From Aliarcobacter trophiarum LMG 25534 (GTDB lineage Bacteria > Campylobacterota > Campylobacteria > Campylobacterales > Arcobacteraceae), in contig NZ_CP031367.1 of NCBI RefSeq assembly GCF_003355515.1, positions 124,001-188,000 of the forward strand: a stretch of 64,000 nt of DNA, written 5' to 3'. Made by a program: the position numbers and the translations under genes. The notes under the pieces were generated by a model. It had not been told where the DNA came from and searched no databases. It saw only the letters and a program-made list of their open reading frames with translations. Below, piece by piece: positions 1 to 64,000 of the stretch. Position 1 is the stretch's first letter; each line of letters begins with the position of its first letter.

Positions 1-1
1 A

Positions 2-1126
2 CTGTGGATTGATAATATAAACCTAAAAAGGGTAGATAATTTTGCGAAGGAGAAGTATTTAAAAGTAGTAGATGATATTTTAAAGAATATAGAGAACAAG
101 AATTATATCAACTCTTTGATGATAAAAAATGATTTAGAACAAGTAACTGTTTTGAATAAAAATGGTTTAGAAACTATATATACACAAGATTCAACATTTG
201 GAAATATCTCTATATTAAAATATAAATCATTAAATAGCTACATTTTAAAAATAAAATATTTAGATGAAGAGTATATCTTTAAAGCTTTAGAGCAAGAGAG
301 TTTAAGTGATAAAACTATTTTAAATATATTGGTATTTTTAGATATTTTTGCCCTTTTATTAATGTTTTTATTTATAATAAAAATTTTAAGTCCACTAAAA
401 ACTATAACAAAAGAGATAAAAGCTTTTTCAAATGGAAATTTATCAACAAGAATAGATATAAAATCAAATGATGAAATAGGTACTTTAGCAAATAGTTTTA
501 ACTTAATGGCAAGTTCTCTTGAAGAGTCTATAAAAACGAGAGAAGAACTACTCCGTGATATTGGGCATGAGTTAAGAACGCCAATAACAAAAGGTAAATT
601 TGCTATAGAGAATATAGATGATTTTTCACAAAAAGAGCTACTTAAAAAGATTTTTTATGATTTAGAGAGATTAACAAATGAGTTAATAGAGCTTGAAAAG
701 CTAAATATCTCAAAGTTAAATTTAACTATTTTTAGTGCAGAAACTTTGATTTTAGACTCCTTAGGGAAGCTTTATTTAGAAGATGAGAGAAAAATAGATA
801 TAAAGATTTCTGAAGATTTCAAAATAGAGGCAGATTTATACTATTTATCAATTGCATTAAAAAATCTTATTGATAATGCATTAAAATATTCGACTTACTT
901 CCCAATCATTATAGAAGTATCTAAAAATGAAATTTCTATTTCAAATAGAGGTGACAAATTAGTAAAAGATTTTGAACATTATTTAAAACCTTTTACTCAA
1001 GAGTTAGCTCAAAGAGATGGTTTTGGATTAGGCTTAAGTATTGTAAAAAAAGTTTTAGATAGACATAATTTTAGACTTCTTTATAGTTTTGAAAAGGGTT
1101 TTAATACTTTTAAAATTCTATTTTAA
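2..1126 (+). CDS. ArsS-like sensor histidine kinase, 5' end outside the window
   Basis: Membrane sensor kinase that should autophosphorylate on histidine and pass phosphate to a response regulator encoded outside the window. The frame is open from base 2, so the Met codon at 116 is internal and 38 further residues are visible before it. After a periplasmic sensor remnant come one transmembrane segment (residues 67-91 counted from the Met at 116), a HAMP linker, an H-box with His151 in HELRTPITKGK, an N-box (NLIDNALKYS) and a GFGLGLS G-box. The HELRTPITKGK form is typical of Campylobacterota ArsS-family kinases, which in Helicobacter sense acid; the stimulus here is unknown. Its 3' end overlaps the convergent pabC-like gene by 17 bases. 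Confidence 0.85.
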   Translation: MWIDNINLKRVDNFAKEKYLKVVDDILKNIENKNYINSLMIKNDLEQVTVLNKNGLETIYTQDSTFGNISILKYKSLNSYILKIKYLDEEYIFKALEQESLSDKTILNILVFLDIFALLLMFLFIIKILSPLKTITKEIKAFSNGNLSTRIDIKSNDEIGTLANSFNLMASSLEESIKTREELLRDIGHELRTPITKGKFAIENIDDFSQKELLKKIFYDLERLTNELIELEKLNISKLNLTIFSAETLILDSLGKLYLEDERKIDIKISEDFKIEADLYYLSIALKNLIDNALKYSTYFPIIIEVSKNEISISNRGDKLVKDFEHYLKPFTQELAQRDGFGLGLSIVKKVLDRHNFRLLYSFEKGFNTFKILF

Positions 1127-1670
1127 ACTCTTTTATCTCATAAAAACCTATCATAGCATTCATAAGTGCAATTTTTGAACTATTTTTCAACATATCTAAA
1201 CTTATATCTTTTTCAAAAATCTCTTTTTGCTCAAGTAGTCTAGCTCTTGAAGTTCCTTCTAATAAGCAATTTTTTGAGGTAATCCAAACTCCATCATAAA
1301 AGATAGCAATATTTGCAATGCTTGTATCTGTAACAATCCCATTTTTAACAATAATTATCTCATCGCAACTATCTTTTTTTAAAAAAAGCTCATCAAGTTT
1401 TTCTCTATTTAGATATTTTTTTGAGTAATTTAAAGTATCATCAAAAACTACCTTAAAGCTTCTTATCTCTCTTCTTTTATAAGGAAAATATTGTACATCT
1501 AGGATCTCATTTTCATTATATATAACTTTACATCGTAAAGTTTCATTAGATATAGGGTTTATATACTCTTGTAAGTTTAGGTTTTTTCCAATAGTTTTTG
1601 CAACTCTTTTTTGGTGATATTTCAAATTAAAAATCTCAAAATCATTACATTTTATTGTTTCAAAAAACAT
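1110..1670 (-). CDS. pabC: Aminodeoxychorismate lyase-like class IV aminotransferase (short form)
   Basis: Probably releases pyruvate from 4-amino-4-deoxychorismate to give p-aminobenzoate for folate, using PLP. The start FETI with a downstream NLKYHQKR matches the class IV aminotransferase N terminus. The YLNR segment carries the likely PLP lysine (KKYLNR), and EGTSRARLL is the family's cofactor-loop motif. At 186 residues it is shorter than E. coli PabC (about 270), but both ends of the fold are recognisable. It is the last gene of a pyrB-pabB-pabC operon, 17 bases after pabB. The pathway assignment rests on that neighbour; a branched-chain or D-amino-acid aminotransferase role is less likely. 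Confidence 0.8.
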   Translation of the reverse strand: MFFETIKCNDFEIFNLKYHQKRVAKTIGKNLNLQEYINPISNETLRCKVIYNENEILDVQYFPYKRREIRSFKVVFDDTLNYSKKYLNREKLDELFLKKDSCDEIIIVKNGIVTDTSIANIAIFYDGVWITSKNCLLEGTSRARLLEQKEIFEKDISLDMLKNSSKIALMNAMIGFYEIKEFKIEF

Positions 1671-1687
1671 CTTTTTATCCTTATATT

Positions 1688-2638
1688 CTAAAATGGCAAA
1701 TAAATTTTATCTATTAGCTCGTTATACTCATCTTTTACAATACTATCACTTGTAATTCCACCACCACTTTTATAAAAAAGTTCATCTTTAATCTTTTCAA
1801 TAAATCTAATAAGTACAAAACTTTGAAGATTTTCTCCATCAAAAATCCCAAAAACTCCACTGTAAAAATCTCTATCATAGTTTTCAATATTTTTTAAAAT
1901 TTCTATTGTAGATTTTTTTGGAGTTCCTGTAATACTTCCAGCTGGAAGAAGGTTTGAAAAAATATCTCCTATTTTTTCTTGCCAATTATTTTGTAAATCT
2001 CCACTTATAAGTGAACTTGTTTGAAGAATTTCACTATTTTTTGTTTTTATCTTACTAAAATCTCTAAATCTCTCAACTTTGATATTTTTTGCAACCTTAC
2101 CTAAATCATTTCTAAGAAGATCAACAACCATAGTGTGTTCAGCTAACTCTTTTTTGTTGTTTAATAAAATCTCTTTGGCATTTTCTAGTTTTGCATCTAT
2201 CGTTCCTTTCATAGGATATGTATAGATTTTATTATCTCTAATATCTACAAATTTTTCAGGGCTAAAACAGACAAAATCTAAATCATCTATTTTTACTCTT
2301 AATTTTAATAAAGAGTTGGCATTTTCATAAATCTCATCTAAACTAAGATTTGTCTCTATTTTTGTTTTTGTAGTTAGATTTAATAAATAGCTATTCCCAC
2401 TTCTTATCTCATCTTGAACTAAATTAAACTTTCTTTCATACTCTTTAAAACTAATTGGATATTTCTTAAAAGTATAATCTTTGGTATATATTTGATTTTT
2501 ATTAGATATTTTAAATTGTATATTTTTTTGGCAGTTATCTAGTTTTTTTATATAGAAATTATTTAGATTATAAGAGATTAAAAATAAAAAAGGCTCTTTT
2601 GAAGAGCCAAATTTATTCAAAATATCTTTAAGTTCCAA
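1688..2638 (-). CDS. pabB: Aminodeoxychorismate synthase component I
   Basis: Chorismate-binding enzyme that aminates chorismate to 4-amino-4-deoxychorismate for folate synthesis, normally with a PabA glutaminase subunit. The C-terminal two-thirds is the chorismate-binding domain, with PAGSITGTPKKSTIEIL, YSGVFGIFDG and a C-terminal KSGGGITSDS motif. At 316 residues it lacks most of the N-terminal domain of the longer E. coli protein. The start codon is TTG, six bases after the pyrB stop, so translation is probably coupled to pyrB. PabC follows directly, which supports PabB over the paralogous TrpE. Confidence 0.9.
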   Translation of the reverse strand: MELKDILNKFGSSKEPFLFLISYNLNNFYIKKLDNCQKNIQFKISNKNQIYTKDYTFKKYPISFKEYERKFNLVQDEIRSGNSYLLNLTTKTKIETNLSLDEIYENANSLLKLRVKIDDLDFVCFSPEKFVDIRDNKIYTYPMKGTIDAKLENAKEILLNNKKELAEHTMVVDLLRNDLGKVAKNIKVERFRDFSKIKTKNSEILQTSSLISGDLQNNWQEKIGDIFSNLLPAGSITGTPKKSTIEILKNIENYDRDFYSGVFGIFDGENLQSFVLIRFIEKIKDELFYKSGGGITSDSIVKDEYNELIDKIYLPF

Positions 2639-2644
2639 AAAGAT

Positions 2645-3529
2645 TTACTTATCCTCTAGAATTAATTTTTTCAAAATTGCAGCTCTTATTGCAACACCAT
2701 TTGTAACTTGTTCTAAAACTTTACATCTAGGGTGTTTTAAAACTTCATCAGTAATATCAATATTTCTATTTACAGGACCTGGATGTAGAAGTAAAAACTC
2801 TTTTCTCTCCATTAATTCACTTGTAATACAAAAATCTTTTGCATACTCTTGAAGTGATTCAAAATATGTGATATTGTGACGTTCAAGTTGGCTTCTTAGG
2901 CTCATTACAATATCCATATCATCAACTATTTCAGATATTGAGTCAAACTGTTTGAACTCATCACCTTCATATTTAAAACAATCAGGTGCAACTAAATTTA
3001 CATCTATTCCAAATCTAGGCAACAATCTTCTATTGCTTCCAGCAACTCTTGAGTTTCGTACATCTCCAACAATTGCTATTTTCTTTCCTTCAGTATCTCC
3101 ATCAAAATATTCAGTAATTGTAAATAGATCTAAAAGAGCTTGAGTTGGATGAGAGTGTCTTCCATCTCCTGCATTTATTATTGGACAAGAAACATATCCA
3201 ATTAAACTCTCTGGAAGACCATGAACACTGTGTCTAATAATAATTGCATCTGGATTCATAGCATTTATATTTGCAACTGTATCGTACATTGTTTCACCTT
3301 TTTTTTGTGAAGATGTACCAACATCAAGATTTATAACTTCAGCACCTAATCTTTTTGCAGCTATTTCAAAAGAGCTTCTTGTTCTTGTAGAATTTTCAAA
3401 AAAAAGTGTAACAATAATTTTACCCTCTAAAATCCTACTAAATTTAATATTTTTAAACTCTCTAGCATCATCAAAAATTTCAAGTATCTCTTCTTTTGTA
3501 AAATCGGAAGTTCTAATAAGGTGTTTCAT
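2645..3529 (-). CDS. pyrB: Aspartate carbamoyltransferase catalytic chain
   Basis: Catalyses carbamoyl phosphate + L-aspartate to N-carbamoyl-aspartate, the committed step of pyrimidine synthesis, in the cytoplasm. It shows the carbamoyl-phosphate site FFENSTRTRSSFE near residue 45, the HPTQALLDL aspartate/carbamoyl-phosphate segment, and LLHPGPVNRN near the C terminus. Length 294 is normal for the chain. No regulatory pyrI gene is adjacent. It is the first gene of the operon with pabB and pabC, transcribed away from the fatty acid isomerase gene. Confidence 0.97.
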   Translation of the reverse strand: MKHLIRTSDFTKEEILEIFDDAREFKNIKFSRILEGKIIVTLFFENSTRTRSSFEIAAKRLGAEVINLDVGTSSQKKGETMYDTVANINAMNPDAIIIRHSVHGLPESLIGYVSCPIINAGDGRHSHPTQALLDLFTITEYFDGDTEGKKIAIVGDVRNSRVAGSNRRLLPRFGIDVNLVAPDCFKYEGDEFKQFDSISEIVDDMDIVMSLRSQLERHNITYFESLQEYAKDFCITSELMERKEFLLLHPGPVNRNIDITDEVLKHPRCKVLEQVTNGVAIRAAILKKLILEDK

Positions 3530-3592
3530 CTAATTTTCCTTTCATTTTAGTTTGGAATATTAGCAAAAAGCACTTTAAAAATAAAATTTTTG

Positions 3593-3598
3593 TATAAT
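3593..3598 (+). promoter_or_regulatory. Candidate -10 element for the cti gene
   Basis: TATAAT preceded by TG (extended -10 form), 31 bases before the cti ATG in the 100-base divergent gap between pyrB and cti. No clear -35 is visible, which is usual for the main sigma factor of this phylum. An A/G-rich ribosome site (aaaaaggg) lies between it and the start codon. Confidence 0.5.
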
Positions 3599-3629
3599 CA
3601 AAGAATTTTGTTTAAAAAGGGAAATTGAT

Positions 3630-5969
3630 ATGAAATTTCAGATATTGATTGTATTGATTTTTTCAGCTATTTTTTTTGGATGTTCAAGTAAACCATTAGA
3701 CCCTGTAGTTTTTGATAAGGTAGATAGAGAAATATCTTATACAAAAGATATAAAACCTATTTTAGATAATCGTTGTGTATCTTGTCACTCTTGCTACAAT
3801 TCACCTTGTCAATTAAAAATGGAGAGTTTTGATGGGCTTGATAGAGGTTCCACAAAAGAGCTAGTTTATGATACTAGATTACGAGCTATAGATCCTACAA
3901 GGCTTTTTATAGATGCATCAAATACGAATGATTGGAGAAAAAAAGGTTTTGTCTCTGTAACAGACAAACTAGAAGAACATAATGCTTCTATTATGATGCA
4001 ATTTCTTTTTGAAAAAGATAGAAACCCAAAAAATATTGGTAATTATTCGCCTGAAACTGATAAGTTAACTTGTGCAAAAGATAAAGAGGAGTTAGAAGAT
4101 TTCTTTGATGATAATCCACATAAAGCTATGCCTTATGGTTTTCCTGCAATTTCAAAAGATGAGTATAATATTCTTATGACATGGCTAGATAATGGTGCTA
4201 TTGATGATACTAAAAGAGATATAAGCACAGATTTTGAAAAAAAACAGATAAAAAAATTTGAAGATTTTCTAAATAACAAAAATATAAAAAATATTGTAAC
4301 AGCAAGATATATATATGAACATATTTTTTTGGCACATATCTATTTTGATGAAGCTAGTGGAAACTTCTTTGAGCTAATTCGTTCTAGTACTCCTAGTGGA
4401 GAAGAACCAGAAATTATAGCAACTAGATTTCCATATGATGAGATAAAAAAACCATTTTATTATAGATTAAAAAAGGTTGAAGGTACAATTGTACATAAAA
4501 CTCATATGCCATATAAAATAGACGATGATAAGCTGAAATTTTATAATGATATTTTTATAAAACCAAATTGGGAAGAAGAGCCATATATTATCTCATATTT
4601 TGAAGATAATGCTTCAAATGCACTAGAAGTATTTAAACAAATTCCTGCAATTAGTAGATATGAATTTTTATTAAAAGATGTATATTTCTTTGTAAATAGC
4701 TTCATAAAAGGACCTGTATGTAAAGGGCAGATTGCTTTAAATGTTATTCAAGACCATTTTTGGGTTGCTTTTATGGATCCAAAATATGATTTGAGTGTTA
4801 TTAATAAAAGATTTTTGGAAGATAACTTTAAATATTTAAGAGTTCCAAATCAGTTAGGAGAAGATCCTACTCTATTTACAACCTTTAAAGCTTTGGGATA
4901 TGAAAAAGAGACAAAAGCATATCAAAAATATAGAGCAGATATTTATCAAAAATATTATCAAGATGGAATGAAATTGGAGTATATTAGAAAAAGTAATAAT
5001 AAAGAGCTTAATGATTCTATATTAACAGTTTATAGACACTATGACTCAGCATCTTTGCATTATGGAGCATTAGGGAGTATTCCTAAAACCCTTTGGGTTA
5101 TTGACTTTCCTCTTTTAGAGAGGATTTACTACTCTTTAGTTGCTGGTTTTGATGTTTTTGGGAATACTGCTCATCAGCTACTTGTAAGAACTCATATGGA
5201 TAGATTAAGAGTTGAAGGGGAGAGTAATTTTTTAGAGTTTTTACCACAAAAGAGCAGACTTAATTATTTTAACTCATGGTACATTGGTTGGTTAGCAAAA
5301 TATCTTACAGTATATACTCCATCACAAAATGAAACAGGAATAAAGTACTACTCAAATGATTACAAATATGAGTTCTCAAATATGTTAATTGATTATACAA
5401 AGACAAAGAGAGATAAGATAAATTTTATAGAAAACTGGTATAAACCAACTCCTTTAAAAGAGGTTTATAATACAAAAGAGGAGATAGAAGAGAGCTTTAA
5501 ATCTTTAGCTGCTCCAAATAGTACAAAGATTACAAAACATTTTACAGATAAAGATGCAAATGCTGTTTTAATTAGAATTATTATGAATAATGGTGAAAAT
5601 TTCACCTACTCAATGATTGTAAATAGATGGCATGATAATGTAGCATTAATGTTTGATGAAGAGTCTAGGCTAGACCCTACAAAAGATGATATAGATTTTA
5701 TTGAAGGGTTCATAAGTTCGTATCCTAGCCTTTTTATTGTGTTAAAACAAGATGAATTACCAGACTTCTTTAATACTATAAAGAATTATGAAAGTAAGAT
5801 AAAATTAAAAGAGCAAATTAGGGATTATGCTATAAACAGAGGAAATCCTGATTTTTGGAAGCACTTTGATTGGTTTAATAATGAATTTAGAAAATCTAAT
5901 CCTTTAAATTATGGATTATTTGATTTAAATAGATATTATATAACAGTAATAGATGAAAGTAATGAGTGA
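3630..5969 (+). CDS. cti: Fatty acid cis/trans isomerase (heme lipoprotein)
   Basis: Converts cis-unsaturated acyl chains of membrane phospholipids to trans in place, a fast response to solvents or heat known mainly from Pseudomonas and Vibrio. The protein starts with a lipoprotein signal (lipobox ending at Cys18, FFGC) and carries a single CVSCH heme c motif at residues 49-53, the cytochrome-like signature of the family. Length 779 matches family members. It stands alone with its own promoter. The periplasmic location follows from the signal sequence and covalent heme. It is not a classical cytochrome, because only one heme motif precedes about 700 residues of isomerase-type sequence. Confidence 0.88.
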   Translation: MKFQILIVLIFSAIFFGCSSKPLDPVVFDKVDREISYTKDIKPILDNRCVSCHSCYNSPCQLKMESFDGLDRGSTKELVYDTRLRAIDPTRLFIDASNTNDWRKKGFVSVTDKLEEHNASIMMQFLFEKDRNPKNIGNYSPETDKLTCAKDKEELEDFFDDNPHKAMPYGFPAISKDEYNILMTWLDNGAIDDTKRDISTDFEKKQIKKFEDFLNNKNIKNIVTARYIYEHIFLAHIYFDEASGNFFELIRSSTPSGEEPEIIATRFPYDEIKKPFYYRLKKVEGTIVHKTHMPYKIDDDKLKFYNDIFIKPNWEEEPYIISYFEDNASNALEVFKQIPAISRYEFLLKDVYFFVNSFIKGPVCKGQIALNVIQDHFWVAFMDPKYDLSVINKRFLEDNFKYLRVPNQLGEDPTLFTTFKALGYEKETKAYQKYRADIYQKYYQDGMKLEYIRKSNNKELNDSILTVYRHYDSASLHYGALGSIPKTLWVIDFPLLERIYYSLVAGFDVFGNTAHQLLVRTHMDRLRVEGESNFLEFLPQKSRLNYFNSWYIGWLAKYLTVYTPSQNETGIKYYSNDYKYEFSNMLIDYTKTKRDKINFIENWYKPTPLKEVYNTKEEIEESFKSLAAPNSTKITKHFTDKDANAVLIRIIMNNGENFTYSMIVNRWHDNVALMFDEESRLDPTKDDIDFIEGFISSYPSLFIVLKQDELPDFFNTIKNYESKIKLKEQIRDYAINRGNPDFWKHFDWFNNEFRKSNPLNYGLFDLNRYYITVIDESNE

Positions 5970-6020
5970 TAATTTAACTATTTGTAGTTATAATTTAAAA
6001 AAGAATTTATAGGAAAAGAT

Positions 6021-7211
6021 ATGAAAGAGATAGAGAAAATTGATAAAGATTATGTGCTTCATACATATGCAAGAAACTATGTAAACTTTAAAAAGGGTAA
6101 AAATGCCACACTTTATGATGATACAAACAAAGATTATATAGATTTTACATCTGGAATTGGAGTTGTAAGTGTAGGGCATGGAAATCAAAGAGTCGCTCAA
6201 AGAATTTTTGAACAAGTTTCAAACCTGACACACACTTCAAATTTGTATGCAATAGAGCCTCAAGCTCTTTTGGCAAAGAAAATAAAAGAGCTATCTTCTT
6301 ATGATGTGAGAACATTTTTTGCAAATAGTGGAGCTGAAGCAAATGAAGCAGCTATAAAAATAGCTAGAACTTATGGTGAGCAAAATTTTGAAAAGAAAAG
6401 ATATAAGATTATAACTTTAGAGAACTCATTTCATGGAAGAACAATAACAACAGTAAAAGCAACAGGACAGAGCTCTTTTCATCAAAGCAAATTTGCTCCA
6501 TATCCAGAGGGTTTTTCATTTAATGCAATAGATGATATTTATAACTCAATAGATGATGAAACAGTTGCTGTTATGATTGAGTTAGTACAAGGAGAAGGTG
6601 GAGTTTATCCATTTCCTAAAGATAAAATAGAAGAACTAGCAAAGTTTTTAAAAGCAAATAAAATATTATTAATAATAGATGAGGTTCAAACAGGAGTTTA
6701 CAGAACTGGAGAGTTCTTGGCTTCAAATTTATATGATATAGAGCCAGATATTATAACTTTGGCGAAAGGTCTTGGTGGAGGAGTTCCAATAGGTGCCGTT
6801 TTAACAATACACAAAGATATTTGGGGTGCTGGTGACCATGGAAGTACTTTTGGTGGAAACTATCTAGTTACAAGTGCTGGTTTAGAAGTTTTAGATATTT
6901 TGGAGAACTACAAAGATAGTGGAAAATTAGACGAAACTATTATTTACTTTACAAAAAAATTAGATGAGCTTTATGAGAAAAATAGAGATATTTTTCTAGC
7001 TCATGTTGGTTTAGGACTGATGAGAGGTTTAAGAGTAAAAGATGCAGACACTTTAGCAAGCTTAATCAAAATAGCATTTGAAGAGGGAGTTATGGTTCTA
7101 AAATCTGGAAATAATACCCTTAGATTTTTACCAGTTTTAACTATTTTTAAAAGTGAGATAGATGAAGGATTTGTAAGACTTCAAGCTGCAATAGACAAAA
7201 TAAAAGCTTAA
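6021..7211 (+). CDS. argD: Acetylornithine aminotransferase
   Basis: PLP enzyme of arginine synthesis: N-acetylglutamate semialdehyde + glutamate to N-acetylornithine. It is a class III aminotransferase of 396 residues with NSGAEANEAAIKIAR near residue 103, SFHGRT, the LIIDEVQTGVYRTG aspartate segment, and the PLP lysine in ITLAKGLGGGVPIGA. In many bacteria ArgD also serves as succinyldiaminopimelate aminotransferase in lysine synthesis, so a dual role is possible. It lies 51 bases after cti with its own ribosome site (agga), and is followed by a strong bidirectional terminator. Confidence 0.93.
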   Translation: MKEIEKIDKDYVLHTYARNYVNFKKGKNATLYDDTNKDYIDFTSGIGVVSVGHGNQRVAQRIFEQVSNLTHTSNLYAIEPQALLAKKIKELSSYDVRTFFANSGAEANEAAIKIARTYGEQNFEKKRYKIITLENSFHGRTITTVKATGQSSFHQSKFAPYPEGFSFNAIDDIYNSIDDETVAVMIELVQGEGGVYPFPKDKIEELAKFLKANKILLIIDEVQTGVYRTGEFLASNLYDIEPDIITLAKGLGGGVPIGAVLTIHKDIWGAGDHGSTFGGNYLVTSAGLEVLDILENYKDSGKLDETIIYFTKKLDELYEKNRDIFLAHVGLGLMRGLRVKDADTLASLIKIAFEEGVMVLKSGNNTLRFLPVLTIFKSEIDEGFVRLQAAIDKIKA

Positions 7212-7235
7212 ATAAGTTTTAGTTTTTAACTAAGA

Positions 7236-7261
7236 AAAACTGAGATTAAAATCTCAGTTTT
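7236..7261. terminator. Bidirectional intrinsic terminator between argD and lspA
   Basis: An 11-bp perfect stem (aaaactgagat / atctcagtttt) with a TAAA loop lies between two convergent genes. T-rich tracts follow on both strands, so it can end transcription of both argD and the glmM-lspA operon. Confidence 0.85.
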
Positions 7262-7280
7262 AATTATTTTAAAAGTTGAG

Positions 7281-7736
7281 CTATATGTTTTTTTGTTTTC
7301 TGCTCTCTTTTATCTGCATAATTATAATAATAACAACTGCCAAATCTATCATTACATCTGCAAAATTAAAAATAGCAAACTCAAACATATAGTGCCAATA
7401 AAAATAATCAACAACAGCTCCATATGTAAATCTATCCAAAATATTTGATAAACCACCAGCATATAAAAGAGCAATTGGAATATGGTATTTATAAAAAATA
7501 TCTCTATTTTTGAGAAGATAAATTGTTCCAATAATAACTATAAAAAGTTGAATATATTTTAGATATTCAGCTAAAAAAGAGAGCATAGAGAAAGCAACAC
7601 CATAGTTGTATGCAAGTTTTAAGCTCATTACACTGCCATTTGCATCCCATCCTAGATTTGCAAAACCATATTTAACTATTTGATCTATAATAAAAATAGA
7701 TATAAATATAAAAAAGGCTATTTTAAACTGTCTCAT
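7281..7736 (-). CDS. lspA: Lipoprotein signal peptidase (signal peptidase II)
   Basis: Inner-membrane aspartyl protease that cleaves prolipoprotein signal peptides ahead of the lipidated cysteine. The 151-residue protein has four membrane segments and both catalytic motifs: NILDRFTYGAVVDY and FNFADVMIDLAV, each giving one active-site aspartate. The N-terminal helix is followed by the typical YNYGVAFS segment. It follows glmM by four bases on the same strand. Substrates encoded in this window include Cti, FlgH and the META-domain lipoprotein. Confidence 0.95.
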   Translation of the reverse strand: MRQFKIAFFIFISIFIIDQIVKYGFANLGWDANGSVMSLKLAYNYGVAFSMLSFLAEYLKYIQLFIVIIGTIYLLKNRDIFYKYHIPIALLYAGGLSNILDRFTYGAVVDYFYWHYMFEFAIFNFADVMIDLAVVIIIIMQIKESRKQKNI

Positions 7737-7740
7737 AAAT

Positions 7741-9075
7741 TTATAGTGCTTTTTTGAAAAAATCTATTAATATTTGCATAGAGTTTTCTACATCTTTTTT
7801 ATTTTTCCCCTCAAGTAAAAGTCTGATTTTATTCTCTGTTCCTGAGTATCTAATCAAATCTCTAATTCCTTTTTCTCTGATTGGTTTTAAAATTTCATCT
7901 AAACCTTTTATATCTTTTAGAGGGATTTTCTCATTTACTTTCATATTGTGTAATATTTGAGGATATAGAGTAAATGGATTTAAAACTTCACTAGCTTTTT
8001 TATTTGATTTTATTATTAAAGCCAAAACTTGAAGAGCTGAAGCCAAACCATCTCCTGTTTTAGCAACATCAGAGAAGATAATATGTCCACTTTGTTCTCC
8101 TCCAAAATTTAGACCATTTTGCTTCATTATGTCAAGAACATATTTGTCTCCAACATCACTTCTTAAAAGTTTTATTTGATGTTTTTCTAAATAATCCTCT
8201 AAGGCTTTATTTGACATAACAGTTGCAACACAAGAAGAGTGTTTTAGTAAATTCTCATCTTTTAAGTAAACACTTAAAGCTCCTAAAAGCTTATCTCCAT
8301 CAACAATATCACCTTTTTCATCTATTACAACCAGTCTATCTGCATCACCATCAAGAGCTAGTCCAATATCAGCTCTATATTCAAGAACTTGTTTTGCTAC
8401 ATTTTCAGGATGCATAGCTCCACAATTATCATTTATGTTAAAACCATTTGGTTTATTATTTATTGTAATTACATCAGCTCCAAGCTCTTCAAGAATTGTT
8501 GGAGCAACTTTGTATGCTGCACCATTTGCACAATCAAGAACAATTCTAAGACCTTTTAGAGTTAAATCTTTTGGAAAAGAACTTTTAATTACAACTATAT
8601 ATCTTCCAATAACATCATCTATTCTTTTAGATGAACCAATATTTAGCCCTGTTGCTTGCTCGTTAGTTAGCAGTTCATCATTTCTAAAAATCTTCTCAAT
8701 CTCTTTTTCACTTTCAACACTTAGTTTATTACCATGATTATCGAAAAATTTTATTCCATTATCTTCAAAAGGATTGTGTGAAGCACTAATCATAATTCCA
8801 GCATCACATCTCATACTTTCAGTTAAATATGCAATTGCAGGTGTTGGCATAGGTCCAATTTGAATTACATTATAACCAACAGAAGTAAGACCACTTACTA
8901 GTGCATTTTCAATCATATAACCACTTCTTCTAGTGTCTTTTCCTACAAGAATTTTATTTGTAGTTGAGTGTTTCCTAAAATAAATCCCAGCTGCTTGAGC
9001 TAGTTTTATCACAGTTATAACATCCAAAAACTCTCCAGCTTTTCCTCTAACTCCGTCTGTTCCAAATAGTTTCAT
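7741..9075 (-). CDS. glmM: Phosphoglucosamine mutase
   Basis: Interconverts glucosamine-6-phosphate and glucosamine-1-phosphate for UDP-GlcNAc, peptidoglycan and LPS synthesis. It is an alpha-D-phosphohexomutase of 444 residues: the active-site serine loop [15 protein letters not shown] lies near residue 97, the metal-binding loop DGDADR near 240, the sugar-binding GGEQSGHI near 325, and the phosphate-binding [10 protein letters not shown] near 410. First gene of the glmM-lspA operon, divergent from rpsT. Confidence 0.96.
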
Positions 9076-9113
9076 TAAATCTTCCTAAAATTAAACTCTA
9101 TTTAAGTTATTTT

Positions 9114-9129
9114 GGATAGTATTCTATCC
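9114..9129 (+). promoter_or_regulatory. Hairpin in the rpsT leader
   Basis: A perfect 6-bp stem (GGATAG / CTATCC, TATT loop) lies 30 bases before the rpsT start. There is no following T-run, so it is not a terminator. It may be part of the promoter or of an S20 leader used for autoregulation; the sequence alone does not decide. Confidence 0.35.
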
Positions 9130-9158
9130 TTTAAAAATTTATAAAGAGGTTAAATAAA

Positions 9159-9419
9159 ATGGCAAATCATAAATCTTCTGAGAAGAGAGCTAGACAAACA
9201 TTAGTAAAAACTATAAGAAATAGATTTTACAAAACAAGAATTAAAAACATCACTAAAGATGTTATAACAGCAGTAGAAAGTGCTGATAAAGAAAAAGCAG
9301 TAGTTGCTATGAAAGTTGCAAATAAATACTTACATCACTGTGTTTCAAAAGGTATTTTAGCAAAAGGTACAGCTTCTAGAAAAGTAAGCAGACTTCAATT
9401 AAAAGTTAATGCTATATAA
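9159..9419 (+). CDS. rpsT: 30S ribosomal protein S20
   Basis: Small-subunit protein that binds 16S rRNA at the base of the body. It is 86 residues, lysine-rich, starts [13 protein letters not shown] and has the conserved helical segment [25 protein letters not shown]. prfA begins four bases after its stop, so the two are cotranscribed. A GAGG ribosome site lies before the start. Confidence 0.97.
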
Positions 9420-9422
9420 TTT

Positions 9423-10490
9423 ATGCTAAAAGACAAACTCCAACCTTTTATTACTAGATCAGAGGAGATTACAAATCTTTTGATGTCTCCTGATGTAACT
9501 AGTGATATAAAAAGAATGACAACATTATCAAAAGAACAATCAAGTATAGAGCCAATTGTAGAAAAAGCAAAAGAGTATATAAAAGTTCTTGAAGATATTG
9601 AAGAGAACAAGCTTATGTTAGATGATGCTGAGTTGGGGGATTTAGCAAAAGAAGAGTTAAAAGAACTAGAGCAGAAAAAACCTATCTTAGAAGATGAAAT
9701 AAAATTTCTTATGATTCCAAAAGATCCAAACGATGATAGAAACATTTATTTAGAGCTAAGAGCTGGAACAGGTGGGGATGAAGCTGCACTTTTTGTTGGA
9801 GATTTATTTCGTGGTTATTTGCGATATGCAGAAAACAATAACTGGAAAGTTGAAATAATGAGTTCAAGTGATAGTGAGGCTGGTGGTTATAAAGAGATAG
9901 TAATCTTAGTAAAAGGTGACCATGTTTACTCAAAGCTAAAATACGAAGGTGGAACTCATAGAGTTCAAAGAGTTCCAGCTACAGAGTCTCAAGGAAGAGT
10001 TCATACATCTGCTATTACAGTTGCAGTTATGCCTGAAGTTGATGATGTTGAAATTGAAATAAATGAGAGCGATTTAAAAATTGATGTAATGAGAGCTAGT
10101 GGAAATGGTGGACAATCTGTAAATACTACTGATTCCGCTGTTCGAATTACTCATATTCCATCTGGAATTGTGGTTACCAATCAAGACCAAAAATCTCAAC
10201 ATAAAAATAAAGAGAGAGCTATGAAAGTTCTAAAAGCTAAACTTTATGAAATTGAGATTGAAAAAAAGATGGAAGCAGAAGGTGCTAACAGAAAAGAGCA
10301 GGTTGGAACTGGAGATAGAAGTGGAAGAATTAGAACTTATAATTTTCCACAAAATAGATTAAGTGACCATAGAATAAATCTTACTCTTTATAGGCTCGAT
10401 TATATACTTCAAGATGGTTTGTTTGATGAAGTAATTGATCCTCTTATTGCTGATCATCAATCAAGACTTATCGAAGCAAATGGGCTATAG
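9423..10490 (+). CDS. prfA: Peptide chain release factor 1
   Basis: Recognises UAA and UAG stop codons and triggers peptide release. The 355-residue protein contains the tripeptide anticodon PAT ([14 protein letters not shown], near residue 185) that marks RF1 rather than RF2. It also has the catalytic GGQ loop ([17 protein letters not shown], near residue 230), where the glutamine is normally methylated by PrmC. Gene order rpsT-prfA is common in this phylum. Confidence 0.97.
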
Positions 10491-10505
10491 AAAAGCCCTT
10501 TTGTT
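10482..10505 (+). terminator. Intrinsic terminator after prfA
   Basis: GGGCT / AGCCC stem overlapping the prfA stop codon with a 7-base loop, followed by a T-rich tail (ttttgttct). Confidence 0.7.
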
Positions 10506-10526
10506 CTACATTATAAAAACATATAT

Positions 10527-11003
10527 TTAAATAATAAATTTCTCAATTAATTGCCAAGTTCCTGCTGTACAAATTCCAGCAAATATTCCAGCAACAACAT
10601 CATCAGCCATTACTCCTAGACCACCTTTTAGATCTCTATCAATTTTTCCAATAATTGAAGGTTTCCAAATATCAAAAACTCTAAAAAATATAAAAGCAAG
10701 AGGAGCCAATATTAAAACATTTTCACTATTTATTCCACAAATAGCTAAAGCTATCCACATACCAGCTAATTCATCTATTACAATTTCGCTGCTATCATGA
10801 ATACCAGCTTCTTTTTCATAAATATCTATTTGTTTAATGGCTACTATAGTTACCAAAATAGAGAGTAAAAGTAAAGATGAAGTGTGTAAAAATTCAAGCA
10901 AAAATAGCCCTAAAATTAAAGATACAAAACTTCCTACAGTTCCAGGAGCCTTTGGACTTAAACCACTAAAACCAACTGTTAAAAAAAATCTTCTAAAACT
11001 CAT
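10527..11003 (-). CDS. pgpA: Phosphatidylglycerophosphatase A
   Basis: Membrane phosphatase that dephosphorylates phosphatidylglycerophosphate to phosphatidylglycerol. It is 158 residues with the PgpA N-terminal motif PGTVGSF near residue 21, the catalytic VIDELAGMWIAL acidic segment near residue 80, and FRVFDIWKPSII. Three to four membrane segments are visible. It follows the HP1021-like regulator by two bases, as the last gene of an ispDF-regulator-pgpA operon. Confidence 0.93.
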   Translation of the reverse strand: MSFRRFFLTVGFSGLSPKAPGTVGSFVSLILGLFLLEFLHTSSLLLLSILVTIVAIKQIDIYEKEAGIHDSSEIVIDELAGMWIALAICGINSENVLILAPLAFIFFRVFDIWKPSIIGKIDRDLKGGLGVMADDVVAGIFAGICTAGTWQLIEKFII

Positions 11004-11005
11004 AT

Positions 11006-11896
11006 TTACTTCTTTCTATCAATTTCAAGTTTTTTTCTCTTCTCCCAAAGAGATTTTCTTGAAATTCCTAATTTTTTTGAAAGTTCTGTATCTGGATATC
11101 TAGCTTGATGGTTTATTACCATAGTTTTTATGTAATCATTTATAGACATAATTTGACTATGATCTAAAGATTTATTTTCATTATTAAAAACTATTTTCTT
11201 ATGTACAAATTCATCATCACTCTCTAAAGAGCAAAGTACACAATTTTTATCTACAATCTGCTTTAAAAGTTGATCTTTCATATTTCTTTTTAAAATATGA
11301 TAATCTGTAATATAAATAATAGTTTTTCCAGTAGAGCTTGATAGCTGTTTTTGCCAGTTAGAAGCTGATAATGATATAAATTTTATTGGTAAATCAGTCC
11401 TTTTTGCAATCTCAAAAACAAGTTTATCAGCATAACTTTGGAAGTTTGTCTCTATCAATAAAGGGAACGAGAATGGAACTATAATATCACTAATATCAAT
11501 ATCACTCATAGTAAAGTCAAAATAATCTTTTAAAACTTTAAGTTCTCTTCTCATAGCTCTACACTCTTTATAGTGATATATTTTTCGCACCAATTCATCC
11601 ATTAGAAAAGGCTTCATAATATAATCTTTTGCTCCATCTTGTATAGGGTTTGTTACAGTTTCATCTGAGATATAAGATACTAAAAGAAGTATTATAGAGT
11701 TGTGAGCATATTTTTTTATAACACCTTTTACAATAGATGTAGCAATAGATGTTGATAAAAGAATAATATCATACTCTTTTGTTAGACTTTCAAGATTTAC
11801 ACTCTCTACATAATCACAATTATGCCCATCATCAAGAAGTCTTGAAACAACTTTTTGCGCCAAATAAACTTCATTTTCTATTATCAATATATTCAT
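11006..11896 (-). CDS. HP1021-type atypical response regulator
   Basis: Orphan DNA-binding regulator. It has an N-terminal receiver-like domain (1-110), a central linker region and a C-terminal Fis-type helix-turn-helix (about 262-296, TELSKKLGISRKSLWEKRKKL). The receiver lacks phosphorylation residues: Ser48 replaces the acceptor aspartate (DIILLS) and the acidic pocket reads Glu7-Asn8, while Lys95 (KPF) is kept. Gene order right after ispDF matches HP1020-HP1021 in Helicobacter pylori and Cj1607-Cj1608 in Campylobacter jejuni. There the protein binds oriC and controls redox and metabolic genes without phosphorylation. Cysteines at 27, near 113, and a CVLC pair could sense redox. The ATG overlaps the ispDF stop by four bases. 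Confidence 0.85.
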   Translation of the reverse strand: MNILIIENEVYLAQKVVSRLLDDGHNCDYVESVNLESLTKEYDIILLSTSIATSIVKGVIKKYAHNSIILLLVSYISDETVTNPIQDGAKDYIMKPFLMDELVRKIYHYKECRAMRRELKVLKDYFDFTMSDIDISDIIVPFSFPLLIETNFQSYADKLVFEIAKRTDLPIKFISLSASNWQKQLSSSTGKTIIYITDYHILKRNMKDQLLKQIVDKNCVLCSLESDDEFVHKKIVFNNENKSLDHSQIMSINDYIKTMVINHQARYPDTELSKKLGISRKSLWEKRKKLEIDRKK

Positions 11897-13017
11897 CTTT
11901 TAGTCCAATCATAATATTTTAAATTTGCAATAGTTTGCACAACTACTCCCTCTTCTCTCCCTACTGCACCTAGTTTTTCTGCTGTTGATGCTTTTATGTT
12001 TATAAACTGTTTAGGAAGATTTAAAAGTTTAGATAAACTAGTTTTTATATAATCTTTGTGTGGATTTATTTTTGGTTTTTGAGCAATTATTGTAATATCA
12101 ATATTTATAATTTCATAACCAACATTAGATACAAAGCTTATAATTTTTTTCAAAAGTATTTTTGAATCAATTCCTTTGAATTTATCATCAGTATCAGGAA
12201 AAAACTCACCTATATCACCAGCTCCAATTGCTCCTAAAAGAGAATCTATTAAAGAGTGAATTAAAACATCTCCATCGCTGTGTGCTTTAAAACCATAATT
12301 ATAAGGTAATTTTACTCCACCCAAAAACATCTCTTTATTCTCTTCAAAGCTATGAATATCGTAGCCAATTCCAATAAATTGAGTTTGAACTGGTGCTTTT
12401 AAGCATGGAATTTGAGAGATATCTTCAACAAAAGTTAATTTTTTACTAGCACTATCACCTTTTATATAAAAAACATCAAGACCCAAATTCTTAATAGCAC
12501 TGCTTTCATCTGTAAACTCTATATCTGTATTTAAAGCTTTTTTTAAACTATCTGTATTTGATAATTGAGGTGTTTGTATTAATTTTACACTATCTCTATT
12601 TATAGTTGTATTTTCATAAATTACTGTATCACTTACATCTAAAATAGGAACAATACAAGATGCTTTTAATCTGTTATCTATTAGATTATTAACTACATCT
12701 TTTGAGATACAAGCTCTTGCTACATCACTAATCATAACAAAAGGAGTATCTACAAATTTTAGAGCATTTTTAATAGAGTTTTGTCTAGTATCTCCGCCTT
12801 CAACAAAAATATAGTCATCGCTAAAGTTTTGCATATATTTTAGGTCATCTTTAGAAGAGACTATAATAGTTTTTGAAAAATTATAAAATGAGCTTACTCT
12901 ATTTGTAACATTTAACCATAATGGTTCATTTTCAAGCCGAATCCACTGTTTCTTCACACTATTTTCAAATCTAGTGGAATTTCCAGCACATAAAATAACT
13001 AAAGTAACATCTTCCAA
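11893..13017 (-). CDS. ispDF: Bifunctional IspD/IspF (MEP isoprenoid pathway)
   Basis: Fusion of 2-C-methyl-D-erythritol 4-phosphate cytidylyltransferase and 2-C-methyl-D-erythritol 2,4-cyclodiphosphate synthase. Residues 1-210 are IspD-like, with LVILCAGNSTRFENSVKKQW as the CTP-binding start. Residues 217-374 are IspF, with GYDIHSF (zinc-binding Asp/His), HSDGDVLIHSLIDSLLGA and GDIGEFFPDTD. The fused form is normal in Campylobacterota. The start codon is TTG with an AAAGG ribosome site five bases upstream. It heads the operon with the HP1021-like regulator and pgpA. Confidence 0.96.
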   Translation of the reverse strand: MEDVTLVILCAGNSTRFENSVKKQWIRLENEPLWLNVTNRVSSFYNFSKTIIVSSKDDLKYMQNFSDDYIFVEGGDTRQNSIKNALKFVDTPFVMISDVARACISKDVVNNLIDNRLKASCIVPILDVSDTVIYENTTINRDSVKLIQTPQLSNTDSLKKALNTDIEFTDESSAIKNLGLDVFYIKGDSASKKLTFVEDISQIPCLKAPVQTQFIGIGYDIHSFEENKEMFLGGVKLPYNYGFKAHSDGDVLIHSLIDSLLGAIGAGDIGEFFPDTDDKFKGIDSKILLKKIISFVSNVGYEIINIDITIIAQKPKINPHKDYIKTSLSKLLNLPKQFINIKASTAEKLGAVGREEGVVVQTIANLKYYDWTKR

Positions 13018-13075
13018 TTATATACCTTTGAGTAAAAAAGTTACATATTATAGCTAAATGTTACTTATAATGCTT

Positions 13076-13894
13076 TTAAGAGTTACTCTTTATATTATCA
13101 ATTATGTTACAAATTGTAGTAAAGAAACCATTACTATCTAAACTTAATAGTTCAATTTGACTAATAGCTTTTTTGATATTTTTATCTGTTAAAGGCTCTC
13201 TAAAATCTGAAACTAAACCTACAATATCCAAAATAAAGGCTTTTGTTTTAAACTCATTTGGACAGTTTTTTAAATCTTTTGAAAATAGAATAGGGAAAAT
13301 GATATTGTGGCTTAATCCCCAATTTTTAAGAATGTTTGAGCTTACTCTTTGGGCATTAAAACCAATATGTCTCTCTTCAGCTTCACTAATATTTGAGTTA
13401 CTTATATCATTTAAAAACTGTTCAGTTAGTTTATTCTCACTTATTGCTTGAGAAATTAGTGGTTTTGATATATTTTGCAAGAATACTGGGATTAAAAGTT
13501 CATCTTTTAACTTTCTGTCACTATTTTTTAGCCACATCTCAACAATTAGCATAGAAAGAGTATTTGAATACAAAAAATCAAGAGGAGTAACTGCATATGA
13601 AAAGAGATTTGTTTTTATGGTTCTTGAAAAAGACAAAGATGTTGCTAACGCACAAACAAACTCTAAACTAGTGATTGATATAAGGTTTTGTATATTTTTT
13701 GGTTTATTTGAGAAATTAAATATTTTAAAATCTATAATTTTTAATATATCTAAATGAAGATTTTTATCTTTTTTTATAATCATTACGAGTTGTTTAAAAT
13801 TTCTATTTTTTGATTTGCGAAAGTTATCGAGTTCAAGTATAATCTCTGGCAATGTTGGTATCTCTTTTAAATATTTTGCAAAATCTTTTATCAT
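13076..13894 (-). CDS. HDOD-domain protein
   Basis: Probable signalling or regulatory protein. Nearly the whole 272-residue chain looks like an HDOD domain, a relative of HD phosphohydrolases that usually lacks the catalytic metal residues. It starts IPTLPEIILEL, followed by a KKDKNLHLDILKIID helix, SLEFVCALATSLSFSR and a GFNAQRVSSNILKNWGL segment. No second domain is visible. It is monocistronic, upstream of ispDF on the same strand with a 58-base gap. Targets are unknown; HDOD proteins in this phylum have been linked to motility and stress regulation. Confidence 0.7.
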   Translation of the reverse strand: MIKDFAKYLKEIPTLPEIILELDNFRKSKNRNFKQLVMIIKKDKNLHLDILKIIDFKIFNFSNKPKNIQNLISITSLEFVCALATSLSFSRTIKTNLFSYAVTPLDFLYSNTLSMLIVEMWLKNSDRKLKDELLIPVFLQNISKPLISQAISENKLTEQFLNDISNSNISEAEERHIGFNAQRVSSNILKNWGLSHNIIFPILFSKDLKNCPNEFKTKAFILDIVGLVSDFREPLTDKNIKKAISQIELLSLDSNGFFTTICNIIDNIKSNS

Positions 13895-14028
13895 TATAAA
13901 TTAAAAATCCTAATATGAAATAGCTAAGATTATATAAAATTGTAACTTATACTATAGATATTAGTTAGAGTTAAACGAGAAAAGAGAATTAATACACTTT
14001 TAAATACTCTTTATGATAGAATATTTTT

Positions 14029-14112
14029 TTTATTGCGGGGGGACGCTTTGGCGTTGAGAAGGTAAAACCTGACCCTTTGAACCTGATGGTTAAGACCAGC
14101 GTAGGAAGTAAA
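14029..14112 (+). promoter_or_regulatory. TPP (THI-box) riboswitch
   Basis: Thiamine pyrophosphate aptamer upstream of thiC. It shows the G-rich 5' arm (gcgggggga), a UGAGA core strand, the near-invariant ACCCUUUGAACCUGAU strand and the 3' arm GACCAGCGUAGGAAG. Closing helix P1 can form between 14029-14034 and 14107-14112. The usual CUGAGA reads UUGAGA. An intrinsic terminator follows before thiC, so thiamine pyrophosphate should reduce thiC transcription. Confidence 0.93.
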
Positions 14113-14158
14113 TTTTAAAAATTAAATTTGATAAAACTAGAATAGATAAAATTTAATA

Positions 14159-15625
<1,467 letters not shown>

Positions 15626-15658
15626 ATTTAAATTATAATACCTTTTAGATTTAAACAA

Positions 15659-15676
15659 GGCTTCGTTCTCGAAGCC
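15659..15676. repeat. Perfect 7-bp inverted repeat between thiC and mrp
   Basis: GGCTTCG / CGAAGCC with loop TTCT, GC-rich for this genome, in the 172-base gap between thiC and mrp. It is followed by ctttagagttttctc. It may be a second terminator for thiC or part of a small RNA. No other gene is visible in the gap. Confidence 0.55.
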
Positions 15677-15777
15677 CTTTAGAGTTTTCTCAAAGAGAGT
15701 TTTACAACAAGTTACTTATAGTAATTTTTTATAATTTGCTATAATAAAGTAGTTTAAAATAAATAGAAGGATTTTTT

Positions 15778-16950
15778 ATGAATATAGAAGATATTAAAAA
15801 AGCTTTACAAAGTGTGAAATACCCTGGATTTTCAAAGTCAATTATTGATTTTGGATTTGTAAAGGATATTAAACTTGAAGCGGATGCCTGTACGATACTA
15901 TTAGATATTACTTCAACTGCAAAAGAGGTTGAGGATGAGTTAAAAAAAGAGATACCAAAAGCTCTTCCAAATTTAAACATTAATATGATTTTTAATAAAC
16001 CAAAAGTAGAAGCTCAAAAAAGTAATAGTGTAAGTGGACAAAATATTGTTCCTCAAATCAAAAATATTGTAATGGTTAGCTCAGGAAAAGGTGGAGTTGG
16101 AAAATCAACAACAACTGTAAACCTTGCAATTGCAAGTGCTATGCAAGGAAAAAAAGTTGGTGTTTTAGATGCTGATATTTATGGTCCAAATATCCCTAGA
16201 ATGATGGGAGTAAATGGGCAAGAGGTTGAAGTTGTAGGAAATAAAGCAAAACCTTTAAACGCTTATGGAGTAGATATTATGTCTATGGGTGTTTTAATGA
16301 AAGAGGGAGAAGCTGTTATTTGGAGAGGTGCTATGATTATGAAAGCTATTCAACAACTTCTAAGAGATATTTTGTGGGAAGAGCTTGATATTTTGTTTAT
16401 TGATATGCCACCAGGAACTGGAGATGCTCAATTAACATTAGCTCAAAGTGTACCTGTAAGTGCTGGAATAAATGTAACAACTCCTCAGCATGTTGCACTA
16501 GATGATAGTAGAAGAAGCTTAGATATGTTCCAAAAACTACATATTCCAATTGCTGGGATTGTTGAAAATATGAGTGGGTTTATCTGTCCATCTTGTAATA
16601 CTGAAAGCGATATTTTTGGAACAGGAACTTGTGATGATTTGGCAAAAGAGTACAATACTCAAGTTTTAGCACATCTTCCAATAGAGCCAAATATTAGAAA
16701 AGGTGGAGATAGTGGTAAACCAATAGTTTATTTTGAACCAGAATCAATTACAGCAAAAAGATATATGATGGCTGCGGATAAATTAATAGCGATGCTTGAT
16801 TCTCAGGGTGAAGTTACAAATGAAGCAATTCAGCCAATTATGCCAGCAGGTGTGAGTGCTTGTTCAACTGAGGGACAAAAGATAAAAGCAGAGCATGAAG
16901 CCAAAAAAAATAGTGGTGAAAGCTGTGGTACTGGATGTGGTTGTCACTAA
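15778..16950 (+). CDS. mrp: Mrp/ApbC family Fe-S cluster carrier ATPase
   Basis: P-loop ATPase thought to carry and insert Fe-S clusters. Residues 1-80 form a MIP18/DUF59 domain. A deviant Walker A (VSSGKGGVGKST) lies near residue 102, the DIYGPNIPRMMG segment follows, and the CPSC pair near residue 268 is the cluster-binding CxxC. The C-terminal tail ends in CGTGCGCH, a further cysteine-rich patch that may also bind metal. Length 390. It is monocistronic, with a strong terminator after it. ThiC, the upstream neighbour, is a Fe-S enzyme, but cotranscription looks unlikely given the intervening hairpins. Confidence 0.92.
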   Translation: MNIEDIKKALQSVKYPGFSKSIIDFGFVKDIKLEADACTILLDITSTAKEVEDELKKEIPKALPNLNINMIFNKPKVEAQKSNSVSGQNIVPQIKNIVMVSSGKGGVGKSTTTVNLAIASAMQGKKVGVLDADIYGPNIPRMMGVNGQEVEVVGNKAKPLNAYGVDIMSMGVLMKEGEAVIWRGAMIMKAIQQLLRDILWEELDILFIDMPPGTGDAQLTLAQSVPVSAGINVTTPQHVALDDSRRSLDMFQKLHIPIAGIVENMSGFICPSCNTESDIFGTGTCDDLAKEYNTQVLAHLPIEPNIRKGGDSGKPIVYFEPESITAKRYMMAADKLIAMLDSQGEVTNEAIQPIMPAGVSACSTEGQKIKAEHEAKKNSGESCGTGCGCH

Positions 16951-16958
16951 AGAACAGA

Positions 16959-16988
16959 AAAAAAGAGTATTTTAAAATACTCTTTTTT
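16959..16988. terminator. Bidirectional terminator after mrp
   Basis: Long near-perfect palindrome (aaaaaagagtatttt followed by its complement) with T-runs on both strands, between the convergent mrp and the unknown gene that ends at 16994. Confidence 0.8.
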
Positions 16989-16993
16989 AAAAT

Positions 16994-17620
16994 CTAAATA
17001 TAATATGGCTCTTTTGTAGCTTTATTAAAATTATCTTGAAATGTTTTATAAAAATCAACTATTCCTTGGTACTGATTTTGTACACTATTTTCTGCATTTG
17101 AAGATTTTGCTTTTGTTAAATTTTTTTCAAAACTTGAAATTGCACTATTTATAAAAGCATCAAAATCTATATTCTTAGCTTGATTTTTATTTAGTAAATA
17201 AGTTCCATTTCCAGATCTTTCATCTTTCATAAAAGAAGGTGTTATCTCTCCATTTTTAACAAATCCTTGAAAATTCATTTGAAATTCAATTGTTACAAGC
17301 CCAAGATTTTCTTTTGGAGTACTTTGTAAAGTTTCATAATATGCTTTGTCAATACTATTATTCTCACTAAAATTTAAAGCTCCTTTTAAAGCTAAAAGTC
17401 CAACAGCATGTCTAGCTTTTATATTTCCATCATCAGCTAATTCTTGATATCTTTTATCTATAGATTCTTGATTTACTTTTGCCTCTTCAAAAGGAATTTG
17501 CATTAAATCATCTGCTGAATATTTACTATAATCAACTTTCTGAGTTTCTTTATAATAAGCCTCTTTATCTCCTTTTACATTTTGAGTCTGATATATATTT
17601 GTTGTTTTACCTATTTCCAT
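16994..17620 (-). CDS. Uncharacterised protein, 208 residues
   Basis: Not recognised. It is a soluble, mostly helical-looking protein with no signal peptide, membrane segment or cysteine. It starts MEIGKTTNIYQTQN and has a central stretch (YQELADDGNIKARHAVGLLALKGAL) resembling a single tetratricopeptide- or Sel1-like helix pair, which I would not call a domain. The C-terminal third is lysine- and asparagine-rich. Codon use matches its neighbours. It is flanked by the mrp terminator and by a region with a decayed small ORF, and is divergent from the latter. Confidence 0.6.
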   Translation of the reverse strand: MEIGKTTNIYQTQNVKGDKEAYYKETQKVDYSKYSADDLMQIPFEEAKVNQESIDKRYQELADDGNIKARHAVGLLALKGALNFSENNSIDKAYYETLQSTPKENLGLVTIEFQMNFQGFVKNGEITPSFMKDERSGNGTYLLNKNQAKNIDFDAFINSAISSFEKNLTKAKSSNAENSVQNQYQGIVDFYKTFQDNFNKATKEPYYI

Positions 17621-17736
17621 TTTTTAGCCTTGTATAAATAAGATATTATTTTATTAATGTTAAAGTTAAATAAAGTTTAAAAAATTATAATTAAACTAGT
17701 ATTAAGAAAAATTATTAATAAATAAGAGAGTTTCTT

Positions 17737-17902
17737 ATGAATATAAATACTAATATACAATCGTTTAGTTCACAAAGTGGAATAAAAGTAACATAAAATG
17801 AAAATTCTAATTAAAATATAGATAAAAGTAAAAATAGTCAAGATATTATATAAAGATGTACTAAATCTAAAAGAGTGGAAAGAGAGTAAAAATCAAGAGT
17901 AA
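17737..17902 (+). pseudogene. Decayed small ORF (three in-frame TAA and a one-base shift)
   Basis: An ATG at 17737 with a GAGAG ribosome site opens MNINTNIQSFSSQSGIKVT, then meets TAA at 17794, 17812 and 17851. Each could derive from a CAA glutamine codon by one transition. Adding a +1 shift after 17853 gives DVLNLKEWKESKNQE and a stop at 17900. The reconstructed product would be about 54 residues. It lies in an otherwise empty 400-base gap between the unknown gene and rpsI. The alternative is that the AT-rich region mimics coding sequence by chance. Confidence 0.45.
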
Positions 17903-17932
17903 TAGAAATTTATTCTTTTACTACTATTTTCT

Positions 17933-17966
17933 AAATAAAAAAAGGAAGCGAGATTTCGCTTCCTTT
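17933..17966 (-). terminator. Terminator of the rplM-rpsI operon
   Basis: Perfect 11-bp stem (aaaggaagcga / tcgcttccttt, loop GATT) followed on the minus strand by a long T-run. It sits 55 bases downstream of rpsI. Confidence 0.9.
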
Positions 17967-18020
17967 GTAAAACATATAATGATATACAAAAGTATATTCT
18001 TTTGTATTCCTCCACAATAA

Positions 18021-18410
18021 TTAACGTTTTGAAAATTGTGAAGATTTTCTTGCTTTCTTCTTACCATATTTCTTTCTCTCAACAGATCTAGCATCTCTTG
18101 TTAGAAGTCCATGTGGTTTTAATATTGTTCTAAATTGCTCATCATAAGCAACTAAAGCTCTACTTATCCCATGTCTAGCCGCATCAGCCTGTGCTGAATA
18201 TCCTCCACCTAGTGTTTTTACTATTACATTTACACTAGCTTCTTGTTTTGATACATGTAATGGTTGCATTACTCTCTTCTTAATCGAATCATGCCCACCT
18301 AACCATTGGTCTAGTGTTTGCCCATTTACTGTTAATTGCCCATTCCCGCTCTCTAACCATACTTTAGCGATTGCCGTCTTTCTTCTTCCTGTTGCATATA
18401 CTTTTGCCAT
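18021..18410 (-). CDS. rpsI: 30S ribosomal protein S9
   Basis: Small-subunit protein whose C-terminal tail reaches the P-site tRNA. It is 129 residues, starts [19 protein letters not shown], contains [13 protein letters not shown] and [19 protein letters not shown], and ends in the basic tail [12 protein letters not shown]. It follows rplM by five bases, the standard rplM-rpsI operon. Confidence 0.98.
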
Positions 18411-18415
18411 TACTA

Positions 18416-18835
18416 TTATCCTTTAATTTGAGCAGTATGAGGATGTTCACTTCCTGCATATACTTTTAATTTTTTTAACATAGCTTTACCAAGAGTAGTT
18501 TTTGGAAGCATCCCTCTAGTCGCTAATTTATACAGTTTCTCTGGATTCTTCTCTATCATCTCTGACATCTTATGAGTTTTTGTACTTCCAAAGTACCCTG
18601 AGTGTGTATAGTAATTCTTCTCTTCTAATTTCGCACCTGTAAATTTAGCTTTACTTGCATTGATTATTACTGCATAATCCCCACAATCCACATTTGGTGT
18701 AAAACAAGGCTTATTCTTCCCTCTTAATATTGTAGCAACTTCTGTAATTATTCTTCCGAATACCTTACCTTCCGCATCTACTACAACCCAAGATCTCTCG
18801 ATTTCGTTGGCTTTTGCCATTTGAGTAAATTTCAT
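18416..18835 (-). CDS. rplM: 50S ribosomal protein L13
   Basis: Early-assembling large-subunit protein. It is 139 residues with [26 protein letters not shown], the [13 protein letters not shown] segment and [28 protein letters not shown] ribosome site lies seven bases before ATG. First gene of rplM-rpsI. Confidence 0.98.
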
Positions 18836-18910
18836 CTATTAACTCCCTTTCTTATTTGAGTTGGAATACTATTTAAGTTACGCTTTCAAATGGCTTAAAT
18901 TAAGTATAAA

Positions 18911-20296
18911 TTAATAATATATTTTAAAAGTTGAACCAACTCCTATTTTTGAACTAATTTCTAATTTAAAATTATGAATATTTAAAATAGATTTAACTAT
19001 GAATAGCCCTAATCCTAAAGAGTTATTCCAGTTATTGCTAGTGGCTCTATAATATTTCTTAAATATATTTTCTAAATTATCTTGAGAAATTCCAATCCCT
19101 TTGTCACTAATAGTTAAGAAACTTTCATTTATCTCAATAGTTACATCTTCTTGTGAATACTTTAAAGCATTTTCAATTAGATTTGAAATAGCAATTCCTA
19201 ATAAAATTTCATCAGCATTTATCTCTTTATCTTCTCCTAAAACTTTTATCTCTCTACTCTTATATTTTATTTTTAAATCACTAATAGAGGTTTCTACTAT
19301 TTTTTTAATAGAAACTCTATTTAGAATTATATTATGGTTACTATCTTGAAGTTTTAAGGTAAGTCTTAGTTTATCAATTATTTGTGACATTTTATTTGAG
19401 TTTGTAAAAATTTTATTTAAAAATTTTGTCTTTAAAGTTTGTGATAAATTTTCATCTTCTATTAAAGTTTGGCTATATCCTGAAATTATGGCTATAGGGT
19501 TTTTGAATTCATGAGAAATAGCAGAGATGATATCATCTTTTTGTCTATTTGCTAAAGTTAATTTTGCAGTATGCTTTGCTTTTATCTCATCTTTTTTTGC
19601 TAGTTTTCTTGCAACTTTATTTAGAAGTTTTGCTATTTTATAAAACTCAAAAGTATAGTTTGATTGTAGAAATATTGGTTTTTTCTTATTTGTTATCTCT
19701 TTTAAAAAGTGCAAAATTGAGTCTGTTTCTCTTTTTATTTTGATACTAATAAAATATGTTGAGATAAAAGCTATTATTAGAAAGAAAGAGATATAAATAA
19801 AAATCTCAAAAGTTAGTTTTTTGAAATTATCAGTAATCTTATCTGTATAATCAGCCATTCTTATATAGTAAACTTCTCCATTAAAAGAGACTTTTTTTGC
19901 AATATATAATAAATCTTTATTAAGTGTTTCAGATAATCTTGTGTCTTTACCAAGACCAATATTTTTTGCTTCAATAATCTCAACTCTATTTGAGTGATTT
20001 TTAATATCATCAATCTTTTTATGACTTTCAGCTACTACTTCACCATTTCCATCTATGATTGAAACTCTTAAATTTAGTTTTTTACTTAAATCTTGAACAA
20101 TATTTTTGATACTATTTATCTCTTTTGTATCTTTTAGAATTATAGATAAAATATCAATACTTTGGATTAAGTTTTTTTCAACTTGATTTAAGTAGATATT
20201 TTTTGCCCAAAAATAAATTGTAATAGTAAGGGTTATTAAAATTGCAATAAATATTGTAAGGTAAGTTCGTAAAAAAAGTTGATGAATTTTTAACAA
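18911..20296 (-). CDS. phoR: Phosphate-locus sensor histidine kinase (PhoR role)
   Basis: Membrane kinase that probably controls the PhoB-type regulator encoded just upstream. Domains in order: first membrane helix (about 8-31), a periplasmic sensor of about 130 residues, a second helix (about 164-185), a linker without a strong HAMP, an H-box (AISHEFKNPIAIISGY), an N-box (NLIENALKYS), DKGIGIS and LGLGLFIVKS. The TTG start overlaps the phoB stop by seven bases (TTGTTAA), so translation is coupled. No downstream start would keep the first membrane helix. Unlike E. coli PhoR, it has a sizeable periplasmic domain, as seen in Campylobacter PhosS. Confidence 0.85.
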   Translation of the reverse strand: MLKIHQLFLRTYLTIFIAILITLTITIYFWAKNIYLNQVEKNLIQSIDILSIILKDTKEINSIKNIVQDLSKKLNLRVSIIDGNGEVVAESHKKIDDIKNHSNRVEIIEAKNIGLGKDTRLSETLNKDLLYIAKKVSFNGEVYYIRMADYTDKITDNFKKLTFEIFIYISFFLIIAFISTYFISIKIKRETDSILHFLKEITNKKKPIFLQSNYTFEFYKIAKLLNKVARKLAKKDEIKAKHTAKLTLANRQKDDIISAISHEFKNPIAIISGYSQTLIEDENLSQTLKTKFLNKIFTNSNKMSQIIDKLRLTLKLQDSNHNIILNRVSIKKIVETSISDLKIKYKSREIKVLGEDKEINADEILLGIAISNLIENALKYSQEDVTIEINESFLTISDKGIGISQDNLENIFKKYYRATSNNWNNSLGLGLFIVKSILNIHNFKLEISSKIGVGSTFKIYY

Positions 20297-20994
20297 AAGA
20301 TGTAACCCTCTCCACGAACAGATTTGATATAATTTTTCTTTGAATTTGGGTCTATCTTATCTTTTAATCTTTTGATAGCTACATTTACTGTTTTTTCCTG
20401 TTTATCCAAAGAGTCTTCCCAAACTTTTTCTAGTAAATACTCTCTAGTAAGAAGGATATTCTTATTTTTTATAAATTCTAAAAGAAGAGTTGTTTCCAAG
20501 GAAGTTAATTCAATATCTTCATTTTCAATTGAAAATATTTTATTTGAAAAATTATAAACAATATCTCTTACTTTTAAAACTTCCACATCTTTTGAAGATC
20601 TTTTTATAACAGATTTAACTCTTGCTAGAAGTTCTTGAATATTAAATGGTTTTGTAATATAGTCATCTGCATATGCTTCAAATCCATCTAAAATATCTTC
20701 TGATTTATCTTTTGCTGTAACATAAATAACTGGATTTTGGTAACCACAAGCTCTTATCTCTTTTATAAAAGTGGTACCTTCTATATTTGGAAGATTCCTA
20801 TCCATTAAAATTAAATCTATTTTCTCTTCATCTAAAACTTTTTTTACATTTTCATTTGTATTTAAAAACCCAATAGTTTCATAACCCTCTTTTTGCAAAG
20901 TAAATTCAAGAAGTTCAAGAATATCTTCTTCATCTTCTATTATTAAAATTAATTTATTTTTACCTGAAAGCAGTATTTCATTTTGTTTCATCAT
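20290..20994 (-). CDS. phoB: PhoB-type response regulator
   Basis: OmpR/PhoB-family activator: receiver domain (about 15-125, acceptor Asp in LILMDRNLPNIEG, KPF lysine) and a winged-helix DNA-binding domain (about 140-234, ending KNYIKSVRGEGYIFC). Its position inside the pst operon makes it the likely reader of the repeats upstream of pstS and pstC. It overlaps the psiE-like gene by 17 bases and phoR by 7. Two tandem ATG codons are possible starts, with a GAGGAAA ribosome site upstream. Confidence 0.88.
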   Translation of the reverse strand: MMKQNEILLSGKNKLILIIEDEEDILELLEFTLQKEGYETIGFLNTNENVKKVLDEEKIDLILMDRNLPNIEGTTFIKEIRACGYQNPVIYVTAKDKSEDILDGFEAYADDYITKPFNIQELLARVKSVIKRSSKDVEVLKVRDIVYNFSNKIFSIENEDIELTSLETTLLLEFIKNKNILLTREYLLEKVWEDSLDKQEKTVNVAIKRLKDKIDPNSKKNYIKSVRGEGYIFC

Positions 20995-21385
20995 ATTTTA
21001 TTTCCTCTGATTTCTTATTTACATCATTTGAAGATGGTGAAAATTTAATAGCCAATATTCTAAAAATAAAAAATATAAAAATAACAAACAATAAAAAGAC
21101 AATGTCAAAATAATCTTTATTCTTATTAGCAGAGAGAATTATAACTTCTCTTATTAAGAAGATTATAAAAATATCGAGAACATATCTAAGTCTTAATGTC
21201 TCTTTTCTTATAAAATCAGAAATCATTTTTACAACTTCCATAATTACAACAAATTCAAGCATTAGAATAATTGCTCTATAGAAGTCGTTTCCAGCTATAA
21301 CTACAGTTAAAAATATAACTGTAGCAACCAAAACTTCAAAGTTTGAACTAAAGTAGTTTGAGATTTTATTAATAGCTTTTTTCAT
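20978..21385 (-). CDS. PsiE-like membrane protein in the pho operon
   Basis: Membrane protein of 135 residues resembling the phosphate-starvation-inducible PsiE family, whose function is unknown. Four hydrophobic segments are visible, with the family-like core EVVKMISDFIRKETLRLRYVLDIFIIFLIREVII between the second and third. The C-terminal tail is charged and cytoplasmic. It lies between phoU and phoB and overlaps phoB, so it is expressed with the Pho system. The family call is by sequence resemblance plus context. Confidence 0.65.
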   Translation of the reverse strand: MKKAINKISNYFSSNFEVLVATVIFLTVVIAGNDFYRAIILMLEFVVIMEVVKMISDFIRKETLRLRYVLDIFIIFLIREVIILSANKNKDYFDIVFLLFVIFIFFIFRILAIKFSPSSNDVNKKSEEIKYDETK

Positions 21386-21409
21386 ATAAAAAGTATATCA
21401 TAAAGAGTT

Positions 21410-22078
21410 TTATGATTGAACTATATCTCCTCCTAGTTTGGCAAACTGCAATAAACTAGCTATAGAAACTGATCTATCTGCAATTTTTTCTAATCTTCTT
21501 AAACTACTTAAAAGGTCAAAATACTCCTTTGAAAGATCTAGTTTTTTTGTGATTAGTTTTAAGATATTTTTTTCTATCATTAAATATAAATCATCTGTTT
21601 TACTCTCTTCCACAATAACTTTTTGATACTTCTCTTCAACTTTAGAAGAGTCTTGTTCATTAATTATTGAAATTGCCGTTTTTGTAGATAATAAAGCTGA
21701 TTTTAGAAGAGGTATTGTGTACTCTAAAATAGTATTTGTATCTAAATCATCACTATAAGATTTTTTAAACATTTTTGCAAAATCTTTTGTATTTGCAGCT
21801 GTTCTTACTATCTCATTTGTAATTTTTAAAAAGGCAACCATACTTCTTAAATCTTTAGCTTCTGGAGTGTATAAAGCTAAAGTTGTAATAATAAGATTAT
21901 CAATCTCATTTGATTTCACTAAAAACTTTTTTTCACTAACTTCAATATTTTTTAGATTTTCTATCTTTCTTTCATTCAAAGCTTGCAAAGAAACCTCTAA
22001 GGCTCCAACAATATCTAAACCTAATTTCTCAACTTCACTTTTAATAAGTTTTAATTTATCTTCGTATGGTTTTAACAT
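21410..22078 (-). CDS. phoU: Phosphate signalling protein PhoU
   Basis: Cytoplasmic all-helical negative regulator that links the Pst transporter to the sensor kinase and limits phosphate uptake. The 222-residue protein shows two similar helical repeats, each with the PhoU acidic pattern (ARDLR-like LYTPEAKDLRSMVAFLKITNEIVR, and LLSSLRRLEKIADRSVSIAS). Its ATG overlaps the pstB stop (TAATG), so translation is coupled. Confidence 0.92.
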   Translation of the reverse strand: MLKPYEDKLKLIKSEVEKLGLDIVGALEVSLQALNERKIENLKNIEVSEKKFLVKSNEIDNLIITTLALYTPEAKDLRSMVAFLKITNEIVRTAANTKDFAKMFKKSYSDDLDTNTILEYTIPLLKSALLSTKTAISIINEQDSSKVEEKYQKVIVEESKTDDLYLMIEKNILKLITKKLDLSKEYFDLLSSLRRLEKIADRSVSIASLLQFAKLGGDIVQS

Positions 22079-22869
22079 TATCCAAATCTCCCTGTAATAT
22101 AATCTTCTGTTTTTTTATTGCTTGGATTAACAAAGATAGTCTCTGTTATATCATACTCTATTAATTTTCCTAAATGGAAAAATGCTGTATAGTCAGCGAC
22201 CCTTGCGGCTTGTTGCATATTATGAGTTACCGTTATGATTGTATAATCTTGTTTTAACTCAAGCATAAGTGCTTCGATTTTCTCTGTAGAAATTGGGTCA
22301 AGTGCTGATGTTGGTTCATCCATCAAAATAATTTCTGGTTTTATTGCAATTGTTCTTGCAATACAAAGTCTTTGTTGTTGACCACCTGAAAGTGATGTTC
22401 CTGGTTGGTGTAATTTATCTTTTACTTCATTCCAAAGTCCTGATTTTATTAGTGAAGTTTCAACTAACTCATCACACTCTTTCCCCTTTTTTACAATTCC
22501 ATGTTTTAAAGGCGCATAAGCAACATTGTCATAAATAGATTTTGGAAAAGGGTTTGGTTGTTGAAATACCATACCAACTCTTTTTCTAACACTTACTTCA
22601 TCTACATCTCTATCATAGATATTCTTTTTATCAATTATAATTTTTCCATCTATTTTTACAATAGGAATTAAATCATTCATTCTATTTATACATCTTAAAA
22701 ATGTTGATTTCCCACAACCAGATGGTCCAATTAAAGCAGTAATTTTATTTTGATATAAATTTAAATTTATATCAAATAAAGCTTGATTTAAACCATAAAA
22801 AAGATTTAGATTTTTAACATCTATTTTTGATTTTATCTCTTTATTCATTTTATATTTTCCTTTTACCAT
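22078..22869 (-). CDS. pstB: Phosphate ABC transporter ATP-binding protein
   Basis: ATPase of the high-affinity phosphate importer. Walker [10 protein letters not shown] lies near residue 47, the signature is [16 protein letters not shown], Walker B is [12 protein letters not shown], and the switch His is in [18 protein letters not shown]. Length 263. It overlaps the pstA end by seven bases. The motif [16 protein letters not shown] is typical of PstB. Confidence 0.97.
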
Positions 22870-24050
22870 TTTACTTCAAATTTTTTTCTTAAATAAATCG
22901 CTACTGCATTTAGTGAAATTAGTATTGATAATAGAACTAAAATTCCAGCTGCTGTTTTTTCAATATACATACCTTCAGGCATAGAAGCCCAAGTAAATAG
23001 TTGAGCTGGAATTACTGTTGCTGCTTGTGTAACCATAGTTGGAGCATCTGGGATAAAAGCAATCATTCCAATAATTATTAAAGGTGCAGTCTCTCCCATA
23101 GCTTGTGCTAAACCTATAATTGAACCAGTCATTATTCCTGGAAATGCAAGAGGTAAGACATGGTCTCTTGTAACTTGAATCTTATTTAATCCTAAGCCAT
23201 ATCCAGCTTGTCTTATACTATCAGGAACTGCTCTTAGAGCTGCTCTTGAACTTACAATAATAATAGGTAATGTCATAAGAGCAAGAGTTAGTCCTCCCAC
23301 CAAAGGCGAACTTCTAGGCATTCCAAAGAGATTTATAAATATAGCAAGTCCTAAAAGTCCAAATAGAATAGATGGAATAGCTGCAAGATTATTTATATTT
23401 ATTTCAATAAGTCTTGTAAATTTGTTGTCACCTGCAAACTCTTCTAGATAAATTGCAGTCATTACTCCAATTGGAAATGCAACAAGCATAGTTATAGTTA
23501 GAGTTAAAATAGAACCAATAACAGCTGAAAAAATACCAGCATACTCTGGAATTTTTGAGTCACCATTTGTAAAGAATATTGCATTAAACTTCTTTTTTAT
23601 TAAACCTTCAGCATATAACTCATTAACTGTTTCTATATCTTTATCTTTTAAATTATGATTATGATTTTTTACATATTGATCAACTTGACTACTTGCTAAA
23701 ATCCAAAGATTTTGAGTTGAATTCATATATGTTGGGTTTTTTTCTAATAACTTTGGCAAATCTCTAAGAGCAGCTCTTGATACTAAATTTCTATAAGATG
23801 TTGGAACTGCAAATCTTGTATCTTCCAAAGTTTTTTCACTAAAGGTTACATCCACTTTTACATAAGTTATATTAAATGCAGGAAGACCTTTGCCAATCAT
23901 ATCAAATAAGAAGAATGCTAAAAATGCTATTGAAAATATTAAAGAAGTTAGAGTGAACTTCTTAAATCTTTTTGCACTTGCATGTCTTTTTTTTAGTGTT
24001 GGGTCATAAAATGGATTATGAGCTTTATTTCTTTTTTTTCTTTTTATCAT
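22863..24050 (-). CDS. pstA: Phosphate ABC transporter permease PstA
   Basis: Inner-membrane permease subunit. At 395 residues it is longer than E. coli PstA (296). The extra length is an N-terminal basic stretch, one helix and a soluble periplasmic insert of about 100 residues ([16 protein letters not shown] to about residue 150). The core permease begins near residue 170 with six membrane segments, the EAA-type loop ([26 protein letters not shown]) and [12 protein letters not shown]. It overlaps pstC by four bases. Confidence 0.95.
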
Positions 24051-24979
24051 AATGTATTCACTTTATATTTTTCTTTGAATTTTCTAATTAGTGATAATGA
24101 AATCATATTTAAAATCAAGGTAACAACAAATAGTACAAGACCTAAAGCAAAGGCTGAAAGTGTTTCAGGTGAATTAAATTCGAAATCTCCAACTAATGAG
24201 TTTACTATTGTAACTGTAACTGTTGTCATATCTTCAAGAGGATTCCACGATAAATTTGGTCGTAAACCTGCTGCCATAACAACAATCATAGTCTCTCCTA
24301 AAGCTCTTGAAAGTGCAAGAAGTGACGCAGATATAATTCCAGGCATCGCACTTGGAATTACTATATTCTTTATAGTCTCACCATGAGTCATTCCTAAACC
24401 AAATGCTGCTTTTCTTTGACTATCTGGAACAGCTCTTATAACATCGTCACTTAAAGATGATATTAAAGGAATAATCATAATTCCCATAACAATTCCAGAT
24501 GCCAAGGCACTATTAAAAGTAGCTTCAAGTCCAAAAAAAGAAGCAACTTTTACAACAAGTGGAGCAACAGTAATAGCTGCAAAGAAACCATAAACAACCG
24601 TTGGAATACCAGCAAGGACTTCCAAAATAGGTTTTAAATAATCTCTTAATTTAGGACTTGCATATTCACTCATATAAATAGCACTTCCAAGACCAATAGG
24701 AATAGCAACAAGAAGTGCTATAATTGTGATTACAAATGTTCCCGCAAATATTGGTAATGCACCAAATTGACTATTTGCAACCCCTGGAGACCATGTTGTA
24801 CCTGTTAAAAAGTACCAAAAGCTTCTTAACTTAAAAAACTCTATAGCTTCAAATAGTATTGAAAATAAAATTCCAAAAGTTGTTAATATAGATATTACAG
24901 CTGCAAGGATAAGAGCAGATTTTATAAGCTTTTCATTTAGTTCTCTTCGTTTTTTTTCTGATTGAAGACTACTTAACAA
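24047..24979 (-). CDS. pstC: Phosphate ABC transporter permease PstC
   Basis: Inner-membrane permease subunit, 310 residues, six membrane segments, with AAFGLGMTHGETIKNIVIPSAMPGI as the ATPase-contacting loop and ALSRALGETMIVVMAAG. The start codon is TTG, with AAGG about seven bases upstream. The first gene of pstC-pstA-pstB-phoU-psiE-phoB-phoR, preceded by its own Pho-box promoter. Confidence 0.95.
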   Translation of the reverse strand: MLSSLQSEKKRRELNEKLIKSALILAAVISILTTFGILFSILFEAIEFFKLRSFWYFLTGTTWSPGVANSQFGALPIFAGTFVITIIALLVAIPIGLGSAIYMSEYASPKLRDYLKPILEVLAGIPTVVYGFFAAITVAPLVVKVASFFGLEATFNSALASGIVMGIMIIPLISSLSDDVIRAVPDSQRKAAFGLGMTHGETIKNIVIPSAMPGIISASLLALSRALGETMIVVMAAGLRPNLSWNPLEDMTTVTVTIVNSLVGDFEFNSPETLSAFALGLVLFVVTLILNMISLSLIRKFKEKYKVNTL

Positions 24980-25005
24980 ACTTTACCTTTGTGTTAAATT
25001 TTGAT

Positions 25006-25040
25006 GAAGTTTAATAGACTTTGATTACATTGTGGTTACA
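25006..25040 (-). promoter_or_regulatory. Candidate PhoB box and -10 element of the pstC operon
   Basis: Minus strand: direct repeat GTAACCA / GTAATCA with an 11-base period (25021-25040), then seven bases, then TAAACTTC (25006-25013) as the -10 region. The distance from box end to the pstC start is 42 bases. The same repeat, octamer and distances occur before pstS. The site starts immediately after the stop codon of the EAL protein gene. Confidence 0.8.
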
Positions 25041-25042
25041 GA

Positions 25043-26773
25043 TTATAAAACTTTATAAACTGGCTCTATTGATTTTTTTGATTCTCTTTTCATAAAGTTT
25101 AAAGTATCATCAAAATTTAAGATATTTGATTGAGGATTTATCTCTATAATAGCACTTGATACAGATAAAAAGTTGAAACTTCTAGTTATTCCAAATCTAT
25201 CTTTTGAAACAATATATCCTATCTCTTTGTCCTCTTTTGAGTATAAGTTTTTTACACTATATTTAAACTCATTTTGAATATCTAAAGTTAATGCAAAAAT
25301 ATCTTCAAAAGTAAAATCTGTTAATCCTACAAAAAAATCATCTCCACCAATATGAGCTATAAAACTATTTTTTGGATATCTTTTTTGTAATAACTCAGAG
25401 AATATAAGAATTGCTCTATCTCCTTGTCTAAAACCATAAATGTCATTAAAAGGTTTAAAATCATTAAAATCAAAGTAGATTATGTGAGTTATATTTATTT
25501 GAATATTTCTAAAAGAGTTACCAATAAACTTCTCAATTTGATTATTTCCAGGTAGTTTTGTTAGTGGATTTTGATTTGTTGCTATTTCAATATTTCTTTT
25601 ATAAGACATTGTTAAAAGAGAGTTTAGATTTATTAATCCCAAATATTTATCAGAGTTAGTTATAAAAATTCCAAGAGAGTTCTGAAAATTTAGATTATAT
25701 ATCTCTAAGATTTTATCAATTCCCCAAGATATTTCAACACTTAAAGCAGGTTTTAAATATTTTAAAAGAGTTGTTGAGAAATTTTGATTTTGTGCTAGAG
25801 ATAATCCATATTGAGAGTAAGATATTTTTTTGATTTCACTTTCATAAATAATTCCTAAGAAATATCCAAATTCATCAACTATTGGTACAAAATTATGCTC
25901 TGTACTCTTTTTAAAATGTAAGATTATATCATATAAAGAGCTATTCACAGGCATTGGTCTAATCTTATCTACAAATTGTTCATCTATAAATTTATTTTGA
26001 TTTTCTCTTTTATCATCCAAAATAAGGTTTGAGATGTTAGTGTAAATTGGCTCTATTTCATAAATATTTTTTGTTGGCTTTTGAACTAAAAACCCTTGTA
26101 TAAAATCAGCACCAATATCTTTACAAGTATAAAACTCTTTTTGGGTTTCTATACCCTCAGCAATTACTTGCATTCCCATAATATGTGCCATATCAATAAT
26201 AGAAGAGCAAAAAAGTTTTTTCTTTGAGTCTTGGTCTATATTTGATATAAAGAATCTATCAATTTTGATAATATTTGCTTCACTAAAATATAGAAGTTTA
26301 AGACCTGAAACTCCTATTCCGAAATCATCTATTGCAATAGAGTAACCACTTTGCTTGTATCTTTGAAGCATAGTAGAAAGAGCATTTTGTTCTATTGAAG
26401 TACCTTTTTCACTTAGTTCAAAGATTATTTTGTCTTTAGTTAAATTGTGTTTTGTAAGAATCTTTTCAGTATTACCAGAACTATAATTTTTATTATATAT
26501 TATTCTGTTATCAAGATTATAAAATAGTTTTAAATTTGTAATATTTAAATTTGCAAATTTTGAGATAGCTTTTTCTCTTAAAAGTAGATCAAATTCATAT
26601 AAATAATCATTACTAAATGCTAAATCAAAAAGATCATCAATCGTTGTAATATTTGGTATATTATGAACATTTCTTAAGAGTGCTTCAACAGCATATATTT
26701 TTCCAGTTTGTGCATAGATTATTGGTTGAAAAGCATAATCTAATTTATCTATTATTTCATTCCAATTAATCAT
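25043..26773 (-). CDS. EAL-CBS-GGDEF cyclic-di-GMP protein in the phosphate locus
   Basis: Probable c-di-GMP phosphodiesterase with a degenerate cyclase domain, 576 residues, cytoplasmic with no membrane segment. EAL domain about 8-235: Glu30 (EALL), Asn86, Glu119, Asp149-Asp150, Lys170, Glu206 and Gln226 are all present, so hydrolysis looks possible. A CBS pair spans about 268-390 and may bind a nucleotide. The GGDEF domain, about 400-560, has GGDDF at 476-480, a conservative change that may weaken cyclase activity or leave a GTP-binding regulatory role. It lies between pstS and the pstC operon on the same strand, with a terminator between it and pstS and no Pho box of its own. Confidence 0.9.
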   Translation of the reverse strand: MINWNEIIDKLDYAFQPIIYAQTGKIYAVEALLRNVHNIPNITTIDDLFDLAFSNDYLYEFDLLLREKAISKFANLNITNLKLFYNLDNRIIYNKNYSSGNTEKILTKHNLTKDKIIFELSEKGTSIEQNALSTMLQRYKQSGYSIAIDDFGIGVSGLKLLYFSEANIIKIDRFFISNIDQDSKKKLFCSSIIDMAHIMGMQVIAEGIETQKEFYTCKDIGADFIQGFLVQKPTKNIYEIEPIYTNISNLILDDKRENQNKFIDEQFVDKIRPMPVNSSLYDIILHFKKSTEHNFVPIVDEFGYFLGIIYESEIKKISYSQYGLSLAQNQNFSTTLLKYLKPALSVEISWGIDKILEIYNLNFQNSLGIFITNSDKYLGLINLNSLLTMSYKRNIEIATNQNPLTKLPGNNQIEKFIGNSFRNIQINITHIIYFDFNDFKPFNDIYGFRQGDRAILIFSELLQKRYPKNSFIAHIGGDDFFVGLTDFTFEDIFALTLDIQNEFKYSVKNLYSKEDKEIGYIVSKDRFGITRSFNFLSVSSAIIEINPQSNILNFDDTLNFMKRESKKSIEPVYKVL

Positions 26774-26801
26774 AGTTATCCTAAAATATTTTAAAAGAGG
26801 G

Positions 26802-26830
26802 AATAAAAAGAGCTTTAAACTCTTTTTATT
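26802..26830 (-). terminator. Terminator after pstS
   Basis: Perfect 11-bp stem (aataaaaagag / ctctttttatt, 7-base loop) seven bases after the pstS stop. Incomplete termination here would let pstS transcription reach the EAL gene. Confidence 0.75.
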
Positions 26831-26836
26831 TTATTG

Positions 26837-27892
26837 TTAGTGTTTTAAATTTTCTACTTTTAATTTCTCACTATTTAAAACTTTTGCTCTAGCTTTTGTT
26901 TTTACACTATTTGTTAATGGAATAAGTCCAATTTCAGTCAAAATTCCATCTTCTCCAATCATCTTTTCAGATACAAAAAGTTTTGTAAACTCTCTTAAAG
27001 CTGGAACATCTTTTGAGTGTTGATTTTTTATATAAAAGTACATAGACCTTGCTACTGGATATGAAGCATTTGCAATAGTCTCAACTGTTGGTAAAATATT
27101 ATCGATGCTAATAGCTACAACTTTATCTTTGTTTTCTGCTAAGAATGAGTATCCAAATATACCAATAGCAGCTTCATTTTTTGTAAGTTTTTGTACTATT
27201 AAGTTGTCATTTTCTCCACTTTCAACATAAACACCATCTGTTCTAATTTCAGAATATGTTTTATATTTCTTATTTGCAACTTCATCTTTTTTAAATAAAT
27301 CAGTATAAGCTGCTTTTTTCTCAAATACAGCTTGAAGAACTAACTCCTCAAAAGAGTCTCTAGTTCCTGATGATTTTGGTGGTCCATAAACAATGATTTC
27401 TCTATTTGGTAGGTTATTACTAATATCTGACCATTTTTTGTAAGGGTTTGCAATAAGTGTTTTTCCAAGAGCGTCTGGAACCTCTTTTGCAACAGCTAGT
27501 GCTAATTGTTCTTTTGTTACATTAAATCCTTGTACTTTTGAACTTTGTGCAATAGCAATTCCATCAAAACCAATTAAGGCTTCAGTTATATCTGTAACAC
27601 CATTTTCTTGACACATTTTAAATTCACTTGCTTTCATCTGTCTTGAAGCATTTGCAATATCTGGTGTATTTGTATTAACTCCAGCACAAAATAGTTTCAT
27701 TCCACCACCTGTTCCTGTTGATTCAACAACTGGTGTTGGAAATGATGTTGTAGCTCCAAACTCTTCAGCAACAGAAGATGAAAAAGGATAAACTGTTGAT
27801 GAACCAACAATTTTTATTTGCTCTCTTGCACTTAAAGTTGTAACCAATAGTGTACTTGCTATTAAAGCTATAGATGTTCTTTTTAAACTCAT
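26837..27892 (-). CDS. pstS: Periplasmic phosphate-binding protein
   Basis: High-affinity phosphate receptor of the Pst transporter. A signal peptide ends near residue 22 (TTLSA-RE), then comes the phosphate-loop motif IKIVGSSTVYPFSSSVAEEF and the TGTGGGMKLFC loop. The GPPKSSGTRDSFEELVL segment is also typical. It is 351 residues, of the longer family form. Expressed from its own Pho-box promoter and closed by a strong terminator, which fits the high copy number of a binding protein. Confidence 0.95.
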   Translation of the reverse strand: MSLKRTSIALIASTLLVTTLSAREQIKIVGSSTVYPFSSSVAEEFGATTSFPTPVVESTGTGGGMKLFCAGVNTNTPDIANASRQMKASEFKMCQENGVTDITEALIGFDGIAIAQSSKVQGFNVTKEQLALAVAKEVPDALGKTLIANPYKKWSDISNNLPNREIIVYGPPKSSGTRDSFEELVLQAVFEKKAAYTDLFKKDEVANKKYKTYSEIRTDGVYVESGENDNLIVQKLTKNEAAIGIFGYSFLAENKDKVVAISIDNILPTVETIANASYPVARSMYFYIKNQHSKDVPALREFTKLFVSEKMIGEDGILTEIGLIPLTNSVKTKARAKVLNSEKLKVENLKH

Positions 27893-27918
27893 TTTACTTC
27901 CTAATAATTTGATATTTG

Positions 27919-27953
27919 GAAGTTTAGTTTTGCTTGGTTACAATTTGGTTACC
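27919..27953 (-). promoter_or_regulatory. Candidate PhoB box and -10 element of pstS
   Basis: Minus strand: direct repeat GTAACCAA-ATT-GTAACCAA (27934-27952, period 11), seven bases, then TAAACTTC (27919-27926). The box ends 42 bases before the pstS ATG, the same geometry as at pstC. The box starts right after the stop codon of the PhnA-like gene. Confidence 0.85.
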
Positions 27954-27954
27954 T

Positions 27955-28509
27955 TTAAGATTTTTTTACAAATTGAGTTAAAATAACTATTTTAACACCA
28001 TTTACACGACCTTCTATTTGCCCATCTTCACTTCCTAGTGAGATATTTCTTACAGCAGTTCCTCTTTTTGCAGTAAATCCAGCACCTTTTACTTCAAGAT
28101 CTTTTATAATAGTAACTGTATCTCCAGCATTTAAGATTACACCATTACAATCTTTTTGTACAACACTATTGTTAAATTCTTCTAGGCCTTTATTTGCCCA
28201 AGATAAAGTTTCATCATCTAAATAAATCATATCTAAAAGCTCTTGATTATCCAGCTTCTTTAGCATTCTATATGATAGAACTTTAATAGCAGGAGTTTCA
28301 CTCCACATAGCTTCACTAAGACAATACCAATGATTTTGATCTAATTCGCAATTTTGTTCAAATTGTGATTGACATTTTGGACATAAAAGTGCAGATTGCT
28401 CTATTGAGCCATCACTTGGAGATACTTCGAAAATATCTAAATCATTTTGACACTTACAAAGTTCACAACTATTTTCTGCTCTTTTTATTAAATCTTCTAA
28501 AATACCCAT
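27955..28509 (-). CDS. PhnA-domain zinc-ribbon protein
   Basis: Protein of 184 residues with an N-terminal zinc ribbon (CELCKC near residue 15 and CPKC near 45) and a C-terminal PhnA-type beta domain (DTVTIIKDLEVKGAGFTAKRGTAVRNISL). PhnA proteins have been tied by name to phosphonate use, but no phosphonate-cleaving activity is established for this form. I place the start at the ATG at 28509, eight bases after GG of an AAGG site. A GTG at 28518 lies inside that ribosome site and leaves no room for one. It lies upstream of pstS on the same strand. Confidence 0.8.
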   Translation of the reverse strand: MGILEDLIKRAENSCELCKCQNDLDIFEVSPSDGSIEQSALLCPKCQSQFEQNCELDQNHWYCLSEAMWSETPAIKVLSYRMLKKLDNQELLDMIYLDDETLSWANKGLEEFNNSVVQKDCNGVILNAGDTVTIIKDLEVKGAGFTAKRGTAVRNISLGSEDGQIEGRVNGVKIVILTQFVKKS

Positions 28510-28550
28510 AACATGCACCTTTTTATAAAATAGCCTTGATTATAACATAC

Positions 28551-28564
28551 TTGATATAAATCAT
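28551..28564. promoter_or_regulatory. Near-match to an FNR-type palindrome
   Basis: TTGATATAAATCAT matches TTGAT-N4-ATCAA at nine of ten fixed positions. It lies in the divergent gap between the PhnA-like gene and the HPP gene. A perfect version of the motif occurs at 38598. Weak evidence alone in such AT-rich DNA. Confidence 0.3.
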
Positions 28565-28620
28565 AAAAAAATGGTCAAAAATTTATTACTATGATTTTTT
28601 AAATATTAGAGGATTAGGAA

Positions 28621-29217
28621 ATGAACCTATTTTATAAACTTTTTGCAAAAAACAATAGAGAAAACTTTGATATATCAAATCTTTTTTGGTCTTGGATTGG
28701 CTCTTTTTTGGGTCTTATATCAATTGCATATTTTCATAAAAACTTTTTAGATGATAGTGATTTACTATTAGTTTTAAGCTCTTTTGGAGCTAGTGCTGTA
28801 CTAATCTATGGAGCAATTAATTCGCCACTTGCACAACCAAAAAATCTAATAGGTGGACATGTAATTAGTGCAATTATAGGAGTTTCTTGTTATAAACTTT
28901 TTGGTGGAAATCTTCTTTTGGCAACAGCAATTGCTGTATCTAGTTCTATATTAATTATGCAGTTAACTTTTACCTTGCATCCTCCAGGTGGTGCTACAGC
29001 TTTAATAGCAGTTATTGGAACTCCACAAATTCATGATTTGGGATATTTGTTTGTATTAGTTCCTGTGTTAAGTGGAGCGGTGATACTTTTTTTGATAGCT
29101 TTTGTTATAAATAATATTCCAAAAAATCGAGCATATCCAGAAGCTTATAAAAACTATCTAAAAAAACACTATCAAAGATATAAAAGAAAGAGGTTAAAAA
29201 AGAGAAGAAAAACTTAG
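28621..29217 (+). CDS. HPP family membrane protein
   Basis: Integral membrane protein of 198 residues with four to five membrane segments and the family signature LHPPGGATALIAVIG near residue 120, followed by the last helices and a strongly basic C-terminal tail (KRYKRKRLKKRRKT). HPP proteins in chloroplasts and cyanobacteria transport nitrite; the bacterial role is otherwise unassigned. Monocistronic, convergent with the Wzz-like gene with a four-base overlap. Confidence 0.8.
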   Translation: MNLFYKLFAKNNRENFDISNLFWSWIGSFLGLISIAYFHKNFLDDSDLLLVLSSFGASAVLIYGAINSPLAQPKNLIGGHVISAIIGVSCYKLFGGNLLLATAIAVSSSILIMQLTFTLHPPGGATALIAVIGTPQIHDLGYLFVLVPVLSGAVILFLIAFVINNIPKNRAYPEAYKNYLKKHYQRYKRKRLKKRRKT

Positions 29218-29843
29218 TTTTTTTCCTCTTTGAAGCTATTTATAAATTGCATAAAAAATACTAAAAATATTGATAATATAAACCCTGTTACAAATGCAAC
29301 AGTTACTATTAAGGCTTTTTTTGGTTTATTTATAGCTTCCTTTGAGATTTTCATTTCACCAATTTGTTTTGTGTTAATAGCAATATTATAAAGCTTTGAA
29401 ATACCTTCATGTCTTGCTAGAATAAATTCCTTTATTTTGTTTAATTCATTTTTGATAAGTTCTCTATCTTCATCTTCATATTTTATTTCTAAAATTTTTG
29501 TTGTACCTTTACTTAATTTTGCACTAGGGTTTTCTAAGTTGCTATTTTTATTATCAATAATATTTTCATCAAAGGTAATATTTATTAGCATTGCTAAATC
29601 ATTTGTATTTTCAATAAGTTTACTTCCAAATGTTTCACCTTTCATTTCACCCATTTCAAAATATATTTTCCCCTCATAAATAGGATTTGGATTTTTTAAC
29701 AAAATATATAAAAAAGCTATAGAAGTAACTATAAAAGTAAATATTATAATAAATATTTTTTTATTCCAGATAGTTATAAATAGTTCTCTTAAATCAATCT
29801 CATCTTCATTCATTGATTGATTGTTTGTAAAGTTATTTTTCAT
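29214..29843 (-). CDS. Wzz-like chain-length determinant protein
   Basis: Inner-membrane protein of 209 residues with the Wzz layout: an N-terminal cytoplasmic segment EIDLRELFITIWNKK, a first membrane helix (about 31-52), a periplasmic helical domain, and a second helix near the C terminus (LIVTVAFVTGFILSIFLVFFMQ). The periplasmic part is short compared with E. coli Wzz. It would modulate O-antigen or capsule chain length. No polysaccharide genes are adjacent, so the substrate is unknown. Confidence 0.75.
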   Translation of the reverse strand: MKNNFTNNQSMNEDEIDLRELFITIWNKKIFIIIFTFIVTSIAFLYILLKNPNPIYEGKIYFEMGEMKGETFGSKLIENTNDLAMLINITFDENIIDNKNSNLENPSAKLSKGTTKILEIKYEDEDRELIKNELNKIKEFILARHEGISKLYNIAINTKQIGEMKISKEAINKPKKALIVTVAFVTGFILSIFLVFFMQFINSFKEEKN

Positions 29844-29869
29844 TCATTTCCTTTAAATTAAAGTGATGA

Positions 29870-31090
29870 TTATATCAAAATAACCTTTACTTTGTTTAGA
29901 CTTCTGAGCTTGGCAAACTCTTCTAGTAAAATTGCTAGTTCTACAACATCATTATTTTTCATTCTAATACATCCTGCACTTTCATTGCTTCCTAAAGTTT
30001 TTTCGTTTAGAGTTCCATGAATTCTATAGGTTGTATTCCCATCAACGCTATGAGTTAGATTTAATTTTGCTAGTCCCATATAGTTGTATTTATGGTTTGG
30101 AGGAACTACATCTGGTAAAATAATTCCCTTTTTTGCAAAGCTTCTTTTAGTATCAGCAGTTGGATACCAAACTGGATTTAGAGAAATCTGTGTGATTCTC
30201 CCTTCTCCTAAAGGTTTTTTTATACTATTTTTTCCTGTTGAAACAATATAGCTTTTTATCTTTTGTTCATTTTGACCACTTTTTGCAAAAAGATCCATAA
30301 TATTTGTTTTTGAATCCACTTTTACTATTAATTCATCATAACTCATAAGATTTTTTATATTAGCTTTTTGTATAAGTGGTTTTGAAACTTTTTTTTCATA
30401 AGAGTTTGTAAAACTTTGATTACTCTTTGGCTCTTTTATCTGTTGTAAATCAAATTCATTTAAACTAGTTTGTAAAAGTTCTTCTTCATCTTTTTTGCTT
30501 AAATTATCATTTGAAACTTGATTTCCAAAATCTATATCACTTTTTAGTTCATTCTTTATATTTGTCTCTTTATTATCAATAGTTTTATCTATTTTTTGCT
30601 CTTCTATATTGTAAGGTAAGCTTCCCAAAATCTCTAGGTTTTCTGGTATCATTGATACAATTGGAATATTAACAGAGCTATTTTCATGGTTTTGCTCTTT
30701 TATTTGATCTATATTTTGTTTTTTTACTTCAAACTCTTGCTTTATAGTAGTTTTATTATCCATGTCAATAAAAAGTTTATCTTTTCTTACTCTAATAGCA
30801 ATATTTTCATCCAAAGCTTTTACATATGGTTTTTGCTCTTTTACATATTTTGATGAGTTTTTAAGGTCGATTTGAGCTTTCTCTTTATCTGTATAGATAT
30901 TTATATTTGTAAAATATCTATTATTTTGTTTTACAATAAATACCTCACCATCCATATTATCAAAAATTCTTTTTTTACAAAAAAGAGCATTTTCTAGATT
31001 TGCTGTTGCACAGACTGCTATTGTATATTTTGGACTATTTGCAAAGAGGAAAATAGATAAAAATGGTATTAAAATTATAGATTTTTTCAT
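29870..31090 (-). CDS. L,D-transpeptidase (YkuD family)
   Basis: Exported cell-wall enzyme. Signal peptide 1-17 (LLFANS-type end). A SPOR-like beta/alpha region (about 20-90) may bind peptidoglycan. A long polar linker rich in Asn, Lys and Glu (about 100-260) follows. The catalytic YkuD domain (about 265-400) has YRIHGT, then SAGCIRM with the nucleophilic cysteine. Such enzymes form 3-3 crosslinks or attach proteins, and helical-shape factors of this class (Csd6, Pgp2) in the phylum act as L,D-carboxypeptidases, so hydrolysis is also possible. Divergent from the ZorA-like gene. Confidence 0.87.
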   Translation of the reverse strand: MKKSIILIPFLSIFLFANSPKYTIAVCATANLENALFCKKRIFDNMDGEVFIVKQNNRYFTNINIYTDKEKAQIDLKNSSKYVKEQKPYVKALDENIAIRVRKDKLFIDMDNKTTIKQEFEVKKQNIDQIKEQNHENSSVNIPIVSMIPENLEILGSLPYNIEEQKIDKTIDNKETNIKNELKSDIDFGNQVSNDNLSKKDEEELLQTSLNEFDLQQIKEPKSNQSFTNSYEKKVSKPLIQKANIKNLMSYDELIVKVDSKTNIMDLFAKSGQNEQKIKSYIVSTGKNSIKKPLGEGRITQISLNPVWYPTADTKRSFAKKGIILPDVVPPNHKYNYMGLAKLNLTHSVDGNTTYRIHGTLNEKTLGSNESAGCIRMKNNDVVELAILLEEFAKLRSLNKVKVILI

Positions 31091-31168
31091 ACTATTCCTT
31101 GAAAATTTTTGCTATTTTACTAAATTTTGCTAAAATAGAGTTTATTTTATAGATATTAAGGAAATTTT

Positions 31169-32335
31169 ATGTTTAAAGAGGAAGATCTTTTTGAGTTAAA
31201 CTCAAAAATAAATAGAAAATGTAAACCGTTTTCAAGAGTTTTTACACTCCTAACAATCCCTAGTGTGCTTTTTGTATTAGTTATTTTATGTTATTTAAAT
31301 ATTTTGCCACTAAAAGTTGAGATACATACAGTTATTTTAATAGGTTTTATATATATTATTTATCTATTTTTTATTAGGCATAATGCCTATTTTGTAGCTT
31401 GTAAGTTTAGAACTTTATCTGGTGATTTGCAACTTTCACTTTTAGAGTATATAAATAAGAATCTTCTTACAATTGCAGATACTTCAAAAGCAAATGGAAG
31501 TGTAGATGATTTCTTACAAGATTATACAAGTAATCTAAGAAATAGTAATTTTTCAACAATTGCTAGTGGTATTTTTCCAACTCTAGGAATTTTAGGAACT
31601 TTTATCTCTATTGCTTTATCAATGCCTGATTTTACATCTAGTAATATTGTGGCTCTTGATAGTGAGATTACAAAGCTTTTAGGTGGAGTAGCTACTGCTT
31701 TTTATGTCTCTATTTATGGAATATTTTTATCTATTTGGTGGATATTTTTTGAAAAGTTTGGACTTAGCAGATTTCACCATGATAGCTATCTTATAAAAGA
31801 GAGCACAAAAAACTTCTTTTGGACAAAAATAGATATTGAATCACTTCATATAAAGAGTAATTTAGACAATTTTACAAATATGAATAAGATTTTTGAAGAG
31901 TTGACATCAAGTAAAGCTATACAAGGTATAAACAAATCAATAGAGCAAAGAGCAAAAAGTATTGATGAATTACTTCAAAAAGAGTATATGTTATCTTTAA
32001 GGATTGATGAAAATATTGTAAATTTCGAGAAATTGGTAAAAGTTGTAGAAAATTTATCTTTACAATCAAATTCACAAGCTATGATTTTTAAAGATATTTC
32101 AGAGAATTTAAACAAAAATATTTTTGAGTTAAATTCTCATATGAATAATTTAAGCAGTGAAAATTTAAAAGCAATTTATTCAAATATTGTAAAAAGTATT
32201 GAAACTATGAAAAGTGATATGGAAAAAATTGAGTGGAAATTTGAAGAGGGATTAAAAGAGTCTTTAAGACAAATAGATGAGCAAACTACAAATATTGTAA
32301 AAGATTTAACAATATTTAAAGAGCTTTCAAAGTAG
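31169..32335 (+). CDS. MotA/TolQ/ExbB-type channel subunit, ZorA-like
   Basis: Inner-membrane subunit of a proton-driven motor. The N-terminal half has two membrane helices (about 25-70), a cytoplasmic loop, and the conserved channel pair IASGIFPTLGILGTFISIAL (about 131-150) and LLGGVATAFYVSIYGIFLSIWWIFF (about 172-196). Residues 230-388 form a long coiled-coil tail typical of ZorA rather than flagellar MotA. The partner starts seven bases downstream. Zorya defence loci add ZorC/ZorD or ZorE; neither is here, so a housekeeping envelope role is equally possible. Confidence 0.75.
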   Translation: MFKEEDLFELNSKINRKCKPFSRVFTLLTIPSVLFVLVILCYLNILPLKVEIHTVILIGFIYIIYLFFIRHNAYFVACKFRTLSGDLQLSLLEYINKNLLTIADTSKANGSVDDFLQDYTSNLRNSNFSTIASGIFPTLGILGTFISIALSMPDFTSSNIVALDSEITKLLGGVATAFYVSIYGIFLSIWWIFFEKFGLSRFHHDSYLIKESTKNFFWTKIDIESLHIKSNLDNFTNMNKIFEELTSSKAIQGINKSIEQRAKSIDELLQKEYMLSLRIDENIVNFEKLVKVVENLSLQSNSQAMIFKDISENLNKNIFELNSHMNNLSSENLKAIYSNIVKSIETMKSDMEKIEWKFEEGLKESLRQIDEQTTNIVKDLTIFKELSK

Positions 32336-32341
32336 TTAAAA

Positions 32342-33346
32342 ATGTATAAAAAAGATAGAAAAGAAGAGGAGAACTTTTGGGTCTCTTATGCCGATTTGAT
32401 GGCAGGTTTACTTTTTGTATTTATTTTAGTGATTGCTTCAATAGTTATAAAATATCTATATACACAGCATAGCCTTGAAGATAGTGAAGATGCAAAATCA
32501 CAGCTATTTTATGAGTTGGCGAAAACAAAAAATATGTATGAAAAGAGTCTTGAAGATTTAAAAGGTGTTAACCAGAAAATAGTTTTAAGCAATAAAGAGG
32601 TTGAAAAATTAAAAGCTCTTTTACTTGAGTATGATATTAATATAAAAGATGAGAAGAGTAAAAATGAGAGTCTGAATTTAGCTTTAAGTGATAGTTCAAA
32701 TCAGATTACTCTCAAAGATGAAGAACTAAAACTTCTAGCTGATAAGCTTTTAGTTCAAACACAAATTCACCAAAAAATGGTAGAGGATTTTGATATTGCA
32801 AAACTAAAGATAAAAACTCTAACAGGGATAAAGTTAAATGTTATTGCTAAATTAAAAGAGAAATTAGGAAACTCTATAAATGTAGATGAGAAAAGTGGGG
32901 CTATAAAATTTTCATCAAATATCTTATTTGACCAAAACTCTTATATTTTAAAAGAGGAAGCAAAAAAAGAGTTAAGTAGTGTTTTGAAAAATTATCTTTC
33001 ACTGTTACTTGATGATAAAGAGATATCAAAATATATAGAAAATATAACTATTGAAGGTCATACAAATAGTGATGGAACATATTTGGCAAATCTTTTGTTG
33101 TCACAACAAAGAGCATTGGCTGTTATGCAGTTTTTATATGAAGGAAATATCGTAGATAAAAAGCTTTTAAGCACTTTTGTAAACTCAAGTGGAAGAAGTT
33201 CTGCTGATCTTATTTTGGATAAAAAAGGGCTTGAAGATAAAGATGCTTCAAGAAGAATTGAGATTAAATTTAATATTAAAAATGAAGAGGCTATAAAAGA
33301 GATACAAAAATATTTGGATAAACAAAATGAAAATAGAGTTCAATGA
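32342..33346 (+). CDS. MotB/OmpA-type partner subunit, ZorB-like
   Basis: Stator partner, 334 residues: a single N-terminal membrane helix with the putative proton-carrying aspartate (FWVSYADLMAGLLFVF, near residue 20), a periplasmic coiled coil (about 50-160), then an OmpA-like peptidoglycan-binding domain (about 180-320, ITIEGHTNSDGTYLANLLLSQQRALAV). In flagellar MotB the motif reads differently (WKVAYADFMTAMMAFF). The layout with ADLMAGLLFVF is closer to ZorB. It follows the ZorA-like gene by seven bases, and its 3' end overlaps a small basic ORF. Confidence 0.75.
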   Translation: MYKKDRKEEENFWVSYADLMAGLLFVFILVIASIVIKYLYTQHSLEDSEDAKSQLFYELAKTKNMYEKSLEDLKGVNQKIVLSNKEVEKLKALLLEYDINIKDEKSKNESLNLALSDSSNQITLKDEELKLLADKLLVQTQIHQKMVEDFDIAKLKIKTLTGIKLNVIAKLKEKLGNSINVDEKSGAIKFSSNILFDQNSYILKEEAKKELSSVLKNYLSLLLDDKEISKYIENITIEGHTNSDGTYLANLLLSQQRALAVMQFLYEGNIVDKKLLSTFVNSSGRSSADLILDKKGLEDKDASRRIEIKFNIKNEEAIKEIQKYLDKQNENRVQ

Positions 33347-33482
33347 TAAAAAAGCACTATATACTCCTACAAATTTAGAAGAGTTAAGTAAAGATATAAA
33401 GCAAAAAATTGTAGATAAAAACTTAAATATTTTTCAAAAGATATTTAAACTTTTATTTGGAAAAAAAAGAGTTAAAAATTAA
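33327..33482 (+). CDS. Small basic protein overlapping the ZorB-like gene, 51 residues
   Basis: A small ORF starting 20 bases before the ZorB-like stop, with a GGA site about eight bases upstream. The product starts MKIEFNDKKALYTPTN, has a helical middle (LEELSKDIKQKIV) and ends in an amphipathic basic tail (NIFQKIFKLLFGKKRVKN). It fills the gap between zorB-like and the convergent tilS, overlapping the tilS end by 11 bases. The gap has no other content. Family unknown; a cytoplasmic peripheral membrane partner of the motor is a guess. Confidence 0.55.
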   Translation: MKIEFNDKKALYTPTNLEELSKDIKQKIVDKNLNIFQKIFKLLFGKKRVKN

Positions 33483-34443
33483 TCTCTAGTTTTTTTAAAA
33501 AGATATAAGCTCTTATATTTTGTGGGATTTTTTTAATCCTACAAAACTCTTTAAACTCTTTTGTTAAATTAATTTCTGCCTTTGGCGCTATAAATATATA
33601 ATCCTTTGTAATTGCAATATTAATTTTATGTGAGATTGTAATCTCTTTTTGTTTTAATATCTCAATTCGCTCTTTTTGACTAAGTAAAAAACCTCTTTGT
33701 TTTAAAGATTTATCAATAACTCTAAGGTTGAGATTGTTATCTTTTAAATTCTCAAAAACTTCTAACTCTTCAAGAGTTATTATTGGATTTAACTTTATAT
33801 TTAAAGAGTTTAAATCATTTTCTAAAAAAGAGAAACTATTTTTAATTCCATCTTGGAACTCATTTAAGAATTTATCCGAAAAATTATGTCTAAAATAGTT
33901 TCTTTTGTATTTTTCATCTATATTTGAACTATCTATAAAATATTTTATTTTATGCTCTTTTAGATATTTTTCTAATTCATCTTTACTTATATTTAAAAGT
34001 GGGCGAAAAATTGAGTAATCTTTTTTCTCTTCAAACTCTTTCATTCCAAAAAGTTCAAGTAGCCCAGCACCTTTTGATAGTTGCATTAAAAACCACTCTA
34101 AACGGTCATTTAATTGGTGAGCTGTAATAAGAGTTTGATAGGAATTTTCTTTTATAATTTCTTTGAAAAAATTATATCTTATATCTCTTGCATTTTTTTC
34201 AAAGTTTGAGCTGCTTTCTAATTTTACATCTTTTAAAAAGATTTTTTTATCATATTTATTAGCTAAGTTTAAAGCATATTCAACTTCATCTTTTGATTGC
34301 TCTCTTATATTATAATTTACAATTGCGATATCAAAATTAGTTTTGGAGTTTAAAAGTAAGAAAAAAAGAGCACTACTATCAACTCCACCTGAAAAGGCTA
34401 GAAGATTTTTGCTATTTTTTATCCTACTAAAATCTAAATCCAT
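33472..34443 (-). CDS. tilS: tRNA(Ile)-lysidine synthase
   Basis: Modifies C34 of the AUA-reading tRNA-Ile to lysidine, using ATP and lysine; essential for decoding AUA, which is frequent in this genome. The PP-loop ATP motif SGGVDSSA lies near residue 17. ITAHQLNDRLEWFLMQLSKGAG and YKRNYFRHN follow. At 323 residues it is the short form lacking part of the C-terminal domain of E. coli TilS. Its start lies just after rimO, so they are cotranscribed. Confidence 0.93.
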   Translation of the reverse strand: MDLDFSRIKNSKNLLAFSGGVDSSALFFLLLNSKTNFDIAIVNYNIREQSKDEVEYALNLANKYDKKIFLKDVKLESSSNFEKNARDIRYNFFKEIIKENSYQTLITAHQLNDRLEWFLMQLSKGAGLLELFGMKEFEEKKDYSIFRPLLNISKDELEKYLKEHKIKYFIDSSNIDEKYKRNYFRHNFSDKFLNEFQDGIKNSFSFLENDLNSLNIKLNPIITLEELEVFENLKDNNLNLRVIDKSLKQRGFLLSQKERIEILKQKEITISHKINIAITKDYIFIAPKAEINLTKEFKEFCRIKKIPQNIRAYIFLKKLEINF

Positions 34444-34444
34444 C

Positions 34445-35785
34445 TTATATTTTTCTTAATACTTTTGCTAGAAGTTTGTCACCTGCAAGCTCTGTAGCAA
34501 TTACTTCATAGATCTCACCAAAGATTATTTGCTCTTCAAGTTCATTGTCGTTTATATAAATTTCTCCATCAATTTGTGGTGCCCAAAGAGTTTTCCTAGC
34601 ACTTAAAAGATACTCATGTTCGTCACTCTCTCCATCTATATACACTTCAAAAGTTTTCCCAATATCATTTTCTAAAGAGTTTGTAGTTGTTTTTGAGATA
34701 ATATCTCCTAAAATCTCTGCTCTTTCATCTACTAAATCTTGTTCTATTTTATCATCTCTAGTTTCAGCAAGAGTTCCTTCTTCATCAGAGTATGAAAAAA
34801 CATTTGCTCTATCAAAACCAAAACTTTCTACATAAGAGCAAAGCTCTTCAAAATCATCTTCGCTTTCTCCTGGATGTCCAGCTATAAAAGTTGTTCTTAC
34901 AAAAGAGTTAGGTTTAGATTTCATATATTGCATTAGTTCAATTAGTTTTTCAGCACCTTTTCCTCTTTTCATAATTTTTAGCATATTTTGTGAGATATGT
35001 TGAAGTGGCATATCAAAATAGTTTACAAAGATTTTAGAGTTTGCAATCTTATCTATAAGATTATGTGTTGTTGTACTAGGATATAGATATAAAATTCTTG
35101 CAGTTTTTACACCTTCTATTTTTTCAACTGCTTCAATTAACTGTTCTAATCCATCGTTTTGCCCTAAATCTCGCAAATAAGATGATGAATCTTGAGATAC
35201 AAAAGAGAAATCTTTATACCCATTATTTACTAGATTTTTAACCTCTTTTATAAGTGATTCTAAAGTTCTTGAGTGAAGTTTTCCTTTAAAAGATGGAATT
35301 GCACAAAATGAGCAAGTTTGATTACACCCTTCACTTAATTTTACATAAGCATGATAATTTGAACCTGTTATTACTCTATCGTTCTCTTCACTTGCTAAAA
35401 AAACCTCATTTGAAAAACTACTTCTTTTTTCATGTACAAGTTTATCGATTTTATCGTAATCTCCAACTCCTGTAAAAATATCAATTTCAGTAAGCTCTTT
35501 TTGTAAATCCTCTTTATATCTTTCACTTAAACATCCAGCCATAACCAAAACAGACTCTTTCTTTCTCTCATTATGTAGATTTAAAGTTGTGTTTATACTC
35601 TCTTCTTTTGCACTATCAATAAAACCACAAGTATTTACTATTATTAAATCAGCTTGTGACTCATCATCTGTTAGTTCATAATCTTTAAGTTTTCCCAACA
35701 TTACTTCACTATCAACTAAATTCTTTGTACAGCCAAGGCTTACCATATGTAGTTTCTTTTTTGGTTTTTCTTCACTAAATTTCAT
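34445..35785 (-). CDS. rimO: Ribosomal protein S12 methylthiotransferase
   Basis: Radical-SAM enzyme that methylthiolates Asp88 of ribosomal protein S12. The N-terminal UPF0004 domain has VSLGCTKNLVDSEVMLG and CGFIDSAKEES. The radical-SAM motif CNQTCSFCAIP lies near residue 155. A C-terminal TRAM domain ends the 446-residue chain. GCTKN with CGFID marks RimO rather than MiaB. First gene of rimO-tilS. Confidence 0.95.
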   Translation of the reverse strand: MKFSEEKPKKKLHMVSLGCTKNLVDSEVMLGKLKDYELTDDESQADLIIVNTCGFIDSAKEESINTTLNLHNERKKESVLVMAGCLSERYKEDLQKELTEIDIFTGVGDYDKIDKLVHEKRSSFSNEVFLASEENDRVITGSNYHAYVKLSEGCNQTCSFCAIPSFKGKLHSRTLESLIKEVKNLVNNGYKDFSFVSQDSSSYLRDLGQNDGLEQLIEAVEKIEGVKTARILYLYPSTTTHNLIDKIANSKIFVNYFDMPLQHISQNMLKIMKRGKGAEKLIELMQYMKSKPNSFVRTTFIAGHPGESEDDFEELCSYVESFGFDRANVFSYSDEEGTLAETRDDKIEQDLVDERAEILGDIISKTTTNSLENDIGKTFEVYIDGESDEHEYLLSARKTLWAPQIDGEIYINDNELEEQIIFGEIYEVIATELAGDKLLAKVLRKI

Positions 35786-35903
35786 CTAAAATTATCCAAT
35801 ATATATAAATTTTTTGCAAGATTTTAGCTAAAAATTACATTTATACAGATTAATAAGCCTAAAAATAGTAATATAAAGGTCAAAATAATATAAAGGATTT
35901 AAA

Positions 35904-36320
35904 ATGTTTAAAAAATCAAATTTAATTTTAGCAGTTTTTGTAGCAGTTTTTTTTGGTGCTTGTAGTTTAAAAAGTGGTGATGATATGAAAAATAGTAGTT
36001 TAGAAAATAGTAAATGGGAACTAATAAGTTTAAATCAAAAAGAGATAAAAAAGCTTGAAAAAGTTGCTAATATCAATTTTGAAAAAGATAGAGTTTTTGG
36101 AAATTTAGGATGTAATAACTTTTTTGGAGCTTATAAATTAAATAAAGATAGTTTAGAAATAGGGCAAGTTGGAAGCAATATGATGATGTGTATTGATATG
36201 AGTGTAGAAAATGAGTTTTCTAAAGTTTTACAAAATGTAAAAACTTATAAAATAGATAATAGTAGTTTAATCTTTTTTGATAAAGATGTAGTAGAAATAG
36301 CGAAATTTAGAAAAGAGTAG
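35904..36320 (+). CDS. META/HslJ-domain lipoprotein
   Basis: Outer- or inner-membrane lipoprotein of 138 residues with a lipobox ending at Cys20 (FFGAC). The rest is a META (HslJ/DUF306) domain: WELISLNQKEI, FGNLGCNNFFGAYKL, then MMMCIDMSVENEFSKVL. HslJ-type proteins are linked to heat or envelope stress and novobiocin resistance in E. coli. Role here unknown. Monocistronic with its own terminator. Confidence 0.82.
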   Translation: MFKKSNLILAVFVAVFFGACSLKSGDDMKNSSLENSKWELISLNQKEIKKLEKVANINFEKDRVFGNLGCNNFFGAYKLNKDSLEIGQVGSNMMMCIDMSVENEFSKVLQNVKTYKIDNSSLIFFDKDVVEIAKFRKE

Positions 36321-36329
36321 AACTCTTTT
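36311..36329 (+). terminator. Terminator after the META lipoprotein gene
   Basis: Perfect 8-bp stem aaaagagt / actctttt with a 3-base loop overlapping the stop codon; followed by ctaatc, so the T-run is within the stem arm only. Confidence 0.6.
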
Positions 36330-36408
36330 CTAATCATAATTTAACTCTCTTATATCATCTAAAAGAACTTTTTTTATAGGAAGTTTTTACTTAATGCTAT
36401 TAGCTTAT

Positions 36409-37227
36409 CTACATCCAAATATTATCAAGAAGTCTTATGCTACCAAATCTTACAACCACTAAGATTATTGTATTTGAAGGTTCTATAACTTCTATTTCAT
36501 TAAATTTTTTATCTACAACTTTTACATACTCAACATCAAGTCCAGCTAATACTTCATAAATCTTATTTTTTACTAATTTTGAGCTTCTTTCACCTTTTGA
36601 TATTAGGTTTCCTGCCATATATATTGATTTTGAGATTTTAAGAGCTTCCTCTTTTTGTTCAACACTTAAATAAATATTTCTGCTACTCATAGCCAAACCA
36701 CTAATCTCTCTTACAATATCACAAGCTACAATATTTATAGGAATAAAAAGGTTTTTTACCATTTGACCTATAAGTGCTAGTTGTTGAGCATCTTTTTTCC
36801 CAAAATATGCATTTGTGGGTTGAGTTAGATTAAATAGTTTTAAAACAACTTGCAAAACTCCATCAAAATGTCCAGGTCTTGTAAAGCCCTCTAATACATA
36901 GCTATTTTGTGGAGCTTTAATTAAAACTTCGTCATTTTCATAAATAGCATTTATTTCTGGCATAAAAAGATAGTCCACTTTACACATTTGACAAATTTTT
37001 ATATCTGCTTCTGCTTTTCTAGGATATGTGCTTAAGTCTTCACCCTTTAAAAATTGAGTAGGATTTACAAAAATAGATACAATTACAAGCTCATTTTCCT
37101 CTTTTGCTCTTTTTATAAGTGAGATGTGTCCATCGTGTAAAGCTCCCATTGTAGGGATAAAACCAATAGTTCCATTTAAACCTTTTCTAATTTCTTTTAA
37201 CTCTTCAATAGTTTTTACTACTAACAA
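36409..37227 (-). CDS. panC: Pantothenate synthetase
   Basis: Ligates pantoate and beta-alanine with ATP to give pantothenate, the coenzyme A precursor. Motifs: FIPTMGALHDGHISLI near residue 22, FVNPTQF, PGHFDGVLQVVLKLFN, FGKKDAQQLALI and SSRN. Length 272. The start is TTG with AAGGA about seven bases upstream. It follows the orphan ABC permease on the same strand by 23 bases. No panB or panD adjoins it. Confidence 0.95.
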   Translation of the reverse strand: MLVVKTIEELKEIRKGLNGTIGFIPTMGALHDGHISLIKRAKEENELVIVSIFVNPTQFLKGEDLSTYPRKAEADIKICQMCKVDYLFMPEINAIYENDEVLIKAPQNSYVLEGFTRPGHFDGVLQVVLKLFNLTQPTNAYFGKKDAQQLALIGQMVKNLFIPINIVACDIVREISGLAMSSRNIYLSVEQKEEALKISKSIYMAGNLISKGERSSKLVKNKIYEVLAGLDVEYVKVVDKKFNEIEVIEPSNTIILVVVRFGSIRLLDNIWM

Positions 37228-37250
37228 TATTTTTCCTTTTTAAATTTTAA

Positions 37251-38210
37251 TTATTTTTCACTATAGTTTGGATTTATTTTAAGTAAGATTAAATCAGCTA
37301 ATATATTTCCTAAAAGTGTAAGAAAAGAACCAATTATAAGTATTCCCATAATTACAGGATAATCGTGACTTAAAGCACTTTGATAAAATAAAAGACCCAT
37401 TCCATCTATTGAGAAAATAGTTTCAAGTATAACACTTCCACCAATAACACCAGGAAGTGATAGTCCTAAAAGTGTAATAATTGGCGGATATAAATTTGGT
37501 AGAATATAGTATCTTAAGATAATTTTATTGTTTAATCCTCTTGCTTTTGCGAAGAAGATATAATCACTTTTTAAAATCTCAATAGTTAAGGCTCTAATAT
37601 ATAAGATTAGACTTCCAATTCCACCAAAAACTATTATAAATATTGGAAGTGCTAAATGCCAAGCAAAATCTAAATAGTAAGTAAAAGATCCATCATTTGG
37701 CATACTATGAAGTCCAGCTATTGGGAATAGTTCAAATTTTATAGAAAAAATTAAAACTAAAATTAGAGCCAAATAAAAAGATGGCATTGAAAAACTAATA
37801 AGTGAAAGCTGTTTTGTAAATTTCTCAAAAAAGCTATTTGGTTTTAAGGCGGATTTTATACCAAAATATAAACTTATAATAAAGATTAAAAACATTGAAG
37901 TAATATTTAAAATAAGTGTAACTCCAATACGACTTAAAATCTCCTCTTTTACTTTTACCCCACTTGAAAAAGAGATACCAAAGTCAAGTTGTAAGATGTT
38001 TAAAATCCAAGAAAAAAATTGAATATATAAAGGTCTATCAAGTCCATAGATAGCTTTTAGTTCGGCTATTGCTTCAGGAGTGATATTTGGATTTAGTTCC
38101 CCACTTGCAAAAAATGAGTTTGGAGCTAGATTTATTGCAATAAAAGAGATTAAGCTAATAATAAAAAGCATAACAATAATGTATAATAGTTTTTTTAGAA
38201 AGATATTCAT
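37251..38210 (-). CDS. Peptide/nickel-type ABC transporter permease (orphan)
   Basis: Inner-membrane permease of the DppB/OppB/NikB family, 319 residues, six membrane segments. Residues 1-75 show the usual start helix and AIYGLDRPLYIQFFSWI. The EAA loop KARGLNNKIILRYYILPNLYPPIITLLG lies near residue 220. The second permease, binding protein and ATPases that complete such transporters are not next to it, so partners must lie elsewhere. Substrate unknown (oligopeptide, dipeptide or nickel chelate). Probably cotranscribed with panC. Confidence 0.85.
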   Translation of the reverse strand: MNIFLKKLLYIIVMLFIISLISFIAINLAPNSFFASGELNPNITPEAIAELKAIYGLDRPLYIQFFSWILNILQLDFGISFSSGVKVKEEILSRIGVTLILNITSMFLIFIISLYFGIKSALKPNSFFEKFTKQLSLISFSMPSFYLALILVLIFSIKFELFPIAGLHSMPNDGSFTYYLDFAWHLALPIFIIVFGGIGSLILYIRALTIEILKSDYIFFAKARGLNNKIILRYYILPNLYPPIITLLGLSLPGVIGGSVILETIFSIDGMGLLFYQSALSHDYPVIMGILIIGSFLTLLGNILADLILLKINPNYSEK

Positions 38211-38239
38211 AAAATAGATTATACAAAAGATAGGTTTAA

Positions 38240-38590
38240 ATGATAGGTATAGATATAGTAAGCATAGATAGAGTAAAAAAGATGTATGAAAAGTTTGGGG
38301 ATAAGTTTTATGATAGATTTTTAAGTGAAAATGAGAAAGAATTTGTCAAATCTAGTCAAAATGCAGCTGGTTTTTGGGCAGCAAAAGAGGCAGCAAGTAA
38401 AGCTCTTGGTACTGGAATTGGGGAGGTTTGCTCTTTTTATGATATAAAAATAAAAAAAGACAAAAATAACGCTCCAAAGATAAAATATAGTAAAGTTTTA
38501 CGAAAAAAGTTTAAGATAAAAAAATCATATTTAAGTATAACTCATGACGGTGGTTTTGCAATCGCTATTGTAGTGAATAAACAAAAGTAA
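38240..38590 (+). CDS. acpS: Holo-[acyl-carrier-protein] synthase
   Basis: Transfers 4'-phosphopantetheine from coenzyme A to acyl carrier protein. It is 116 residues with MIGIDIVSIDRV (metal-binding Asp), FLSENEKEF, WAAKEAASKALGTGI and the C-terminal LSITHDGGFAIAIVV. Divergent from the ABC permease by 29 bases. Confidence 0.96.
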   Translation: MIGIDIVSIDRVKKMYEKFGDKFYDRFLSENEKEFVKSSQNAAGFWAAKEAASKALGTGIGEVCSFYDIKIKKDKNNAPKIKYSKVLRKKFKIKKSYLSITHDGGFAIAIVVNKQK

Positions 38591-38597
38591 AATAACT

Positions 38598-38611
38598 TTG
38601 ATATATATCAA
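38598..38611. promoter_or_regulatory. Perfect FNR-type palindrome upstream of fmdE-dsrE
   Basis: TTGATATATATCAA is a perfect 14-base palindrome and an exact match to the FNR consensus TTGAT-N4-ATCAA. It lies eight bases after acpS and about 55 bases before the hairpin RNA candidate. Candidate -10 elements TATACT (38629) and TAATAT (38651) follow at activator-compatible distances. It suggests control by a CRP/FNR-family regulator; which one is unknown. Confidence 0.55.
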
Positions 38612-38659
38612 TAGATTAAGTTTTTTAATATACTAAAATTTGCTTACTCTTAATATAGA

Positions 38660-38720
38660 GCTTGTATGTGCGGACTTGCCCCTGAATCTCTCCTAATAAG
38701 TCCGCCATACAAATTTTTAT
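38660..38720 (+). ncRNA. Strong hairpin: small RNA or terminator upstream of fmdE
   Basis: A 15-bp stem with one bulged T (38662-38677 with 38698-38712) encloses a 20-base pyrimidine-rich loop containing CCCCTGAA and CTCTCCT, then a T-run (tttttat). A -10-like TAATAT lies just upstream. GC content is well above the surroundings. It could be an independent small RNA whose C/U-rich loop pairs with ribosome sites, or a leader attenuator for fmdE. A plain acpS terminator is also possible. Confidence 0.5.
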
Positions 38721-38772
38721 GTTCTATAAAATTTTAAAACAATCCAAAAAATAAAACAAAAAAGGTAAAAAT

Positions 38773-39363
38773 ATGAAAAATATAGATTTTTATAAAGATG
38801 TTGAAACTATTAAACTAAAAGATAAATTGGGAGAATTTTTAGGAGTTGATGAAGATTTTATATATACTTTTACAGATGCTGTAAAACTAAGTGGTCACTC
38901 TTGTCCAACTGTTGCTGGTGCATATCTTATGACTTTAAAGGCTCTAAAAGAGCTATATAAAAGCGAATTACCTGTACGTGGTGAGATAAAAGTTGAGTTA
39001 AGAGATGCAAAAAATATTGGAACAACTGGAGTTTTAGCAAATGTAGCTTCATTTATAACAGGAGCAAAAGAAGAAGATGGATTTAAAGGGCTTCAAGGAC
39101 AATATTTTAGAAATAACCTTCTAAAATATGAAGCACCTATCAAAGGTGAAATGAGATTTACACGACTTGATAGCACAGATAGTGTAGAAGTAACTTATGA
39201 TTTATCAAATGTAGCTTTGAGTGGTTTTGATGGTTTTTTAATGCAAAAAGGTCTTCAAAAAACTGCAACAAAAGAGGAGTTAGAGACTTTTGGAACTGCT
39301 TGGCAAAAAAGAGTTAGTGAGATTTTATTAAAATATCACAATGATGTTGTTAAATTTATCTAA
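38773..39363 (+). CDS. FmdE-domain protein
   Basis: Soluble 196-residue protein with the FmdE signature GHSCPTVAGAYLMTLKALKELY (near residue 44), whose His and Cys usually bind a metal. The family is named from molybdenum formylmethanofuran dehydrogenase operons but is common in bacteria without that enzyme, and its biochemical role is unsettled. An AAAAAAGG site precedes the ATG. It is followed after 12 bases by a DsrE-like gene, so the two probably work together. A FNR-type palindrome upstream hints at low-oxygen control. Confidence 0.75.
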   Translation: MKNIDFYKDVETIKLKDKLGEFLGVDEDFIYTFTDAVKLSGHSCPTVAGAYLMTLKALKELYKSELPVRGEIKVELRDAKNIGTTGVLANVASFITGAKEEDGFKGLQGQYFRNNLLKYEAPIKGEMRFTRLDSTDSVEVTYDLSNVALSGFDGFLMQKGLQKTATKEELETFGTAWQKRVSEILLKYHNDVVKFI

Positions 39364-39375
39364 AAGGAGTTACAA

Positions 39376-39729
39376 ATGGTGTTATTTATTTTAAGTTCAA
39401 GACCATACGATGGAAGTGACAATATGTATGGGGCTTTAAGATTAATAAAAAAACTAGTTGAAATGAAAGAAGAAGTAAAAGTTTTTTGTATTGCAGATGC
39501 TGTTGACTTAGTGCGAGGAGCTGCAAAAAAACCAAACTCTTATGATATAGATTTACAAGCTATGATAAAAGAGGTTTTGGATTTAGGTGTTGAGATAAAA
39601 GCATGTGGAACAAGCCTTAAAAGATCTGGTGATTATAAAAATGAGCCATATTTAAATGAAGATATAAGAGGAAGTCTAGATTTACTTGGAAATTGGACAC
39701 TTAATGCAAAGCAAGTTTTGACTTACTAG
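39376..39729 (+). CDS. DsrE-family protein
   Basis: Small cytoplasmic alpha/beta protein of 117 residues of the DsrE/DsrF-like fold, some members of which carry persulfide sulfur on a cysteine. It starts MVLFILSSRPYDGSDNMYGALRLIKKLVE. The cysteine in LGVEIKACGTSLKRSG (about residue 75) sits where DsrE-like proteins often have the active cysteine. It is translationally close to the FmdE gene with an AAAGGAG site. A role in sulfur relay is inferred from the family only. Confidence 0.8.
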   Translation: MVLFILSSRPYDGSDNMYGALRLIKKLVEMKEEVKVFCIADAVDLVRGAAKKPNSYDIDLQAMIKEVLDLGVEIKACGTSLKRSGDYKNEPYLNEDIRGSLDLLGNWTLNAKQVLTY

Positions 39730-39797
39730 ATATAATATCTGTTATACAAGATAATAACTATATTTGAGAGTAACTTATTTTTGGGATTTTATTTCGT

Positions 39798-39826
39798 TTG
39801 ACAATAGTTTTTTAAAACTGTATAAT
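39798..39826 (+). promoter_or_regulatory. Perfect consensus sigma70 promoter
   Basis: TTGACA (39798-39803), exactly 17 bases, TATAAT (39821-39826): full match to the E. coli housekeeping consensus at optimal spacing. In this phylum the -35 box is usually not conserved, so this promoter stands out. It lies 53 bases before the start of the lysine-rich protein gene. Confidence 0.85.
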
Positions 39827-39878
39827 CGATAAGTTTCGCTAAATTTTAGTGAAAAAATAAAATGTCAAAGGATAAAAT

Positions 39879-40055
39879 ATGGCAAAAAAATTAAATGAAA
39901 AAAGTGTTTCAAAACTTGCAGAAAAAGCTGCTAAGAAAGTAGTAAAAAAGAGTGAAGTAGAGAAAACTACTAATAAAATTACAAAAAAAGTTTTAAAGAA
40001 AAAACCAAAAAATATTAAAAAAGCGGTTAAAAAAATTGCTAAAAAAATAGCATAG
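39879..40055 (+). CDS. Lysine-rich histone H1-like small protein, 58 residues
   Basis: Complete small gene with an AAAGGA ribosome site and a perfect upstream promoter. The product starts MAKKLNEKSVSKLAEKAAKKVVKK and ends KKAVKKIAKKIA. By my count 23 of 58 residues are lysine, the rest mostly Ala, Val, Ile and Thr, with no aromatic residue or cysteine. KKA/KKI repeats resemble bacterial histone H1-like tails (Hc1, AlgP-type), so DNA or RNA binding is likely; ribosome association is the alternative. Both promoter strength and composition suggest an abundant protein. Confidence 0.8.
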   Translation: MAKKLNEKSVSKLAEKAAKKVVKKSEVEKTTNKITKKVLKKKPKNIKKAVKKIAKKIA

Positions 40056-40085
40056 TTTTAGGGGGAATTTCCCTCTAAAAAACTA
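40053..40085. terminator. Bidirectional terminator between the lysine-rich gene and gltS
   Basis: Inverted repeat with arms agttttaggggga and tccctctaaaaaact around a short A/T loop, with one or two mismatches, overlapping the stop codons of both convergent genes and giving T-rich tails on each strand. Confidence 0.75.
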
Positions 40086-41315
40086 AGCAAAGAACTTTAA
40101 AATTACTTGGATAATTGAAGCATTTATTAAATCAACAAAAAATGCACCACAAAGTGGAACTATTAAAAATGCTTTATGTGAAGGTCCATACATATTTGTA
40201 ATAGCTTGCATATTTGCAACCGCTGTAGGAGTAGCACCCAATCCAAAACCACAATGCCCAGCAGATAAAACACTTGCATCATAATTTTTACCCATAACTC
40301 TAAATGTTACAAAATAAGCATATAAAATCATTACAACAACTTGAGAAATTAAAATAACAGTTAAAGCTCCAGCCAAACTTGATAGTTGCCAAAGCTTTAA
40401 AGATAGAAGGGCCATAGCTAAATATAAAGATAGTGAAGCATTACCAAAGACATCTATTGCTCTATCAAATATTGTAACTTTTAAAATATTTTCTAAAATA
40501 TTTCTAATTAATACACCAGTTGCTAATGCCCAAACAAATGTAGGAAGTTCAAAAAATGTATCTTTTGCTATATTAGTCATAAAATCTGAAATAGCCAAAC
40601 AAGCTGCAAAAAGACCTAAAGTTGTAATTGCACTATTTGTTGTAATCAATCTTACTGCTGCTGGATATTCAAAAGGAACAAACTCATCTATTGTTTTTTC
40701 ATCTTTTTTATCTTTTTCATCTGTATATTTTTGGTTCTCTTCTTTTAGTTTATATCTATTTATTAAATGTTTTGCTAAAGGTCCACCAATAATTCCACCC
40801 ATTACAAGTCCAAATGTAGCTGCAGCCATTCCAAGAGTTGTTGCTCCTTCTATTGCATATTTAGTCTCAAGTATTTCACCCCAAGCACCAGCAGTTCCGT
40901 GTCCACCTGTAAGAGTAATAGATCCAGCAATAAGTCCAATAATAGGATCTATTCCTAAAATTGTAGCCAAAGATATTCCTACAAAATTTTGAAGGATAAT
41001 AAAAGAAGATACTACAAAAAGAAATATTACAAGACTTTTCCCACCCTCTTTTAACTTATAAAAGTTTGCAGATAGTCCAATTGAAGAGAAAAATATCAGC
41101 ATAAAACTAGTTTGCAATTCAGCACTAGTTGTAATACTAAAATCCCAAATATTGTAAGCAATTGTTGTAAAAATTGCAGCTAAAAGTCCACCAGCTACTG
41201 GCTCAGGAATATTATACCTTCTTAAAAATCCAATTTTATTTATTAAAAACTTACCAATAAGTAAGACAATAACAGCAGCTATTAAAGTGTAATAGCCATT
41301 AAACACTATATTCAT
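40083..41315 (-). CDS. gltS: Sodium/glutamate symporter
   Basis: Inner-membrane Na+-coupled glutamate importer, 410 residues and about ten membrane segments. Family motifs include LRRYNIPEPVAGGL near residue 35, the pore-loop ITLTGGHGTAGAWGEILE near 135, and its inverted repeat SAGHCGFGLGATPTAVANM near 355. A charged cytoplasmic loop lies near 200. Its ATG overlaps the ruvX stop (ATGA). Confidence 0.95.
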   Translation of the reverse strand: MNIVFNGYYTLIAAVIVLLIGKFLINKIGFLRRYNIPEPVAGGLLAAIFTTIAYNIWDFSITTSAELQTSFMLIFFSSIGLSANFYKLKEGGKSLVIFLFVVSSFIILQNFVGISLATILGIDPIIGLIAGSITLTGGHGTAGAWGEILETKYAIEGATTLGMAAATFGLVMGGIIGGPLAKHLINRYKLKEENQKYTDEKDKKDEKTIDEFVPFEYPAAVRLITTNSAITTLGLFAACLAISDFMTNIAKDTFFELPTFVWALATGVLIRNILENILKVTIFDRAIDVFGNASLSLYLAMALLSLKLWQLSSLAGALTVILISQVVVMILYAYFVTFRVMGKNYDASVLSAGHCGFGLGATPTAVANMQAITNMYGPSHKAFLIVPLCGAFFVDLINASIIQVILKFFA

Positions 41316-41698
41316 ATTTTATCCTTATTTAAATATCTTTCTAAAATTATTTTTGCAGCAATTGAGTCTATTCTACCATCTCTTATCTGTTTTACCTCGC
41401 CTTTCATAAGCTCTTTTGCTTCAAGTGAGCTTAGGTTCTCTTCACAAAATTCATAAGGGATTTTTAGCTCAAGCAAAGTTGTGAAATGTTTTATTCTATT
41501 TTGAGTATCGATGTTTGAGCTAGGAAGCCCAATTATTAGTTTTTCTATTTGCCACTCTTTTAAAAAATCATTTACTTCAAGAGCTGCTTGGTTTCTATTT
41601 TTGCGAATAATTGCATTTTGAGGAGTTACAATTTTTTCTAATAGACATATAGCAACTCCAACTCTTTTTAGTCCAACATCTATAGAGGCTAATCTCAC
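41312..41698 (-). CDS. ruvX: Putative pre-16S rRNA nuclease / Holliday junction resolvase (YqgF)
   Basis: RNase H-fold nuclease family linked to 16S rRNA 5' maturation and formerly to Holliday junction resolution. It is 128 residues with the N-terminal catalytic LASIDVGLKRVGVAI, IEKLIIGLPSS and the C-terminal DSIAAKIILERYL, giving the three conserved acidic residues. The start codon is GTG, overlapping the metF stop (GTGA). Confidence 0.92.
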   Translation of the reverse strand: MRLASIDVGLKRVGVAICLLEKIVTPQNAIIRKNRNQAALEVNDFLKEWQIEKLIIGLPSSNIDTQNRIKHFTTLLELKIPYEFCEENLSSLEAKELMKGEVKQIRDGRIDSIAAKIILERYLNKDKI

Positions 41699-42609
41699 CC
41701 TATTATCTCACTTGCTACATCAAATCTATTGTTTGCCGTCATTAAGTGAATTTTTGGGTGAATTTTGTTTATTTCATGGTATAAATTTCTACTTAATTGC
41801 ATCCCAACTTTATACTCTTCCTCTTCACTTATACTATGAGCTTTTTCAAGAGTATCAATCCAAAACTGTGGAACATGTATTCCTGGAACTTGAGCAGATA
41901 GAAATAGGGCAGTTCTTAGTTTTGTAATAGGAAAGAGTCCTAAAATAAGTTGTGATTTTCGTTTTTCGCCCTCTACATTCTCTTTTGCATTTTCAAAGTT
42001 TTCTAGAAGTTTTTTTACATTGTCTATATCAAAAACTGGTTGAGTAATTACTCCAACAGCTCCATTTTGTATCTTTTGGTGCATCTTTTTTTCTAAACTC
42101 CCAAAGTTTTTAGCATATGAGTTTACAACTGCAAATGGAAAAATCTGTTTAGGCTCTATTTTAAAAGGACGACCTGCAAAATCCATACCATAATTAAAAG
42201 ATTTTATCATCTTTAAAAGCATTAAAGAGTTTGCTTCATAAACACCTTTACTATTTGGCTGATCACTCATATTTGCTGGATCTCCCGTTAGTGCTAAGAT
42301 AGCTCTAATATCAAAATCATTTGCTCCTAAAAGGTCAGATTGAAGAGCTATTTTATTTCGATCTCTCATGGTCATTGTAGCAATTACTGGTTTATTAAAC
42401 TCCATTTGAAGTTTTAACGCTGCAAAATATGAAGAGTATTTTAGTTTTGCCAAAGGGTTATCTGTACAAGTAAAACCATCTACTTTTGTGTCAATTTTGA
42501 ACTTTTTAATTTTTTCAATAATATTGTGCATAGTTGGTTCATGTTGAGGTGTTGTTTCAAGTGTTAAATATTTATCCTCTTGAAGTTTAGAAATTAGTAT
42601 TTCAAACAT
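41695..42609 (-). CDS. metF: Methylenetetrahydrofolate reductase
   Basis: Flavoprotein that reduces 5,10-methylene-THF to 5-methyl-THF for methionine synthesis. It is 304 residues: LTLETTPQHEP at the N terminus carries the catalytic Glu. GFTCTDNPLAK, ILALTGDPANMSDQP and VGVITQPVFD are seen further on, and LGLFPITKLRTALFLSAQVPGIHVPQ matches the C-terminal substrate segment. First gene of metF-ruvX-gltS. Confidence 0.92.
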   Translation of the reverse strand: MFEILISKLQEDKYLTLETTPQHEPTMHNIIEKIKKFKIDTKVDGFTCTDNPLAKLKYSSYFAALKLQMEFNKPVIATMTMRDRNKIALQSDLLGANDFDIRAILALTGDPANMSDQPNSKGVYEANSLMLLKMIKSFNYGMDFAGRPFKIEPKQIFPFAVVNSYAKNFGSLEKKMHQKIQNGAVGVITQPVFDIDNVKKLLENFENAKENVEGEKRKSQLILGLFPITKLRTALFLSAQVPGIHVPQFWIDTLEKAHSISEEEEYKVGMQLSRNLYHEINKIHPKIHLMTANNRFDVASEIIG

Positions 42610-42688
42610 AAAAAAATTTCCTTTTTAAACTATTTAGTAAAATTTGGATAATATTATACCCTTTAATATTTAAGTTTATAGGATATTT

Positions 42689-43315
42689 ATGAAATTAGCA
42701 GTATTTGATTTTGATTCAACACTTATGGATGGAGAGACTATTGATATTTTAGCATACCATTTTGGACTTGGAGATGAGGTTAAGAAAATAACAGATGAAG
42801 CTATGAGTGGAAGATTAGATTTTTTTGAATCACTAATTCAAAGAGTAGCACTTTTAAAAGGTATGGATTATAAGAAAGTAGTTGATATTTGTGCAAATTT
42901 ACCTTTGATGAAAGGTTCTTATGAAGTAGTAAGTGAATTAAAAAAGTTGAACTACAAAGTAGTTTGTTTTAGTGGTGGATTTAGAGTAGGAACATCTCCA
43001 GCTAAAGAAAAACTAGGGCTAGATGCTGATTTTTCAAATATACTACACGAAAAAGATGGAGTTTTAACAGGACTTGTTGGTGGAGATATGATGTTTGGTT
43101 ACTCTAAAGGTGATATGATAAGAAGATTACAAGGACTTTTAAAAATAGGTAAAGAAGATACTTTGGTTTGCGGAGATGGTGCAAATGATTTATCTATGTT
43201 TGCTGAAGCTGATAAAAGAGTTGCTTTTTGTGCAAAAGAGGTTTTAAAAAAAGAGGCAAATATTATAATAGATACAAAAGATTTAACAAAAATCTTAGAA
43301 CATATAAAGGCTTAA
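42689..43315 (+). CDS. serB: Phosphoserine phosphatase
   Basis: HAD-family phosphatase for the last step of serine synthesis. It is 208 residues: motif I FDFDSTLMDGETID (nucleophile Asp9), motif II CFSGGFRVGTSP, motif III lysine in YSKGDMIRR, and motif IV VCGDGANDLSMFAEA. It lacks the N-terminal ACT-like domain of longer SerB proteins. tal follows after two bases. Confidence 0.95.
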   Translation: MKLAVFDFDSTLMDGETIDILAYHFGLGDEVKKITDEAMSGRLDFFESLIQRVALLKGMDYKKVVDICANLPLMKGSYEVVSELKKLNYKVVCFSGGFRVGTSPAKEKLGLDADFSNILHEKDGVLTGLVGGDMMFGYSKGDMIRRLQGLLKIGKEDTLVCGDGANDLSMFAEADKRVAFCAKEVLKKEANIIIDTKDLTKILEHIKA

Positions 43316-43317
43316 TA

Positions 43318-44310
43318 ATGGGATTATTTGAAGATATAAATTACTCAATTTGGTGTGATTTTATTGAGAGAGATTTTTTAGAAAGTAGATTTAAAGAGAT
43401 TATAGAAGATGGTACAATAAAAGGGGCAACTTCAAATCCAGCTATATTTGAAGCATCAATAACAAGTTCTGTTGCATATAAACAACAACTTGATATGCTT
43501 CAAGCAAATAAAGCAAAAAAAATATATGAAGAGTTAGCTTTTACAGATATTAAAAGAGCTGCTTTGCTTTTAGAACCACTTTATAAGCTTGATACAAATA
43601 ATGGTTTTATATCTATAGAGGTTGATCCACTTTTATGTGATGATGCTTCTCTTACAATTGATGAAGGTTTAAGAATTTATAAAAGTTTAAATGTTGAAAA
43701 TGTTATGATAAAAATCCCTGCAACAGAAGCTGGATATATTGCTATGAGAGAGCTTACAAGTCGTGGAATTCATGTAAATGCAACTTTAATTTTTTCACCA
43801 GAACAAGCAAAAAAGTGTGCTATTGCACTTGATGAAGGAATAAAAGATTCAAATAAAGATACAAAAGGTGTAGTATCTATTTTCGTTTCAAGATTTGATA
43901 GATTAATGGATTTAACTTTGGGAGCAAAAGCACTAGCTACATCAAAATTAGGTATTGTAAATGCTACAAAATGCTATTATGAAGTAAATAAATTGGAAAA
44001 TCAAAATATAAGAACACTTTTTGCAAGTACTGGTGTAAAAGGGAATGAGTTAAATCCTAGTTATTATGTAGATAATCTAATTTTTCCGCACTCTATAAAC
44101 ACTGCTCCATTAGGAACTATTGAAGAGTGGTTAAAAGATGGGAAAAAAGAGCAAAGCTCTATTATGAGTGAAGATGAGTGTGATAAATATTTCATAAGTT
44201 TAGAGCAAAATGGAATTAAACTAAATGATATTTATGAAAAACTCTTAACTGAGGGATTAGAAGCTTTTAAAGTATCATTTAAAGAGCTATTATCTAAGTT
44301 AAAACATTAA
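43318..44310 (+). CDS. tal: Transaldolase
   Basis: Transfers dihydroxyacetone units between sugar phosphates in the non-oxidative pentose phosphate pathway. Motifs: IKGATSNPAIFEASI near residue 38, the Schiff-base lysine in VMIKIPATEAGYIAM near residue 125, GIHVNATLIFSPEQA and VSIFVSRFDRLMD. I use the ATG at 43318, two bases after the serB stop, giving 330 residues. An in-frame ATG at 43228 would add 30 residues that lie wholly inside serB and do not look like transaldolase. Confidence 0.95.
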   Translation: MGLFEDINYSIWCDFIERDFLESRFKEIIEDGTIKGATSNPAIFEASITSSVAYKQQLDMLQANKAKKIYEELAFTDIKRAALLLEPLYKLDTNNGFISIEVDPLLCDDASLTIDEGLRIYKSLNVENVMIKIPATEAGYIAMRELTSRGIHVNATLIFSPEQAKKCAIALDEGIKDSNKDTKGVVSIFVSRFDRLMDLTLGAKALATSKLGIVNATKCYYEVNKLENQNIRTLFASTGVKGNELNPSYYVDNLIFPHSINTAPLGTIEEWLKDGKKEQSSIMSEDECDKYFISLEQNGIKLNDIYEKLLTEGLEAFKVSFKELLSKLKH

Positions 44311-44367
44311 TTTTGATTTAAGATATATTGGATAAAATTTATCAACTAATAATAAAAAAGGAAAAAT

Positions 44368-45720
44368 ATGAAAAATTGGAGCCCAAGTAGTTGGAGAGAT
44401 TTTCCAATAAAACAACAACCAACATATAATGATTTAGTTACCTTAAAACAAGTAGAAAAAGAGTTGGCATCTTATCCTCCACTTATTTTTGCAGGAGAAG
44501 CTCTAAGTCTTAAGAAACAACTTGCAAATGTTGTAAATGGAAAAGCATTTTTACTTCAAGGTGGAGATTGTGCTGAGAGTTTTAATGTATTTAATGCAAC
44601 AAATATTAAAGATTTATTTAAAGTAATGATGCAAATGGCAGTAGTATTAACTTTCTCAGGTGGTTGTCCTGTTGTAAAAGTTGGTCGTATTGCTGGACAG
44701 TTTGCAAAGCCACGAAGCTCAGATTTTGAAGATGTAGATGGCTTGTCTCTTCCTTCATACAGAGGTGATATTATAAATGATATAGAGTTTGATATAGGTT
44801 CTAGAGAGCCAAAAGCGAAAAAACTTTTAAAAGCATATAATCAAAGTGCTGCAACTATGAATCTTTTAAGAGCTTTTGCAAGAGGTGGAATGGCTGATTT
44901 AAATCAAGTTCATTTATGGAATTTAGATTTCGTAAAAGACAATACTTTGGGTACTAAATATGAGGAGATAGCTACAAAAATTAGTGATAGCTTAGCTTTT
45001 ATGAAAGCTTGTGGAATTACAAGCGAAAATACTCCACAGTTAAACCAAACTACACTTTTTACATCTCATGAAGCGCTTTTACTAAATTATGAAGAGGCAC
45101 TTACAAGAAGAGATTCAATCACGAAAGATTGGTTTAACTGTTCAGCCCATATGCTTTGGATTGGAGATAGAACAAGAGATTTAGATGGAGCTCATATTGA
45201 ATACTTTAGAGGTATTAAGAATCCAATTGGTTGCAAAGTTGGTCCTTCTATGAAAGAGGATGAGCTAATCAAACTAATAGATGCTTTAAATCCAGAAAAT
45301 GAAGCTGGAAGATTAAATCTGATTGTAAGAATGGGGAATGAGAAAATAGCAGATTATTTCCCAAAACTTTTAGAAAGAGTTGAGAAAGAGGGTAAAAAAG
45401 TACTTTGGTCAAGTGATCCAATGCATGGAAATACTATAAAAGCAGGAAATGGTTATAAAACTAGAGATTTTGAGGCTATTTTAGGAGAAGTAAAACAGTT
45501 TTTCCAAATACATAAAGCACAAGGTTCTTATGCTGGAGGAATTCATCTTGAGATGACAGGACAAAATGTTACAGAGTGTACAGGAAGTAAATCAGCTGCA
45601 ATTACTCAAAGTGATTTAGCAAGTCGTTACCATACTCAATGTGATCCTAGATTGAATGCTGATCAAGCTCTAGAACTAGCATTTATGATAGCAAATACTC
45701 TAAAAGAAGCTAGAAAATAG
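44368..45720 (+). CDS. aroF: 3-deoxy-7-phosphoheptulonate synthase, class II
   Basis: First enzyme of the shikimate pathway: PEP + erythrose-4-phosphate to DAHP. This is the plant-like class II type, 450 residues: [12 protein letters not shown] near residue 70, [66 protein letters not shown] and [15 protein letters not shown]. The class II form is normal for this phylum. Fifty-seven bases after tal. Symbol use varies (aroF/aroG). Confidence 0.94.
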
Positions 45721-45763
45721 ATATTTTAGTGTTAAGTTTTAACTTAGATAGTAATTTAGTTAA

Positions 45764-45792
45764 GAGTTAAAAGTTTACCAAACTTTTAACTC
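45764..45792 (+). terminator. Possible terminator after aroF
   Basis: Perfect 13-bp stem (gagttaaaagttt / aaacttttaactc, 3-base loop) spanning the end of the convergent mqnE gene. It lacks a T-run immediately after it on the plus strand, so its role is uncertain. Confidence 0.4.
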
Positions 45793-46836
45793 ATTATAAA
45801 TACTATCTCTTTCAACTGGAATGAATCCAGAGTTTCTGATTAAATCTACAAACTCATTTTGAGCAATACCATGTTTGCTTTTTGCTCCTGCTGCACTTTG
45901 AATTGACTCTTTTTCAATAGTCCCATCCACATCATTCGCTCCAAACTCTTGAGCAATAAGTGCTAGTTTAACTGTAGAAGTTGCCCAATATGCTTTTATA
46001 TTTGGAATATTATCTAGTAAAATTCTTGAAACTGCATATGTTTTTAAAATCTCATTTGCAGTAACTGGCTCTTTTACTTTTAAATAGTTATTTTCTGTTT
46101 GAAAAACAAGAGGGATAAATGCATTAAATCCACCAGTAATATCTTGTAAATCTCTAAGCCTTAAGATATGATCAACTCTATTTTCTCTACTTTCAATATG
46201 TCCAAAAAGCATAGTTGCATTACTTTTTTTACCTTTTTCGTGCCAAAGCTTGTGAATTTTTAGCCAATCTTCGCTACTTACTTTTCCTCCACAAATTCTT
46301 TTTCTAACTTTTTCATCGAAAATCTCAGCTCCTCCCCCTGGCATTGAATCTATTCCACTTTTTATCATAGTATCAATAATCTCTTCATGGCTTAAGTTAT
46401 ATTCACTACTTAAAAAGTGTATCTCTGCTGCAGTTAAAGCTTTTATATGAATATTTGGGAACTCTTTTTTGATTTTTTTAAAAATATCCATATACCAATT
46501 TAGCCCTGTATTTGGGTTATGAGCTGAAACTATATGAACCTCTTTTATACCATTTTTAGATGAAGTTCTTACTGTTTGTAACATTTCATCGTGGCTTAAA
46601 GTGTATTGGTCTGGATTTTTTCTACTTGCACTATATGCACAAAATTGACAAACATCTTTACAGATATTTGTAGGATTTATATGTCTATTTATATTAAAGT
46701 AGGTCTTCTTTTGATGCTTTTCTTCTCTAATTTTATTTGCATAATATCCTAAAGTTATAATATCTAAATCAAAAAGTCTAACTCCATCTTCATAGTTTAA
46801 TCTAGCACCATTTTCCAGTTTTTCAATTAAAGTCAT
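45775..46836 (-). CDS. mqnE: Aminofutalosine synthase (futalosine menaquinone pathway)
   Basis: Radical-SAM enzyme that joins the chorismate-derived enolpyruvyl benzoate to adenosine (via SAM), making aminofutalosine for menaquinone. The cluster motif CKDVCQFCAYSASRK lies near residue 58, IKALTAAEI near 135 and SMPGGGAEIFDEKVR near 170. The 353-residue length fits. It resembles MqnC, but the CQFCAY context and SMPGGGAEIFD favour MqnE. The pathway is standard for this phylum. It follows the small hypothetical gene by nine bases on the same strand. Confidence 0.88.
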   Translation of the reverse strand: MTLIEKLENGARLNYEDGVRLFDLDIITLGYYANKIREEKHQKKTYFNINRHINPTNICKDVCQFCAYSASRKNPDQYTLSHDEMLQTVRTSSKNGIKEVHIVSAHNPNTGLNWYMDIFKKIKKEFPNIHIKALTAAEIHFLSSEYNLSHEEIIDTMIKSGIDSMPGGGAEIFDEKVRKRICGGKVSSEDWLKIHKLWHEKGKKSNATMLFGHIESRENRVDHILRLRDLQDITGGFNAFIPLVFQTENNYLKVKEPVTANEILKTYAVSRILLDNIPNIKAYWATSTVKLALIAQEFGANDVDGTIEKESIQSAAGAKSKHGIAQNEFVDLIRNSGFIPVERDSIYNELKVW

Positions 46837-46845
46837 AATATCCTC

Positions 46846-47163
46846 TTATTTACAATCAAAATCTTTTGTATATTTTTTATCTTTCTCTTTAGTTATAAAA
46901 CCTGTACATTGTTTATTTAGACTATTGTCAAAAAATGTTAGTTTATAAACATAGCTTTTTTCTTTAGTAACTGTATCTTCTGCATTCATTCGATTTACTA
47001 CTTTTAGGTTTTTAATATCTTTATGTCCTAAATCTACTAAAATCTCATTAAACTTCTCATTTCTTAAAGTATCCATTGAAATGAATATAAATATTGCAAG
47101 AAATATAAGAATAGAGATTAAAAGAATAGTTCTCTTAGGTAGTTTTCTCTTTTCAAGACTCAT
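46846..47163 (-). CDS. Hypothetical single-pass membrane protein
   Basis: Not recognised. It is 105 residues with a basic N terminus (SLEKRKLPKR), one membrane helix (about 12-30) and a soluble 75-residue domain containing two cysteines near its C-terminal half (KQCTGF and DFDCK). If the domain is periplasmic, these could form a disulfide. It overlaps the carbonic anhydrase gene by 11 bases and precedes mqnE, so it is inside an operon bioF-can-this-mqnE. Confidence 0.65.
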   Translation of the reverse strand: MSLEKRKLPKRTILLISILIFLAIFIFISMDTLRNEKFNEILVDLGHKDIKNLKVVNRMNAEDTVTKEKSYVYKLTFFDNSLNKQCTGFITKEKDKKYTKDFDCK

Positions 47164-47806
47164 TTTTAAACTCTTCTAGCGGCTTAAATGTACAATCACT
47201 TCCATCATAAAATTCTATAGTCCCATTTTCAATTTTATAGTACCATCCATGAATTTGTAAGCTACCTTCTTTAACTCTTTTTACTATATATGGAAATGTT
47301 AAAAGGTTTTCCATTTGGTAAACAATTGATACTTTTTCAGTAGTTCTATAGATATACTCTTTGTCATTCTTATCAGGAGCAGCTAAAAGTGTATATTCTC
47401 TAGCTTTTTTACCAAGTTCTAACCATTTTTTGATATTAATAAGCTCAGAACTATCTCCTAAATCTTTATATAAACTTCTACAAGCACCACAATAAGAGTG
47501 ACCACAGACAATAATATGTTTTACATTTAGTACATTTACAGCATATTCAATAACAGCACTGCTTCCATGATAATCATTATCTGGATTATATGGTGGTACG
47601 AAATTCCCAACATTTCTAAGAGTAAACATATCTCCTGGTTTTGTATCAAGTACAAGTTCAGGAGTAACCCTACTATCACTACAACCAATAAATAAAATAT
47701 CAGGGTTTTGCCCATCTTTTGTAAGTTGTTTTAAATCTGTCTCATATTTAGAAAATCTGGCTTCTCTAAACTTTTTATTACCTTTTACTAAATCATTTAT
47801 CTGCAT
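47153..47806 (-). CDS. can: Beta-class carbonic anhydrase
   Basis: Zinc enzyme that interconverts CO2 and bicarbonate. It is 217 residues with the zinc ligands in CSDSRV (Cys and the Asp/Arg dyad, near residue 42) and HIIVCGHSYCGAC (His and Cys, near 100), plus FTLRNVGNFVPPY. Useful in microaerophiles that need CO2 for carboxylations. The start overlaps the bioF end by 14 bases. Confidence 0.94.
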   Translation of the reverse strand: MQINDLVKGNKKFREARFSKYETDLKQLTKDGQNPDILFIGCSDSRVTPELVLDTKPGDMFTLRNVGNFVPPYNPDNDYHGSSAVIEYAVNVLNVKHIIVCGHSYCGACRSLYKDLGDSSELINIKKWLELGKKAREYTLLAAPDKNDKEYIYRTTEKVSIVYQMENLLTFPYIVKRVKEGSLQIHGWYYKIENGTIEFYDGSDCTFKPLEEFKNES

Positions 47807-48908
47807 TTAATTCCTTTATTAAATTAGAAACTTTTTTCAAATTATCACAATTTATATCTATTTTTGCAATAAGTCGAATAATCGCTTGTTTAACCGTTGG
47901 TTGTCGTATCGCACCAACCAAGAAGCCATTTTCTTTTAAGATATTTTGTATCTTTAAGACTTTTTTATTATCGTTTACTAATATTGGAATAATAAGTGAT
48001 TTTGAGCTTATTCCTAAATAGCTTTGGATTATACTTAAGTTTTCCTTAATTTTTTGCTTTAATGCTTCTCTATTTTTTAAAATATACTTTAAACTCTCAT
48101 ACCCTAAAGCAGTATCAAAAAGAGATGGTGCTGTTGAATAAATAATTGGTTTTGCTCTATTTTGCAAAAATTCAATAATATTTTTTGAAGCTAAAATATA
48201 AGCCCCATAAGAGCCATACGCTTTTCCCAAAGTTCCCATTTTTATATGGTTTTCTTCTATTTTGATATTATAATAGTCAAAAATTCCTAAAAGATTTTCT
48301 CCAATAACTCCGCTACTATGAGCTTCATCTACAATTAAGATAGAGTTATATTGATTTGCTAGAAGAAAAATTTCTTTTTTTGCTAAATTTCCACTCATAG
48401 AGTAAACACCTTCTATTGCAATAATTTTTCTTCCTTTTGTATCGCAATTTTGCAATTTTGATTCTAAATCTTTTTCATTGTTATGTAGAAATGTTATAAC
48501 TTGGTTGCTAGGAAGAAGCCTAGAGGCTAAAATTCCACTTGCATGATACTCTTCATCTATAAAAAGAGTATCTCCTTTTCGTACTAAGGCTTCAATCATA
48601 GAGATATTTGCTAAAAAACCACTTCCTACAATAACTCCACTTTCAAAACCATTGACTTTACAAAGTAGTTTTTCAAATTTCTTATGAATATTTGAGTATC
48701 CATTTACAAGCATTGAAGCTTTTGGTGAATAATAGTGATTTTTTAAAACTCTTTTATAAGCTTTTTTAAAAAGTATCCTATTTTTTGCTAGTCCCAAATA
48801 ATCATTTGATGCTAAATCTAAAAGATTTTTATTAAAAACAACTCTATGTCTAAATCTATTTGATTTCTCTATAATATTTAACTCTTTTTTATACAAAAAA
48901 CTCTCCAT
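47793..48908 (-). CDS. bioF: 8-amino-7-oxononanoate synthase-like enzyme
   Basis: PLP-dependent alpha-oxoamine synthase, probably condensing pimeloyl-thioester with alanine for biotin. It is 371 residues: LDLASNDYLGLAKN near residue 30, KASMLVNGYSNIHKKFEKLL, the VDEAHSSGVIG aspartate loop near 193, and the PLP lysine in MGTLGKAYGSYGAYI near 225. Short relative to E. coli BioF (384). No other biotin genes adjoin, so a related acyltransferase role (for example Kbl-like) cannot be excluded. Confidence 0.83.
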   Translation of the reverse strand: MESFLYKKELNIIEKSNRFRHRVVFNKNLLDLASNDYLGLAKNRILFKKAYKRVLKNHYYSPKASMLVNGYSNIHKKFEKLLCKVNGFESGVIVGSGFLANISMIEALVRKGDTLFIDEEYHASGILASRLLPSNQVITFLHNNEKDLESKLQNCDTKGRKIIAIEGVYSMSGNLAKKEIFLLANQYNSILIVDEAHSSGVIGENLLGIFDYYNIKIEENHIKMGTLGKAYGSYGAYILASKNIIEFLQNRAKPIIYSTAPSLFDTALGYESLKYILKNREALKQKIKENLSIIQSYLGISSKSLIIPILVNDNKKVLKIQNILKENGFLVGAIRQPTVKQAIIRLIAKIDINCDNLKKVSNLIKELNADK

Positions 48909-49008
48909 CTAGTAATCTTTGACATTGTAGAAAATAAAATTTTTAAAATGCTAGTTTACTGCTATTAAAATAAATTATAATTCTTTTGTACTAACAAAAG
49001 TATATCAA

Positions 49009-49047
49009 AAAGCCAAAGGTGTTTTTGCGACCTTCACCTTTGGTTTT
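49009..49047 (-). terminator. Terminator of thiS-yraN
   Basis: Stem ccaaaggtg / cacctttgg with flanking A/T pairs and a 13-base loop, followed on the minus strand by a T-run. It lies just after yraN in the 141-base gap before bioF. Nothing else is evident in the gap. Confidence 0.75.
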
Positions 49048-49049
49048 CT

Positions 49050-49382
49050 TCATATTGTAATATTTTCCAAAATCTCAATGCAATTATCAGTTACAACAAC
49101 AGCATTTATGCAAAAGGCTACATCTAATTTTTTTATTTGTAAATAGTAATATATGCTTTTTTTAATCTTAGATAGTTTTGATTTTGTTAAATTTTGTATT
49201 GCTAAATCAAATGTTTGAGCAGATTTTACTTCAAAAAAATGGTAAACATCATCTTTTTGTGCAATAATGTCTATCTCTCCTAGCTTTTTTGCATAAAAAT
49301 TTGTCTCAATTATAGTGAAATTTAGGTTAGTTAAAAAAGATATTGCCTTTTTCTCAGCAAAATCTCCTTTTTCACGACTCAT
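49050..49382 (-). CDS. yraN: YraN/UPF0102 nuclease-like protein
   Basis: Small protein of the restriction-endonuclease-like fold, 110 residues. It has the conserved start REKGDFAEKKAISFL, then the active-site-like GEIDIIAQKDDVYHFFEVKSA (Asp, Glu-x-Lys). Cellular role not established. It follows thiS by three bases. Confidence 0.88.
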   Translation of the reverse strand: MSREKGDFAEKKAISFLTNLNFTIIETNFYAKKLGEIDIIAQKDDVYHFFEVKSAQTFDLAIQNLTKSKLSKIKKSIYYYLQIKKLDVAFCINAVVVTDNCIEILENITI

Positions 49383-49385
49383 AAA

Positions 49386-49586
49386 TTAACCACCACCTAC
49401 AAAGTTTAAAAGTTCTATAATATCGTTTTCATTTGGTTTATAACTGTTCCAATTCTCTTTTTTTACTATATCCATATTTACAGCACATGCCATAACTTTA
49501 TCTTCTATTTTCAAATTTTCTATAATCTCTTGAAGATTTAAATTCTCTTCAAAAACTTTAATTTGTCCATTTATAATAACTTTCAT
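49386..49586 (-). CDS. thiS: Sulfur carrier protein ThiS
   Basis: Ubiquitin-like sulfur carrier for thiazole synthesis, 66 residues, ending FVGGG so that the C-terminal glycine can be thiocarboxylated. It starts MKVIINGQIKVFEENLNLQEII. I use the ATG at 49586, preceded by AGGAAG; a longer frame to 49628 adds an Asn-rich leader without a ribosome site. thiG, thiF and thiE are not adjacent, and the neighbour is yraN. Confidence 0.85.
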   Translation of the reverse strand: MKVIINGQIKVFEENLNLQEIIENLKIEDKVMACAVNMDIVKKENWNSYKPNENDIIELLNFVGGG

Positions 49587-49710
49587 CTTCTTCCTAATAT
49601 TATTGTTACGAATTATACTAATATTCATCTTATATCTATTTTATAGTGATTTGTAATTAAAAAGTAATCAATATTTCAATATAATAACAAATCAAAATAG
49701 GAGATATATT

Positions 49711-51195
49711 ATGGATAAAAAAACAAAGATTTTAGCAACACTAGGACCTGCTAGTAATAGTTTAGAGATGATAGAGAAGTTAATAGATGCTGGTGCAAAT
49801 ATGTTTAGGCTAAATTTTTCTCATGGAAGTCATGAGTATCATCAAGAGACTTTGGATAATATACGACAAGCTATGAAGAATAAGAGTAAAATAGTTGGAA
49901 TACTTCAAGATATCTCAGGACCAAAAATAAGAGTTGGTGAATTAAAAGAGCCATTTAATTTGGAAAGTGGCGATGTTATTACATTTTATGATAAAGAGAT
50001 TATAGGAGAAAAAAAAGCTCCAAAAGATTATATTGTATCAATTAACTATCCAGATATTTTGAAAAAAATCAAAGTGGATGAATATATCTATTTGTATGAT
50101 GGAATTATAAGAGCAAAGGTAATTGAAACTACACCAAAAGTAAAAGCACGAATTGAAAACAGTGGAACATTAAGCTCACGAAAAGGAGTTAACTTCCCAA
50201 ATACAGTTATAAATATAGAAGTTATTACAAAAAAAGATGAGCAAGATATTGCTTGGGGAGTTAAAAATAGAGTAGACTATTTTGCTATATCATTTGTTCA
50301 AAGTGCAAAAGATATGAAAAGAGCGAGAGAGCTTTTAAATGGTTATGATGGAAAACTAATAGCAAAAATAGAGAAATTTGATGCAGTTTCAAATATAAAA
50401 GAGATAATAGATGCAAGTGATGGAATAATGGTAGCAAGGGGAGATTTAGGAATAGAAGTTCCTTATTATGATGTTCCTACTATTCAAAAAATGCTTATTC
50501 GTAAATCAAATGCTGCAGGAATTCCTGTAATTACAGCAACTCAAATGCTTTTATCAATGACACAAAATGAAAGAGCAACTAGAGCTGAAATCTCAGATGT
50601 TGCAAATGCTGTTTTAGATGGAACAGATATTGTAATGTTAAGTGAAGAGAGTGCAGTTGGAGAAAATCCTACAAATGTTGTTGAGACAATGCATAATATT
50701 ATTCTTAAAACAGAAGAGATTTTTAATCATAAAAAAAGAGATCATATGCCTTATTTGGATGAGTTTGATGTAATTCAAGCAACAGTTACAAAATTGGCTG
50801 ATGATTTAAAAGCAGATGGTATTTTGTCTCTTACAAGTAGTGGAAACTCTGCTAGAAAGATGTCAAGATATAAACCAAAAACTCCATTATATACTTTTGC
50901 TCATAACAGTGAAACTCTTACAAGACTTTCAGCACTTTGGGGAGTTATTCCAATAACAACTATAAAAGAAGCCCAAGCTTCTAAGATGATTCAAAAGATG
51001 TTAAGAAGTTTGGAAAAACGAGGAATATTAAATAAAAAAGGTTTATATATTTGTACGGTTGGTTATCCTGTTGGAATTCCAGGAAGTACAAATACAATTA
51101 AAATTTTAACTCCTAGTGAAATAGGATATTATATGAATTTTAAAGAGAATAGAGAAAAAAGTAAGATTGAAAAAAAAGAGAAAAAATATAAATAA
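49711..51195 (+). CDS. pyk: Pyruvate kinase
   Basis: PEP + ADP to pyruvate + ATP. It is 494 residues: KILATLGPASNS at the start, MFRLNFSHGSHEYH near residue 31, LQDISGPKIRVGEL near 70, LIAKIEKFDAVSNI, the metal-binding VARGDLGIEVP near 242, and the PK signature ITATQMLLSMTQNERATRAEISDVANAVLDGTD. A lysine-rich extension (EKSKIEKKEKKYK) ends the protein. Monocistronic with a clear terminator. Confidence 0.96.
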   Translation: MDKKTKILATLGPASNSLEMIEKLIDAGANMFRLNFSHGSHEYHQETLDNIRQAMKNKSKIVGILQDISGPKIRVGELKEPFNLESGDVITFYDKEIIGEKKAPKDYIVSINYPDILKKIKVDEYIYLYDGIIRAKVIETTPKVKARIENSGTLSSRKGVNFPNTVINIEVITKKDEQDIAWGVKNRVDYFAISFVQSAKDMKRARELLNGYDGKLIAKIEKFDAVSNIKEIIDASDGIMVARGDLGIEVPYYDVPTIQKMLIRKSNAAGIPVITATQMLLSMTQNERATRAEISDVANAVLDGTDIVMLSEESAVGENPTNVVETMHNIILKTEEIFNHKKRDHMPYLDEFDVIQATVTKLADDLKADGILSLTSSGNSARKMSRYKPKTPLYTFAHNSETLTRLSALWGVIPITTIKEAQASKMIQKMLRSLEKRGILNKKGLYICTVGYPVGIPGSTNTIKILTPSEIGYYMNFKENREKSKIEKKEKKYK

Positions 51196-51218
51196 AAGAG
51201 AGCTTTTGCTCTCTTTTT
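51194..51218 (+). terminator. Terminator after pyk
   Basis: Perfect 10-bp stem aaaagagagc / gctctctttt with a TTTT loop and T-run, overlapping the stop codon. Confidence 0.88.
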
Positions 51219-51269
51219 AAATTAGATGAATATAGAATAAGGTATGCCTTATGCCAATAAAAACTTATA

Positions 51270-51431
51270 TTATAACTTTATCCAGTCCCTATCATCATCT
51301 TCCTCAAACTCTTCATCAATATAATCATAAAAAGTTTTGCCCCAAAAAATAAATGATGATAAAAAATCTACTATATAGAAATCTTTCATATTAATAGAAC
51401 CGTTCAAAGTAATTTCCTTGTTTGTTTTCAT
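51270..51431 (-). CDS. Small acidic-tailed protein, 53 residues
   Basis: Unrecognised small ORF. From the ATG at 51431 it starts MKTNKEITLNGSINMKDFYIVDFLSS and ends in a very acidic tail (DEEFEEDDDRDWIKL). A TATAAT lies about 20 bases upstream and AAAAGG just before the start; the frame continues to a TTG at 51473, but that lies upstream of this -10. It is divergent from the sensor kinase. Whether it is made as protein is uncertain. Confidence 0.45.
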   Translation of the reverse strand: MKTNKEITLNGSINMKDFYIVDFLSSFIFWGKTFYDYIDEEFEEDDDRDWIKL

Positions 51432-51490
51432 TAACCTTTTCGGCAAAATAATTATATATGAGCAAAATGTCAATGGTGTGGCAAAAGTAA

Positions 51491-51507
51491 TAATTTATGA
51501 TAAATTA
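51491..51507. repeat. Inverted repeat between the small acidic gene and the kinase
   Basis: TAATTTA-TGA-TAAATTA, perfect 7-bp arms, about 50 bases before the kinase start in a divergent gap. It could be an operator, but in AT-rich DNA such palindromes are common. Confidence 0.3.
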
Positions 51508-51555
51508 CTACTAATTTAAACTAAAATTGAGTAGAATTAAATTTTAGGAGAGAAT

Positions 51556-53145
51556 TTGAATATAAAACTACCAAAATCATCAACTTTACTATTTATAAAC
51601 ATACTGATTTTTTTAAGTATAACACTTTTTGCATATTCTATACTACTTGAAAATATAAAGATAAATAATGTAAAGAATCAAGAGATACTTTTTTTTCAAA
51701 TAAAAGAGAAGAGTTCTGCACTTTTGACAAAGGTTTTACAAAAGTATCATAAACAAAAAGAGCTTATAGGAAATAAGCATATGTTTGCCTTAACTCTTTT
51801 TGAACAAGGTTTAGATATTGATGAGATAAAAAAGATTTTAAATCAAGATTTTGAGCAAGAGAAGTTTGAAGTTATTTTATTAAATAGAGATTTAATAATA
51901 GAAGATAGCTCTATTTTTACAGATATTGGTACAAATTTATCTCTACTTAAAAAGCAGTTTGAAAAATTTGAAAATAGTGATAATATAGATGTTTCAATAC
52001 CTGAGTACTCTTTGGAGTATTTAAATTTTGTAAGTTATTCGACTTCTAAATTAAAAGATGGTAGATATTTACAAATATCATATTCATATGGTAAATTTCT
52101 TGATGAATTAAGAGATATACAGGAGTTTATAAATAGTTCTACGATTATTAAAAAATCGATATCTTATATTATTTTTAATGGTTATGTTGGTAATTTTGCT
52201 TTTAAAATGGTTCCTACATATAAACAAACAATTGAAGAGTTGGAAAATAGATTAAAAAAAGGGAATGAACTTCTTGAAGCTTTAAAGGGTAATAGCTATA
52301 TCTCTTATTATAAAGAGAGTAAAGAGGAGAAGATACATATAGCATATTTACTTCAAGATAGCCCAATATATGATGATGCAGAGATTCTATATTGTATAGT
52401 TTTTGATGAAAATGATTATAATAAAGATATCTTTTACCTAAGATTGTTCTCCTTTTTTGTTTTTATTTCTGGAGCAACTGCAATCTATTTAACTTATAAA
52501 TTAAGAACAAAAGAGTTACTTCTAAACTATAAAGATAAATTTATAGCTCACTCTATTCATGAGATTAAAACTCCACTTTCTATTATCACTATAAATACTC
52601 AGCTAAGAGAGAAGTTATATGGAAGTGATAGATATACAATAAAGATAGATGGTGCATTAAAAACTTTAGAAAACTCTTATGAAGATATGACTTTTTTACA
52701 TACAAAAGATAAAATAGAGTACGAGATTATAGAGATTGATCTTAAAAGAGCTTTAGAAAATCGTGTAAAATATTTTGATACAATTGCAAATTGTCAAAAT
52801 AGAAAGATAGAGCTTATAGCTTATAATAATCTCTATCCAACAATGAGTAAGATAGAGCTAAATAGACTTGTAGATAATAATATATCAAATGCTATAAAAT
52901 ATTCACAAATTGGTTCAACAATATCTATAATTTTGAAAAATAATACTCTTGAATTTCATTCAAAAGGTGCTAAAATAGAAAATCCAAAAGAGATATTTAA
53001 AAGATATAAAAGAGAAGATAAAAATACAGGTGGACATGGTTTAGGATTGGCAATAGTTAGTGATATTTGTAAAAAATATAACTTTGATATAGAAGTAGAG
53101 AGTAAGAACTCTATAAATACTTTTAGATATATTTTAAATATTTAA
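51556..53145 (+). CDS. Sensor histidine kinase
   Basis: Membrane kinase of 529 residues paired with the response regulator just downstream. A first membrane helix (about 10-32) and a large periplasmic sensor of about 265 residues precede a second helix (about 297-315). The H-box is AHSIHEIKTPLSIITI (His near 335), the N-box is DNNISNAIKYSQ, and the G-box is GGHGLGLAIVSDI. No HAMP is evident. The start codon is TTG with GGAG five bases upstream; the next start would lose the membrane helix. The stimulus is unknown. Confidence 0.88.
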   Translation: MNIKLPKSSTLLFINILIFLSITLFAYSILLENIKINNVKNQEILFFQIKEKSSALLTKVLQKYHKQKELIGNKHMFALTLFEQGLDIDEIKKILNQDFEQEKFEVILLNRDLIIEDSSIFTDIGTNLSLLKKQFEKFENSDNIDVSIPEYSLEYLNFVSYSTSKLKDGRYLQISYSYGKFLDELRDIQEFINSSTIIKKSISYIIFNGYVGNFAFKMVPTYKQTIEELENRLKKGNELLEALKGNSYISYYKESKEEKIHIAYLLQDSPIYDDAEILYCIVFDENDYNKDIFYLRLFSFFVFISGATAIYLTYKLRTKELLLNYKDKFIAHSIHEIKTPLSIITINTQLREKLYGSDRYTIKIDGALKTLENSYEDMTFLHTKDKIEYEIIEIDLKRALENRVKYFDTIANCQNRKIELIAYNNLYPTMSKIELNRLVDNNISNAIKYSQIGSTISIILKNNTLEFHSKGAKIENPKEIFKRYKREDKNTGGHGLGLAIVSDICKKYNFDIEVESKNSINTFRYILNI

Positions 53146-53164
53146 TAATTTTAGGGGAAATTTT

Positions 53165-53800
53165 ATGAAAATATTTTTACTTGAAGATGATTTTGCTTTA
53201 AACGATTCAATAAAGGATATGCTTGAATTTGAGGGTTTTGAAGTTGATTCTTTTTATGATGGTCAAGTTGCACTTGAAAATATAAGTAAAGATTATGAGC
53301 TTTATATTCTTGATATTTTTGTTCCAAATTTAAATGGAATTTTACTTTTAGAGAAGATTAAACTTGCTAATAAAGACTCAGTAGTCTTTATTATGAGTGC
53401 AAATATTGATATCTCAACTATAAAAGAGGCATATAATAAAGGTTGTGATGATTATCTTAAAAAGCCTTTTAATATTCAAGAGTTGCTTTTCAAGCTTAAG
53501 AAATTTAATAAGAATAGTGATATTTTTAGATTTGATGATGATATCTTATTTGATATGAAATCAAAAAAAATTATACATAATAATAAAGAGATTGAACTTA
53601 CAAAAAATGAGAGAAATTTTCTTCATCTTCTAATATGTAATCAAGGCAAATGTGTAAACTATAGTTTAATTGAGAATGTTGTATATGATGGAGATTTTAA
53701 AACTTTAGATGCTATTAGGAGTTTGATAAAAAGGCTTAGGAAAAAACTTCCTAAAGAGATAATTTTTAATAACCTTGAAGAGGGTTATTACATAAAATAG
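53165..53800 (+). CDS. OmpR/PhoB-family response regulator
   Basis: Receiver domain (1-115: LLEDDFALN acidic pair, acceptor Asp in YILDIFVPNLNG, KPF lysine) joined to a winged-helix DNA-binding domain (about 125-211, ending NNLEEGYYIK). Length 211. It follows the kinase by 19 bases, so the pair forms one two-component system. Targets unknown. Confidence 0.9.
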   Translation: MKIFLLEDDFALNDSIKDMLEFEGFEVDSFYDGQVALENISKDYELYILDIFVPNLNGILLLEKIKLANKDSVVFIMSANIDISTIKEAYNKGCDDYLKKPFNIQELLFKLKKFNKNSDIFRFDDDILFDMKSKKIIHNNKEIELTKNERNFLHLLICNQGKCVNYSLIENVVYDGDFKTLDAIRSLIKRLRKKLPKEIIFNNLEEGYYIK

Positions 53801-53806
53801 AGCTCT

Positions 53807-54079
53807 CTAATTTTTTAAAAAGCTCTTCATTTTTTTTATTTTTTTCATATCTTCTGAAGCTATATTTTGTTGTTCTTTTAAGAAATTTAGATTTCTAAAA
53901 AAAAGCTCTTCCAAATTCTCAAGCTCTTTAGAATTTAAATCTAAACTCTCTATAGTGTTGTGATTTTTGAAATAATCATTGTGCCAAACTACTAAAGCAT
54001 CAGCTTTTTCATAAGAGTCTAGTGAATCAATATAGATTAATTCACTTAAAAGTTTTAAAGACCAGTCTCTTCTTTCCAT
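53807..54079 (-). CDS. FliT-like flagellar chaperone candidate
   Basis: Helical protein of 90 residues, overlapping the fliS end by 25 bases. There is no strong family motif, but size, helicity and the position after fliD-fliS are those of FliT, the cytoplasmic export chaperone of the cap protein FliD. The sequence ends in a basic helix (EDMKKIKKMKSFLKN). The function is inferred from position. Confidence 0.55.
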   Translation of the reverse strand: MERRDWSLKLLSELIYIDSLDSYEKADALVVWHNDYFKNHNTIESLDLNSKELENLEELFFRNLNFLKEQQNIASEDMKKIKKMKSFLKN

Positions 54080-54411
54080 GCGTCTATTAATCCTTGTACA
54101 ACTTTTATAACTTGATTGATTGAATTTAGATTATCATCAACACCTGCACTAAATAGTGTCTCTATTTGATATAGATAAAGACCATCTAAATAGTAGGCAA
54201 CTTCTCCTCCATCAAAATCTAAAACATTTCTAAGCTCATCAAAGATTGCAATTGATCTATTTATATAAGTAAATTTTTTTTCAACATCACCGCTATTTAT
54301 TGCACTCTTTGCAAATGATAGATACTTTATAACACCTTCATAAAGTTTTAAAACAAGTACATAAGGGTCATCAGATACTGCATTTTGTTGATTATATAAT
54401 TCAATCCCCAT
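54055..54411 (-). CDS. fliS: Flagellin export chaperone FliS
   Basis: Cytoplasmic chaperone that binds the flagellin C terminus before export. It is helical, starts MGIELYNQQNAVSDDPYVLVLKLYEGVIKYLS, and has RSIAIFDELRNVLDFDGGEVAYYLDGLYLY. I use the ATG at 54411 (118 residues). A TTG 15 bases upstream is part of the TTGGAG ribosome site. A TATAAT about 35 bases before the start is a likely promoter. Confidence 0.92.
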   Translation of the reverse strand: MGIELYNQQNAVSDDPYVLVLKLYEGVIKYLSFAKSAINSGDVEKKFTYINRSIAIFDELRNVLDFDGGEVAYYLDGLYLYQIETLFSAGVDDNLNSINQVIKVVQGLIDAWKEETGL

Positions 54412-54445
54412 AAAATTCAACTCCAAAACAATTTATTTTTAGTAT

Positions 54446-54451
54446 ATTATA
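54446..54451 (-). promoter_or_regulatory. Candidate -10 element of fliS
   Basis: TATAAT on the minus strand, 35 bases upstream of the fliS ATG. No sigma54 (GG-N10-GC) or sigma28 motif is evident in this gap. Confidence 0.45.
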
Positions 54452-54465
54452 TATTTACTTAAATG

Positions 54466-54489
54466 CAAGATGGTTTAAAAACCATCTTG
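54466..54489 (-). terminator. Terminator after fliD
   Basis: Stem caagatggttt / aaaccatcttg just downstream of the fliD stop, followed on the minus strand by catttaag, a weak T-run. Confidence 0.65.
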
Positions 54490-54490
54490 T

Positions 54491-55867
54491 TTATTTAGAT
54501 ACTTGAGATTGAGCTATTAACATTTTAAGACCAGAAAAAGAGGCTTCCATTTGGTTTATCATTACTCCATACGTGGCAAATTGTTGAGCCATTGCAGCAT
54601 ATCTATTATCTAAAGTTGTTTCTGCCTCTTCTTTATCTTTTTTTAATCTCTCTTCTCTCTCTAGCATATTTATCTCATAATCTAAAAGAGTTTTTGTAAC
54701 TCCACTAATACTAATTGCCTCATCCATAGAAGTTGCAATTCCTTTTTTATCTGGTGTTCCTGAAAATAAAGCTTCTAGCTCTTTTGTCCCATCTTTTATT
54801 GAAGCTTCAAAATCTTTTTGATTAAAAATTATATCTCCACTTCTTTCATCTAATGAAAATCCAAAATTAAATATTGATTTATCTCCTGAGCCTGTTCCAA
54901 AAAATTCATTTTTGATAGTTCCTAGCATATTTCTTAAAACACTTTTATCATCAACACTAGATTCACTACTATAAATCTCATTTTCGATAGTTGCTCTTAA
55001 GGCATTAAACTTATCGGCAAAGTTTTTCATTTGAGCAGAAAGAGTTGTTGTATCATTTTCAACATTTATTGTTGATTCAGCACCTGTTTTTGTAGCTGTT
55101 ATCTTAAGTCCATCTACAATAACAGTATTAGAACCATTTGAATAATTAACTCCATCAACTTTCATTTTCATATCTTGTGCTTGTAAAACATTATATTGTT
55201 TCAAAGTTGCTTCATCAGTAGAATCTGCTTTAAATAAGCCTTTAGCTCCATCACTAACACCAAGATTATTTCCATTTACATCTTTATTATTAAAATCTAT
55301 TTTATTACCTAAGCCAGTTTCTGTACTTTTTATAGATAATCTAAATCCACCATTTGAACTATCTACCAAAGAAGCTTGAACTCCACCTATTTTATTTATT
55401 TCTTCTGTAAGCTTTGTATATGACATACCATCTGTATTTATACTCTTACCATTTATTGTTAAAGTTCCTTTACCTACAATTTGGTCTTTAGAACCACTTA
55501 CTATATCTGTTTGCCAAGCATCTTTTTGTGCAAGTTGTTCAACTTTCACACTTAGACTCCCAGCTTCTAAAGAGCTTAAATCATCTGAATCAAAGATAAC
55601 TCCTTCACCAAAAACATTTGCACTTTTTTGATTAAAAGCATTGAAACCAGAAGTTTGATTTAAAGAGAAAATTTTAAGAGCATCTAAAAGTTCATTAACT
55701 TTTGTTGTTACATCTGAAATAACTTCTCTTTCGCTTTCAAATTTTTCAAGTTTCTTTTCCAAAGGTTCTACAGAGCCTTTTCTATCAGCAGCTCTTAATT
55801 TTTCAATTAAATCATTATTTAAAGCTCCTGCTTGTCCTTGTCCTAGTCCTAATATTCCATTCGCCAT
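54491..55867 (-). CDS. fliD: Flagellar filament cap protein
   Basis: Hook-associated protein 2, which caps the filament and aids flagellin assembly. It is 458 residues, starting MANGILGLGQGQAGALNNDLIEKLRAADRK, with the FliD N-terminal coiled coil, a central D2/D3 region, and a C-terminal coiled coil (MLEREERLKKDKEEAETTLDNRYAAMAQQF). Shorter than H. pylori FliD (about 685), with a reduced variable domain. It follows flgK on the same strand by 21 bases. Confidence 0.9.
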   Translation of the reverse strand: MANGILGLGQGQAGALNNDLIEKLRAADRKGSVEPLEKKLEKFESEREVISDVTTKVNELLDALKIFSLNQTSGFNAFNQKSANVFGEGVIFDSDDLSSLEAGSLSVKVEQLAQKDAWQTDIVSGSKDQIVGKGTLTINGKSINTDGMSYTKLTEEINKIGGVQASLVDSSNGGFRLSIKSTETGLGNKIDFNNKDVNGNNLGVSDGAKGLFKADSTDEATLKQYNVLQAQDMKMKVDGVNYSNGSNTVIVDGLKITATKTGAESTINVENDTTTLSAQMKNFADKFNALRATIENEIYSSESSVDDKSVLRNMLGTIKNEFFGTGSGDKSIFNFGFSLDERSGDIIFNQKDFEASIKDGTKELEALFSGTPDKKGIATSMDEAISISGVTKTLLDYEINMLEREERLKKDKEEAETTLDNRYAAMAQQFATYGVMINQMEASFSGLKMLIAQSQVSK

Positions 55868-55888
55868 TTTTAACTCCTTATATTAAGA

Positions 55889-57802
55889 TTATCTCTTCAT
55901 TCCCAGAAGAGTTTGTATCATTTCATTTACTGATGTAATCACTTGAGCATTTGCTGTAAATGCTGCTTGAAATTTCATTAAATCTAACATCTCATCATCT
56001 GGATTTACTTTTACTACATCATTATATGAAGTTCCTAGATTCTGAGCTATAGAGTCTTGTATCTCATATGAGTAACTTGCCTCTTCTTTTTGTGATGATA
56101 TCCCAACTTTTAGATTTCTATAGAATTCTACGAAAGAAGTTGCATTTTTATCATTTGGGTTTTGAGGGCCACCTTTAAAAGATAAATCAGTTTTCCATTG
56201 AATATTTGCTAAATAGTCAAGATTTTGTTGGCTTAAATCATTTACTGCATTTTTATTAAATTTTAAACTCATTACTCCAGAACCTGTAAAAAGGTTTGTA
56301 TTTACAATATCTCCACCATTTGGGGGAAATGGTGCAGTATTGTGTGCATCACTCGCATTTTGACCATAAATATATTCATTCTCTCCAACTCTTATATAAG
56401 AAGAGTAAACATCTGAAAGTGTTTGAGCAAACTCATCTAGTGTATTTAGATAGTTTTGAAACTTATTATTTGGGTTAGATGTTGATAAATTTTCAACTTG
56501 AGCTTTTATGCTTCCACTAGTTAGTTTTAGCTCTTGGTCTAATATTTTTAAAACTGTATCAGTTTGGGCTATTTTGCTCTCTTTTTCATTTTTGTAAATT
56601 ACTTCTCTACTGTCAGTGTTTGCACCTGTTTTTCTAGTAACACTAAAGTTTCCAGAAAAATCATTATCAACACCAGCTAGATTTGATTCAATTCTCAAAT
56701 AGTTGTCACTATTTGGATACATTGGAACTTTTTTACCATTTGCATCAACTGTATATTCACCATTATGAGCAGTTACAAGTTTACTCATATTTGGGTCTTG
56801 ATTTATCTTTACCATAAATGCTCTAGTTATATTATCATTATCAACTATCATGGTACTATCTGGAGTATTTGGGTCATTATCCCAATCTCCTGTTAAAGTC
56901 TCTCCAATTGTAACACTTACAGAGAACTCTTGATTTAACTTATATGTAATAACATCATCAGCATCATAAGGTGCTTTTGGTGTAAAATCTGCGTTATATT
57001 TTAAAGAGTCAAAAACAGTGCTTGAACCATCTGGATTTTGTCTAATATGATTGAATTTATCTACTTGATTTGTCAATATATCTTCTATTTCTATCTCTTT
57101 GTGAAATATATTATTTGAAACGGCAGTAACTCCACCAATTTTTATCTCATAAAAACCTTTGTCTCTATTTATATCAACATCTACATATTTTGATAGTTGA
57201 AGTTCTAATAAATCTCTTTTATCAAGTAAATCGTTTACAGATGGGTCATATTTTTCAATTTTGACATTAATATCTGCTATCTCTTTTAAAATAGCATTTA
57301 CCTCTTTTATATCTGTTTTAAGTTCAGTTTTCTCAATTTGTGCTTGTTTTTGAACACTTGTATATAAGTTTTGTAAACTTTCAACAATAACTGAGCCTTG
57401 AGTTTTCATATAACTTCTGTAAACTTCAGAATTGGGGTTTGTTCTTAAGTTTTCTATAGATTGAAAATATCTATTTAAATCTACAGAGAAACCACTACTA
57501 TCAGTCTCTGTGAATACTCTTTCAACTCCACCTAGCATATTTGATAATTTATCATAATAGTTTGCTTTAGTGCTTTCTTGCATAAACTTGTCATACATAT
57601 ATTGAGATGTTACTCTACCAATTCCATCAAAGCTAACGCCTTGACCTGTTACATGAACACCATTTAGTCTAATCTCACTTAAATCTGCAACTCTCTTTTT
57701 ATAACCAACAGTATTTTTATTTGCTTGGTTGTTACTTACATTCTCAATTGCATATTTAGAAGCATTTAATCCTGTTTGTGAAACATATAATGTTGAAAAC
57801 AT
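55889..57802 (-). CDS. flgK: Flagellar hook-associated protein 1
   Basis: Junction protein between hook and filament, exported through the flagellar system without a signal peptide. It is 637 residues: an N-terminal rod-type helix (LYVSQTGLNASKYAIENVSNNQANKNTVGYKKR) and a C-terminal segment (DEMLDLMKFQAAFTANAQVITSVNEMIQTLLGMKR) typical of axial proteins. The middle (about 270-420) is a variable domain. Likely cotranscribed with fliD. Confidence 0.93.
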   Translation of the reverse strand: MFSTLYVSQTGLNASKYAIENVSNNQANKNTVGYKKRVADLSEIRLNGVHVTGQGVSFDGIGRVTSQYMYDKFMQESTKANYYDKLSNMLGGVERVFTETDSSGFSVDLNRYFQSIENLRTNPNSEVYRSYMKTQGSVIVESLQNLYTSVQKQAQIEKTELKTDIKEVNAILKEIADINVKIEKYDPSVNDLLDKRDLLELQLSKYVDVDINRDKGFYEIKIGGVTAVSNNIFHKEIEIEDILTNQVDKFNHIRQNPDGSSTVFDSLKYNADFTPKAPYDADDVITYKLNQEFSVSVTIGETLTGDWDNDPNTPDSTMIVDNDNITRAFMVKINQDPNMSKLVTAHNGEYTVDANGKKVPMYPNSDNYLRIESNLAGVDNDFSGNFSVTRKTGANTDSREVIYKNEKESKIAQTDTVLKILDQELKLTSGSIKAQVENLSTSNPNNKFQNYLNTLDEFAQTLSDVYSSYIRVGENEYIYGQNASDAHNTAPFPPNGGDIVNTNLFTGSGVMSLKFNKNAVNDLSQQNLDYLANIQWKTDLSFKGGPQNPNDKNATSFVEFYRNLKVGISSQKEEASYSYEIQDSIAQNLGTSYNDVVKVNPDDEMLDLMKFQAAFTANAQVITSVNEMIQTLLGMKR

Positions 57803-57858
57803 ACTTTGCTCCTTTATCTAATCTCTAAAATTATTACATTACATTTCTTAATACTAGT

Positions 57859-58569
57859 TTAAAATGGCCATATTGCTCTTAAAATTTTTGTACCCCATGG
57901 AACTTGCATTAAATCAGCTTCAGCACCATCTTTTTTGTAAAGCATTTTAAGGTTTGCAATTTGCGAAGAGTTGACTGAATTATCAGAGCTAATATCATAA
58001 GGTCTTATAACTCCTGTTATTATAATCTCTTGCTTTTGTCCATCAATAATAACCTCTTTATTCCCTTTTATAAAATAGTTCCCATTTTGGTAAGTTTCAT
58101 CTATAATTGCTGAAATTTTTGTATCAAAGTTCTCTTTTACTTCAGTTTTTACTTTTCCTTTATCACTATCATGGCTTTGAGTATTAAAGTTTACACCAAG
58201 TACAGAGTTTGCTTTATCAGTTACATTACTAACTGTGCTATTTAGAGGATTACCACCTATAGATGCAAAAGCTCCACCGCCAAAATCATTTTTTCTATCG
58301 CTTGTTAGTTCTCTTTTATTATCACTTTTTTGAGTAAGACCTTCACTAATTACTATTTGTATTATATCCCCAACTTGTAAATCTTTTTTATCTGCAAAAA
58401 GAGATGTTCCTTGAACTGAATATAAAGAGCCTTTGTTTTTTCTTACAACTGGTGGTTCTTTTGTTACTTGTTGTGGTGGTTTTGTAAAGTCAATTTTTGG
58501 GTCTGTTAGAGTGCCACAAGATGTGAATAATAAAGAGAGTATAAACAAAAATAAAATATTTTTCATCAT
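57859..58569 (-). CDS. flgH: Flagellar L-ring protein
   Basis: Outer-membrane lipoprotein forming the L ring. Signal with lipobox ending at FTSC (about Cys18). Motifs: SLYSVQGTSLFADKKDLQVGDIIQIVISEG and NFDTKISAIIDETYQNGNYFIKGNKEVIIDGQKQEIIITGVIRPYDIS. It is 236 residues. Its ATG overlaps the preceding stop (ATGA). Confidence 0.94.
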   Translation of the reverse strand: MMKNILFLFILSLLFTSCGTLTDPKIDFTKPPQQVTKEPPVVRKNKGSLYSVQGTSLFADKKDLQVGDIIQIVISEGLTQKSDNKRELTSDRKNDFGGGAFASIGGNPLNSTVSNVTDKANSVLGVNFNTQSHDSDKGKVKTEVKENFDTKISAIIDETYQNGNYFIKGNKEVIIDGQKQEIIITGVIRPYDISSDNSVNSSQIANLKMLYKKDGAEADLMQVPWGTKILRAIWPF

Positions 58570-58997
58570 AATTTACCTTTTAAAATATTTTCTAAATCAA
58601 CAACTACTACAATCTCTTTGAAACTTTTTTTTGTAAGTGCCATAGCTCCATATCGAATATTTATTGCATCTATATTTGTATTTGGATTTAAAACATAAAC
58701 AACTTTATTTTTTACAATTTTTATATCGTTTATATTGTTTTGTCCTATTAAATCTACTACTTTTTCAACCTCTATTAGAATAAGCCTTTGAGCATCTAAT
58801 CTCTCTTTTTCTATTTTCTCTTTCTCTAATTGAAGAGCTATTTTTTCACTCTCTTTTGCTTTTTCAATCTCTAAAGAGAGAAGGTTTTCCTCTTTTATTA
58901 AAAGAGATATATATATGATACCTAAAAAAAGTGTAGCAATAAAAACTATTTTTATAATCTTTGAGTTACTATTTCTTTTTTTAACTTTTACTATCAT
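58566..58997 (-). CDS. Unknown membrane-anchored protein in the flagellar operon
   Basis: Not recognised. It is 143 residues: basic N terminus, one membrane helix (about 14-34), a charged coiled coil (about 35-75, Glu/Lys-rich) and a 65-residue C-terminal domain (INDIKIVKNKVVYVLNPNTNIDAINIRYGAMALTKKSFKEIVVVVDLEN). It lies between fliL and flgH with an overlap to flgH, so it probably serves in the periplasmic part of the motor, where this phylum has extra scaffold proteins. That role is inference. Confidence 0.65.
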   Translation of the reverse strand: MIVKVKKRNSNSKIIKIVFIATLFLGIIYISLLIKEENLLSLEIEKAKESEKIALQLEKEKIEKERLDAQRLILIEVEKVVDLIGQNNINDIKIVKNKVVYVLNPNTNIDAINIRYGAMALTKKSFKEIVVVVDLENILKGKL

Positions 58998-59003
58998 TGT
59001 CTT

Positions 59004-59531
59004 TTATTTTATTACAAATGTTGTAAAAAGGATATTGCTAACAACATTTGAATTTGTTTTTGTAACAAAATTTATTACATTGTTAATTTCCCCTATTAGC
59101 TCATCCTTTAAAAGGTTTTTCCCACCAACAGTTAGTAACTCTTCAGAACTTCTTGAACTAATTTGTGTAATCACAACATCAGTTATTTCTGCTAAGTAGT
59201 CTTGTACAATTTTATCAATTGTTGGATCACTACTTCTAATAGAGAAAGATAGTTTCATAATCTTTTCTCTACCTTTTGAGTCTGTAAGATTTAATACTAG
59301 CTCATTTACATCTGCTTTGAATTTTGCTTCAGCATTAGAAAGTGAAGGAGTAGATTTTACAACTTCTTCTGTATTTCCACTTGAATTTTGGTTGCTACTT
59401 GAAATTTTATTTAATAAAAAGTATGTTCCTCCCGCAACTGCCATAATAAGAATAATAATAAGCACTAATAAAACTATTAGTAAGCCTTTTCCATCTGATG
59501 ATTTTTTTACAACTTCAGTATCTTCTGCCAT
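59004..59531 (-). CDS. fliL: Flagellar basal-body protein FliL
   Basis: Inner-membrane protein that surrounds and supports the stator. It is 175 residues: a cytoplasmic start, one membrane helix (about 15-40), a polar linker, then the FliL domain (LNLTDSKGREKIMKLSFSIRSSDPTIDKIVQDYLAEITDVVI). Part of the flagellar operon; four bases follow the MotE-like gene. Confidence 0.85.
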   Translation of the reverse strand: MAEDTEVVKKSSDGKGLLIVLLVLIIILIMAVAGGTYFLLNKISSSNQNSSGNTEEVVKSTPSLSNAEAKFKADVNELVLNLTDSKGREKIMKLSFSIRSSDPTIDKIVQDYLAEITDVVITQISSRSSEELLTVGGKNLLKDELIGEINNVINFVTKTNSNVVSNILFTTFVIK

Positions 59532-59534
59532 TTC

Positions 59535-60026
59535 TTAGTCCCTTTTTTGTTTGTCTTTATTGTATCTTTCTAATTTTTGAATTAATCTTGATGAGTTTTC
59601 TACACTCATAGTTTTCATAATATTTGATATGTTTGCTTCCTTTAAACGGATGATTATATCAAAAACATCTTCAATTTTCCCTTCTAGTATCATTTGGTCT
59701 AAAATATCAGCAGCAACTTTTGCCTTCATAAGCTCAAAAACTCTGATAGACTTTTTTACAATTTCAGCTCTAATATCTTTTAAAGTTTCATCATTTTTCT
59801 CATATAATCTTTTTATCTCTGCTTTTTCTTGCTCAATTTTTGTAAGAATATCTTCAATCTCTTTCTTCTGTCTTTGGTACTCTTGCTCTTTTTCGTTATA
59901 AAAGTTATTTAACTCATTTTTTAACTCTAAAACTTCCATTTTCTGTTTTGTCAATGAACTGCTTGTCTCAATCGCTGCATTTAAAGTTAATGAAAAAGCT
60001 ATTAATAGTAAAATTTTATTTATCAA
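59535..60026 (-). CDS. MotE-like periplasmic flagellar protein
   Basis: Exported protein of 163 residues: signal peptide (about 1-18, LTLNAAIE), a long coiled coil (about 25-100), then a MgtE-N/FliG-like helical tail (VAADILDQMILEGKIEDVFDIIIRLKEANISNIMKTM). This layout matches MotE-type chaperones of stator or periplasmic motor proteins. It overlaps the FliJ-like gene by four bases. Called by architecture and context. Confidence 0.65.
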   Translation of the reverse strand: MINKILLLIAFSLTLNAAIETSSSLTKQKMEVLELKNELNNFYNEKEQEYQRQKKEIEDILTKIEQEKAEIKRLYEKNDETLKDIRAEIVKKSIRVFELMKAKVAADILDQMILEGKIEDVFDIIIRLKEANISNIMKTMSVENSSRLIQKLERYNKDKQKRD

Positions 60027-60433
60027 TTTTTTCCTTTAATATATTTACTTTGAATAAATTCTTCGCTTTCCAAAAGTTCAAAGTGTAAAGCATCTTTTCT
60101 CTTCTGCTCTTTCTCTTCATCTAAAATAAATTTATACTGTTCGCTCTCTTTTTGTAGCTCTATAATATCTATAAAAATCTCATCTATTTTTTTTAATAGT
60201 TGATTTTTTTTATTTAAGAGATTTTTTATCTCAAATCTTAGGCTATCTTTATGCATAGCTAAAACCATAAAATCTGAAATAGAGCCTAATTTCTCAACAG
60301 TTGCAGTATTTATTCTATGATTTAACTCTCCCATTTTTTCATCTATTGTATAAACTTCTTGTTCTAAGCTAGATTTTTCTATTAGTTTTTGTTCTGTTTG
60401 TGTCTTTTTAAGATTGTATAATTTCTTTATCAT
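60023..60433 (-). CDS. FliJ-like coiled-coil flagellar protein
   Basis: Cytoplasmic, almost entirely coiled coil, 136 residues, starting MIKKLYNLKKTQTEQKLIEKSSLEQE. Size, helix pattern and flagellar-export neighbours (fliQ) suggest FliJ, the stalk-like protein of the export ATPase. FliJ proteins diverge so far that sequence alone is weak. Confidence 0.6.
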   Translation of the reverse strand: MIKKLYNLKKTQTEQKLIEKSSLEQEVYTIDEKMGELNHRINTATVEKLGSISDFMVLAMHKDSLRFEIKNLLNKKNQLLKKIDEIFIDIIELQKESEQYKFILDEEKEQKRKDALHFELLESEEFIQSKYIKGKN

Positions 60434-60694
60434 CTAGTTACCAAATATTAAAATCATATTCCATAGCTCAATTGCAAAAGTCTCAATATGCTCTCCAACC
60501 CAAGGAAGTGTAAATAAAATAAATGCTGAAACAAATATCATCTTTGGTACAAAAGATAGTGCAGCATCATTTACTTGAGTAACAGCAGAAAATATTGAAA
60601 TGATAAGTCCAATAATCATGCTAACTAAAAGAGATGGTAAACCAATTAATAAAATTATTTTAACTGTGTTTTGAGCAATTGCCAGTAAATCCAT
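60434..60694 (-). CDS. fliQ: Flagellar export apparatus protein FliQ
   Basis: Two-helix inner-membrane subunit of the type III export gate, 86 residues. It starts MDLLAIAQNTVKIILLIGLPSLLVSMIIGLIISIFSAVTQVNDAALSFVPK, with the conserved TQVND and PK. Between the FliJ-like gene and the acidic protein gene. Confidence 0.94.
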   Translation of the reverse strand: MDLLAIAQNTVKIILLIGLPSLLVSMIIGLIISIFSAVTQVNDAALSFVPKMIFVSAFILFTLPWVGEHIETFAIELWNMILIFGN

Positions 60695-60695
60695 A

Positions 60696-61994
60696 TTAAT
60701 CTTTTATTTTTATTGTGATTTCTAAGGTTTTATTATTTAATAATTTTGATATCAAATTAGCTATATCATCTACATTTGAACTGCTAATATCAATATTACT
60801 ATTAGAACTTTGTATTTGCTGTGGTTCTATTTTATTTTGAGTAGTAATTTGACTGTTTGATATGTCTGAACCACCTAATGCTTCAATTAAATCTTGTTCG
60901 TTTAAACTGTCTAACTCCAAAAACTCATCATTCATATCTTCTCCTTTTTTACTAGTAACTTCTTCTTTACTTTCTAAATCGTTTGAGTTTACTATTTCAA
61001 CATCTTTTTCTTTTAAATCTTCCTCTATAGTCTCTTCTTTTAGATTGTCAATTATAGCTATATTTTCATCTTTATTATATTGAATATCTTCGAAATTTTT
61101 ATCAAAATCAAAACCTTCGAATGTTTCTACTAAATCCAAATTACAACTATCTTCTTTGAAATCTATATTTTTATCATCATCTTGTAAAACTATATTTCTA
61201 GGGGCTACACTATTTTCATTTTCACTAATAATTGAGATATTAGGGAAAATCTCATCCAAAAAGTTTGTATCTTCAAAAGTTTCACCAACAAATTCATAAT
61301 CATCTTCATCATTAATAGCAGCATTTAATATATCTTGTAATAAATCTTCATCACTTTTTGAGTCATCATTTAAAATGGAGTCATCATCATAATCAAAAGA
61401 TACATTATTTAAACCAAAATTATCATCAAAATCTTCTAAATTAGAGATAATTTTACTATCATCTTTTGGCATTTCAAACTCTTTTGTTGTATCTACTTCT
61501 ATTAAATTGTCAAGCTCATTTATATTTATTCCAACAGGTTCTTCTAAAATAGAGTTATTAATATTCTTACTGTTTTCTTGTTCTTTACTCTCTAAAAATG
61601 ATGCTAATTCATTATCTAATAGTAAATCTTCATTTTTTATTTCTAAGCTTTTATCTTTAATCTCGATAGCTTTTTTCTCATATTTCTTAATTATATAATT
61701 TGGTATCTCATCTAGCTTATCAATTGATAAATCATTCACTCCATATTGAAGAAGAAAATCTTCTTCAATGCCATCTTTTTGCTTTAGGAATTTAAATTTA
61801 CTTTTTTTGATAATTTTATCTTCATCAATTAGAAAAATATCATTTGGATTAATAGTTATCTTTTCTTTTAGGCTATCAATATTTGGCAAATCTTCAATTT
61901 TAATATCTTCTAAAATAGTCTCTATTTTTGAATTTGTTAAAATCTTTTGAATCTCTTTTTTAAAGTTTTGATTTCCGTAGATAAAAATATTCAA
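60696..61994 (-). CDS. Highly acidic flagellar-operon protein
   Basis: Protein of 432 residues. An N-terminal receiver-like alpha/beta segment (about 1-105: MNIFIYGNQNFKKEI, NDIFLIDEDKIIKKSKFKFLKQKDGIEEDFLLQYG) precedes a long low-complexity region dominated by Asp, Glu, Asn and Ser. A short C-terminal domain (VDDIANLISKLLNNKTLEITIKIKD) ends it. It resembles the 'highly acidic protein' annotated in Campylobacter and Helicobacter genomes. No known enzyme motif. It heads the fliQ-fliJ-motE-fliL-flgH cluster. The start is TTG, with a TATAAT about 40 bases upstream. Confidence 0.7.
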   Translation of the reverse strand: MNIFIYGNQNFKKEIQKILTNSKIETILEDIKIEDLPNIDSLKEKITINPNDIFLIDEDKIIKKSKFKFLKQKDGIEEDFLLQYGVNDLSIDKLDEIPNYIIKKYEKKAIEIKDKSLEIKNEDLLLDNELASFLESKEQENSKNINNSILEEPVGININELDNLIEVDTTKEFEMPKDDSKIISNLEDFDDNFGLNNVSFDYDDDSILNDDSKSDEDLLQDILNAAINDEDDYEFVGETFEDTNFLDEIFPNISIISENENSVAPRNIVLQDDDKNIDFKEDSCNLDLVETFEGFDFDKNFEDIQYNKDENIAIIDNLKEETIEEDLKEKDVEIVNSNDLESKEEVTSKKGEDMNDEFLELDSLNEQDLIEALGGSDISNSQITTQNKIEPQQIQSSNSNIDISSSNVDDIANLISKLLNNKTLEITIKIKD

Positions 61995-62029
61995 TATCTT
62001 TGCCCTATATAATTTAAAATTTTGCTTTG

Positions 62030-62035
62030 ATTATA
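62030..62035 (-). promoter_or_regulatory. Candidate -10 element of the acidic protein-fliQ operon
   Basis: TATAAT on the minus strand within the 97-base divergent gap between the acidic protein gene and flgI. No sigma54 motif is visible. Confidence 0.5.
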
Positions 62036-62091
62036 CCTTTTTTTATTAAATTTTCGATAAAATAAAAACTAAAAATTTATGAAGGATTTTT

Positions 62092-63141
62092 TTGAAAATT
62101 TTTATTACTATCTCTTTACTTATTTGTTCTTTATATTCTCAAACTATTAAAGATATTTCAAATGTTATTGGAATACGAGATAACCAGCTTATTGGTTATG
62201 GACTAATTGTTGGACTTGCTGGAACTGGTGATAAATCAAAGTTTACAATGCAAAGTTTACAAAATTTGCTTACAAACTCATATATAAAAATTCCTGCTGG
62301 TTCAATAAACTCAAAAAATATCGCTGCTGTTATGGTAACAGCTGATTTACCACCTTTTTCAAGACAAGGAGATAAGATAAAAGTTACAATCTCTACAATA
62401 GGAGATGCAAAATCTATAGATTTTGGAGAGCTTTTAATGACACAATTAAAGGGAGTTGATGGGAATGTATATGCGGTTGCACAAGGTACAGTTGTAGCGA
62501 ATACAAATAATAAAACAACAGGATTTATCTATGATGGGGCTACTGTTGAAAATGAGATAGAGTATGAACTACAACATGAAAAATCAATTCAATTAAGTTT
62601 ATATAAAAACTCTGCAAGAAATGCTGATTTGATAGAGAAAAAAATAAATGAAACATTTGGGCAGAAATTGGCAATTGCACTTGACACTAGAACTATAGAG
62701 GTTCAAAAACCAAATAATATGTCAATTGTAAGTTTTATCTCAAAAGTTGAAAATATAGAGTTAGATTCTACATTTAGAAAAAAATTAATAATAGATGTAA
62801 ATAGAGAGTCTATTGTTGCAGGTGGGGATATTGTTATTTCACCAGTTGTTATAGCAAGGGATAGCTTTACTATTAGAATTGATAAATCAGGACTAGGAGA
62901 GGTGGATTGGAATAACCCATCTATAAATAAAGGTGTTGATATTGGTGATAATGTAAGAATTGCAGATAAACCAGTTGTAGATATAAATAATGCTATGATA
63001 AATACAAAAAAAGAGCCAACTGTAGCTGATTTGGTTCGTTCTATGAAGGTTATGAAAGTACCTATGAGTGAGATTATTGATACTCTTAAGATGATAAAAG
63101 AGATGGGTGCTATTGATGTTGATATTGAGTTAAGGGGATAA
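62092..63141 (+). CDS. flgI: Flagellar P-ring protein
   Basis: Periplasmic ring protein around the rod. Signal peptide (about 1-17, LICSLYSQTIKDISN), then IRDNQLIGYGLIVGLAGTGDKS, TADLPPFSRQGDKIKVTISTIGDAKS, GGDIVISPVVIARDSFTIRI and the C-terminal PTVADLVRSMKVMKVPMSEIIDTLKMIKEMGAIDVDIEL. Length 349. The start is TTG with AAGGA five to six bases before. An ATG upstream (62079) is out of frame. fliM follows after four bases. Confidence 0.95.
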   Translation: MKIFITISLLICSLYSQTIKDISNVIGIRDNQLIGYGLIVGLAGTGDKSKFTMQSLQNLLTNSYIKIPAGSINSKNIAAVMVTADLPPFSRQGDKIKVTISTIGDAKSIDFGELLMTQLKGVDGNVYAVAQGTVVANTNNKTTGFIYDGATVENEIEYELQHEKSIQLSLYKNSARNADLIEKKINETFGQKLAIALDTRTIEVQKPNNMSIVSFISKVENIELDSTFRKKLIIDVNRESIVAGGDIVISPVVIARDSFTIRIDKSGLGEVDWNNPSINKGVDIGDNVRIADKPVVDINNAMINTKKEPTVADLVRSMKVMKVPMSEIIDTLKMIKEMGAIDVDIELRG

Positions 63142-63145
63142 AAAT

Positions 63146-64000
63146 ATGGCAGAGTTTTTAAGTCAAGATGAGATAGATGCTCTTTTGGATATTGCTGAAC
63201 AAGGCGATGATATTGATGGTACAAATCCCCTTGATAAATTTACAGCAAAAGAGAAAAACTACTCAATATATGACTTTAAAAAGCCAAATAGAGTAACGTT
63301 AGATCAGCTGAAGGCCCTTACAACGATGCATGATAAAATGCTAAGAGAGTTTACAAATGATTTAAGTTCAATGCTTAGAAAAGTTGTAGATGTCAAGTTA
63401 ACATCTATTGAGCAGATGACTTATGGGGAGTTTATATTATCTATTCCTCAGGTAACTTCACTTAGTACACTATCTATGAAACCACTTGATGGAAGAATAG
63501 TAATTGAGTGTAATCCTACAATCTCACACAAAGTAATTGCAGATTTACTAGGAAGTGGTGCAGTTAATACTATGGATAACCTTGATAGAGAATTAACAGA
63601 AATAGAGATAAAAGTTCTTGAACACTTTTATAAAATGTTTATTAAAATTTTATATAAGACATGGAGTGATGTTTCTAGCTTAAACTTTAAAATAGAATCA
63701 AGTGATACAAATGCAAATGCTATTCAGATAGTTTCAGATCATGATATTGTTCTTTTGGTTGTTTTTGAGATAACAATAGATGAGGATTCAGGATTTTTAT
63801 CTATTTGTTATCCTATATCTTATATAGAGCCTCTTTTAAATAAAATTGTTGATAAGATTTTTAGTGAAGGTAAAAATAAAAAATTAAGTCGTAAACAAGA
63901 TATAAAAACTTTAATTTCTGGTGCAAGAATGAAAATAGAACCAATAATGGCAGAGACAGAAATGACCGCTTTAGAGATATTAAATTTAAAAGAGGGAGAT
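63146..64000 (+). CDS. fliM: Flagellar motor switch protein FliM, 3' end outside the window
   Basis: C-ring subunit that binds phospho-CheY and sets rotation direction. The visible 285 residues start MAEFLSQDEIDALLDIAEQ, where SQDEIDALL is the CheY-binding peptide. The middle domain follows (VTLDQLKALTTMHDKMLREFTNDLSSMLRKVVDVK). The frame runs to the window edge; family members are about 350-370 residues. A GGGG-rich ribosome site overlaps the flgI stop. Confidence 0.95.
   Translation, partial: MAEFLSQDEIDALLDIAEQGDDIDGTNPLDKFTAKEKNYSIYDFKKPNRVTLDQLKALTTMHDKMLREFTNDLSSMLRKVVDVKLTSIEQMTYGEFILSIPQVTSLSTLSMKPLDGRIVIECNPTISHKVIADLLGSGAVNTMDNLDRELTEIEIKVLEHFYKMFIKILYKTWSDVSSLNFKIESSDTNANAIQIVSDHDIVLLVVFEITIDEDSGFLSICYPISYIEPLLNKIVDKIFSEGKNKKLSRKQDIKTLISGARMKIEPIMAETEMTALEILNLKEGD

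What the first reader, a model, noticed from the sequence alone, without database searches (positions are those of the whole stretch)
27919..27953. Pho promoter with an 11-bp-period repeat at pstS
Minus strand: GTAACCAA-ATT-GTAACCAA, then exactly seven bases, then TAAACTTC, with 42 bases from the box end to ATG. The half-site differs from E. coli TGTCA and from my recollection of the C. jejuni PhosR box. It suggests a distinct PhoB recognition sequence in the Arcobacter group.
Basis: partly seen in the sequence, partly recalled or inferred. Interest (0 to 1): 0.65.

Follow-up and report, generated by a model that had tools for sequence, protein, structure and literature searches.

The report
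Phosphate-starvation promoter of Campylobacterota
The repeat in front of pstS is a real, strongly conserved switch for phosphate starvation; it is not special to Arcobacter but the common form across a whole bacterial class, and it is the sister version of the switch already known in Campylobacter jejuni.

Summary
Upstream of pstS (minus strand) GTAACCAA-N3-GTAACCAA is followed by exactly 7 bases and TAAACTTC. The same module recurs upstream of pstC (25039-25008). It is conserved in 30/30 pstS upstreams of the genus, and in 31/31 genomes by pattern (55 sites, 46 at pst, reversed control 0). TAAACT is a -10 box, not a third repeat: relatives show TATAAT there. The spacing from the second half-site to the -10 (15 bp) equals that of the E. 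coli phoA promoter. A genome scan shows the module is not Arcobacter-specific. It occurs across Campylobacterota, where every site with a readable downstream gene precedes pst, phoX, PiT, phoB/phoU or porin genes. The window's PhoB and C. jejuni PhosR are reciprocal best hits. The C. jejuni pstS promoter is the same promoter with GTTTC in place of GTAAC. So this is a PhosR/PhoB box with a GTAAY half-site, a new variant of a known kind. Residue 197 of the recognition helix, base-contacting in E. coli PhoB, is V with GTAAY boxes, I with GTTTC and T with GTATC: a testable specificity switch, but resting on only 2-3 evolutionary events. No binding or expression data exist here.

The parts
27934..27952 (-). 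Pho (PhosR/PhoB) box of pstS: GTAACCAA-ATT-GTAACCAA, 11-bp period; begins 3 bp after the stop of the upstream yjdM/phnA-like gene
   Evidence: conserved 30/30 in genus
27921..27926 (-). -10 hexamer TAAACT of the pstS promoter, 15 bp from the G of the second half-site (7 bp from the box end)
   Evidence: TATAAT-like at the same position in other genera
25021..25039 (-). second Pho box, upstream of pstC: GTAACCACAATGTAATCAA
   Evidence: conserved in the genus
25008..25013 (-). -10 hexamer TAAACT of the pstC promoter, same 7-bp spacer
26837..27892 (-). pstS, periplasmic phosphate-binding protein (PF12849)
25043..26773 (-). EAL-GGDEF (c-di-GMP) gene lying between pstS and pstC; would be co-transcribed from the pstS promoter
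24047..24979 (-). pstC
22863..24050 (-). pstA
   Evidence: order kept in relatives
22078..22869 (-). pstB
   Evidence: order kept in relatives
21410..22078 (-). phoU
   Evidence: order kept in relatives
20978..21385 (-). PsiE-family membrane protein (PF06146, phosphate-starvation-inducible E)
20290..20994 (-). PhoB-type response regulator, the proposed reader of the box; reciprocal best hit of C. jejuni PhosR; recognition helix KTVNVAIKRLK
18911..20296 (-). PhoR-type sensor histidine kinase (HisKA, HATPase_c, sCache-like)

Best explanation
The module is an activator-dependent sigma-70 promoter of the Pho regulon. Under phosphate limitation the sensor kinase (18911-20296) phosphorylates the PhoB/PhosR-type regulator (20290-20994). 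The regulator binds head-to-tail as a dimer to two 11-bp direct repeats with the half-site GTAAYCA, which take the place of the -35 element. It places RNA polymerase on the TAAACT (TATAAT-like) -10 box 15 bp downstream of the second half-site. Two copies drive pstS(+EAL-GGDEF) and pstC-pstA-pstB-phoU-psiE-phoB-phoR. The GTAAY half-site is the common Campylobacterota form; the Campylobacter genera carry the probably derived GTTTC/GTATC form read by PhosR. Shown here: the sequence module, its spacing, its conservation, its gene targets and the orthology of the regulators. Inferred: phosphorylation, binding, activation and the start site.
For: 30/30 same-genus pstS upstreams found by protein search have the box, with invariant GTAA columns and an invariant -10 spacing. 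Genus-wide: 31/31 genomes, 55 sites, reversed control 0; 46 sites are at pstS or pstC by position. Other family genera carry the same box with TATAAT or TATACT at the same spacing. E. coli phoA shows GTCAT-N6-GTCAC-N10-TATAGT, the identical geometry. C. jejuni (genome recognised by published primers) has exactly three GTTTCNAAAANGTTTC sites, before phoX, pstS and a third gene, with the same spacing to a -10. Window PhoB and C. jejuni PhosR are reciprocal best hits (43% identity, 165 bits against 99-103 for the next).
Against: No footprint, gel shift, start-site map or expression data are available for this organism. The C. jejuni box consensus and its gel-shift support are from memory, since Wosten 2006 is not in the library. 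Some Campylobacterota pst clusters with another PstS type lack the GTAAY box. A few genus hits are not Pho sites (hairpins in L084-L086).
Confidence: 0.92

Rival explanations
1. The GTAAY repeats are read by another OmpR-family regulator, not by the neighbouring PhoB.
For: The own genome encodes about ten or more related response regulators, and winged-helix regulators of this family commonly bind tandem repeats. A 4 x 11-bp GTAAY array sits before a DUF350-like gene with no obvious phosphate link.
Against: phoB lies in the same conserved gene cluster; in some genomes the box stands directly before phoB or phoU. The half-site changes together with helix residue 197 of this regulator. In C. jejuni pst and phoX are governed by the orthologue PhosR (PMC3197622, PMC9449129).
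Confidence: 0.06
2. TAAACTTC is a third, degenerate regulator half-site rather than the -10 element.
For: It contains AAAC, slightly like GTAAC, and the trailing TTC is conserved too.
Against: It is out of the 11-bp register (15 bp); other genera have TATAAT, TATACT, TACAAT or TAGAAT there, which is a -10 pattern and not a half-site pattern.
Confidence: 0.03
3. Chance repeat in AT-rich DNA.
For: Four exact 8-mer repeats at period 11 exist in the window.
Against: Conserved 30/30 with fixed spacing; control 0 against 55.
Confidence: 0.005

Closest known systems
C. jejuni PhosR box (GTTTCNAAAANGTTTC; Wosten et al. 2006, consensus recalled) and PhosSR
   Same: Same kind of genes (pstS, phoX), 11-bp direct repeat, near-identical linker, same 15-bp spacing to a TAAACT/TATACT -10, orthologous regulator.
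   Different: Half-site GTAAY here, GTTTC there; helix residue 197 V here, I there. In C. jejuni phosR lies away from pst; here phoB-phoR close the pst cluster.
E. coli Pho box (TGTCAY, 11-bp period) and PhoB
   Same: Two tandem 11-bp units replacing -35, second half-site to -10 distance 15 bp as in phoA, OmpR/PhoB-family regulator.
   Different: TGTCA there, TGTAA(C/T) here; helix RTVDVHIRRLR there, KTVNVAIKRLK here.

Membership tests
Pho-box promoter (PhoB type) | Two tandem direct repeats at an 11-bp period | tested here: met
Pho-box promoter (PhoB type) | Box replaces -35; -10 at fixed spacing as in E. coli phoA | tested here: met
   15 bp from second half-site in the window and in phoA
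Pho-box promoter (PhoB type) | Sits before phosphate-acquisition genes and is conserved there | tested here: met
Pho-box promoter (PhoB type) | Bound by phosphorylated PhoB and induced by low phosphate | not testable with these tools
   needs footprint and expression data
E. coli-type Pho box | TGTCA half-site | tested here: not met
   TGTAAY; one base differs
C. jejuni-type PhosR box | GTTTC half-site | tested here: not met
   AA in place of TT
PhosR/PhoB orthologue | Receiver + winged-helix domains and reciprocal best hit with PhosR | tested here: met

The most novel reading that the evidence does not exclude
One recognition-helix residue (Val197, E. coli numbering) sets the Pho half-site in Campylobacterota: V reads GTAAY, I reads GTTTC, T reads GTATC, so the Campylobacter box arose by a specificity switch from the form seen in this window, with the whole regulon's boxes changing together.
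Probability: 0.35. Interest if true: 0.55.

Novelty: new variant of a known kind. Interest (0 to 1): 0.42.

Why it matters
It gives a sharp, low-noise motif (controls 0) that reads out the Pho regulon of a whole class of bacteria, mostly uncultured vent and sediment lineages. Already it points to unnamed outer-membrane porins, PhoX, PiT and a sulfatase/LtaS-like membrane enzyme as targets. It also links a known base-contacting residue to a natural change of half-site, a clean case for testing how a regulator and its regulon change together.

Tried and rejected
TAAACTTC as a third repeat: rejected, it is the -10. Arcobacter-specific recognition sequence: rejected by the genome scan. Helix residue 200 as the specificity determinant: rejected, G229 keeps K200 with a GTTTC box. 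Four genus hits away from pst (G015, G022, G024, G025): those of G015, G022 and G024 were read and lie in hairpin-like DNA without a convincing gene start; G025's, nearly identical, was not read. Statistical support for covariation: only 2 independent pairs, not significant, and one lineage (L226, L132; TT/TA with V) does not fit. The Wosten 2006 paper is not held; searches for an Arcobacter or epsilonproteobacterial Pho box in the open library found none.

Full report
Observation. On the minus strand the window reads GTAACCAA-ATT-GTAACCAA-GCAAAAC-TAAACTTC from 27952 to 27919, starting 3 bp after the stop of the upstream phnA/yjdM-like gene and ending 26 bp before the ATG of pstS. Both modules follow a stop codon within 3-4 bp.

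More than chance. Exact 8-mer repeats at an 11-bp period occur four times in this 28% GC window, so the repeat alone proves little. Conservation does. Thirty pstS upstream regions from the same genus (the window's own included), collected by PstS protein similarity and not by motif, all carry the box. Both GTAA tetramers, the C at position 6 and the TAAA.TT block have zero or near-zero entropy, while the spacer and the upstream flank vary freely. A pattern with both half-sites and TANNNT at the fixed distance hits 31 of 31 genomes, 55 sites, with 0 sites for the reversed control; 46 are at pstS or pstC by position.

What TAAACT is. In other genera of the family and order the same position reads TATAAT, TATACT, TACAAT, TAGAAT. 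The boxes were found without asking for a -10. So this is a -10 hexamer. The distance from the G of the second half-site to the first T of the -10 is 15 bp, the same as in E. coli phoA, which was read here: GTCAT-N6-GTCAC-N10-TATAGT.

Range. In Campylobacterota every site with a readable downstream gene precedes pstS (41), an outer-membrane/porin-like protein (39), pstC (19), pstB (4), phoX (2), phoU, phoB or a PiT phosphate transporter, about 30 bp downstream; the two unassigned genes lie in Clostridia. One porin group matches Porin_5; two others match no Pfam family above its cut-off. So the box is class-wide.

Link to C. jejuni. It holds exactly three GTTTCNAAAANGTTTC sites, before a phoX-like gene, pstS and a third gene, each with a -10 at the same spacing. 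That consensus is my recollection of Wosten 2006, which is not held, but the three hits agree with it. Its pstS promoter GTTTCCAAAATGTTTCCAAGTTTTTTTAAACTTCC lines up with the window's GTAACCAAATTGTAACCAAGCAAAACTAAACTTCC: the half-sites differ only by TT for AA. Window PhoB and the C. jejuni PhosR are reciprocal best hits, 43% identical, 165 bits against 99-103 for the runner-up. The Campylobacter family holds GTTTC, GTATC and, in two outlying genera, GTAAY or mixed boxes.

Recognition helix. Aligning regulators with box types gives 31 GTAA/GTAA and 13 GTTT/GTTT cases. Four columns of the whole protein separate the two sets; only one lies in the recognition helix and is invariant on each side: residue 197 (E. 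coli numbering), V with GTAA, I with GTTT. The GTAT boxes of the Campylobacter lineage go with T. In the E. coli PhoB-DNA complex Val197 and Thr194 touch thymines in both half-sites and Arg201 bonds a guanine (PMC3973317); Arg201 and the half-site G are kept in these regulators. Three genomes whose box was unknown when residue 197 was read were then checked: G249 (T) GTATC/GTTTC, G110 (V) GTAAC/GTAAT, G233 (I) GTTTC/GTTAT. Against this: the tree holds only about 3 changes at residue 197 and 2 of the box class, the independent-pairs test cannot reach significance, and one lineage (L226, L132) has TT/TA with V. It is a lead, not a proof.

Mechanism. Best reading: low phosphate, kinase, PhoB~P, head-to-tail dimer on the two 11-bp units in place of -35, polymerase placed on TAAACT, leaders of about 20 nt with a Shine-Dalgarno. 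Binding, phosphorylation and induction are inferred. The third own-genome site (G000:C1:493020, GTAATCAACTTGTAACCAA-N7-TAATAT) precedes a 632-aa sulfatase/LtaS-like membrane protein, and the same arrangement is found in G012.

Verdict. Real, strongly conserved, correctly read as a Pho promoter; the half-site is new to my knowledge, but the system is the PhosR/PhoB Pho box. The literature library covers only openly licensed papers, so prior description elsewhere cannot be excluded.

Noticed in passing
window 25043-26773: An EAL-GGDEF (c-di-GMP) gene sits between pstS and pstC in the genus loci read in full; by distance it is missing between them in a few (G018, G020, G028) and in G035 (L092), where the pstC box is nevertheless kept.
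   Followed up: partly
L091 1703-1750 (G000:C1:1566702): Four GTAAY half-sites at an exact 11-bp period (GTAATTAAGTTGTAACTAAACAGTAATTTAACTGTAAC) upstream of a 134-aa membrane gene that looks like DUF350; reader unknown, not checked in relatives.
   Followed up: no
L083 1049-2947 and site at G000:C1:493020-493051: Pho box before a sulfatase-domain (LtaS-like) 632-aa membrane protein after gmhA; same in G012 (L087); in G027 (L090) the box remains after gmhA but the gene is not there.
   Followed up: partly
L111, L189, L129 and similar Sulfurimonas/Sulfurovum loci: 39 outer-membrane-type proteins directly behind the box; two groups match no Pfam family. Possible phosphate-induced porins.
   Followed up: partly
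L088 (G023:C1:643306): Pho-like box before a chemoreceptor-like gene in one genome.
   Followed up: no
L344/L360/L367 (G206): The phosR orthologue is broken by stops in this Campylobacter-genus genome.
   Followed up: no
L240-L242, L247, L258: pst clusters with a different PstS type and a different regulator have TTTTACA-like repeats instead of GTAAY upstream.
   Followed up: no
window 20978-21385: PsiE-family (phosphate-starvation-inducible) membrane gene between phoU and phoB, kept across the genus loci read.
   Followed up: partly
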